From a virus: a stretch of DNA of 32,536 bases. Shown piece after piece: positions 1-32,536 of this stretch (the first letter of the stretch is position 1; each line of letters starts with the position of its first letter). Below the pieces are notes generated by a model. That model worked only from the letters and a program-made list of their open reading frames with translations, was not told where the DNA came from and did not search any database. The stretch spans positions 1 to 32,536 of the IMG/VR virus record IMGVR_UViG_3300035180_000506; one strand, 5' to 3'. The position numbers and the translations under genes are program-made.

Positions 1-317
1 TGAAATACACTAATGAGATAGTTAAAAAGATAGTTGAGGATTATAATGCTGGAGTAGATGTTAAGATGATCGCATCTGATCTAACTAAAGAGATGGGTCA
101 GGTAGTGCCGGAACGAAGTGTTATAGCGAAGTTAAGTTCTTTGGGAGTTTACAAGAGGAAGGTATATACTAGTAAAACTGGTAGTGCACCAATTAAGAAA
201 GAAGAGTATATCGCTAAGATCTCCAAGATTCTGAAGATAGATATTGAACTACTAGAGAGTCTTGAAAAAGTAACTAAAACTGCTCTAATGCTTATTGTTG
301 ATCGACTAGAGAAGTAA
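1..317 (+). CDS. Small helix-turn-helix protein, paralogue 1 (5' end cut by the window)
   Basis: The frame is open from the first base. Bases 1-2 (TG) look like the last two bases of the start codon, because the next codons read KYTNEIVKKIVEDYNAG, matching the N-terminus of the three other paralogues (357-689, 2119-2457, 6735-7058). The full protein is then about 105 residues; the internal ATG at 66 would remove half of the conserved domain. The conserved core is RSVIAKLSxxxVYxxK, followed by a short SKTGSAPIKK linker and a C-terminal segment with the L-ESL-K-TKTAL pattern shared by the family. By eye the N-terminal half resembles the GcrA-type helix-turn-helix, which suggests DNA binding; this is inference. 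It is the only plus-strand member and converges on paralogue 2 at a shared bidirectional terminator. Confidence 0.85.
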   Translation, partial: KYTNEIVKKIVEDYNAGVDVKMIASDLTKEMGQVVPERSVIAKLSSLGVYKRKVYTSKTGSAPIKKEEYIAKISKILKIDIELLESLEKVTKTALMLIVDRLEK

Positions 318-320
318 AAA

Positions 321-352
321 AGCCCCTAACTGCTCATACCAGTTAGGGGCTT
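321..352. terminator. Bidirectional intrinsic terminator
   Basis: A perfect 12-bp stem, AGCCCCTAACTG (321-332) with CAGTTAGGGGCT (340-351), has a 7-base loop. It is flanked by A-runs on the left and T-runs on the right, so it can terminate both the plus-strand gene ending at 317 and the minus-strand gene ending at 357. Confidence 0.93.
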
Positions 353-356
353 TTTC

Positions 357-689
357 TTATTCTGCTTCTGCTTCTGCTTTAGCTTTCGTAAACTCCAGCA
401 GAGCTTCCAATGCTCCGTGTGTTGCTTTTACCAAAGATTCCAGCTGATTGCGGGGAACCCCGCTGCTTGCTGCAATTAGGTCAATCAACTGCTCCTTGGT
501 AAGCCGATCAGAAGCTGCGGCGCCGCCATTTTTAGTTTTAGCAACATACACTTTTTCACGGCTCAGTTTGGCAATCACAGAACGCACAGAGTGTCCTACA
601 GCTTTAGCCAGTTCTTCAACAGAGGTACCAGCCTTGTATTCACCAACGATCAGTTCAGTTTGTTCTTGGGTATAGTTAACGTTTTTCAT
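357..689 (-). CDS. Small helix-turn-helix protein, paralogue 2
   Basis: This 110-residue protein begins MKNVNYTQEQTELIVGEYKAG and carries the family core SVRSVIAKLSREKVYVAK at about residues 34-51. The C-terminal half keeps the L-ESL-KATHGAL pattern and ends in an Ala/Glu-rich tail. The ATG has an AAGGAG Shine-Dalgarno about 8 bases upstream. It is the second gene of a two-gene minus-strand unit, 17 bases behind the 49-residue ORF at 707-856, and ends at the bidirectional terminator. The domain looks like a short GcrA- or Myb-like DNA-binding helix-turn-helix. The likely role is regulator or DNA-organising protein; the target is unknown. Confidence 0.88.
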   Translation of the reverse strand: MKNVNYTQEQTELIVGEYKAGTSVEELAKAVGHSVRSVIAKLSREKVYVAKTKNGGAAASDRLTKEQLIDLIAASSGVPRNQLESLVKATHGALEALLEFTKAKAEAEAE

Positions 690-706
690 TTTTAATGCTC
701 CTTAGT

Positions 707-856
707 TTATTGTGGAATATCAATTTCTTCGATAAAACTCTCAGCTACTATAGTACCTGCCAAAGTATTTCTAGGATCTTCATTAGGTTCCCAGGTATTG
801 CAAACTCCCACTTCTTCTGAATATTCAAACAAGTCAAAGCCTTCATAAATGGTCAT
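707..856 (-). CDS. Hypothetical 49-residue acidic protein
   Basis: The ORF starts MTIYEGFDLFEYSEEVG and ends FIEEIDIPQ. It is strongly acidic, with many Glu and Asp and very few Lys or Arg, and has one Cys and no membrane segment. AAAGGA lies about 6 bases before the ATG, and a promoter (TTGATT, 17 bp, TATAAT) lies 34 bases upstream. It is followed 17 bases later by helix-turn-helix paralogue 2, so the two are probably co-transcribed. No family recognised. A small acidic protein beside a DNA-binding protein could be an inhibitor or DNA mimic, but that is speculation. Confidence 0.72.
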   Translation of the reverse strand: MTIYEGFDLFEYSEEVGVCNTWEPNEDPRNTLAGTIVAESFIEEIDIPQ

Positions 857-889
857 TTTGTTTTCCTTTATTCCCCAGCCGATAAAGAT

Positions 890-918
890 ATTATACGCTT
901 AAGCCTTATAAAAATCAA
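890..918 (-). promoter_or_regulatory. Sigma-70-type promoter for the 856-to-357 unit
   Basis: On the minus strand TTGATT (913-918) is separated by 17 bases from a consensus TATAAT (890-895). It lies 34 bases before the start of the 49-residue ORF. Confidence 0.75.
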
Positions 919-1051
919 GACAACTTTTTTATATCTAAATTATTTTTAGTAATTTTTAAGCAGTTTTATTACTACCAATCTTTACTGGTTGCGCAATGGA
1001 TTAAATAGCAAAATTTAGCCGCCTAAGTTTTCCACTACTAATTTTCAGCAC

Positions 1052-1152
1052 CAAATTTGCACTAATCTCCCAAATTTGCACTAATCTCCCCCGTTTATCT
1101 CCCAATTTGCTCCAATTCGCTCCAATTTCCTACGATTTGCCCAAATTGCACT
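1052..1152. repeat. 19-bp direct repeats with degenerate followers
   Basis: Two perfect tandem copies of CAAATTTGCACTAATCTCC occupy 1052-1070 and 1071-1089. Degenerate versions follow (TCTCCCAATTTGC, TCCAATTCGC, TCCAATTTCC, CCCAAATTGCACTAAT) up to about 1152. They do not form an ORF and look like an iteron-type cluster. Confidence 0.75.
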
Positions 1153-1212
1153 AATTACTAGTCCTCAGCTAGAATTAAGTGATAATTGCACTAAGCTTGG
1201 TATAATTTACAC

Positions 1213-1241
1213 TTGACAAGTTTTGCCACTGCGCGTACAAT
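1213..1241 (+). promoter_or_regulatory. Plus-strand promoter upstream of the 27-bp array
   Basis: TTGACA (1213-1218), a 17-bp spacer and TACAAT (1236-1241) are followed by GGGCGCGGACC. This resembles the GC-rich start of the five other plus-strand modules, but the downstream sequence has no single clear hairpin. A transcript would run into the 27-bp repeat array. A primer or regulatory RNA is possible. Confidence 0.62.
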
Positions 1242-1320
1242 GGGCGCGGACCTCAAAAAAATTTGGAATTGGCACTGTATGCTGCACGGCGCACCGCGCA
1301 GAACATGGTAGGTGCTCCCG

Positions 1321-1565
1321 TTTTCTAAGCCCTTGATTTTATTGGCTTTTTCTAAGTGGTTGATTTCATTGAGGTTTTCCAAGCCCTTGATTTTGTTGAG
1401 GTTTTCTAAGTGGTTGATTTTGTTGAGGTTTTCTAAGTGGTTGATTTCATTGGCTTTTTCTAAGTTATTGATTTCATTGGCTTTTTCTAAGTGGTTGATT
1501 TTATTGGTTTTTCTAAGTGGTTGATTTCATTGGCTTTTTCTAAGTGGTTGATTTTGTTGAGTTTT
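1321..1565. repeat. 27-bp tandem repeat array, nine units
   Basis: Nine adjacent units start at 1321, 1348, 1375, 1402, 1429, 1456, 1483, 1509 and 1536. Seven are 27 bp and two (1483 and 1536) are 26 bp. The unit is close to TTTTCTAAGTGGTTGATTTC followed by ATTGGCT or GTTGAGG. Variation is confined mainly to three places: the CCC/TGG/TTA triplet, T or C in GATTT(T/C), and ATTGGC against GTTGAG. There are no unique spacers, so it is not a CRISPR. The 26-bp units break both reading frames that cross the array, which argues against coding. Confidence 0.9.
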
Positions 1566-1586
1566 CCCCCAATTGCGCGAATTACG

Positions 1587-1633
1587 CTAACCCCTTGTTT
1601 TCACAAGGAAATCTGCGAAATTGCGCGGGTTAG
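1587..1633. repeat. Nested inverted repeat downstream of the array
   Basis: An outer pair CTAACCC (1587-1593) and GGGTTAG (1627-1633) encloses an inner hairpin CCTTGT (1593-1598) with ACAAGG (1603-1608). AATTGCGCG is repeated directly at 1571-1579 and 1619-1627. It could form a structured origin or protein-binding site. Confidence 0.6.
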
Positions 1634-1792
1634 GGTAAGTTATTGATTTCATTAAATTAAATAAACCTTGACAATACGCGCGCATTGTGCGAAAATATGT
1701 TATAAGTGGGAAAGTTTGCATTTTTGGCGCAAGCTGGCACGATTTTTGCTAAAGCAATTTTTAGGCCAGGGAAATTTATTTTTATTTTTCGC

Positions 1793-1821
1793 TTGACAAT
1801 TTTTTAGCGGCATGGTAAAAT
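1793..1821 (+). promoter_or_regulatory. Orphan promoter module E1
   Basis: TTGACA (1793-1798), a 17-bp spacer and TAAAAT (1816-1821) run directly into TGGCGCCGCC. The sequence from CGCTTGACA to TGGCGCCGC is nearly identical to module E2 (3287). It points away from the minus-strand gene order and no ORF follows; the next feature on its strand is the Fur-box-like palindrome. Confidence 0.8.
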
Positions 1822-1832
1822 TGGCGCCGCCG

Positions 1833-1853
1833 AAATGATAATCATTATCATTT
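1833..1853. promoter_or_regulatory. Fur-operator-like palindrome after promoter E1
   Basis: A perfect 10-1-10 palindrome centred on 1843 contains TGATAATCATTATCA, the exact 7-1-7 core of the Fur box. Aligned with the 19-bp E. coli Fur consensus, 1831-1849 matches at 16 positions. It covers roughly +5 to +25 of the E1 transcript. The flanks GCC and GGC would extend it into a hairpin in RNA, so a plain stem-loop is the alternative reading. Confidence 0.6.
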
Positions 1854-1867
1854 GGGCTTTGGGCAAG

Positions 1868-1891
1868 AAAAAACCGGGTTTTTAACCCGGC
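1868..1891 (-). terminator. Intrinsic terminator of the 2457-to-1911 unit
   Basis: On the minus strand CCGGGTT, AAA, AACCCGG (74-90 of the 1800s) is followed by six T. It lies 20 bases after the stop codon of the 52-residue ORF. Confidence 0.88.
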
Positions 1892-1910
1892 TTTAATTTA
1901 AGGCTTGATT

Positions 1911-2069
1911 TCAGGTAATTTTTACTACGTTACCTAAAATCATAATCTTATATCCTTTGGATCTAAGATTTTCTAGTTTTTTTGATAGTTTCAAGGCAAT
2001 TTTATTTGCCTTTACTTTTCTATCATAATCATTGCCAGCATTTTTCAAGTATTCCTTTTTAGTTTCCAT
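1911..2069 (-). CDS. Hypothetical 52-residue basic protein
   Basis: The ORF begins METKKEYLKNAGNDYDRKV and continues with a Lys-rich amphipathic helix (ALKLSKKLENLRSKG) and a short beta-like end (YKIMILGNVVKIT). AAGGAA lies about 10 bases before the ATG. It is the second gene behind helix-turn-helix paralogue 3, separated from it by a GC-rich stem-loop, and is followed by a terminator. The context and high Lys content fit a small nucleic-acid-binding protein, but no family is recognised. Confidence 0.72.
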   Translation of the reverse strand: METKKEYLKNAGNDYDRKVKANKIALKLSKKLENLRSKGYKIMILGNVVKIT

Positions 2070-2090
2070 ATCCAATAATTTCCTTTTTGT

Positions 2091-2111
2091 GGCCGGGCTT
2101 TTAACCCGGCC
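2091..2111 (-). other. GC-rich intercistronic stem-loop
   Basis: GGCCGGG (2091-2097) and CCCGGCC (2105-2111) enclose a 7-base loop between the stop of paralogue 3 and the next RBS. No T-run follows in either direction, so it may be an attenuator or RNA-stabilising hairpin. Its GCCGGGTTAAAA arm is also present in the terminator at 1868-1891, which suggests a local duplication. Confidence 0.65.
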
Positions 2112-2118
2112 AAGTTAA

Positions 2119-2457
2119 TTAGATAGGTTTGCTATTTGCAAGGGCGGCAAAAATCTTGTTAAGCGCCGTTTTGTTCGCCTTGGTCAGGCTTTCGGTTTCT
2201 GCTTCGGTAAAGCCAAGAACATTACCAATTGCATCCGCTACGGTGTCCTTCTTAACAGGTGCTTCACCCGTCTTTGTCGTGCGCACCTTGGCAATATAAA
2301 CCTTTTCACGGCTCAGTTTTGCAATAACGGACCTAACGCTTTTTCCCATGCTAGAAGCCAGCAATTCTACAGTTTCCTTTGTAGGATTGGCTGTGTATTC
2401 CGCAATCATTTCAGCGGTTTGTTCGGACGTGTAGTTTTCGATTTTAGTGGTTGCCAT
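2119..2457 (-). CDS. Small helix-turn-helix protein, paralogue 3
   Basis: This 112-residue protein has the family layout: MATTKIENYTSEQTAEMIAEY at the N-terminus, core GKSVRSVIAKLSREKVYIAK at about residues 38-57, linker TKTGEAPVKKD, and a C-terminal half with the ESLTKANKTAL pattern. GGAG lies about 8 bases before the ATG within GGAGAATCAAAAATGGC, a leader shared with paralogue 4 and, with one change, with the broken copy at 2576-2740. It has its own promoter at 2530-2558. A DNA-binding regulator or DNA-organising protein is the likely role; the amplification of the family in one locus is unusual. Confidence 0.88.
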   Translation of the reverse strand: MATTKIENYTSEQTAEMIAEYTANPTKETVELLASSMGKSVRSVIAKLSREKVYIAKVRTTKTGEAPVKKDTVADAIGNVLGFTEAETESLTKANKTALNKIFAALANSKPI

Positions 2458-2508
2458 TTTTGATTCTCCATTTTGGCCGGTTTAGGAATTTTGGGGTTTC
2501 GCTGGCCG

Positions 2509-2560
2509 TTTCGTCACCCCATGAAAAACATTATATAGGATTTAATTCATTTTTGCAAGT
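2509..2560. repeat. 52-bp direct repeat, copy A (carries a minus-strand promoter)
   Basis: Positions 2509-2560 are identical to 2782-2833. Each copy sits about 50 bases upstream of a helix-turn-helix start codon and contains the same minus-strand promoter. Similarity continues more weakly on both sides, so the repeat is the best-preserved part of a longer duplication. Confidence 0.9.
2530..2558 (-). promoter_or_regulatory. Promoter of helix-turn-helix paralogue 3
   Basis: On the minus strand TTGCAA (2553-2558), 17 bases and TATAAT (2530-2535) lie inside the 52-bp repeat, 72 bases upstream of the ATG. Confidence 0.8.
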
Positions 2561-2575
2561 ATTTTTTTAAAATAT

Positions 2576-2740
2576 TTAGTTTTTTTCACACAACCAAGAA
2601 ACAATACATTTACCTAGGACATTAAACAGCAATTCTACAGTTTCCTTAGTAGGTGGATTAGCCTTGTATTCCGCAGTTATTTCAACGATAGTTTCAACGA
2701 TTTCATCAATAGTGTAACTTCCAATTTTATTAGTTGCCAT
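2576..2740 (-). pseudogene. Truncated helix-turn-helix paralogue fused to a gene remnant
   Basis: An ORF of 54 codons starts MATNKIGSYTIDEIVETIVE and continues TAEYKANPPTKETVELL, matching the first 40 or so residues of paralogue 3, including its RBS and leader. After ETVELL the family core RSVIAKLSRE is missing. The sequence instead runs into a degenerate copy of the 3' end of the Cys-rich gene at 2804-3025 (compare TTTCTTGGTTGTGTGAAAA with the CGKDAKYFK-coding end) and stops. Copy B of the 52-bp promoter repeat lies upstream. It reads as a deletion within a tandem duplication. A short peptide could still be made because promoter and RBS are intact. Confidence 0.8.
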
Positions 2741-2781
2741 TTTCGATTCTCCATTTTAGCCTGTCCAGGAATTTTTTGGGA

Positions 2782-2833
2782 TTTCGTCACCCCATGAAAA
2801 ACATTATATAGGATTTAATTCATTTTTGCAAGT
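2782..2833. repeat. 52-bp direct repeat, copy B
   Basis: Identical to 2509-2560. It overlaps the last codons of the Cys-rich gene at 2804-3025 and supplies the promoter for the truncated paralogue. Confidence 0.9.
2803..2831 (-). promoter_or_regulatory. Promoter copy upstream of the truncated paralogue
   Basis: TTGCAA (2826-2831), 17 bases and TATAAT (2803-2808) on the minus strand are the same as the promoter at 2530-2558. Confidence 0.75.
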
Positions 2834-3025
2834 TTTTTCTTTAAAATATTTTGCATCCTTTCCACAACCAAAAAATATTGCATTTCTTTCAGCCATGCAA
2901 TATTCAGCATCCTGTTCTATTTGAATCCTCTCCCCTGAAACAGGGCTGATATAATAAGCCGGTTCCTTCAATTTTCTAGTACAGTAGCCAGCATTAAAAA
3001 ACTGGCAATCTTTGCATAATTTCAT
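2804..3025 (-). CDS. Cys-rich 73-residue protein, probable zinc-binding
   Basis: The protein begins MKLCKDCQFFNAGYCTRK, giving Cys4, Cys7 and Cys15, with three more Cys at about residues 43, 54 and 67. CxxC followed by spaced Cys is typical of small metal-binding knuckles in phage accessory proteins. It overlaps the upstream 52-residue ORF by four bases (ATGA), so the two are translationally coupled. Its 3' end lies in the 52-bp promoter repeat, and a decayed copy of that end is fused to the truncated paralogue. Function unknown. Confidence 0.75.
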   Translation of the reverse strand: MKLCKDCQFFNAGYCTRKLKEPAYYISPVSGERIQIEQDAEYCMAERNAIFFGCGKDAKYFKEKTCKNELNPI

Positions 3026-3180
3026 TTTGTCAATTCCTTTTTAGCCTTAATCATCAAACTCATAGCCTCATTTTCCGGCATATAAAGCGCCAGTAGATTA
3101 AACGAAGCGGAAAAACTAAATTTCATGGCTTTAAACATAGCAAGAATATATGAAATCCTTGCATTATTTACGGTTTCCAT
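3022..3180 (-). CDS. Hypothetical 52-residue protein
   Basis: The ORF starts METVNNARISYILAMFKAMK and ends MSLMIKAKKELTK. It has one moderately hydrophobic helix and a basic tail. AAAGGG lies a few bases before the ATG, and its TGA overlaps the ATG of the Cys-rich gene as ATGA, which supports both starts. The leader contains TCATCAGGTAA, also found in the leader of the HAD gene at 4214-4690. No family recognised. Confidence 0.7.
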   Translation of the reverse strand: METVNNARISYILAMFKAMKFSFSASFNLLALYMPENEAMSLMIKAKKELTK

Positions 3181-3198
3181 TTTTAACCCTTTCTTTAT

Positions 3199-3219
3199 TT
3201 ACCTGATGAGTTAATTATA
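3199..3219 (-). promoter_or_regulatory. -10 box and shared leader motif of the 3180-to-2804 unit
   Basis: A consensus TATAAT (minus strand, 3214-3219) is present but no good -35 lies 17 bases upstream. Just downstream is TCATCAGGTAA (3199-3209), repeated at the same place in the leader of the gene at 4690 (4713-4723). Confidence 0.5.
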
Positions 3220-3286
3220 CACGAAATCACAAAAAAGTGTACGATTATTTTTATGGAGTTATAAATAAAATTAGTGCAAAAAGCGC

Positions 3287-3315
3287 TTGACAATTTTTTA
3301 GTGGCATGATAAAAT
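3287..3315 (+). promoter_or_regulatory. Orphan promoter module E2
   Basis: TTGACA (3287-3292), 17 bases and TAAAAT (3310-3315) are followed by TGGCGCCGC and at once by a long hairpin. The promoter differs from E1 at only two spacer positions. No ORF follows on this strand. Confidence 0.8.
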
Positions 3316-3321
3316 TGGCGC

Positions 3322-3377
3322 CGCAAGCCATTGATTTTAAAGGCTTTTTTATTTTCCTTTAAAATCAATGGCTTGCG
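3322..3377 (+). terminator. 22-bp perfect hairpin after promoter E2
   Basis: CGCAAGCCATTGATTTTAAA plus GG (3322-3343) pairs perfectly with 3356-3377 around a 12-base T-rich loop. Within its left arm AAGCC with GGCTT followed by six T is a second, smaller terminator for the plus strand. A transcript from E2 would therefore be about 30-60 bases long. Confidence 0.75.
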
Positions 3378-3390
3378 TAAAATTATGGGC

Positions 3391-3419
3391 AAAACAAAAC
3401 CTGGTAAAGCCAAGTTTTG
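3391..3419 (-). terminator. Probable terminator of the exonuclease gene
   Basis: On the minus strand CAAAAC.TGG (one mismatch), a 5-base loop and CCA.GTTTTG are followed by TTTTG. It begins 10 bases after the stop codon at 3429. Confidence 0.65.
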
Positions 3420-3428
3420 TCAAGATTT

Positions 3429-4115
3429 TTATTTTGCAATAAATGCATCTTTTAATTGACATTCTCGCCAGTTATAGGGCCTCATTTTTTTACGCCAATT
3501 TTTACTTTTCAAAACATTAACCAAAATATGCCGCTCAAAATCTTTACAGTCTGATAATGCCGTGTGCTGTTCTGCTGCCTTTATGCCAGTAACATAATGG
3601 CACATAACTTCGGCATTGGTTTGATAAGTGGCATTTCCCAATTCCGTAACCTTATTAAAATAATGGTTATCAAGTACGAATTGACGATATTTTTTAGTTT
3701 GACCATACAAGCCGTAAGCCATCTGCCACAGGCAAAGGTAATCATTAAACCGGCTGAAATCAATCCCTGATTTCTGCAATTTATCTTTATCAAAAGCGGC
3801 ATTATAGGATACGGCAATAACTTCGGGATATTTTGCTATAACTCGGTCAAGCCAGCGATTAACTCCCTGAACCGATGATATCATAATCGAACCATTTTCA
3901 AGCATATTCGCATATTTTTGCTGGCGTAGTTTCAGATTCCAAAGTGTGCTTTGATTATCATGGAATAACGGCTCATTGGCAAAATCCTTTAGAATAACCG
4001 AGCATTCCGATTCAATTACACCATGCCTGTCACACAAAACCGCCCCAAAATCATAAACATGATCTTCCATTGTGGTTTCAGTGTCAATTATCAAAAACAT
4101 CTGTTTTTTTGCCAT
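3429..4115 (-). CDS. DnaQ-like DEDDh 3'-5' exonuclease
   Basis: The 228-residue protein has the three exonuclease motifs in order: Exo I FLIIDTETT near residue 7-15 (Asp and Glu of DxE), Exo II SYNAAFDKDKL near residue 103 (Asp), and Exo III HTALSDCKD near residue 184 (His and Asp). This is the DEDDh pattern of DnaQ, RNase T and phage-encoded exonucleases, which remove 3'-terminal nucleotides from DNA or RNA using two metal ions. No polymerase domain is attached, so it may act in proofreading in trans, in repair or in nucleotide recycling. It forms its own unit, with a promoter at 4181-4210 and a terminator at 3391-3419. Confidence 0.88.
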   Translation of the reverse strand: MAKKQMFLIIDTETTMEDHVYDFGAVLCDRHGVIESECSVILKDFANEPLFHDNQSTLWNLKLRQQKYANMLENGSIMISSVQGVNRWLDRVIAKYPEVIAVSYNAAFDKDKLQKSGIDFSRFNDYLCLWQMAYGLYGQTKKYRQFVLDNHYFNKVTELGNATYQTNAEVMCHYVTGIKAAEQHTALSDCKDFERHILVNVLKSKNWRKKMRPYNWRECQLKDAFIAK

Positions 4116-4180
4116 TTTCTTTTTTCCCTATTTTACCGTTTTGCAGTTTGCAGGTACGGACAATCAACCATGAAGCGCTT

Positions 4181-4210
4181 ATTATACAGCATTTTTATTT
4201 AAAAAAGCAA
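4181..4210 (-). promoter_or_regulatory. Promoter of the exonuclease gene
   Basis: On the minus strand TTGCTT (4205-4210), 18 bases and TATAAT (4181-4186) lie 65 bases before the ATG at 4115. It sits just after the stop of the HAD gene. Confidence 0.7.
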
Positions 4211-4213
4211 GGT

Positions 4214-4690
4214 TTAATGCCCTTGTTTGGAAGGAATATATACGCCTTTAATATTAAACTTATCACAAACAGCCTTTAGGTAATTGGTATTATCCTCAAA
4301 AAATACGGCATTATTACAGGCTGTTTTAAAATTTTTTAGGTTAAAAAATTTCTGTAAACCTTTAATTTTCAGAGTAGCGCCGGATTGGTTATCCCCTTCC
4401 TTTCTGCTGATAAAGTAGTCTGGCTTACCTAGTTTTTCATTAACAAACTTCCAATCCTGTTCACCCATTATCCGGGCAGTCGCAATTATAACGTAAGTTT
4501 CATTATCTGCTAAATCCGCTTTATATTGTTCGGCTAACGGCAGCAATGAATCGTTAAAAGCCTTATGGCTGTTATTGCGCCAATAGTCTAAATCAATCAT
4601 TTCCTTCCCGTTTTTTTCTATTGTTTTATAACGATGGATGCTACAAACTATCGTGCCATCCATATCATAAATTGCCAGTTTTTTAATCAT
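4214..4690 (-). CDS. HAD-superfamily phosphatase
   Basis: The protein has motif I YDMDGTI at residues 7-13 (nucleophile Asp and acid/base Asp), motif II IIATAR near residue 69 (Thr), and motif IV FFEDN near residue 131 (acidic pair). SRKEGD and GATLKIKGL lie between, as in small phage HAD proteins related to nucleotidase or polynucleotide phosphatase domains. Substrate unknown; a nucleotide or DNA 3'-phosphate is plausible. The start at 4690 is chosen over the ATG two codons earlier (4696) because AAGGAA abuts the first ATG but lies 6 bases from the second. Expressed from its own promoter (4729-4757). Confidence 0.82.
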   Translation of the reverse strand: MIKKLAIYDMDGTIVCSIHRYKTIEKNGKEMIDLDYWRNNSHKAFNDSLLPLAEQYKADLADNETYVIIATARIMGEQDWKFVNEKLGKPDYFISRKEGDNQSGATLKIKGLQKFFNLKNFKTACNNAVFFEDNTNYLKAVCDKFNIKGVYIPSKQGH

Positions 4691-4728
4691 TTCCATTTCC
4701 TTGTTTTGTTGTTTACCTGATGAAAATA

Positions 4729-4757
4729 ATTATATATGAAGTAATAAAAAAATGCAA
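4729..4757 (-). promoter_or_regulatory. Promoter of the HAD phosphatase gene
   Basis: On the minus strand TTGCAT (4752-4757), 17 bases and TATAAT (4729-4734) are followed by the shared leader word TCATCAGGTAA (4713-4723). Confidence 0.8.
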
Positions 4758-4803
4758 GATAATTTTTTAATCATTTCCATTTTCTTGCATTTTTTTTTTT
4801 TTA

Positions 4804-4858
4804 CCTGGCTTTGTCAAGCAAAATATATTTTCCTGGCTTTGTCAAGCAAAATATATTT
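4804..4858. repeat. 27-bp direct repeat, two copies
   Basis: 4804-4830 and 4832-4858 are identical 27-mers starting CCTGGCTTTGTCAAGC, one base apart. Read on the minus strand each contains GCTTGACAAAGCC, a -35-like word, but no proper -10 follows. A long T-tract precedes them. Confidence 0.88.
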
Positions 4859-4879
4859 GCGTATTTTTATAAAAAACGC

Positions 4880-4909
4880 TTGACGCGTACCATTTTATTA
4901 TGGTAAAAT
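4880..4909 (+). promoter_or_regulatory. Orphan promoter module E3
   Basis: TTGACG (4880-4885), 18 bases and TAAAAT (4904-4909) lead into TGGCGCGCCC and a perfect palindrome. Its spacer differs from E1 and E2 while -10 and start region are kept, so the start region is under constraint. Confidence 0.75.
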
Positions 4910-4915
4910 TGGCGC

Positions 4916-4944
4916 GCCCAAATGAGAATAATTCTCATTTGGGC
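4916..4944. promoter_or_regulatory. 29-bp perfect palindrome, Fur-box-like and terminator-like
   Basis: Fourteen base pairs on each side of a central A at 4930 are perfectly complementary. The core TGAGAATAATTCTCA matches the 7-1-7 Fur core at 12 of 15 positions. TTT follows on the plus strand, so in RNA it would also be a short intrinsic terminator for the E3 transcript (about 30-35 nt). Confidence 0.6.
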
Positions 4945-4957
4945 TTTATCAGCAATT

Positions 4958-5206
4958 TTATGCTGGATTTACAACAAAGACAATCTTGTCAGGAATCCGC
5001 GAAGGATATTCATTAGAAAAGGTCAAATAGTTAATTTTAGGATTAGTTACAAGTAATTCCGGGCTGTAAGCAGGGAAATATTTATAATTCAAATATTCCA
5101 GCGCTTTTCTAATAATTGCCTTTTCGTCAAAATATGCGCCAAATTCATTTTTTGGAATTTCGCGGATATCTTCGTATAATTCCATGATATCTATAACAAT
5201 TTTCAT
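4958..5206 (-). CDS. Hypothetical 82-residue protein
   Basis: The ORF starts MKIVIDIMELYEDIREIP and ends PDKIVFVVNPA. It is a soluble, mixed alpha/beta sequence with many aromatic residues in the middle (YLNYKYFPAYSPELL). The ATG at 5206 is chosen because it overlaps the TGA of the upstream membrane-protein ORF as ATGA and has GGAG 9 bases before it; an in-frame TTG at 5221 is also possible but less likely. Last gene of the four-gene unit starting at 5896. No family recognised. Confidence 0.7.
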   Translation of the reverse strand: MKIVIDIMELYEDIREIPKNEFGAYFDEKAIIRKALEYLNYKYFPAYSPELLVTNPKINYLTFSNEYPSRIPDKIVFVVNPA

Positions 5207-5337
5207 TTTCTCATTCTCCAATCATAATATGCTGAAATCAACAAGAGTATTAAAATACCCATTAAATCATACGCTTTTATTTCCATAAAAGTGTAAAAAA
5301 GTAAGGCAAGAAGCATCACAATAGCATATTTTATCAT
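5203..5337 (-). CDS. Small membrane protein, 44 residues
   Basis: The ORF MIKYAIVMLLALLFYTFMEI, KAYDLMGILILLLISAYYDW, RMRK has two hydrophobic segments (about residues 3-18 and 25-38) and a positively charged C-terminus. AAGG lies 8 bases before the ATG. The start is 4 bases after the stop of the metallopeptidase gene, and its TGA overlaps the next ATG. Tight packing on both sides supports a real gene. It is probably an inner-membrane protein; function unknown. Confidence 0.72.
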   Translation of the reverse strand: MIKYAIVMLLALLFYTFMEIKAYDLMGILILLLISAYYDWRMRK

Positions 5338-5340
5338 TAT

Positions 5341-5694
5341 TTAGCCTTTTTTCCTTTGGTTTAGCGTTATAAGTGGATGGTATACATCAGGGGTCAATCC
5401 CATTTTAACCATTGTTTCCTTCCAATGCTTCCCGTGTTTAGCATCCCCCATTAAACGATATGCAATATGATGGCATAATTCATGCGGAATAATAACTTTG
5501 TAAAAATATTCCTCATTGTGTGCCATTAGATAAACGCTTAAATCAATTTTATTTGAATCAAGCCATGCCCGGCCAGCCGTGGAAGTTAGGCGATTATTCA
5601 TAACAATAATCGGCATTTTTCCTATTTTATCCCCAAAAATGCATATTGCATAGTTCCACCATCCCGTGGCATTTCTTTGCGCTTTAGCTAACAT
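5341..5694 (-). CDS. SprT-like zinc metallopeptidase 1
   Basis: The 117-residue protein contains IIPHELCHHIAYRLMGDAKH at about residues 69-88, with the HExxH zinc site, and HGKHWKETM soon after as the likely third ligand region. This arrangement is that of the SprT/Wss1-like minimal metallopeptidase core, often carried by phages. It may cleave DNA-bound or host proteins; the substrate is unknown. The gene overlaps the end of the upstream membrane-protein gene by 11 bases, so it is translationally coupled. It shows little sequence similarity to the second HExxH protein at 6052-6384. Confidence 0.82.
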   Translation of the reverse strand: MLAKAQRNATGWWNYAICIFGDKIGKMPIIVMNNRLTSTAGRAWLDSNKIDLSVYLMAHNEEYFYKVIIPHELCHHIAYRLMGDAKHGKHWKETMVKMGLTPDVYHPLITLNQRKKG

Positions 5695-5896
5695 AATTTA
5701 CAATCCCCCACAGATTAACGCAAGAAAAAAATGCCCATTGCACGATTCCGGCTTTATCTCGCACGTCAACAGAAGCATAAAGCCATGCAATAGAACCAGT
5801 TAAAAATGCAATATAGCCGTAAACTTGCAAGCCAGAATTGGCAGCAACCAAAACCGCGCCGACAATTCCTGCAATAGTTCCAATCCATTTAAACAT
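5684..5896 (-). CDS. Small membrane protein, 70 residues
   Basis: The sequence starts MFKWIGTIAGIVGAVLVAAN and has three hydrophobic stretches, about residues 4-19, 27-43 and 52-68, with short polar loops (VDVRDKAG). It is the first gene of a four-gene overlapping minus-strand unit with a metallopeptidase, a second tiny membrane protein and a soluble protein. A GGA-type Shine-Dalgarno lies upstream; the promoter is unclear (a GATAAT at about 5923 with a poor -35). The pattern resembles small inner-membrane proteins common in proteobacterial phages. Function unknown. Confidence 0.75.
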   Translation of the reverse strand: MFKWIGTIAGIVGAVLVAANSGLQVYGYIAFLTGSIAWLYASVDVRDKAGIVQWAFFSCVNLWGIVNYVS

Positions 5897-5968
5897 TTTA
5901 GTTTATCCTTAGTTGATGGAATAATTATCCTATATTTTAAATAGTTTGCATATAACCCCTATTGGGTA

Positions 5969-5998
5969 TTGACAAGCCCTGGGTTATCGTGATAAAAT
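5969..5998 (+). promoter_or_regulatory. Orphan promoter module E4
   Basis: TTGACA (5969-5974), 18 bases and TAAAAT (5993-5998) precede TGGCGCGCCC and a terminator. The spacer AGCCCTGGGTTATCGTGA is close to that of E5, so the five modules fall into subtypes E1/E2, E4/E5 and E3. Confidence 0.8.
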
Positions 5999-6008
5999 TG
6001 GCGCGCCC

Positions 6009-6034
6009 AAGCCTTTGAAAACAAAGGCTTTTTT
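6009..6034 (+). terminator. Intrinsic terminator immediately after promoter E4
   Basis: AAGCCTTTG, AAAA, CAAAGGCTT is followed by further T (six in a row). It begins only 10 bases after the -10 box, so the predicted E4 transcript is about 30 nt and consists almost wholly of the terminator hairpin. The T-run is on the plus strand only. Confidence 0.88.
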
Positions 6035-6051
6035 ATTATTATTATCAAAGG

Positions 6052-6384
6052 CTATTCTATGTTGTAACCAATGCTTTCAAAATACTTCATCCAGTTATGA
6101 AAACTTAAGCCGTGGCCTACTTCTTCTTTATTTTCTAGCTGCCAAGCATGGATTAGCTCATGTAAAATGGTTTCCTCAATTGCTTTAGTAGTCATATTAA
6201 GAACAGTGGAAATCTTAATATTATGATATTCCTTCATATTCTTATCCAGTTTGGATTCATAGTATCCAAACGTCTTACTTGATGAGTTTGGCCTAACTTT
6301 AATTCTATATTGTAGATTAAAGCCATAATATGCATTAAATGCATTGGCTTTTTCCTCAAGGTACGCTCTAGTTGAATGTTTCAT
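6052..6384 (-). CDS. SprT-like zinc metallopeptidase 2
   Basis: The 110-residue protein starts MKHSTRAYLEEKANAFN and carries ILHELIHAWQLE with the HExxH zinc motif at about residue 75, followed by GHGLSFHNWMKYF, a typical third-ligand segment of the SprT-like core. The ATG at 6384 is preferred over one six codons earlier because AAAGGA lies 8 bases before it and the upstream gene stops at 6387. Having two HExxH proteins in one early region suggests distinct substrates. The second gene of the unit starting at 6518. Confidence 0.82.
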   Translation of the reverse strand: MKHSTRAYLEEKANAFNAYYGFNLQYRIKVRPNSSSKTFGYYESKLDKNMKEYHNIKISTVLNMTTKAIEETILHELIHAWQLENKEEVGHGLSFHNWMKYFESIGYNIE

Positions 6385-6386
6385 GA

Positions 6387-6518
6387 TTAAAATCCTTTCC
6401 ATTGAACATAACGCAATGTTACCATAAGCAATGCAAAAAGTACAGCAATAGGCAAAGAAGCGGCAGAAATCAATGCCATAATCATGCCCAAGGTAATACC
6501 TTTTAATAGTGCGCCCAT
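6387..6518 (-). CDS. Small membrane protein, 43 residues
   Basis: The ORF MGALLKGITLGMIMALISAA, SLPIAVLFALLMVTLRYVQW, KGF is almost entirely hydrophobic and would span the membrane once or twice. The start at 6518 has GAGG 8 bases upstream. Longer in-frame starts up to 6638 would place the N-terminus across the promoter at 6555-6583 and have no Shine-Dalgarno. The stop is 2 bases before the metallopeptidase start, so the genes are coupled. Function unknown; pairing of a tiny membrane protein with an HExxH protein is repeated in the 5896-5203 unit. Confidence 0.68.
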   Translation of the reverse strand: MGALLKGITLGMIMALISAASLPIAVLFALLMVTLRYVQWKGF

Positions 6519-6554
6519 TTTGTTAGCCTCATTCATTGTGTTATTTGATGATTC

Positions 6555-6583
6555 ATTATTGCATAGTGGGCACAATTTTGCAA
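6555..6583 (-). promoter_or_regulatory. Promoter of the 6518-to-6052 unit
   Basis: On the minus strand TTGCAA (6578-6583), 17 bases and AATAAT (6555-6560) lie 36 bases before the ATG at 6518. Confidence 0.68.
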
Positions 6584-6616
6584 CATATTTATTTATATTT
6601 ATTTTTGATTTATCTA

Positions 6617-6646
6617 TTGACAAGCCCTGGATTATCATGGTAAAAT
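6617..6646 (+). promoter_or_regulatory. Orphan promoter module E5
   Basis: TTGACA (6617-6622), 18 bases and TAAAAT (6641-6646) precede TGGCGCCGCC. Its spacer is nearly that of E4 while its start region is that of E1. The transcript would cross a Fur-like palindrome and then a long hairpin antisense to the end of helix-turn-helix paralogue 4. Confidence 0.8.
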
Positions 6647-6660
6647 TGGCGCCGCCAGAT

Positions 6661-6679
6661 GCGAATGAGAATCATTCGC
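6661..6679. promoter_or_regulatory. Fur-operator-like palindrome after promoter E5
   Basis: GCGAATGA, GAA, TCATTCGC is a perfect inverted repeat. Aligned with the 19-bp Fur consensus it matches at 14 positions. It lies at about +8 to +27 of the E5 transcript, the same place as in E1 and E3. Confidence 0.5.
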
Positions 6680-6688
6680 TATACAGCA

Positions 6689-6736
6689 GAACATCAAGCC
6701 GGCATGATATTTGCTTATCATGCCAGCTTGATGTTC
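6689..6736. other. 20-bp stem-loop over the stop codon of paralogue 4
   Basis: GAACATCAAGC (6689-6699) pairs with GCTTGATGTTC (6726-6736) and GGCATGATA (6701-6709) pairs with TATCATGCC (6716-6724), with one mismatch and a 6-base loop. Neither side has a T-run, so it is not a classical terminator. It overlaps the last bases of the gene at 6735-7058. Confidence 0.78.
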
Positions 6737-7058
6737 ATTCAGCCTTAATGGCTTTCAGCAGTTTAGCAAGTACAGTCCTATTTGCTTTAGACAAGGAAGC
6801 GCATTCTGCTTCAGTAGCGCAGACCAGAAACCCGACCTGATAAGCCAGATCATCCTTTTTAACAGTAGCCTTATCAGACTGTGCATTTTTGACCTTGGCT
6901 TTGTAACAGCCTTCCCTGCTAAGTTTAGCAACGACAGACCTAACGCTTTTACCCATGCGCTTCGCCAATGCTTCCACAGTGACGCCTTCGTTAGTATATG
7001 CCTCAATCATTGCAGCAGTTTGTTCAGCCGTATAGTTTACTTGTTTAGTGGTTGCCAT
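6735..7058 (-). CDS. Small helix-turn-helix protein, paralogue 4
   Basis: The 107-residue protein starts MATTKQVNYTAEQTAAMIEA and has the core GKSVRSVVAKLSREGCYKAK near residues 36-55, a short linker with TVKKDD, and a C-terminal half with the ASLSKANRTVL pattern. It is closest to paralogue 3 in the start region and shares its leader GGAGAATCAAAAATGGC. It is the first gene left of the strand switch and has the strongest minus-strand promoter (TTGACA, 17, TATAAT). A DNA-binding regulatory or DNA-organising role is likely by domain shape; the target is unknown. Confidence 0.88.
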   Translation of the reverse strand: MATTKQVNYTAEQTAAMIEAYTNEGVTVEALAKRMGKSVRSVVAKLSREGCYKAKVKNAQSDKATVKKDDLAYQVGFLVCATEAECASLSKANRTVLAKLLKAIKAE

Positions 7059-7097
7059 TTTTGATTCTCCTTAGTTTTTGCTTCATTGAAAGATTAT

Positions 7098-7126
7098 ATT
7101 ATAGTAGAGTTAAGCATAGCTGTCAA
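7098..7126 (-). promoter_or_regulatory. Strong promoter of helix-turn-helix paralogue 4
   Basis: On the minus strand a consensus TTGACA (7121-7126), 17 bases and TATAAT (7098-7103) lie 39 bases before the ATG. Confidence 0.9.
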
Positions 7127-7293
7127 GGATTATTTTACTAATATTATATTTATTTTTTATCTGTTACCTATTGCCTGTACCTGTGTATTGTGGTATACTA
7201 AGGCAGGGGCGGTTATTAGACTTGCCCTTTTTCACCCGCTCGTTCACCCATACCCACGTAAAACTTTATAAAGTCCCATCAAAAGTCAATTAG

Positions 7294-7345
7294 GCGATAA
7301 CTGCGATAACTGCGATAACTGCGATAACTGCGATAACTGCGATAA
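7294..7345. repeat. 9-bp iterons upstream of the terminase genes
   Basis: Five perfect head-to-tail copies of GCGATAACT (7294-7338) are followed by a partial sixth (GCGATAA). They sit in the 362-bp gap between the divergent early and late genes, just upstream of the terminase promoter. Placement next to terS fits a packaging (pac/cos) recognition site or an operator; the sequence cannot decide. Confidence 0.93.
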
Positions 7346-7363
7346 GCATAAAAAATTTTTAAC

Positions 7364-7392
7364 TTGACATAATTTCCTTAAGCTGTTATAAT
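7364..7392 (+). promoter_or_regulatory. Promoter of the packaging unit
   Basis: TTGACA (7364-7369), 17 bases and TATAAT (7387-7392). The upstream AGCATAAAAAATTTT (7345-7359) is repeated exactly in front of the promoter at 11182, which suggests a shared UP-like element. Confidence 0.9.
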
Positions 7393-7420
7393 ATCTATAT
7401 TATCATAATTATAACATATC

Positions 7421-7900
7421 ATGAGCCTGCCTATTACTCCACCTGCCCAAGTAGTACAAATCTCTCCAGAAGCATTGGAAGTAGCTAACCTTTATTTACA
7501 GTGCCAAAAGATGGAAACCGTATCTCTAGAATTAGATATACCAATAGAGGAAGTATCTGCAATACTATCGCGCCGAGAGGTAAGAGCCTATATTGACCAA
7601 GTATTCCAAGATGTTGGGTTTAATAATAGATTTAGGATGAGAGGTGTAATGGATACTCTAATCCAGAAGAAACTTAAAGAGTTAGACGAAGCCGATATAG
7701 GATCATCAAAAGATATTGCAGATCTATTAGCTCTTAGCCATAAAATGACTATGGAAGTCTTAGATAGAGAAATTAAACTAGAGGCAGCAAGGGCTAGTAA
7801 TACAAAAGTCCAGACTCAAGTTAATATGCAAGTTAATGATTTTGGGGATGGTAGTAAGTACGGAGACCTTATTAATAAATTGTTATCAGAAGGTAAATAA
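7421..7900 (+). CDS. Probable terminase small subunit
   Basis: The 159-residue protein has a predicted N-terminal helix-turn-helix-like stretch (LYLQCQKMETVSLELDIPIE followed by EVSAILSRREVRAYIDQVF), a central helical region and a polar C-terminal tail ending in NKLLSEGK. Size, helix content and position two genes before the large subunit fit a small terminase subunit, which binds the packaging site and loads the large subunit. No Shine-Dalgarno is visible before the ATG, and the predicted leader is only about 20 bases, which is odd for this genome. The 9-bp iterons just upstream are a candidate binding site. Assigned mainly from context. Confidence 0.7.
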   Translation: MSLPITPPAQVVQISPEALEVANLYLQCQKMETVSLELDIPIEEVSAILSRREVRAYIDQVFQDVGFNNRFRMRGVMDTLIQKKLKELDEADIGSSKDIADLLALSHKMTMEVLDREIKLEAARASNTKVQTQVNMQVNDFGDGSKYGDLINKLLSEGK

Positions 7901-9115
7901 ATGTTAGACGCTATTACACACGAATATAATAAATCTGTAGCGTATCTTAATAAGGGTAACTATAAAAAAGCTCTCACAATACTTAAAAAGTGTCTTAGCC
8001 AGGTAGAATTTAAGGAAGCGTATCTAAATATTGGAAACTGTTATAGGATGTTGGGTCAGGATACTAAAATGATTGAGTCCTATAAGAAAGCCTGCTCACC
8101 TAAAATAACTTTTCTAGATGGCCATACTATAGAGGAGTACCCGGCTGGTCTAAATAACCTAGGTCTTGCTTACTATATGTGTGGATATGATGATCTAGCT
8201 ATTGAGTGTTATGAGAAAGCAATTGCTGTAGAGCCCAAATTCTGGGATGCCTGGTGGAATTGCAGTACAGCAGTATTACGTAAGGCTTCTTCTGGGCAAC
8301 TTGATTTATTCCCAGAAGGATGGATGATGTATGATGCCAGGTTCCTAAAGACACCACCTATTAAAATGAAGAATACTAAAGAGTCCCTAGTTTATTGGGA
8401 TAGAGTATCTTCCGGCACAGCAATAATTGTCTTAGCAGAACAAGGTATTGGTGATGCTATTATGTGGGGTCGCTACCTGCCTCTATTAGCAGAAAAATTC
8501 TCTGAAGTATATGTACAGTGTGATGCAGAGTTAGAGCCCGTATTTTCCGACTATAAATGTGTTAGAGATGCATCTGAGTGCCCAGCCGAATTAGCTATTC
8601 CAATGTGCACACTTTCTAAATGTTTTGATACTATTCCTTCTGGAGATTGGTTACGTGATAAATTTTCTGCATTTGATTTTGGCCCCTCTGAGAGGCTTAA
8701 TGTGGGTGTTGTACATTGTGGTTCAGCTACTCATGCTAATGATCGTAATAGGAGTATTCCTATACACCGTTTTCATTTCCTTAGTAAGTATGTTAATCTT
8801 TACAGTCTTGTACCAGGTTTTAATACTACTAAACATGTTACTGGGCTGGATATCCACTCATGGGAAGATACGGCAAAATACATTAATGGACTGGATCTTG
8901 TCATCTGTGTCGATACGTCGGTAGCTCATATGGCTGGGTCTCTTGGAGCTAAAACATGGCTCCTACAACCATTAAAAGAAACAGATTTTAGATGGGGTAA
9001 TAACGTTTCTTCTAGCGTATGGTATGACTCTATACAAATTTTTAATAATCCCAACTCTTGGGAGCATGTATTCTCCCAAGTAGAGGATGCAATAAAGTCG
9101 GAGTTATATTTATAG
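7901..9115 (+). CDS. TPR protein with GT9-like glycosyltransferase domain
   Basis: The 404-residue protein begins with TPR-like repeats (about residues 5-130; YLNKGNYKKALTILKKCL, AYLNIGNCYRMLGQ, NNLGLAYYMCGYDDLAIECY and EKAIAVEP). From about residue 170 it has a GT-B-type region: EQGIGDAIMWGRYLP, the motif NDRNRSIPI near residue 285, and LVICVDTSVAHMAGSLGAKT near residue 335, then WYDSIQIF. These are marks of the bacterial TPR plus GT9-like family related to heptosyltransferases. It abuts the stop of the small terminase gene and ends 1 base before the large one. It may glycosylate a virion or host protein; the acceptor is unknown. Confidence 0.82.
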   Translation: MLDAITHEYNKSVAYLNKGNYKKALTILKKCLSQVEFKEAYLNIGNCYRMLGQDTKMIESYKKACSPKITFLDGHTIEEYPAGLNNLGLAYYMCGYDDLAIECYEKAIAVEPKFWDAWWNCSTAVLRKASSGQLDLFPEGWMMYDARFLKTPPIKMKNTKESLVYWDRVSSGTAIIVLAEQGIGDAIMWGRYLPLLAEKFSEVYVQCDAELEPVFSDYKCVRDASECPAELAIPMCTLSKCFDTIPSGDWLRDKFSAFDFGPSERLNVGVVHCGSATHANDRNRSIPIHRFHFLSKYVNLYSLVPGFNTTKHVTGLDIHSWEDTAKYINGLDLVICVDTSVAHMAGSLGAKTWLLQPLKETDFRWGNNVSSSVWYDSIQIFNNPNSWEHVFSQVEDAIKSELYL

Positions 9116-9116
9116 T

Positions 9117-10430
9117 ATGTTACTTATTAGTCGTCCAGACATAGAATCAGAGTATATTCAGGAATTTGATGTATCTGAGCGTTTCATCAAACTACCTGTA
9201 GCAAAGTATTTAGAGTTATTACCTATTAAGATTGATGGTAGGTCTAGTAATGTATTGGAAGAGATCAATAGACCTCAAATTGCATTAATCAACGCAATCA
9301 ACTCACCTAAGTATAGGTTTGTGTGCGCTGCGCTAGCGCGACGACTAGGTAAAACCTATATTGCTAATATTATTGCACAGCTTATAGTACTAATACCTGG
9401 ATGTAATGTACTAATTATGTCCCCAAACTACTCACTCAGCTCTATTAGTTTCGAGTTACAGCGTAAGTTAATGGGAACTTTTGATCTTGAAATAACCCGT
9501 GATAACTTAAAAGATAAGATTATTGAACTATCCAATGGATCAACTGTTAGAATGGGTTCTATTAACCAAGTAGATTCATCAGTTGGTAGGTCATACACTC
9601 TGATTCTATTTGACGAAGCAGCTCTATCACGAGATGGTGAAGCTGCCTTTAACGTTAGCTTACGACCAACTCTAGATCTGCCCAATAGTAAAGCTATATT
9701 TATTTCAACACCTCGTGGTAAGAAGAACTGGTTTAGCCGCTTCTACGCCCGAGGGTTTAGCCCAGAGTTCCCTGAGTGGGCTTCTATTACAGCAGACTAT
9801 ACCGAGAATAGTCGTATGGACGAGAAGGACGTTCGAGAAGCTCGACTATCCATGACGTCAGCCGAATTTGAACAAGAGTACCTTGCTTCATTCAATACCT
9901 ATGAGGGACAGATCTACGCTCTTAGCGAAGAAAACATTGTTGATGAACTACCAGAAGGCAAATACGAGTACTTTGGGGGAATTGACCCTGGCTACAAAGA
10001 TCCAACCGCAGTAGTAATCATAGCCTACGATATAGAGAATAACATATACTATATTATTGAAGATTATTTAGAGGCACAGAAAACCACTGCACAACATGCT
10101 GAACATATTAGCGAGATGCTATTTAGAAATGACGTGGAAGTGCTATTTATTGACTCAGCAGCTGCACAATTTGCAGGCGACCTAGCGTATAGCTATGATA
10201 TTGCCACAATTAAGGCTAAGAAGGCAGTACTTGAAGGAATCGCATACGTCCAGACTCTAGTACAGAGAGATCAATTAAAAGTATTAAGAAGCTGCAACCA
10301 TGTATTAGATGCTATGGATCAGTATCAGTGGGATCCTAACGAAAACTTAACAAAAGAAAAACCTGCTCATAATGAAGCGTCTCACATAGCAGACGCTATT
10401 AGGTACGCTTTATACTCCTTTACTCTATAA
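9117..10430 (+). CDS. terL: Terminase large subunit
   Basis: The 437-residue protein has the packaging ATPase motifs: Walker A-like ARRLGKTY near residue 77, Walker B LILFDEAAL near residue 161 with catalytic Glu, and the coupling motif FISTPRGKKN near residue 196. The C-terminal nuclease shows GGIDPGYKDPTAVVIIAYD near residue 286, EVLFIDSAA near residue 342 and NEASHIADAIRYALY at the end, giving the acidic triad of the RNaseH-like nuclease. It cuts and pumps DNA into the prohead through the portal. It is separated from the small subunit by the TPR-glycosyltransferase gene, which is unusual. Confidence 0.97.
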   Translation: MLLISRPDIESEYIQEFDVSERFIKLPVAKYLELLPIKIDGRSSNVLEEINRPQIALINAINSPKYRFVCAALARRLGKTYIANIIAQLIVLIPGCNVLIMSPNYSLSSISFELQRKLMGTFDLEITRDNLKDKIIELSNGSTVRMGSINQVDSSVGRSYTLILFDEAALSRDGEAAFNVSLRPTLDLPNSKAIFISTPRGKKNWFSRFYARGFSPEFPEWASITADYTENSRMDEKDVREARLSMTSAEFEQEYLASFNTYEGQIYALSEENIVDELPEGKYEYFGGIDPGYKDPTAVVIIAYDIENNIYYIIEDYLEAQKTTAQHAEHISEMLFRNDVEVLFIDSAAAQFAGDLAYSYDIATIKAKKAVLEGIAYVQTLVQRDQLKVLRSCNHVLDAMDQYQWDPNENLTKEKPAHNEASHIADAIRYALYSFTL

Positions 10431-10442
10431 GATAAATATAAA

Positions 10443-11006
10443 ATGAACTCTGGAATCTATAAACTAACATTTAAAAGTGGTAAGTACTATATTGGCAAAA
10501 GTAATAATATAGATCGTAGGTGGAAAGAACACCACGATAAATTTAATCGTGGAAAAGCTGCTACTCGTATGCAGCAAGAGTTTAATAAGTATGGTATGCC
10601 TAAAGGAGAGGTTTTACTATATTGCCACGAAGATCATATAGATATTATGGAAGCTTTGTACATTCATAGTAATTGGGGACCAAATATACTAAATGGTACT
10701 CATCCTACTACAGTTAGCCAGAGTGATTATAATGCTTTAGTTAAACACCCAGAGCTACTAAACTATAGTACTGCCTCACACTGTCTAACCATTTATAATA
10801 ACGCAATAGAGATACGTGATTTAAAGAAAGAACTAGAAAATACTAATAGAGAGTATAAGAGAAAAGTAGCAGGTATAGTATCAGGTACAGCATTACAAGA
10901 ATCTGAAGATCTAGTATCAGAACTTGAATCAGAAGTACTAGATCTAAAGAGAGAGTTACGTAAACTTAAATCACGTAACTGGTTTGAACGCCTTTTTAAT
11001 CTATAG
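10443..11006 (+). CDS. GIY-YIG endonuclease with coiled-coil tail
   Basis: The 187-residue protein starts MNSGIYKLTFKSGKYYIGKS, with GIY and YIG motifs, then Arg-containing NIDRRWKEHH and a Glu in MEALYIHSN, the usual metal-binding Glu of the family. Residues 120-187 form a charged coiled coil (ELENTNREYKRKV and SELESEVLDLKRELRKLKS), which would dimerise or bind DNA. It starts 12 bases after terL, a common place for free-standing homing endonucleases, although the coiled coil could equally fit a nuclease that acts in recombination or exclusion of competing phages. Confidence 0.85.
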   Translation: MNSGIYKLTFKSGKYYIGKSNNIDRRWKEHHDKFNRGKAATRMQQEFNKYGMPKGEVLLYCHEDHIDIMEALYIHSNWGPNILNGTHPTTVSQSDYNALVKHPELLNYSTASHCLTIYNNAIEIRDLKKELENTNREYKRKVAGIVSGTALQESEDLVSELESEVLDLKRELRKLKSRNWFERLFNL

Positions 11007-11015
11007 GGAAAACAT

Positions 11016-11069
11016 ATGGCATGTAAACCAAAACCAGGTAAGAATCCAACACCTAAACCTAAGAAGTAA
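11016..11069 (+). CDS. 17-residue Lys/Pro-rich peptide
   Basis: MACKPKPGKNPTPKPKK has nearly half Lys and many Pro, with a GGGAAAA sequence just before the ATG. It lies between the GIY-YIG gene and the terminator, where a random ORF would not be expected to show such a regular K-P pattern. Very short Lys/Pro-rich ORFs occur near packaging genes in other phages. Function unknown. Confidence 0.5.
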   Translation: MACKPKPGKNPTPKPKK

Positions 11070-11074
11070 ATAAA

Positions 11075-11106
11075 ACCGCTAACTATTAATAGTTAGCGGT
11101 TTTTTT
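11075..11106 (+). terminator. Intrinsic terminator of the packaging unit
   Basis: A 13-bp perfect inverted repeat, ACCGCTAACTATT and AATAGTTAGCGGT (11075-11100), is followed by six T. Confidence 0.93.
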
Positions 11107-11181
11107 ATACCCAAACATTGCCACCACAATCAAGTAAAAGTAAATACTACATTTTATGGCCCAGCATAAAAAATTTTATCC

Positions 11182-11210
11182 TTGACTTATGCTTGCATCT
11201 ATGAGATAAT
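11182..11210 (+). promoter_or_regulatory. Promoter of the head and tail unit
   Basis: TTGACT (11182-11187), 17 bases and GATAAT (11205-11210), with AGCATAAAAAATTTT upstream (11164-11178) as in the terminase promoter. It lies 31 bases before the HNH gene. Confidence 0.85.
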
Positions 11211-11241
11211 ATCCTATAAATCAAAGATAAGAGCTTAAAAA

Positions 11242-11667
11242 ATGGCATCTAATACAGGGGCTAACAAACGTATTCCAGTGAAATGGATTAGAGACGGAGC
11301 TAAAGCCGCTTATATTAAGCAACCAGCCTGCCAAATATGCGGGTCGACTGAAGATTTAGAGCTGCATCATACTAATTCAGTAACTCTAATGTTAGAAGCA
11401 TGGGTAAAGAAAACTGGATATAGTATTGAAACAGACGAGGATGTGCTAGCAATTAGAGACGAGTTTATAAACACCCATTACTCACAAATGTACGATCAAG
11501 TGTATACCCTTTGTAATACTTGCCATGTTAAATTACATGGGATATTTGGAAAGGCACCTCCACTTAATACGGCAACTAAGCAGAGTAGATGGATTGGTTT
11601 ACAAAAGGATAAGTTCTCTGGCGTAGCGCCCGAAAAGAAGGCCGGAGCCTTTAGCAATTTCTACTAA
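11242..11667 (+). CDS. HNH-type zinc-binding protein
   Basis: The 141-residue protein has CQICG near residue 30, LELHHTNSV near residue 42, and LCNTCHVKLHGIFG near residue 91. These give the four Cys and the His-Asn-His set of an HNH fold with a structural zinc. HNH proteins beside terminase and portal genes are often needed with the terminase for cleavage of concatemers in cos phages, which may be its role; a homing nuclease is the alternative. It is first in the head operon, 9 bases before the portal gene. Confidence 0.85.
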   Translation: MASNTGANKRIPVKWIRDGAKAAYIKQPACQICGSTEDLELHHTNSVTLMLEAWVKKTGYSIETDEDVLAIRDEFINTHYSQMYDQVYTLCNTCHVKLHGIFGKAPPLNTATKQSRWIGLQKDKFSGVAPEKKAGAFSNFY

Positions 11668-11676
11668 AGGAATACT

Positions 11677-12867
11677 ATGAGTTGGTGGAATCCAATCAGC
11701 TGGGTTAAAGCTAATCCCGCTCAAGAAATTATTGCATGGTCAGCAGGTAGTAATGTACCTACTGACTCAAGTGTTACATACGCGCAGGCTCACGATAAAC
11801 TAGAAAGTGTTAACCGAGCCGTTAGTATGGTAGTTAATGCCTGCGCTAGCTTAGACTATGATGTTAAGGATAAAGTACTAGAGGGAACAGTAATAGGTGT
11901 AAAACAAAAAGCCTTATTTAACCTATTAAACTTTAAACCTAATCCGCATCAATCAGCGCAAGAATTCAGAACGCACTTATTCACAGACTTCATCTTAGAA
12001 GGTAATATATTTATCTACTACGATGGAGCCTATATGTACCATCTACCAGCTAATAAAATGGTAGTATTACCAGACGCTAAGACATTTGTTAAAGGTTATA
12101 CATATAATAATATAACTAACTTTAAGCCTGATGAAATTATACACATTAAAGAGATTAGTAGTACTTCTGTGTATAGAGGCTCTAGTAGATTAATGGCAGC
12201 TGATAGAACAGTTAAAACCCTTTATCGTATGCAAGCTTTTCAGGATCAGTTCTTTGAGAATGGAGCTGTAGCGGGTCTAGTAATTGAAACTGACAATACT
12301 CTTAGCCAAGTTGCTAAAGATAGAACAATCCAGAATTGGATTACTAAATATAATGTAAAGAATGGTGCTAGACGCCCCATGATACTTGATAGTGGTTTAA
12401 AATTGAAGAACATTGGTGAAGCCAATTTTAAAGATATGGACTTCGATAACTCTATTAGAACTCACGATGTTAAAATTCTATTGGCCCTAGGAGTACCAGA
12501 GACACTTATCTATGGTGGAAATAACGCCAATATCTCTCCAAATTTAAGGCTATTCTATTTAGAAACAGTCTTACCAATTGCACGTAAATTAGTATCTGGA
12601 ATTGAAAGATATTTTGGATATGATGTTGAAGTAGTAACTACAACAGTATCAGCATTACAGCCAGATATCAAAGATATCGCATCGTATCATAGCTCTTTAG
12701 TAAATGGAGGTATTGAAACACCTGCAGAAGCTAGAGAAGCATTACGCCTAGAAAAAATAGCTGGTACAGATCAGATAAGAGTTCCAGCTAATATAGCCGG
12801 TTCAGCAGTAAATCCAGGAGTTGGTGGTGCACCTCCTAGTCCCAATGACGGCAACTCAGCACCGTAA
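11677..12867 (+). CDS. Portal protein (HK97-like family)
   Basis: The 396-residue protein has the family layout: N-terminal MSWWNPISWVKANPAQEIIA, VNRAVSMVVNACASLDYDV, then a middle region with FKPDEIIHIKEISSTSVYRG and SRLMAADRTVKTLYRMQAFQ, followed by FFENGAVAGLVIETD. The length fits the HK97-type portal. Twelve copies form the ring through which DNA enters the head and to which the connector binds. The C-terminus is Gly/Pro-rich and probably disordered. AAAGGA before the ATG, and 9 bases to the next gene, show tight head-gene packing. Confidence 0.94.
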   Translation: MSWWNPISWVKANPAQEIIAWSAGSNVPTDSSVTYAQAHDKLESVNRAVSMVVNACASLDYDVKDKVLEGTVIGVKQKALFNLLNFKPNPHQSAQEFRTHLFTDFILEGNIFIYYDGAYMYHLPANKMVVLPDAKTFVKGYTYNNITNFKPDEIIHIKEISSTSVYRGSSRLMAADRTVKTLYRMQAFQDQFFENGAVAGLVIETDNTLSQVAKDRTIQNWITKYNVKNGARRPMILDSGLKLKNIGEANFKDMDFDNSIRTHDVKILLALGVPETLIYGGNNANISPNLRLFYLETVLPIARKLVSGIERYFGYDVEVVTTTVSALQPDIKDIASYHSSLVNGGIETPAEAREALRLEKIAGTDQIRVPANIAGSAVNPGVGGAPPSPNDGNSAP

Positions 12868-12876
12868 AGGAGTATT

Positions 12877-14811
12877 ATGAAGGTAACTGATAAGATTTTA
12901 TATCTTACCTCTCAGTTTAAGAAGGATATGCCCCTGCCAAAAGCAGGAGACACCATTGATTCTATCAATATCGAAGGGTACGCAAATACTACTAGTGTAG
13001 ATAGAACTGGTGATATTATCCCAATGCCTGCTTGGAATACAGCACTTGAAAACTACTTAAAAAATCCTATTATTTTGGCTTATCATGACCACGACGAGCC
13101 TATTGGTAGAATGGTAGATTATAGAGTGGATGCGCAAGGCTTATGGGTTAAGGCACGTATTTCAGCAGCTGCTGAGGATGTTTTTAACTTAGTAAAAGAT
13201 GGTGTACTAACCGCATTTAGTGTTGGATTCATCATTAAAGATGCTATGTATGATTCTGTAACAGACTTGTTTATTATCAAAGAGCTAGAACTTCTAGAGA
13301 TCTCGGTAGTATCAGTCCCAGCAAATCAAGATAGTATATTTAGTCTTTCCAAGTCATTTGAAACTGACGAGGATTATAGTAAATTTAAAAGTCAATTTGC
13401 AGCGAAAAGCGAATCAGCTAAAGGGCTAGAGTCCTCAGAGCCAAGCAAAATTGACCCAATTAAAAAGGAATGGAATATGGATCCAAAAGAATTAGAAGTA
13501 ATGCTAGCTAAAGCCGCAGAAGATGCTGCAACCAAAGCAGTAGCTGCTGTAACTGAAAAAGCATTGGCGGAAAAAGCAGCTGCTGAAAAAGCAGCTAAAG
13601 AAGAAAAAGAAATCAATGACAAGATTGCTGCTGCTATTAAAGTAGGCCAATCAGGTGCAGAGAAGCTTCTTACAGATATCGAAACACGTATTGCTACACA
13701 AGAGCAAGCATCTAAAGATGCCCTAGCTGGTCTAGAAGCAACAATTCGTGAAAAGACAGAAGAACTTGCTGCTATCCAAAAAAGCAAGATGAACTTCTCT
13801 GATAAAGATGCTGGTCAAGCTACTACTTATGAAGAACGTGAAAAAGCAGTTCTTGCTGCAAAAATCATGGGTAAATCATTGGGTGGTACTAAGTTTGGTA
13901 GTAGTATTATTGAAAAGACTGGTGCTCATGAGGCTTCTGCAACATGGGAACTAGAAGTTTCTCTAACAATGGAATCGGAAATTCGTCGTCGTTTAGTTAT
14001 TGCTCCTCTGGTCCGTCAGATCGCAATGCAAACCAACGTTATGACTATCCCAGTTAATCCAGAAGCAGGTTTAGCAACTTGGATGGCTAATAGCTCATTC
14101 GGTACTACTGCATCTCCTGGTGCTGCTCAAGTTCACCAACTAAAAGAAATTACATTGAACGCATATAAAGTTGCTACAATGGAATATCTGGCATATGAAG
14201 AAGAAGAAGATGCACTACTTGTACTTCTGCCAATCATCCGTGATGCAATGATTCGCCGTGTAGCCCGTGCTGTGGATAAGGCATTTGCTCTAGGTGCAGG
14301 TTCTGGTGCTGATCCAGTTAAAGGTATGTCTTTATATGACGCAACTTCAGTTGTAACTCCTACTAGTACTGGTGCAGCAACTATAGCTAACCTACGTGCA
14401 CTACGTAAAGATCTAGGATATTGGGGTCTTGATCCAGCCGAGCTAGTTTATGTTGTTTCTACTGAAATATACTATGATCTTCTTGAAGATACTTCATTCC
14501 AGACAATGAATCAGGTCGGTGTTCAAGCAACTCTACTAACAGGTCAAGTAGGTTCACTTGGTAATACTCCAGTTCTAGTTTCTGATGCTTTCCCAACCAA
14601 AACTGGTGGTACTGCATCTGCAACTACTAATATTGGTGCTTTCTGTATTGCTCCAGCAAACTTTATCGCCGGAAATCAACGTGGTCTACGTTTCGATACA
14701 CAAGATCTAGTTGAAACACAACGTAAAGTTTTAGTAGCTTCTCTACGTACTGGTATGACTCAATTGTCTACAGTCAATGGTATGGGTATTTCTACTCTAC
14801 GTTGGTCTTAA
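12877..14811 (+). CDS. Fused prohead protease, scaffold and major capsid protein
   Basis: The 644-residue ORF has an N-terminal S78-type prohead protease (about residues 20-150; ILAYHDHDEP with the catalytic His, LTAFSVGF with the catalytic Ser). Next comes an Ala/Glu/Lys-rich coiled-coil (about 205-310), like the HK97 delta/scaffold domain. The HK97-fold capsid protein follows (about 315-644; ESEIRRRLVIAPLVRQIA, KEITLNAYKVATMEYLAY and QLSTVNGMGISTLRWS). Residue 201 is an ATG with AAGGAA 6 bases upstream, so the scaffold-capsid part can be made separately. Arg codons change at this point: three of four are AGA before it and all are CGN after it, as in highly expressed genes. Confidence 0.95.
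   Translation: MKVTDKILYLTSQFKKDMPLPKAGDTIDSINIEGYANTTSVDRTGDIIPMPAWNTALENYLKNPIILAYHDHDEPIGRMVDYRVDAQGLWVKARISAAAEDVFNLVKDGVLTAFSVGFIIKDAMYDSVTDLFIIKELELLEISVVSVPANQDSIFSLSKSFETDEDYSKFKSQFAAKSESAKGLESSEPSKIDPIKKEWNMDPKELEVMLAKAAEDAATKAVAAVTEKALAEKAAAEKAAKEEKEINDKIAAAIKVGQSGAEKLLTDIETRIATQEQASKDALAGLEATIREKTEELAAIQKSKMNFSDKDAGQATTYEEREKAVLAAKIMGKSLGGTKFGSSIIEKTGAHEASATWELEVSLTMESEIRRRLVIAPLVRQIAMQTNVMTIPVNPEAGLATWMANSSFGTTASPGAAQVHQLKEITLNAYKVATMEYLAYEEEEDALLVLLPIIRDAMIRRVARAVDKAFALGAGSGADPVKGMSLYDATSVVTPTSTGAATIANLRALRKDLGYWGLDPAELVYVVSTEIYYDLLEDTSFQTMNQVGVQATLLTGQVGSLGNTPVLVSDAFPTKTGGTASATTNIGAFCIAPANFIAGNQRGLRFDTQDLVETQRKVLVASLRTGMTQLSTVNGMGISTLRWS
13465..13479 (+). promoter_or_regulatory. 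Internal ribosome-binding site and start for the capsid part
   Basis: AAGGAA (13465-13470), 6 bases and ATG (13477-13479) are in frame with the ORF (residue 201, MDPKELEVML). The product would be 444 residues with the scaffold segment at its N-terminus. It solves the stoichiometry problem of a fused protease and capsid. Confidence 0.72.
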
Positions 14812-14823
14812 GTAATTAAAGTT

Positions 14824-14846
14824 GAGGGCTTAGGCCCTCTTCTTTT
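14824..14846 (+). terminator. Terminator after the capsid gene
   Basis: GAGGGC, TTAG, GCCCTC (14824-14839) is followed by TTCTTTT. It could partly uncouple abundant capsid mRNA from downstream genes. Confidence 0.82.
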
Positions 14847-14874
14847 ATAAGGGTTTAATGAACCCTTATAAAAG
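14842..14874 (+). other. 14-bp hairpin in the capsid-connector gap
   Basis: CTTTTATAAGGGTT (14842-14855) pairs perfectly with AACCCTTATAAAAG (14861-14874) around TAATG. It lies just upstream of the connector RBS and could stabilise or process the mRNA. Confidence 0.72.
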
Positions 14875-14891
14875 AATACAAGGAGTAACAC

Positions 14892-15464
14892 ATGGGGTTA
14901 AATCTATTTACTCTAGCTGAGTATAAGGTATACGCAGGAATAGTAAGTACAACACAAGATACTCAAATTAATGCTCTAATTCCAAGAGTTAGCCAATTAG
15001 CAAAAACTATATGTGCTAGAGCATTTAATGATTATGTAGATGATGCAAAAGTAGAGGTATATGCTGGAGGTACTACCAAACTAGCAATGTCTGAATATCC
15101 TCTAATTGCACTATCTAGTGTAGAGTACTCAGATGACTATGGGGCTACATATACACCCCTTGTAGAATTCACTGATTTTGTAGTTGATTCAGAAGATGGG
15201 CATATAACTTCTGTAGTACCTACTGGATTTCCAAAAAAGATTAATGGGTATAAAGTTACATATACTGCTGGATTTGATCCAATACCAGAAGATTTAAAAG
15301 TTGCAGTAATGGATCTATTATCTTACTACTTGAAGAATGATATGGCAGTTAAATCTCAACGTAATGCTGGTGCTAATACTGTTCAAATAGAGTATATTAC
15401 TAAGAATACTCTACCATCGCATATCTCACGTGTATTTGATCTTTATAGATCTACGGTGAATTAA
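14892..15464 (+). CDS. Head-tail connector (gp6/adaptor-like)
   Basis: The 190-residue protein starts MGLNLFTLAEYKVYAGI with helices QDTQINALIPRVSQLAKTIC, then a beta-rich insert (VEVYAGGTTKLAMSEYPLIA) and C-terminal helices (LKVAVMDLLSYYLKN). The N-terminal 'L.EYK...GI..T..D..I...I' pattern is that of head-tail adaptors such as HK97 gp6 and SPP1 gp15, which form the ring under the portal. Size and place after the capsid gene agree. AAGGAG lies before the ATG. Confidence 0.85.
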   Translation: MGLNLFTLAEYKVYAGIVSTTQDTQINALIPRVSQLAKTICARAFNDYVDDAKVEVYAGGTTKLAMSEYPLIALSSVEYSDDYGATYTPLVEFTDFVVDSEDGHITSVVPTGFPKKINGYKVTYTAGFDPIPEDLKVAVMDLLSYYLKNDMAVKSQRNAGANTVQIEYITKNTLPSHISRVFDLYRSTVN

Positions 15465-15465
15465 G

Positions 15466-16833
15466 ATGGGGAAAAAAGTTGATTTAAAAGAGCTCATACG
15501 TAGTAAGTCTAAAGAGTTCTTTGACACGTTATATACTGATTATAGACCTGAACTAGATGCAAATATAACAATATTAGACTTATCGTATGAATCTCTAAAA
15601 GTAAATGTTTATTTAGGTGATAAATTAAGCAGTACCCAAGCAGAAGTATATGATAGAGTATACGATACTCTATACACTGTAGTAAAAGAGAAAATGCCCA
15701 GTAATAGAACCTTCTACTCTTTAGAAGATCCCAGGGTAGAAGAACATTTAAAAACAAGGGATGGAAAGTGGTATATATTTCTTGTAGATGGGGGAAAGAA
15801 CCACTTCTTTTTAGTAGGAAGGAGTTTCGATTCTACAAGAAACTTTATAAGTGATAATGTGTCCTCAGATCCAAGACTATCTAATACTAGGTTCGGAACA
15901 ACAAAACTGTTCCGAGAAATACTTGATAGTAGTGATAGCTCTACCGTGGAGTATAAAACCACTACTAGATCCAAAGTAGATATAGGACATATTCCCTCAG
16001 AAGATAATGAGAATTTAGTATCGCCACTAGAAAAGAAAGTACAGGCAGTATTAGATCTGGCGTATAATACTGGGAATAGTAGAATAGAGCAACAGGCACG
16101 TAAGGCATTACAAGACTTATATGATATTCAAGCGTCCTTTGCTTATAGTTTTAAAAATACTTCCCAAGAAGATATTAATACAGCCCGTAGAATACTAGGC
16201 AAAGGCTATGTAGTAGTTACATTACATACCAAAAATAAAAATGCTAAATTCTCTAAAAAAGAATTAGCAATATTTAATAAGTTAATTCATGAAATAGCTC
16301 TAAGTCTTCCTAGTACATCTGGTTCCAATACTATAATACAAGATTTAACCGAAGAAATAGTTAGTAACCTAACTGGAGAAAAAAAGAAAGTAAGTGCACA
16401 TGGAGAGCATGCTGGCACAGTAACTGCAAATCTTAGTAAAAAAGTAGGTGTAACCTCTAATACTACTAGAATTAACATAAGGGCTAGAAACAGATTAGGT
16501 CAATTCACAAGCCTTGCTGGTTTACAGACGCTGCTGAATCAGGCCCTCGCAAAACAAATTAGAAATAATATGGGTACTGGAAGTTCACGTAATATATTAA
16601 ATAATAGAACTGGTAGATTATCAGAATCAGCTAAGGTAGAAAGACTATCCTTGTCTAGAGAAGGTATGATTACAGCATTTTATTCATATATGAAGTATCC
16701 ATATGCTACATTCTCAGAAGGTGGAAGACAAGAACTTCCACGTTCAAGGGATCCCAAACTACTAATATCAAAGAGTATTAGAGAGTTAGCAGCAACTCTA
16801 GTATTAAATAGAATGAGGGCAGTAAACATATGA
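15466..16833 (+). CDS. Probable neck or head-tail joining protein, 455 residues
   Basis: No family is firmly recognised. The N-terminal half is alpha/beta with a segment resembling a virion protein core (RDGKWYIFLVDGGKNHFF near residue 100). The C-terminal 110 residues contain RARNRLGQFTSLAGLQTLLN, NNRTGRLSESAKVERLSLS and YPYATFSEGGRQELPRSRD, a pattern seen in HK97 gp10-like and tail-completion proteins (a helix, then beta strands with 'TG.L..S'). At 455 residues it is about three times longer than the usual proteins of that group. It starts 1 base after the connector stop and overlaps the tail terminator gene by 4 bases. Confidence 0.6.
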   Translation: MGKKVDLKELIRSKSKEFFDTLYTDYRPELDANITILDLSYESLKVNVYLGDKLSSTQAEVYDRVYDTLYTVVKEKMPSNRTFYSLEDPRVEEHLKTRDGKWYIFLVDGGKNHFFLVGRSFDSTRNFISDNVSSDPRLSNTRFGTTKLFREILDSSDSSTVEYKTTTRSKVDIGHIPSEDNENLVSPLEKKVQAVLDLAYNTGNSRIEQQARKALQDLYDIQASFAYSFKNTSQEDINTARRILGKGYVVVTLHTKNKNAKFSKKELAIFNKLIHEIALSLPSTSGSNTIIQDLTEEIVSNLTGEKKKVSAHGEHAGTVTANLSKKVGVTSNTTRINIRARNRLGQFTSLAGLQTLLNQALAKQIRNNMGTGSSRNILNNRTGRLSESAKVERLSLSREGMITAFYSYMKYPYATFSEGGRQELPRSRDPKLLISKSIRELAATLVLNRMRAVNI

Positions 16834-17270
16834 GTGTACGTACCTCAATTGTAAAAGCATTATCTGAAAAATTAAAGTTAATAGATGGTACTGGTATCTA
16901 TAAAACCAATATATTTAATAATGTGTATCCTAAGCTAGTATTCTGGGATGAGTGTAATGACTTTCCAGCTATTTATATGTCTACCGGTTCAGAAACTAGA
17001 GAATATTTACCAGGTAACTTCAAATGGGCATTTCTTGGAGTCTCTCTTAAATTGTATGTAAAGGGTGAAGACCCAGCACAACAGCTAGAAGAATTACTAG
17101 AAGATGTAGAGAAGTGTATTGACCTTAACCGCACTTTAGTTTATGATCCACTAATAGTAGGTGCACAAACTACCGAGATACTAATTAATAGTATTATAAC
17201 AGATGAGGGGCTTCTGGCACCTTATGGAGTAGGAGAGATTAATCTTGTTCTACAGTACCAAGTGATGTAA
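16830..17270 (+). CDS. Probable tail terminator protein
   Basis: The 146-residue alpha/beta protein starts MSVRTSIVKALSEKLKLIDG and has the order helix, strands (FPAIYMSTGSETREY, VSLKLYVKGED), a helix (QQLEELLEDVEKCIDL) and final strands (EINLVLQYQV). This matches the gpU/gp10-type tail terminator fold, which caps the tail tube and joins it to the head. It overlaps the upstream gene by four bases (ATGA), and the tail tube gene follows, as usual for siphoviruses. Confidence 0.78.
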   Translation: MSVRTSIVKALSEKLKLIDGTGIYKTNIFNNVYPKLVFWDECNDFPAIYMSTGSETREYLPGNFKWAFLGVSLKLYVKGEDPAQQLEELLEDVEKCIDLNRTLVYDPLIVGAQTTEILINSIITDEGLLAPYGVGEINLVLQYQVM

Positions 17271-17350
17271 CCCGTATATTAGCATATCATGTACAGATAA
17301 ATATCTAGTCAGTATATGACTAATATGCACAATTATATAAAGGAAATAAT

Positions 17351-18832
17351 ATGGCCTATAATTTAGCCCGTAATTCACGCGTGTTTGTTACTACAAACTT
17401 AAACACCGCTACTGGGGCAGTTCTAACAACTGGTCTTAGTACTACCAATACTTGGGAAGTTCAAGTATTAGATGGTTTTAAGTTTGCTCAGGCAACAAAC
17501 TCTGCAAATATTCAAATCAAAGAAGGTGGAAATACACCTATTCGTGGTCAGCGTGCATTTAATACTGCTCTTAATCCGGTAGATATTACATTCTCTACGT
17601 ATATGCGTCCACGTTTAAATGGTGGACAAGTAACTGCTGAAGAACGTGTATTGTGGAATGCCCTAATGGGAGCAGTTGGTATTGATGGAACAGTTCAATA
17701 TGGTGCAACAGTAGCTGGTGTAACAGTGACTGGTACTACTTTAACTGCACTTACTCGTTCTTCTACAACTTCATCTGCAGTTACTATGGCAGGTGCAACA
17801 ATTACTGCAACTGGTCTAGCACTTAATGAAGTTGTAAGCATTACGGGTATGACTGGTACAGGTGCTTCTTACTGGAACCAACCTGCTAAAGTTACTTCAA
17901 TTGCTGCAGGTGCAATTGTATTTACGTATATTACAGCTCCAGATGCTGCTGCAGGTACTACTTCTGCTGGTGTACCTGCTTCAGGTCAGATAATTCTGAA
18001 ACGGGGTGCATGGGTTGAGTATCCGACCGCAACTGGTGTACCTACATCATATGCGCAGCTTACAAGCGGTGCATCTAATAAGAACCAAATGCAACCAATC
18101 GGTTTTATCTTCATTGTAGACAGTACCGCATATACTGTAGATAACTGCGCTATTGATCAAGCTCAAATTGACTTTGGTCTTGATGCTATTGCAACGGTTG
18201 CGTGGACTATTAAGGGTACTAAACTTAACCAGATTACTATGCCAGTACTATCTGCAACAACCGATCCTGTATTTAGTGGTTCCTTAACAGGTACTGCAAC
18301 AGGTAAGATCACTACAGCTAACTATATTACTAATAAGCTATCAACTGTTACTCTACAAAGCAACCTTGGTGGTATTGGTGGTACGACATATGCAGTAGTT
18401 ATTACCGGTGGTAGCATGACCATTGCAAATGGCGTTACTTATGTAACACCTGCAAATATTGGTGTACTAAATATTCCAATTGGTTACTTTACTGGTACTC
18501 GTGCAATCTCTGGTAACGTAACAGCATATCTGAAGTCTGGTACTGGTTCACATACTGGTACACTACTAAATGATATCTTAGTAGCATCTGCAACTAATAC
18601 TGATACTAAATATCATATGCAAATAGAGGTTGGTGGTGCAACTGCAGGTACTCGTGTAGAACTAGAAATGGATGGTGCTATGCTTGGTATCCCTTCTGTA
18701 GATATCGCAGACGTTGTATCTACAAGTATTACGTTTACTGCACAGGCTGCACAAGCTGATATTGGTGCAGCAAATGCCCAATACGATATTGAGAATACAA
18801 ACGAACTATTAGTTCGCTACTACTCTCTATAA
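17351..18832 (+). CDS. Major tail (tube) protein
   Basis: The 493-residue Thr/Ala/Gly-rich beta protein starts MAYNLARNSRVFVTTNLNTA and contains the tube-like N-terminal region 'WEVQVLDGFKFAQ ... NIQIKEGGNTPIRGQRAFN'. Its length exceeds most tube proteins, with a long C-terminal part (from about residue 300) that may be an Ig-like or decoration domain on the tail surface. Like the capsid region it uses CGT/CGC for Arg and no AGA, consistent with high expression. It lies between the tail terminator and the chaperone genes and has a terminator right after it. Confidence 0.88.
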   Translation: MAYNLARNSRVFVTTNLNTATGAVLTTGLSTTNTWEVQVLDGFKFAQATNSANIQIKEGGNTPIRGQRAFNTALNPVDITFSTYMRPRLNGGQVTAEERVLWNALMGAVGIDGTVQYGATVAGVTVTGTTLTALTRSSTTSSAVTMAGATITATGLALNEVVSITGMTGTGASYWNQPAKVTSIAAGAIVFTYITAPDAAAGTTSAGVPASGQIILKRGAWVEYPTATGVPTSYAQLTSGASNKNQMQPIGFIFIVDSTAYTVDNCAIDQAQIDFGLDAIATVAWTIKGTKLNQITMPVLSATTDPVFSGSLTGTATGKITTANYITNKLSTVTLQSNLGGIGGTTYAVVITGGSMTIANGVTYVTPANIGVLNIPIGYFTGTRAISGNVTAYLKSGTGSHTGTLLNDILVASATNTDTKYHMQIEVGGATAGTRVELEMDGAMLGIPSVDIADVVSTSITFTAQAAQADIGAANAQYDIENTNELLVRYYSL

Positions 18833-18841
18833 TTGTTTCAC

Positions 18842-18874
18842 AGGGTGGGGATTGATCCCCCCACTCTCTTTTTC
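18842..18874 (+). terminator. Terminator after the tail tube gene
   Basis: AGGGTGGGG (18842-18850) pairs with CCCCACTCT (18859-18867; one G-U pair) and is followed by CTTTTTCTTT. Confidence 0.85.
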
Positions 18875-18897
18875 TTTAATTATAATAAGGTATTAAA

Positions 18898-19335
18898 ATG
18901 TCAAACGCAACTGTAAGTCTAAAAAGTCTCCTAGTTCCTACTAAAACGGTAGAAGTTGAATACCCAGGCATGGAAGGATTCAAGCTTAGTCTGTGTTTTC
19001 TATCTCGTGAAGAGCTGATGAAAATCAGAAAGAAAGCAACTAAAATGGAGTATAAGAATCGCCAACCAGTAGAAACATTAAATGATGAACTATTCTTGCA
19101 ACTATATGTTGATGCAAGTATTAAAGGTTGGCAAGGGTTGAAATTCTCCTATCTAGTAACACTCGCTCCAGTTGATATCACAGGACTAAAAGATGATGAT
19201 TGTATAGAGTACTCTCGTGAGAATGCACTATATTTAATGAAGTCCAGTGCCAATTTTGATTCCTTTATTAGTGAAACTGTGACAGATTTAGCAAATTTTC
19301 AGCAGACCAGTGGGACACAGTCTACAGTCAAATAA
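18898..19335 (+). CDS. Tail assembly chaperone (gpG-like)
   Basis: The 145-residue protein starts MSNATVSLKSLLVPTKTVEV and continues with FKLSLCFLSREELMKIRKKA, YVDASIKGWQGLKF and a helical C-terminus (YSRENALYLMKSSANFDSFI). This is the layout of the first tail assembly chaperone in lambda-type tails: a short beta start, 'R.EL...', 'W.GL' and a helical end. It binds the tape measure protein before tube polymerisation. Near its end, at 19293-19299, is a slippery heptamer that gives the longer GT form. It lies between tube and tape measure genes, as expected. Confidence 0.85.
   Translation: MSNATVSLKSLLVPTKTVEVEYPGMEGFKLSLCFLSREELMKIRKKATKMEYKNRQPVETLNDELFLQLYVDASIKGWQGLKFSYLVTLAPVDITGLKDDDCIEYSRENALYLMKSSANFDSFISETVTDLANFQQTSGTQSTVK
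19293..19299 (+). other. -1 programmed frameshift site A AAT TTT
   Basis: In the gpG frame the bases read GCA AAT TTT CAG, containing A AAT TTT, an X XXY YYZ slippery heptamer. The -1 frame is open from 19275 to 19667, whereas the gpG frame stops at 19335. Slipping here gives a 256-residue fusion: 134 residues of G, then SADQWDTVYSQIKSYYQNS and the rest of the second ORF. No strong stem-loop is visible downstream. Confidence 0.82.
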
Positions 19336-19667
19336 AGTCATATTATCAGAACTCGCAAGTAAATATGAGCAGAGACTCATATTTTGAAATGTGCGAAATG
19401 ATGGGGACTGAGCCTATAGAGGAAGAGATACCAGTAGAATTATCTGATCTACATGAAGAAGTTCAGGAAGCCCTTCTAGTATATAATATGCTACAAGATA
19501 ATTGGGACTCTATGAATGGTATTTATATGGGTAAAAACTTCGCAGGCATATCTGATATTTTAGAAATGCAAGAAGTAGAAGATAAAAAAACCTGTTATCT
19601 AATTCTTAGGATGCTAGATAGTAGACGAAGAAAAATTCTTAACTCAAAAAGTAAGTCTACTAGTTAA
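19299..19667 (+). CDS. T part of the GT frameshift tail chaperone
   Basis: This is the -1 frame extension of the chaperone. After the slip the sequence reads SADQWDTVYSQIKSYYQNS, MSRDSYFEMCEMMG, then an acidic segment (TEPIEEEIPVEL) and a helical Tyr/Asn-rich end (LVYNMLQDNWDSMNGIY), finishing in RRRKILNSKSKSTS. It has the 'W..I...Y.....S...FEMC' character of the T domain, which recruits the tube to the tape measure. An ATG at 19365 could start a separate 100-residue protein, but no Shine-Dalgarno precedes it, so frameshifting is the better explanation. Confidence 0.8.
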   Translation, partial: SADQWDTVYSQIKSYYQNSQVNMSRDSYFEMCEMMGTEPIEEEIPVELSDLHEEVQEALLVYNMLQDNWDSMNGIYMGKNFAGISDILEMQEVEDKKTCYLILRMLDSRRRKILNSKSKSTS

Positions 19668-19688
19668 CCACTGAAGTAGAAACAAACT

Positions 19689-19720
19689 AAGCTCACTATA
19701 TAAATATAGTGAGCTTTTTT
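19689..19720 (+). terminator. Terminator after the tail chaperones
   Basis: AAGCTCACTATA, TAAA, TATAGTGAGCTT (19689-19716) is a perfect 12-bp stem followed by more T. Confidence 0.93.
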
Positions 19721-19742
19721 ATTGCCTATATAAAAATTATCC

Positions 19743-19771
19743 TTGACATTTGCATGCTCTAATGTTATAAT
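19743..19771 (+). promoter_or_regulatory. Promoter of the tape measure and tip unit
   Basis: TTGACA (19743-19748), 17 bases and TATAAT (19766-19771) lie 46 bases before the tape measure ATG. Upstream AAAAATTATCC resembles the AT-rich element of the promoters at 7364 and 11182. Confidence 0.92.
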
Positions 19772-19816
19772 GGACTATAAAATGTTATATGTACGAATAT
19801 AAGAGAGGTGCCAAGT

Positions 19817-22800
19817 ATGTCAGAAACAGTAAGAGTTAATATAGACGTAGGCGATAATGGAACTACTGCTAAGCTTAATGAAGAGGCGGCAAAATTACGC
19901 AGTAACTATGAGGGAGCACAACGTGCAGCCTCTAGTACAAGAGCTTTTACTAGCTCGGCAGCTGCTCGTCCAGCCTCTTCAGCAATGAACCAAGCGTCAG
20001 AAGACTCTAACATGTCTCGTGGTATTGGTGGAGTAACGGGTGCTGCAGGTAGGGATTTTGCTGCTCAAGCCCAAGGTCTTGGCGGTTTAGTGCACGTATA
20101 TGCTACATTTGCAGCTAATCTATTTGCTGTAACTGCAGCATTCGCAGCACTATCAAAAGCTGCTGACGTAACTAACATGGTAAGAGGTTTAGATCAGCTA
20201 GGTGCCGTATCAGGACAAGCTCTTGGCTCAATGGCTAAGCATATTACAACACTAACTGATGGTGCAATCTCTTTAAAAGATGCAATGACTGCAACAGCTC
20301 AAGCTACTTCAGGTGGCCTTTCTAGCGAACAGATAAATCGTCTTACAGTAGTTGCAAAGAACGCCAGTCAAGCTCTTGGCAGAGATATGCCTGATGCACT
20401 ATCCCGTTTAACCCGTGGTATCGTAAAAATTGAACCAGAACTGTTAGATGAACTAGGTATTATGGCTAGGGTAATACCATCTCAACAGGAGTATGCTCGT
20501 CAGCTGGGTAAATCTGTGGTTGCTCTTACTAGCTTTGAGAAACAGCAGGCGTTTGCTAATGCCGTTATTACTGAAGGCGAAAAGAAATTTGGAGCAATCG
20601 AAATAGATGCTAACCCATACTCAAAGCTACTAGCATCAATGACTAACTTAGCTTTAGCTGGGGCAGAGTTAGCCAATAAAGTATTGGGACCAGTTGTCAA
20701 AATACTTGCAGAGAGCCCAACAGCCCTAGGTATAGCAATGGCAAGTATTGCAGGGATGTTATTAAGTAAAGCAATACCAGCTCTTACCCAATATAAACAG
20801 ATTATGTTAGATAGCGCCATTGCTTCTGGTAAGTTAGCTAAAAGTCAAAAGGATGCAGCAGAGAGTTTTGATATTGAAGGTAAGTTAGCGGCTGGAGAGA
20901 AAGCCGCTAAGAAGCTCATACTAGCTTCCGCATCTGCAGCCGCAGAAGCTCAGCATATACTGCAAACTGGTGGAAAAAGTAAATTAGCTAATATATTTAA
21001 TAAAGATGACTTTAAAGTAACAGAAAGTACATTACAAAGCATAGATAATGAGTACAATAAGGTAACAGAAAGACATATGCTGGCACAGGCAGCATATGTT
21101 AAAGCAGTTGAAGAAGGAGATAAAAAGGAGGCAGCATTAGCAGCAAGAAGAGCAAGTAATGCTGCAGAACAGGCTAAAGCAATAAGTCTGGCCAGAAGTA
21201 AAGCTGTGGACTCCATGGTACAGAGTAAAGAGGCAGACAATGCTAGAGAAAGAGCAGCAGATGAGGTAGAGAAAAATTTTAGTAGATTATCTGTAGGTGG
21301 AGCACTAGCTAAAAAAGCAGAGGATGCAGAAAAGGCTTTCTCCAAAATGGCAGTACAAGCTAATGTAGCTGGAAACGTTAAGCTGGGTGGGCTATCATAT
21401 GCATTAAAAGAGCTGAAAAAAGATATAGAAGCTACTACTATTGAATTAAAAAATGCTGATGGCACAACACAATCATTTGCCAAAGTTAAACTAGATCCAA
21501 TAGAGGCAGGGTTTGCTAGGTTAAAGGGTTTAATAACTGCCGCAGGTACTGCTATGGCTATAGTTGCAAGCTCTTTCCAAGCAGTATTAGTATATATAGG
21601 AATAGTCGTAGCAACTTTTCAAATATTAGATAGTATTTTTAGTAACAATGAAAAGCAGGCTGCTAATTATTCAACTGCGGTGGATACTCTAACAGAGTCC
21701 TTTGATAATATAGACAGAACTCTATCAACTATTGAAAAGAAAAAACCCTTAGAGCAAATTAACGCTATAAGTATTCAAGCAAGTGCTATGGCTCTAAAAG
21801 AGCTATCTGATAGTCTTATTAACGTAACACAGAGTTTTAAAGATTTAAATAAATATTCTAGTGGGTGGGATAAAGCCTGGGACTGGATGAAGGATATATT
21901 TGGTAAAGGTTCTCAAGATAAACTAGCAGAAGGTATGGGTAAATCAGTAGATAGAGCTCTACTTACCATTAGTGATCCAAAACGTAAAGAAGAAGCAACT
22001 AAAAATATACAAAGTCTATTTGGTGGAGAAGGCGTAGATATATCCGGAACAAATATTAAAAAAATGATGCAAAGCTTAAATGAGTCGGATGCTTTAGCAG
22101 TAGCAGAGAAGATTACCGAACAGTTAAAGAATATATCTATGGAAAGCTCTAATGCAGCCTCTAGACAAGCTGAATTTACTGACTCAATGAAAAAAGGTGC
22201 TAAAGCAGCAGCTGATTTATCTAATTCATATATACCAACAGATAAGGTATCTCAAGTGATAATAGCTCAAGTGGAAAGCCTAGGCAAATTAGCCTTAGCC
22301 TCTGCTAGTAGTAAAGGTGCAGTTACAGCGCTTACAGAAGCTGTAAGTTCCTTCAGTAACCTTAGTGCATTTCCACCAGAAATGGCTACTGAACTACTAA
22401 ATCATAAAAGTGATATTGAGAAAATTGGTGAGCAATATGCTACTGCAAAAGCCGAAGCCTCTTTATATACAAAAACTCTAACAGAATTAATAGCAAAACA
22501 AAAACAACTTGAAGAAAGAAAAAACCAATTAAATAGTAATGGAAGATCTGCAGCATTTATAGATATGGATTCCTCTTTACAAGCGGAGGAAAATAAACTA
22601 AAAGCTCAGATTGCTACTATGGAAAGAGCTAAAAGTGACGCAAATAAAAATGCACAAAAAGCAGAAGAAGATATGCAAGAGATTTCATCAAAGTTCACTC
22701 CTTTAATAAGTAAGTCATTACTAGATGCATTTAATGTAGTAAATAAACTAGTAGATCAGGCGGGGGAAAAAGCAGGTATTAATCTTGCAAAAGCTATAAA

Positions 22801-25800
22801 TGACCTAATCCCTGGTGGGGGGTCAGCAGAAGAGGCTACTAGGCTGGCACATGAAGAAATCTCAGTGCAGGAGAAAATGCTAGAAATAGATAGAGAAATG
22901 ATTATTGCAATGGATACTCTTGGAGCAAAATATGCTCTGTCTGTAGCAGAAGGTGATATTAAAAAGTATGAGGGAAATAAAAATTCTCCTGAGTATAAAG
23001 CAGCACTAGCTTCAAGAGATGTTGCCATAGGTACTAAAAACCTAGTAGGAATGAGTTCTGCAGAGTTAAAAGCCTTTATAGACGCAAAGAAGGGTGAGAA
23101 AGATCAAGACCAAGTTTCTTTAGCTATAAAAAAAGAAGCATTTCAACTATATCAAAAGCAAGTTAATTTAGAGGTAAAAAGTGTAGAATTAGCTGGACAG
23201 CATAATGTTATAAGTTTACAAGGGGCTATAAACTTATTAAAACAGCAAGACTCCAATATTGCTGCTGATATAGAAGCTAGTAAAAATAGAAAAGTAGCTG
23301 ATCTAAATACACTAGATATGCTAACTTCGTATTCATCTCTTTATAATGAAGTACTAGAGAAAGAAAAGCTATCTTTAAAACTACAAATAAATATGACAGA
23401 AGAAACAAAAGCTCAGCTAGCTTATGATAGTGCTAGACGGGAGCTAATTACACTAGAAAATGCTGGTGCATCCTCTTCTAGTATACAACAAGGTCGTATA
23501 CGCCTAAGTATACTAGAACAGCAACTCAATACAGCCAAACAAGTTAGAATACTAGAAGATACTAAAGCAAATCAAGAAAATGATAAAGCCAGACTAGCTT
23601 CTCTAAAGTTTATAAGAGATGAAGATGCTAAAATAGCCGATTTTCAATTAAGTATTGAGAATTCAAATATAGATTTAGATAGGAAGCGTTTGGATTCTGC
23701 AAATTCCTTATACACTTTAAATCAAGAAATGTATAATGCAGAATTAAAGGCTTTAGATATTAAAGCTGAAAAATTACGTTATAATAATGATCTATTAAAG
23801 TTAGAAAATCGCAAAGCGGACGTAATAGATCCAAAACAACAACAATTAGATAGACTAGACGCCTCTATAAAAGCTGGGACAGAAGATATAGGGTCTCAAT
23901 CTCCAGAATTTATGGCACAGCAAGTTTCTCAAGCCAGCCTTTTACGCACAGAGATTGGTAAACTTACTGATACACTTAATGCAGATACAGCGGCCTTAGT
24001 TACTTCCCATGAAAATAAGCTAATTGGTATAGAAATAGATCATAAAGCAAAAGAAGAAGTAAGATCCCTAAATGAACTATTAGCAACCCAAGCTGGAATT
24101 GTAGAAGGTTTAAGTGCAGTATTTGGTACTTTAGGCAATTCTATAGGTAGTGCTGCAGATGCCTTCTTTAAGATGAGTAATGCACAAGATAAATTAGATA
24201 AAGGTAAAGCACATGATGATGAAGAATTACGTAAAAAAGCAGATGCTAAAGAGTTTAAAACTAAAGAGGAAGAAATAAAAGCATTTGAAAAAGTAGAGAC
24301 CAAGTATAGAACAGACTCTATTAAGAATGAATTAACAGGGTATGCAAAAATAGCTGAAGGCGTAAAAGGGTTATTTAGTGAAAAAACAGTAGCATATAAG
24401 GTGTTTAATGCATTTGAAGTAGGTCTGCATGTAGCTAAACTTGGAATGGATATAGCTGAAATTACTTCTGCATGGGCTAAGGCAGGTCAAGAAAATGCTG
24501 CAACTCTATCAACAGTACCAGTTAGTGCACAAGGAGCATTAACTAAGGCGTTAGACAATGTATTCCCGTATAACTTAATAGCCTTTGCTGTAGTAGCTGC
24601 AATGTTAGCTTCAATAGGAAGTATGTCTGGAGGAGGCGGGTCAGCCCCAGCAATTCCACAAGAAGCAACAGCTCAATATAGACAAGAACAGCAAGGTACT
24701 GGCACAGTTCTGGGAGATCCAACAGCGCACTCTAACTCAATTACTAAAGGTATTGAAATACTTTCAGCCCATAGTTTCGAAATGCTTGACTATACTCATG
24801 GTATGCTAACTGCATTAAAGAGTATTGATAAAGGTATGAGTGGATTAGCAAATGCATTAGTTAAAGTTGGAGGTATTACTGGAGTTGGTGGAAAATCAGC
24901 ATTTGGTACAGTAGAATCCTCTAGTTCAAGTCCAGGATTTCTCGGTATTGGAGCAAGTAGTAGTAGTACTTCTATTACTGATACTGGTATACAACTACAG
25001 GGTACCGTTAAGCAGTTATCTGAAATGAATGGTATAATTAAACAGTATGAAACTACTGTTACTCAATGGACAAAAAGTGGCTTCTTGGGTATTGGTTCTA
25101 GTAGTGGTACTAGTGTTAATACGCAGTTTAAAGATATAATAGATAACGGTACTAAGAAACAAGTTAGTATGATATTCTCTGGTATGCGTGAGTCTATTGT
25201 AGAAGGTATGAAATTACTCTCCTTCTCCTCTAAAGATATTGCAGATTTGTTAAGTAGAGTTGATGCTATTAACTTTGTTGGAGATGCTCTGAGTGTATCC
25301 CTGAAAGGTCTTTCTGGTGATGATATTAAAAATGCCCTTAATGGTGTATTTAGTGCTGCATTTGATAAAATGGTTGGAACAGTAGCACCGTGGGCCGTTA
25401 AATTCCAAAAAGTTGGAGAGGGTCTAGGAGAAACATTCATACGTCTAGCCTCGGATGCTCGTACTCTTAATATGTCATTAGAATCTGCTGGTATGGGTGT
25501 AAATAGTTTTAACATCCAATTTGAGAAAGCGCATCCTAAAGATACTGTAAAATATGCAAGTCAAGCACAATTAACAGAACTAGATAGTGCCAATGCAGAA
25601 CATGCTGCATTAGAAGCCAAAGTTAAGAAACTTAAAGAAGGTGGGCCATTCTCACTTCGTGGTATTGTTGATGTAACCGATGACAGTATATTTACAGAGT
25701 ATACTAATGTACTGGCTAAGGCACAAGATGACCTTGCTAAGTCCGACGCTAGATTAGCAGCGGCCCAAAAGGATGTGGGGGATGCTACCACATCATGGGC

Positions 25801-27325
25801 TGAGGATCTGACAAAAGCCCAGCAATACTTATTAAACGGTGCAGGTGGAGCGGATGCTTTTAATAGTAAGTTACAGTTTATTACAGATAACTTTATGACA
25901 AGCGAGCAAAAACTAGCTCCAGTATCTGCAAGAGTTAGAAATGCTTTTGCTGATATGACACCTAAAACATCAGAAATAGGCTCAGTAGCAGGATTAGGAG
26001 CTCAACTACAATCTATGGGTCTAGCAGTACCTACCACTAGAGCTGAGTTTACTAACTTACTAACTACACTTAGTGATCCTAATAATGCTCTTGGTATTAC
26101 TACAGAGAAAGGAGCAGATTTATTTAATTCATTATTAGATATTGCACCAGCCTTCGACGCTGTCGCGTCGGCCCTAGAAGGAATAGCCAAAACAGTTGCT
26201 GATATTGTAACTCGTGGTCAAGATATGATCTTCAATATGAAGATGGATGTTGCAAACCCTGAGCAAAAATACTCTTTAGTAGATCAAAAAGCTAATGATT
26301 ATAATAAAATCATGCATGATTCTACAAAAACGTTCTCTGAACAAGCAATTGCGGCCAATAGACTATTAGATACAATAAATCAAGGCTGGGGATTACTTAA
26401 CGATAGCCAAAAGAGCGAAGGACTAGCTCAGTATACTGCTAAAGTAACTGAGGTCATGGCCTTTATGGAAAAACAGGGCATGTCAGCTATGGTTGATATG
26501 ACTCCTGATGGCATTGGTATCATTGGAGCTGTTAATTCATCTAGGGATGCTATAGTATCTGCTATAAAGTCCATAGATCCAAGTTATAACCCTAAAAATG
26601 ATCCAACTTTAGCACACGCTACAGCAGATGTAATAACTCAGCATAGTATTGGTGAAATTGTATCAAGTACACTAGCCTTAGCAAATATAGCAGGAAGTAC
26701 ATCAGCTGCATATACTGATCCATTAGCCTTGGAGGCTGAAAAGCTACCAGGTATATTAAAAACAGTATCTGAACATGACCTAGCAAATATTGATAGTATA
26801 GCTACTAAAATGGGGGCAGATTTATCCGCTAATATTAGTTCCGCAATTGCTACTAATCCAAAAATCTCGGCAATATTGGACAATCCTACTGATGCTGGTG
26901 TTAAAGCAGCCGGTATGACATCAGAACAACTACCAGCAGCAATGGCAGGTATACTAGATCATATTAATACTTCCTCATCTACTACAATGACTAATATTGA
27001 CTCAATGGTGTCTATATTTAGTAGTTTAGAAAAGAGTATAGCTAATATACCTAATAGTCCAGAGGTTGAGGCTTTCAAGCAAGATTTAGCAAGTAATAAG
27101 CAAGCACTAATAGACCAGGAATCCGCAGTTGAAGCATCTAAAGCCGCGGCAACTGCTGCAGTAGCAAATTTAGCTGCAGGTACTGGAAGTTTAGCAAATG
27201 TTACTGCTGCACTACAAGGACTAATTAGTAGTTTAGCAGCAGTAGCTAAAGAGCCTGCAAATGTAAATGTCTCTGTAAGTGTATCAGCACCTGCGGGTTC
27301 TGAAGTAGGTACTGGAGTTCACTAA
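19817..27325 (+). CDS. Tail tape measure protein
   Basis: The 2502-residue protein sets tail length and leaves through the tube at infection. The ATG at 19817 is chosen because AGAGAGG ends 8 bases before it; a GTG at 19808 overlaps this RBS. Hydrophobic segments lie at about residues 90-115, 300-325, 575-610 and 1585-1605. Between the last two, a long Lys/Glu/Ala/Gln-rich coiled coil (about 1000-1550) fills the middle. A Ser/Gly-rich stretch with two FLGIG-SSS motifs occurs near residues 1710 and 1758. No lysozyme or peptidase motif was recognised. At about 0.15 nm per residue the tail would be near 375 nm, which is long for a siphovirus. Confidence 0.96.
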   Translation: MSETVRVNIDVGDNGTTAKLNEEAAKLRSNYEGAQRAASSTRAFTSSAAARPASSAMNQASEDSNMSRGIGGVTGAAGRDFAAQAQGLGGLVHVYATFAANLFAVTAAFAALSKAADVTNMVRGLDQLGAVSGQALGSMAKHITTLTDGAISLKDAMTATAQATSGGLSSEQINRLTVVAKNASQALGRDMPDALSRLTRGIVKIEPELLDELGIMARVIPSQQEYARQLGKSVVALTSFEKQQAFANAVITEGEKKFGAIEIDANPYSKLLASMTNLALAGAELANKVLGPVVKILAESPTALGIAMASIAGMLLSKAIPALTQYKQIMLDSAIASGKLAKSQKDAAESFDIEGKLAAGEKAAKKLILASASAAAEAQHILQTGGKSKLANIFNKDDFKVTESTLQSIDNEYNKVTERHMLAQAAYVKAVEEGDKKEAALAARRASNAAEQAKAISLARSKAVDSMVQSKEADNARERAADEVEKNFSRLSVGGALAKKAEDAEKAFSKMAVQANVAGNVKLGGLSYALKELKKDIEATTIELKNADGTTQSFAKVKLDPIEAGFARLKGLITAAGTAMAIVASSFQAVLVYIGIVVATFQILDSIFSNNEKQAANYSTAVDTLTESFDNIDRTLSTIEKKKPLEQINAISIQASAMALKELSDSLINVTQSFKDLNKYSSGWDKAWDWMKDIFGKGSQDKLAEGMGKSVDRALLTISDPKRKEEATKNIQSLFGGEGVDISGTNIKKMMQSLNESDALAVAEKITEQLKNISMESSNAASRQAEFTDSMKKGAKAAADLSNSYIPTDKVSQVIIAQVESLGKLALASASSKGAVTALTEAVSSFSNLSAFPPEMATELLNHKSDIEKIGEQYATAKAEASLYTKTLTELIAKQKQLEERKNQLNSNGRSAAFIDMDSSLQAEENKLKAQIATMERAKSDANKNAQKAEEDMQEISSKFTPLISKSLLDAFNVVNKLVDQAGEKAGINLAKAINDLIPGGGSAEEATRLAHEEISVQEKMLEIDREMIIAMDTLGAKYALSVAEGDIKKYEGNKNSPEYKAALASRDVAIGTKNLVGMSSAELKAFIDAKKGEKDQDQVSLAIKKEAFQLYQKQVNLEVKSVELAGQHNVISLQGAINLLKQQDSNIAADIEASKNRKVADLNTLDMLTSYSSLYNEVLEKEKLSLKLQINMTEETKAQLAYDSARRELITLENAGASSSSIQQGRIRLSILEQQLNTAKQVRILEDTKANQENDKARLASLKFIRDEDAKIADFQLSIENSNIDLDRKRLDSANSLYTLNQEMYNAELKALDIKAEKLRYNNDLLKLENRKADVIDPKQQQLDRLDASIKAGTEDIGSQSPEFMAQQVSQASLLRTEIGKLTDTLNADTAALVTSHENKLIGIEIDHKAKEEVRSLNELLATQAGIVEGLSAVFGTLGNSIGSAADAFFKMSNAQDKLDKGKAHDDEELRKKADAKEFKTKEEEIKAFEKVETKYRTDSIKNELTGYAKIAEGVKGLFSEKTVAYKVFNAFEVGLHVAKLGMDIAEITSAWAKAGQENAATLSTVPVSAQGALTKALDNVFPYNLIAFAVVAAMLASIGSMSGGGGSAPAIPQEATAQYRQEQQGTGTVLGDPTAHSNSITKGIEILSAHSFEMLDYTHGMLTALKSIDKGMSGLANALVKVGGITGVGGKSAFGTVESSSSSPGFLGIGASSSSTSITDTGIQLQGTVKQLSEMNGIIKQYETTVTQWTKSGFLGIGSSSGTSVNTQFKDIIDNGTKKQVSMIFSGMRESIVEGMKLLSFSSKDIADLLSRVDAINFVGDALSVSLKGLSGDDIKNALNGVFSAAFDKMVGTVAPWAVKFQKVGEGLGETFIRLASDARTLNMSLESAGMGVNSFNIQFEKAHPKDTVKYASQAQLTELDSANAEHAALEAKVKKLKEGGPFSLRGIVDVTDDSIFTEYTNVLAKAQDDLAKSDARLAAAQKDVGDATTSWAEDLTKAQQYLLNGAGGADAFNSKLQFITDNFMTSEQKLAPVSARVRNAFADMTPKTSEIGSVAGLGAQLQSMGLAVPTTRAEFTNLLTTLSDPNNALGITTEKGADLFNSLLDIAPAFDAVASALEGIAKTVADIVTRGQDMIFNMKMDVANPEQKYSLVDQKANDYNKIMHDSTKTFSEQAIAANRLLDTINQGWGLLNDSQKSEGLAQYTAKVTEVMAFMEKQGMSAMVDMTPDGIGIIGAVNSSRDAIVSAIKSIDPSYNPKNDPTLAHATADVITQHSIGEIVSSTLALANIAGSTSAAYTDPLALEAEKLPGILKTVSEHDLANIDSIATKMGADLSANISSAIATNPKISAILDNPTDAGVKAAGMTSEQLPAAMAGILDHINTSSSTTMTNIDSMVSIFSSLEKSIANIPNSPEVEAFKQDLASNKQALIDQESAVEASKAAATAAVANLAAGTGSLANVTAALQGLISSLAAVAKEPANVNVSVSVSAPAGSEVGTGVH

Positions 27326-27876
27326 TGAAAACACTAACAACTGCATATTCATCTGTAGTTACTGCAACAAAAACTCTACCAGGATATTTAGTAGAGATTA
27401 TAATGCCTACTACCTATTTAAGATTTTCCTCAATAGGTGATGTTACCTGGAAAGGAAATTATTTTATAGGTAGTAGTATAAAGGTTTCTGGAATTTCTTC
27501 AAATCCTGGTGGAAATTCCACCGGAAACCTTTCTCTTAGCCCAGATCCCTCAGACCCAAATATACTAGTAGGGTACGCTCTCAACTCTAATGAGGGATTT
27601 ATGGGTAGAGAGATTAGGATTTGGTCATTTGATAGTACTCTAGTAGGTAGTACTACTACTGGAGTACTAGAAACGGCTGATGCCATACCTATATTTTCAG
27701 GAATAGGGGATAATGTAAGTATAGATAAGCTAGAAATTAATATTAGCCTATCATCTAGTAGTATTACATATCTATATGCCCCTAGAGTTAAGATATGTAA
27801 AGCAAGTGGTTTCAATTTTATTCAACCTAAAGGTCTACGTATTCCTTGGGGTAACGAAGTATTTGTATTGGAGTAA
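27325..27876 (+). CDS. Distal tail protein candidate (183 residues)
   Basis: The start ATG shares one base with the tape measure stop (TAATG), so it is translationally coupled. The sequence starts MKTLTTAYSSVVTATKTLPG, with strands YLVEIIMPTTYLRFSSIGDV and GYALNSNEGFMGREIRIWSF, and ends PRVKICKASGFNFIQPKGLR. It is beta-rich with a Cys near the C-terminus. Position between tape measure and J-like gene matches gpM/gpL-type proteins of lambda-like tails, which cap the distal tube and link it to the tip. The exact family is not certain. Confidence 0.68.
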   Translation: MKTLTTAYSSVVTATKTLPGYLVEIIMPTTYLRFSSIGDVTWKGNYFIGSSIKVSGISSNPGGNSTGNLSLSPDPSDPNILVGYALNSNEGFMGREIRIWSFDSTLVGSTTTGVLETADAIPIFSGIGDNVSIDKLEINISLSSSSITYLYAPRVKICKASGFNFIQPKGLRIPWGNEVFVLE

Positions 27877-27879
27877 TCA

Positions 27880-28206
27880 ATGGCAGTCTACCCAACATTT
27901 GGACAGGATATTAGTTCAACAGAAACACTACTAGATGATATTCAAGTAGACCGTGCCTCTAATGGCCGTATACGTTTACGTGGGTTTTATGCCTCATCAG
28001 TAAAAGAGTATACAGTAGTACATACATTAACAACAACTGATAAGGATATACTGGAAACTTTTTATAATACGAATAGAAATACTAGTTTTACTTTTACTTG
28101 GGTACCTGATAATAGCTCTCATACTTGTATGTTTAGTGGAGTACCTACGTTTACTATAATTGGCCCAGGTTTCTGGACTGTCACTACTAAATTGGTGGTG
28201 ATATAA
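27880..28206 (+). CDS. Small distal tail protein (108 residues)
   Basis: The protein starts MAVYPTFGQDISSTETLLDD and shows repeated beta strands (GRIRLRGFYASSVKEYTVVH, TSFTFTWVPDNSSHTCMF) ending in FWTVTTKLVVI. GGAG lies about 10 bases before the ATG and one base separates its stop from the next ATG. Such small beta proteins next to the tip gene are common in long-tailed phages; it probably joins the distal tail ring to the J-like tip. No catalytic residues are seen. Confidence 0.65.
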   Translation: MAVYPTFGQDISSTETLLDDIQVDRASNGRIRLRGFYASSVKEYTVVHTLTTTDKDILETFYNTNRNTSFTFTWVPDNSSHTCMFSGVPTFTIIGPGFWTVTTKLVVI

Positions 28207-28207
28207 T

Positions 28208-30805
28208 ATGCTATATTTACCAAATGTAAGTTGGGCTTCAACAAATAAAGATGTACCATCAAAAGATACAGTAAATTCTACTGCTACAGATCCTAAAGAT
28301 ACTCAACTAACAGTAGCTGCTGCAAATGCACCTATTCCTATTATATATGGTACTGTACGCTTAGGCCCTAAAATTGCATATGTAGCTCCAAAGGATTCAA
28401 GTCTAGTAATACTTGCGGTATGGGGGCATGGAGAAACAGATAGTAGTATAGCACCAACGTTCACTGTAGATGATAAACCTTTACCAGCAGGTATAAGTAT
28501 ATCACACTACTATGGAACTCAAACGCAACTAGTTGATACTAATATGGCATCAGCTTTAGCTGGGTATACAGATACACTACCTGGTATAACTTATTCAGTT
28601 ATAACTGTACCATCGGGCACAAGTGCTGGGTTTCCAAGAATCAATGCACTAATTAGAGGTCAAAAGGTATATGATCCTAGACTAGATAGTACTAATGGAG
28701 GTAGCGGGTCTCAAAGAGTGAATACTCCTAGTACCTGGACCTATTCAGATAATCCAGCACTATGTTTAGCTGATTTTATAACTAATAGTACCTATGGGGT
28801 TGGACTTCAAGTAGATTGGGCAAGTGTAATACTTACTGCTAATTTTAATGATACTTTAGTTGGAAATCCAACGGAAAAATCTAGAACGTTAAATTTAGCC
28901 ATAGAATCCCCACAAATGTGTGAAGCGTGGTTAGAAACCCTTAGACTATATGCTAGTTGCTGGCTAGTACGTTCTGGAGATATTATTAAACTAGTACCGG
29001 ATATGCCGGGCTCTTCAGTATATACTTTTGATCATGATAGTGGAAATATTAAAGATATACTTAATATCAAAAAACGTGGTATACTAAATACCCCTAACGT
29101 AATGATATTAAATTATACTGATACTACTACTATACCGTATAAAAGCAATGATGTAACTATAGACAATAGTGGAGTAGCAGGCAGGAAAGAAAGTTCAATA
29201 AGTCTACCTGGTATCAATAGGTATTCACAGGGGTATAGAGAAGCAGTTGAACGGTATAATAAGCTTACCCTAAATGATCTGACTTTCGACCTTGACATCT
29301 TCGATGTAGGTATTCAATTTGAGATAGGTGATATAGTTGGAGTTAAGCATCCAATTGGTATTGCAGATCAGTCTGGTAATGCTAAATTAATGCGTATAAT
29401 GGGCATTAACTCTAATAGTGCAGGTAGATATACCTTAAATTTAACTGAGTATGACCCGGCTGTTTATTCTAATATAGTTAATCCAGAACCTACTTGGGAT
29501 GATACTTCTTTTATAGATCCTACTAATCCTCCTGCAGTAGTTGGACTTACTGCGATAGAAGAGGTATATCAACTAGAGAATGGTACTTGGGCTAGTCGTA
29601 TAAAGGCAACTTGGTCATCAGCAATAAATTATCCCTATTTATCAACTTATTTAGTAGAGCTAACTCAAGCAGGCGAGTTAATAGATACAAAAAGAGTTAG
29701 AGAACAAACCTATAGATCTGCTACACTTAAAGAGGGTCTTGAATACGTCATTAAAGTAGCTATTATTAGTAGTATTGGTAGTATTGGTACTTGGGCCCAG
29801 TATAATGTAATTGCTAAAGGTAAATACTTAATACCTAGCAATGTACCTAGTGTATCTGCATTTGAAGCCGGCGGCACTGTATATATCTCATGGACACCGG
29901 CAGTTGATATAGACATCTGGCGATATGAGGTGCGTTATGGAGCTGTAGGAGTAGCTTGGGAATCCACATTGCTCATTGATCGCGTTGACGCCTTACGCCT
30001 TACATCAGATCAGATACCGGTGGGAACATGGACGATCCACGTCAAAGCAGTGGATTCGGTGGGACAGTACAGCACAACAGCAGCTACCGCAAATGTCACT
30101 GTCACTAGCGATGCAGCAGCGTTCCTAGTTGCCAGCTATGATCATACCAATCCGACATTAACTAATATGGCTAGTTACACGATTAATCCAACAGACACGA
30201 ATAGTTACGCAGTAACGGAGGACGGCGTGATGGCAGCAACCAAGTTTCCTAATACGTCAAGTAGCTATGGAAATATTGCAGCTACTTACCATAATAGTGT
30301 GACAAGCACATGGCTTGGCGAGGTGGAGGACTTCGGTCTGGTACTCAGCGGACAGTGGACTGGAACGGCGACGGTTACCGATATTTCTGGATCGCATATC
30401 AGCTATCTTGGGAACTCGCTTGACAACTCAACATGGAATTATCCAGCCGGGCTAAGCCAGAAACTAAATGCCAGATTCGCCAAGATGAAGCATGAGTCTC
30501 TGACTACCAGCACCCTAAAAGTCACTATACCAACTCAGAATATCCGAGTAGACGCCGTTCCGCGAGAAGAAGTCGGCACAGGCACTAGTAGCTCATCTGG
30601 CCCGGTAACAATCACGCTGGCTAATCAATACGTGGCAGTGAAAAAGATCACCATCACACCGCAAGGAACAACGGCAAGATCATCTACCTATGATAACATT
30701 ATCATAGGCGGAAGCACAGGAGCAACAACTTTTGACGTTTACGTCTTCGACCAATCCGGGGCAAAAATTGCCTCACCATTCCGTTATGAATGGCAAGGAG
30801 TATAA
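28208..30805 (+). CDS. Tail tip protein (lambda J-like, host specificity)
   Basis: The 865-residue protein has a J-like N-terminal and central part: NAPIPIIYGTVRLGPKIAYV near residue 39, LADFITNSTYGVGLQVDWAS near 185, and WLETLRLYASCWLVRSGDII near 241, then VSRYDN-type hub strands. Fibronectin-III-like domains follow at about 441-535 and 541-635 (VYISWTPAVDIDIWRYEVRY). The last 230 residues are a separate beta-rich module. This protein forms the tail tip and contacts the receptor. From about residue 553 the DNA changes composition and codon use, so the distal, receptor-facing part was probably acquired by recombination. Confidence 0.88.
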   Translation: MLYLPNVSWASTNKDVPSKDTVNSTATDPKDTQLTVAAANAPIPIIYGTVRLGPKIAYVAPKDSSLVILAVWGHGETDSSIAPTFTVDDKPLPAGISISHYYGTQTQLVDTNMASALAGYTDTLPGITYSVITVPSGTSAGFPRINALIRGQKVYDPRLDSTNGGSGSQRVNTPSTWTYSDNPALCLADFITNSTYGVGLQVDWASVILTANFNDTLVGNPTEKSRTLNLAIESPQMCEAWLETLRLYASCWLVRSGDIIKLVPDMPGSSVYTFDHDSGNIKDILNIKKRGILNTPNVMILNYTDTTTIPYKSNDVTIDNSGVAGRKESSISLPGINRYSQGYREAVERYNKLTLNDLTFDLDIFDVGIQFEIGDIVGVKHPIGIADQSGNAKLMRIMGINSNSAGRYTLNLTEYDPAVYSNIVNPEPTWDDTSFIDPTNPPAVVGLTAIEEVYQLENGTWASRIKATWSSAINYPYLSTYLVELTQAGELIDTKRVREQTYRSATLKEGLEYVIKVAIISSIGSIGTWAQYNVIAKGKYLIPSNVPSVSAFEAGGTVYISWTPAVDIDIWRYEVRYGAVGVAWESTLLIDRVDALRLTSDQIPVGTWTIHVKAVDSVGQYSTTAATANVTVTSDAAAFLVASYDHTNPTLTNMASYTINPTDTNSYAVTEDGVMAATKFPNTSSSYGNIAATYHNSVTSTWLGEVEDFGLVLSGQWTGTATVTDISGSHISYLGNSLDNSTWNYPAGLSQKLNARFAKMKHESLTTSTLKVTIPTQNIRVDAVPREEVGTGTSSSSGPVTITLANQYVAVKKITITPQGTTARSSTYDNIIIGGSTGATTFDVYVFDQSGAKIASPFRYEWQGV

Positions 30806-31300
30806 ATGGCATACACACTTTTCGATCCAACTACACCAGATGCGACAACCCAGACGCTCACGCAGATGGGGCAATCCGAGAGAAATAATCTCAAGGCGGT
30901 GCGCGACGCCTGTATCATGGGCGGCGGGTTTTATGGATTCAACCTTGCCGTATCTGGCGGAACGGCTGACCAACCTGCACTGCTAACATATACAAAAGGC
31001 ACTGAGAAGATCAAGGCCGCATTGACGTGGGGCACAACGGGAGGCGAAGCCGGAAGTGTAACTGTGGCAGATTATAGTTACTCGTCGGATTCCGGCAACA
31101 CGTGGGTAACGATTGGCACAAAGACAATTACCTATGATGCTAACGCAAACGTAACAGCAACAACTTGGAGTTAATAAATGATTGATTTTTTACTCGGCGT
31201 GCCGGGAAAACTTAAAACCATCAACGATTGGCTGACGACCTACTGGACGGCGGCACGGGCTGCGAAGCTAGATTATCTTGATGCATCAATTAGTACCAGG
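29865..31300. other. Segment of foreign base composition across the tip and fibre genes
   Basis: Line 30301-30360 is 60% G+C (36 of 60), against 28% (17 of 60) in 28201-28260. Codons change too: CGN, GCG and GGC become common, where neighbours prefer AGA, GTA and TTA. The left border is inside the J-like gene near its second fibronectin domain, and the right border is inside the fibre gene near residue 40. The whole of 30806-31174 lies within it. Confidence 0.8.
30806..31174 (+). CDS. Tail fibre-associated protein, 122 residues
   Basis: The protein starts MAYTLFDPTTPDATTQTLTQ, with MGQSERNNLKAVRDACIMGG near residue 21, then a beta-rich part (AALTWGTTGGEAGSVTVADY, SYSSDSGNTWVTIGTKTIT). Similar short proteins lie between tip and fibre genes in many prophages and are taken as virion-associated fibre or attachment components. 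AAGGAG precedes the ATG, which follows directly on the tip stop codon. The entire gene has the raised G+C and codon use of the inserted segment, so it came with it. Confidence 0.62.
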   Translation: MAYTLFDPTTPDATTQTLTQMGQSERNNLKAVRDACIMGGGFYGFNLAVSGGTADQPALLTYTKGTEKIKAALTWGTTGGEAGSVTVADYSYSSDSGNTWVTIGTKTITYDANANVTATTWS

Positions 31301-32326
31301 GCACTCTCCACAGAAGTCCTAGCTAATTCTGCAAAGTATACCAGACTTGTTTATATCACTACATCGAGGAACTTCGTCATTCCTCCTGGAGTTTCAAAAA
31401 TCCGTGTATGGGCTATAGGAGCTGGTGGTTCTGGTGCCATTGCCGGTAATTTACCCCAACGGGTGACTGGTGGGGGCGGTGGTGGGTGTGCAGCTATTGA
31501 GTATAACGTAGTTCCTGGGCAACTTTTAACAGTAGTAATTGGGGCTGGTGGAGCAGGACACGCATATAATGGGGGGTATACTGTTCAAGGCTCGGCCGGA
31601 GGTAATACCACAGTTACTTACGCTGGTGTAACTATAACAGGCGGTGGGGGTGGAGGAGGGGTAGCAGTTAATAGTGGAACATCTGCTGTTAGTGGAGGTA
31701 CTGGGGGTACTGCAACCGGTGGAACTCTAAATATAAGTGGGGGAAATGCAGTTTCTTATGCTGCTACTGGAAGTTCTTTTAATATTGCGGGTGGTGGAGG
31801 AGCTGCTGCAAATGGGTTATTTGGGACTCCACCTAGCGGAACTATAACTTGTACAAATAATACCGGGGGTGGTGGTTCTGGGGTTGGGGGGTACTCTGCT
31901 ATAACATACGGAGCTGGTGGAGGTGGCAGTAGCACTGGTAGTACCACAGCAACTTCAGGAGCTGCGAATATTTTTGGAGTATCAGCAGCTCCAACTGCAT
32001 CCGCAGTAGAACCAACATTAATTCCCAGTATGACACCTTTTCATCTAATTGGAGGCGGGGGTGGAGGTAGTAATAGTACAACAATAAGCGGATCGGGTGC
32101 TTCTGGTGGAGGAGGGGGAGGTGCTTGTGCAGCTGGAGCAGTAACTGGTGGAGATGGTGGAATATTTGGTGGCGGAGGTGGAGCATGCGGTACTGGAGGA
32201 GGAAGTGCACTAGGAGGGCGTGCTGGATTTGGAGGTGGTAGCGGAGGGGCAGTACAGGCTGGAGATTCTTCCTATTCCTCCTCAACTTATGCAGGCGGGA
32301 ATGGCCTAGTAATCGTGGAGTACTAA
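31178..32326 (+). CDS. Glycine-rich tail fibre / adhesin
   Basis: The 382-residue protein has an N-terminal linker of about 63 residues (KLKTINDWLTTYWTAARAAK, LDYLDASISTRALSTEV), typical of fibre stalks. A beta start RNFVIPPGVSKIRVWAIGAG follows, then about 300 residues of Gly-rich sequence with GGGGGG runs, Ala, Ser and Thr, ending GGNGLVIVEY. This matches the glycine-rich receptor-binding domains of phage fibre tip adhesins (polyglycine-type helices). It probably recognises the host surface. The first 40 codons carry the foreign composition; the Gly-rich part is in the local style, so the gene is a chimera. Confidence 0.84.
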   Translation: MIDFLLGVPGKLKTINDWLTTYWTAARAAKLDYLDASISTRALSTEVLANSAKYTRLVYITTSRNFVIPPGVSKIRVWAIGAGGSGAIAGNLPQRVTGGGGGGCAAIEYNVVPGQLLTVVIGAGGAGHAYNGGYTVQGSAGGNTTVTYAGVTITGGGGGGGVAVNSGTSAVSGGTGGTATGGTLNISGGNAVSYAATGSSFNIAGGGGAAANGLFGTPPSGTITCTNNTGGGGSGVGGYSAITYGAGGGGSSTGSTTATSGAANIFGVSAAPTASAVEPTLIPSMTPFHLIGGGGGGSNSTTISGSGASGGGGGGACAAGAVTGGDGGIFGGGGGACGTGGGSALGGRAGFGGGSGGAVQAGDSSYSSSTYAGGNGLVIVEY

Positions 32327-32327
32327 T

Positions 32328-32423
32328 ATGAGCTCCTACCTAATTCTACAGTCCGGTGATATATTCGATTTCGAAACCCGTATCCTTATCCAACCAGATC
32401 ATACTATCTTGGAGTTCAAATAA
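32328..32423 (+). CDS. Hypothetical 31-residue ORF
   Basis: MSSYLILQSGDIFDFETRIL followed by IQPDHTILEFK starts 1 base after the fibre stop and ends TAATG, overlapping the next start by one base. Its IFDFETRILIQPD pattern resembles VFDLSSKTIIKRG in the following ORF, which suggests a duplicated or partial domain. It may be a small fibre chaperone or attachment protein. Confidence 0.5.
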   Translation: MSSYLILQSGDIFDFETRILIQPDHTILEFK

Positions 32424-32536
32424 TGGGACCATACCAATTATTAGATGAAGGAGTATTTGACCTATCATCAAAAACTATAATAAAAAGAGGTCAGCCAGGA
32501 TGGTCAGATTACCAGACCTGGCTGACTCAAGGGGGA
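32423..32536 (+). CDS. Start of a tail-fibre-associated gene (cut by the window)
   Basis: The frame begins MGPYQLLDEGVFDLSSKTII and continues GQPGWSDYQTWLTQGG, still open at the window end. 'W.DYQ.WL..G' is typical of short N-terminal modules of fibre and fibre-assembly proteins. It is coupled to the previous ORF by TAATG. Confidence 0.65.
   Translation, partial: MGPYQLLDEGVFDLSSKTIIKRGQPGWSDYQTWLTQGG

Follow-up and report, generated by a model that had tools for sequence, protein, structure and literature searches.

Near-consensus promoters followed by inverted repeats form a widespread family of modules oriented against the neighbouring genes of T5-like phages

We have found a family of near-consensus promoters, followed by a constant GGCGC and in most copies by a stem, that are located between genes of T5-like phages and point against them. 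The family is widespread, easily recognised and apparently undescribed. The window, that is, the whole stretch of DNA analysed, is an entire virus record of 32,536 bases (IMG/VR record IMGVR_UViG_3300035180_000506) and carries five such modules (E1 to E5). The explanation that we favour, with a probability of about 0.4, is that each module may be a self-terminating untranslated unit placed back-to-back with the promoter of the next unit, and that these units would punctuate, and possibly boost, the pre-early units.

The source lineage is T5-like (Demerecviridae-like), uncultured and known from metagenomes only. The large terminase of the window has 48% identity to those of Vibrio Demerecviridae phages, T5-like portal, capsid and tail genes are also encoded, and the module region gave no blastn homology to cultured phages. 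E1 to E5 are distributed along a block of - strand genes flanked by a repeat-rich region (1000–1700) and by the terminase operon. One gene of the block (4214–4696, - strand) is dmp-like, the product being a deoxynucleoside-5'-monophosphatase (tblastn with T5 dmp, 1.5e-8). Because dmp is a pre-early gene of T5, it marks the block that holds the modules as pre-early-like.

A search for the exact pattern TTGACR-N16-18-TAAAATTGGCGC gave five matches in the window, all on the + strand, and none in 100 shuffles. All five modules of the original prediction were thus recovered at their coordinates, starting at 1793, 3287, 4880, 5969 and 6617. The layout is TTGACR-N17/18-TAAAAT-TGGCGC and then an inverted repeat. 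The promoters match the consensus at 10–11 of 12 positions, and a TG precedes the -10 in all five. A stable stem-loop was found after every module, as had been predicted (RNA z-scores of -3.7, -9.3, -6.5, -3.9 and -8.4 from E1 to E5), and the proposed grouping by spacer similarity into E1/E2, E4/E5 and E3 was correct. The parts are as follows.

1213–1247, + strand: sixth, weaker copy TTGACA-17-TACAAT-GGGCGC, in the repeat-rich region, without a strong hairpin
1793–1827, + strand: E1 promoter, -35 at 1793–1798, spacer of 17, TG-extended -10 at 1816–1821, one T, GGCGC at 1823–1827
1829–1857, + strand: E1 inverted repeat, with a perfect Fur-box match TGATAATCATTATCA at 1836–1850
1874–1895, no strand assigned: stem-loop CCGGGTTTTTAACCCGG after E1, with a T-rich tail on the + strand and followed by TTTTTTCTT on the - strand
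3287–3321, + strand: E2 promoter, -35 at 3287–3292, spacer of 17, -10 at 3310–3315, GGCGC at 3317–3321
3322–3377, + strand: E2 stem, 22 bp and perfect, with a T-rich loop, AAGCC..GGCTTTTTTATTTT, terminator-like in the + direction
4880–4915, + strand: E3 promoter, TTGACG, spacer of 18, -10 at 4904–4909, GGCGC at 4911–4915
4892–4897, + strand: E3 spacer arm ATTTTA, complementary to the E3 -10
4916–4944, + strand: E3 stem, 13 bp, with an exact TGAGAATAATTCTCA (Fur-box type) at 4923–4937
5969–6004, + strand: E4 promoter, -35 at 5969–5974, spacer of 18, -10 at 5993–5998, GGCGC at 6000–6004
6009–6038, + strand: E4 intrinsic terminator, AAGCCTTTG-AAAA-CAAAGGCTT and a T-run
6617–6652, + strand: E5 promoter, -35 at 6617–6622, spacer of 18, -10 at 6641–6646, GGCGC at 6648–6652
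6659–6680, + strand: E5 inverted repeat GCGAATGAGAATCATTCGC, Fur-like with 1 mismatch
6689–6736, no strand assigned: second hairpin, 21 bp, at the 3' end of the gene at 6735–7058

The module is common to many T5-like relatives, in which a search had been proposed beforehand, and free variation among them was not seen. We identified 563 distinct copies over 196 IMG/VR stretches. The exact word was present in at least 116 stretches and the version with TATAAT in at least 120, whereas a control pattern with a permuted discriminator was found in 7. A T5-like terminase was detected in 39 of the 43 records checked. Where both were present the module was located upstream of the terminase and on its strand, with the exception of one copy (in G036), for which the arbitrary point where the record begins can account. 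Of 40 loci picked by the terminase alone, and hence not biased towards the module, 33 contained at least one exact module. Near-consensus promoters in these loci numbered 20 on the gene strand as compared with 166 on the module strand, where almost every one carried GGCGC 0–3 nt after the -10. No TTGACR-TAAAAT-TGGCGC module was found in the T5 genome, none in the part of Vibrio phage VspSw_1 that we examined, and no match covering 80% in the cultured phages searched. In bacterial genomes a first pattern, which covered the 18-bp spacing and missed the 17-bp one, gave no match, and a broader pattern gave two isolated ones.

Comparison with a near relative (L124), with genes and flanks mostly around 90% identical to those of the window, indicated which parts of the module are maintained. 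From the -10 through GGCGC all 48 of 48 positions were identical, and the -35 was nearly so. The spacers were only 50–83% identical, shifted in length by 1 bp and diverged faster than the genes. Exact promoter elements next to diverging spacers point to selection on the promoter elements, in agreement with the earlier proposal that the -10 and start region is conserved by function. In the E4 stem both sides had changed in L124 with the pairing preserved (compensatory changes), and the centre of the E5 stem was inverted. Whole spacers were replaced between the two genomes, a pattern that fits, and may reflect, recombinational exchange between cassettes; exchange of genes was not observed in this comparison.

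Throughout the family the conserved genes flanking the modules are mostly on the opposite strand. The original prediction had placed each module in a gap between - strand units; this holds for E2 to E5, with both flanking genes on the - strand, but not for E1, which marks the left end of the array and adjoins the repeat-rich region. No conserved + strand ORF was found downstream of the modules, the candidates near E2, E4 and E5 being broken by stops or frameshifts in L124, and + strand protein-coding genes were rejected on these grounds. The modules are therefore oriented against their neighbours, as proposed, and have no gene of their own. A divergent promoter on the gene strand (at least 9 of 12 matches) was found within 200 bp in 59% of copies versus 21% of shuffles, with a median distance of about 52 bp from -35 to -35. 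A module is thus usually convergent with the gene before it, and its back is turned to the promoter of the - strand gene that follows. For E1 and the rest of the left-edge copies there is no divergent gene, a point against the favoured explanation.

Stems of at least 10 net pairs in the 80 nt after GGCGC were found in 63% of copies, whereas random windows had them in 6% of cases and shuffled windows never. Their sequences were highly diverse across the family. Among 381 non-redundant stems, 46 (about 12%) had a T-run on the + strand and 29 a U-run on the gene strand. The mismatches in the stems showed no clear excess of G-T and a slight excess of A-C. The lack of a G-T excess means that there is no sign of a hairpin in a + strand RNA, and such a hairpin was rejected. 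Intrinsic terminators within 200 nt downstream were present in 22% (+ strand) and 29% (gene strand) of copies, against 1–2% in shuffles; where they are present, each of the two transcripts is expected to end before it has extended far into the opposing one. Terminator-like hairpins had been predicted for E4 and, similarly, for E2 and E3. Judged by sequence, a stem with a true T-run is present in the window at E2 and E4 only, and E1, E3, E5 and most relatives lack it, so that a terminator reading is not supported for most hairpins of the family. In about 70–80% of copies an intrinsic terminator is lacking over 200 nt in one or other direction, which counts against the favoured explanation.

Since the sequence of the product is not conserved, the function lies most likely in the local act of transcription, and the combination of a strong conserved promoter, partial nearby termination and a divergent partner also suggests that local transcription matters. 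Under the favoured explanation, host sigma-70 RNA polymerase would bind the module strongly, and transcription would start directly after GGCGC. It would lead away from the next gene and approach the preceding gene from its 3' end. The modules of the window would give a transcript of about 30–90 nt, untranslated and mostly hairpin. Local loading of polymerase and short transcription would be the function, leaving the block punctuated, and the module may help the next unit's divergent promoter, which is weaker and usually 30–70 bp behind, to fire. Activity in vivo, transcript length and the punctuating or boosting role are what we infer here from features read in the DNA (conservation, promoter anatomy, orientation, stems, co-variation and divergent partner promoters). 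The decoy, tiny-RNA and roadblock readings of the original prediction cannot be separated by sequence alone.

Simple punctuation or boosting leaves one feature of half of the copies unexplained. Of the 563 distinct copies, 290 have in their spacer an arm complementary to the -10 of the same copy, and the form of the arm follows that -10 in all 290 (ATTTTA with TAAAAT in 102, ATTATA with TATAAT in 188). The A-run on the arm side also matches the length of the T-run in the discriminator (1:1 in 157, 2:2 in 21 and 3:3 in 65 copies), while the gap between the arms is mostly 3, 4, 5 or 6 nt. A flexible gap together with strict co-variation indicates base pairing, and variable loops are easier to reconcile with this than with a dimeric protein whose half-sites lie at a fixed distance. 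A role in DNA structure is the best single alternative because the arm is otherwise unexplained, although we regard it as rather unlikely. The arrays would consist of structure-gated sigma-70 promoters, the spacer co-evolving base by base with the -10 and discriminator and folding with them as a cruciform in supercoiled DNA or as a single-stranded DNA hairpin, so that topology or strandedness during entry and replication would switch the untranslated units that stand back-to-back with the pre-early genes; a role in DNA entry, priming or packaging is a variant of the same idea. The downstream stems, which gave no hint of a hairpin in + strand RNA, are consistent with it, and the injection stop region of T5 is likewise rich in inverted repeats (PMC13250531). 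However, almost half of the copies lack the arm, as do four of the five in the window (E3 alone has it, restricted to the 6-base part), the fixed 17–18 bp spacing argues for ordinary use as a double-stranded promoter, and template-switch repair can also perfect palindromes.

That the modules are antisense and in most gaps converge on the preceding gene would also suit a shut-off in which the module transcripts silence the pre-early block later in infection. We consider this improbable, given the immediate terminator-like hairpins of E2 and E4 and the terminators that 22% of the family have within 200 nt; at such copies the hairpin would block most of the antisense RNA. Somewhat less probable again is that the hairpin RNAs are themselves the product, as abundant structured RNAs of 25–90 nt that would titrate or inhibit a host factor. 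Strong promoters, stable hairpins near the start, and structure kept while the sequence is free are what one would expect from such RNAs, but no RNA sequence is conserved, Rfam gave no match and no excess of wobble pairs was found. Tiny RNAs were one of the options raised originally; for a sequence-specific one the stems vary too much.

The stems could instead be operators for a host repressor such as Fur, making the modules a binding-site sponge or metal-sensing promoters. The three Fur-box matches found in the 32.5-kb window with up to 1 mismatch are all in the stems of E1, E3 and E5, as inverted repeats of the TGAKAATNATTMTCA type that are exact in E1 and E3 and have 1 mismatch to the degenerate consensus in E5. 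In T5 the Fur-box matches are confined to the terminal repeats. We scored 21 box types against arm-permuted stems, and the non-redundant stems of the family gave 8 of Fur type and 6 of Zur type (1 mismatch allowed), versus 0.02 expected for each. Only Fur, Zur and parS were clearly above chance, and a general host-operator explanation was rejected. The sponge is in our opinion quite improbable, because the boxes tested have no match in most stems and the hairpins of E2 and E4 look like terminators. Repeats, palindromes and DnaA boxes are reported to abound in the injection stop region of T5 (PMC13250531), where we also found matches to Fur and LexA boxes. Host-protein sites in the DNA that enters first are a theme common to T5 and the modules that is worth testing.

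Very improbable is that the modules are T5-type nick sites, TG/GCGCN fitting the core of the T5 single-chain interruption consensus R/GCGCRGG (PMC3517423) with nicks on one strand: RGCGC is in every module by definition and the modules are nearly always on the terminase strand, like the five annotated T5 nicks, but in most modules no RGG follows GCGC, C being the usual next base, the T5 nicks lack TTGAC/TAWAAT, T5 lacks the module, and its nicks are spread genome-wide whereas the modules are clustered. The likeness is limited to the RGCGC core on one strand, flanks and distribution being different, and identity with the T5 sites was rejected.

Among known systems, the T5 injection stop and pre-early terminal repeat region resembles the module region in adjoining pre-early genes, being rich in inverted repeats and having matches to Fur, LexA and DnaA boxes. 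Unlike the modules, its boxes cluster without a TTGACR-TAAAAT-TGGCGC promoter. Stringently controlled promoters of stable RNAs (rRNA and tRNA type) have a near-consensus -35 and -10 and a GC-rich discriminator. The modules resemble them in these elements, but no stable RNA gene follows. Nearest among the kinds known are the PeSL motifs (promoter-early stem-loops), which reportedly mediate shuffling in T4-like phages (cited in PMC4503421). The RB49 promoters with stem-loops that we examined, and that we take to be PeSL motifs, have the stem in the spacer (43008, 33312, 25315), across the -10 (42332, 39107, 36963, 2809) or after it (20535, 15781, 9459), and many of the gene-strand matches have a ribosome site and an ATG downstream. 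Both systems have a sigma-70-type promoter with a stem-loop and are intergenic, in many copies between small early genes. However, in the RB49 stretch examined the PeSL faces its gene, whereas the modules face away and drive no adjacent gene, have the constant GGCGC and belong to T5-like phages. The original description had put the set forward as a candidate for an undescribed system. The family is apparently undescribed, but stem-loop-embedded promoters as such are already present in T4-like RB49, though facing genes. For the question of how the pre-early genes of T5-like phages are ordered and switched, the module is a compact element suited to cloning and to reporter tests in E. coli. The modules share the PeSL architecture and would in part work like a PeSL, but are not members of that class, the orientation being different; what is unusual in them is that the promoter spacer co-varies with the -10 of the same copy.

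Near the modules of the related phages we have found other box-like sequences. A parS-like site (TGTTTCACGTGAAACA, in some cases exact) lies a short way downstream of 15 module copies, and with one mismatch allowed such sites were about 28-fold more frequent near modules than in random windows. The stretches of phage DNA concerned include:

L091:6186, parS-like site downstream of a module
L043:1582, the same
L023:1121, the same
L033, L155, L177, L204, L218 and others, the same

In four stretches (L019, L046, L109 and L119) the module stems contain TGTTATAACATAACA palindromes that resemble Zur boxes. Another, L120, carries two modules in tandem at 3471 and 3561, at a distance of 90 bp, the spacer of the first being a perfect palindrome of 16 bp.

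In T5 itself (AY543070; our L145–L147) every Fur-box match with at most one mismatch over the 121.7-kb genome is located within the terminal repeats:

233, 9554, 9658 and 9693, plus the right-repeat copies, Fur-box matches (at most one mismatch)

The same repeats hold two identical putative LexA boxes (6213 and 9411), and the predicted DnaA boxes (TTATCCACA; 6121, 6194 and 9510) are likewise found there.

Three small minus-strand genes of the window weakly match phage DNA-binding protein families:

357–689, small gene
2119–2457, small gene
6735–7058, small gene

The last two have a repeated 5' region in common, of which 2576–2740 is a partial copy. Two SprT-like metalloprotease genes are close to each other (5341–5694 and 6052–6402), and a 404-aa ORF (7901–9115), with weak matches to phrog_7590 and phrog_22932, separates the small and large terminase subunit genes.

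The window also contains repeats. Five to six copies of the 9-nt GCGATAACT (7294–7354) directly precede a late promoter at 7364 (12/12 consensus). At 1320–1586 there are eight 27-nt direct repeats (TTTTCTAAGTGGTTGATTTCATTGG), adjoined by TTTGCACTAATCTCCC repeats, and this region resembles the T5 injection stop region in position and style.
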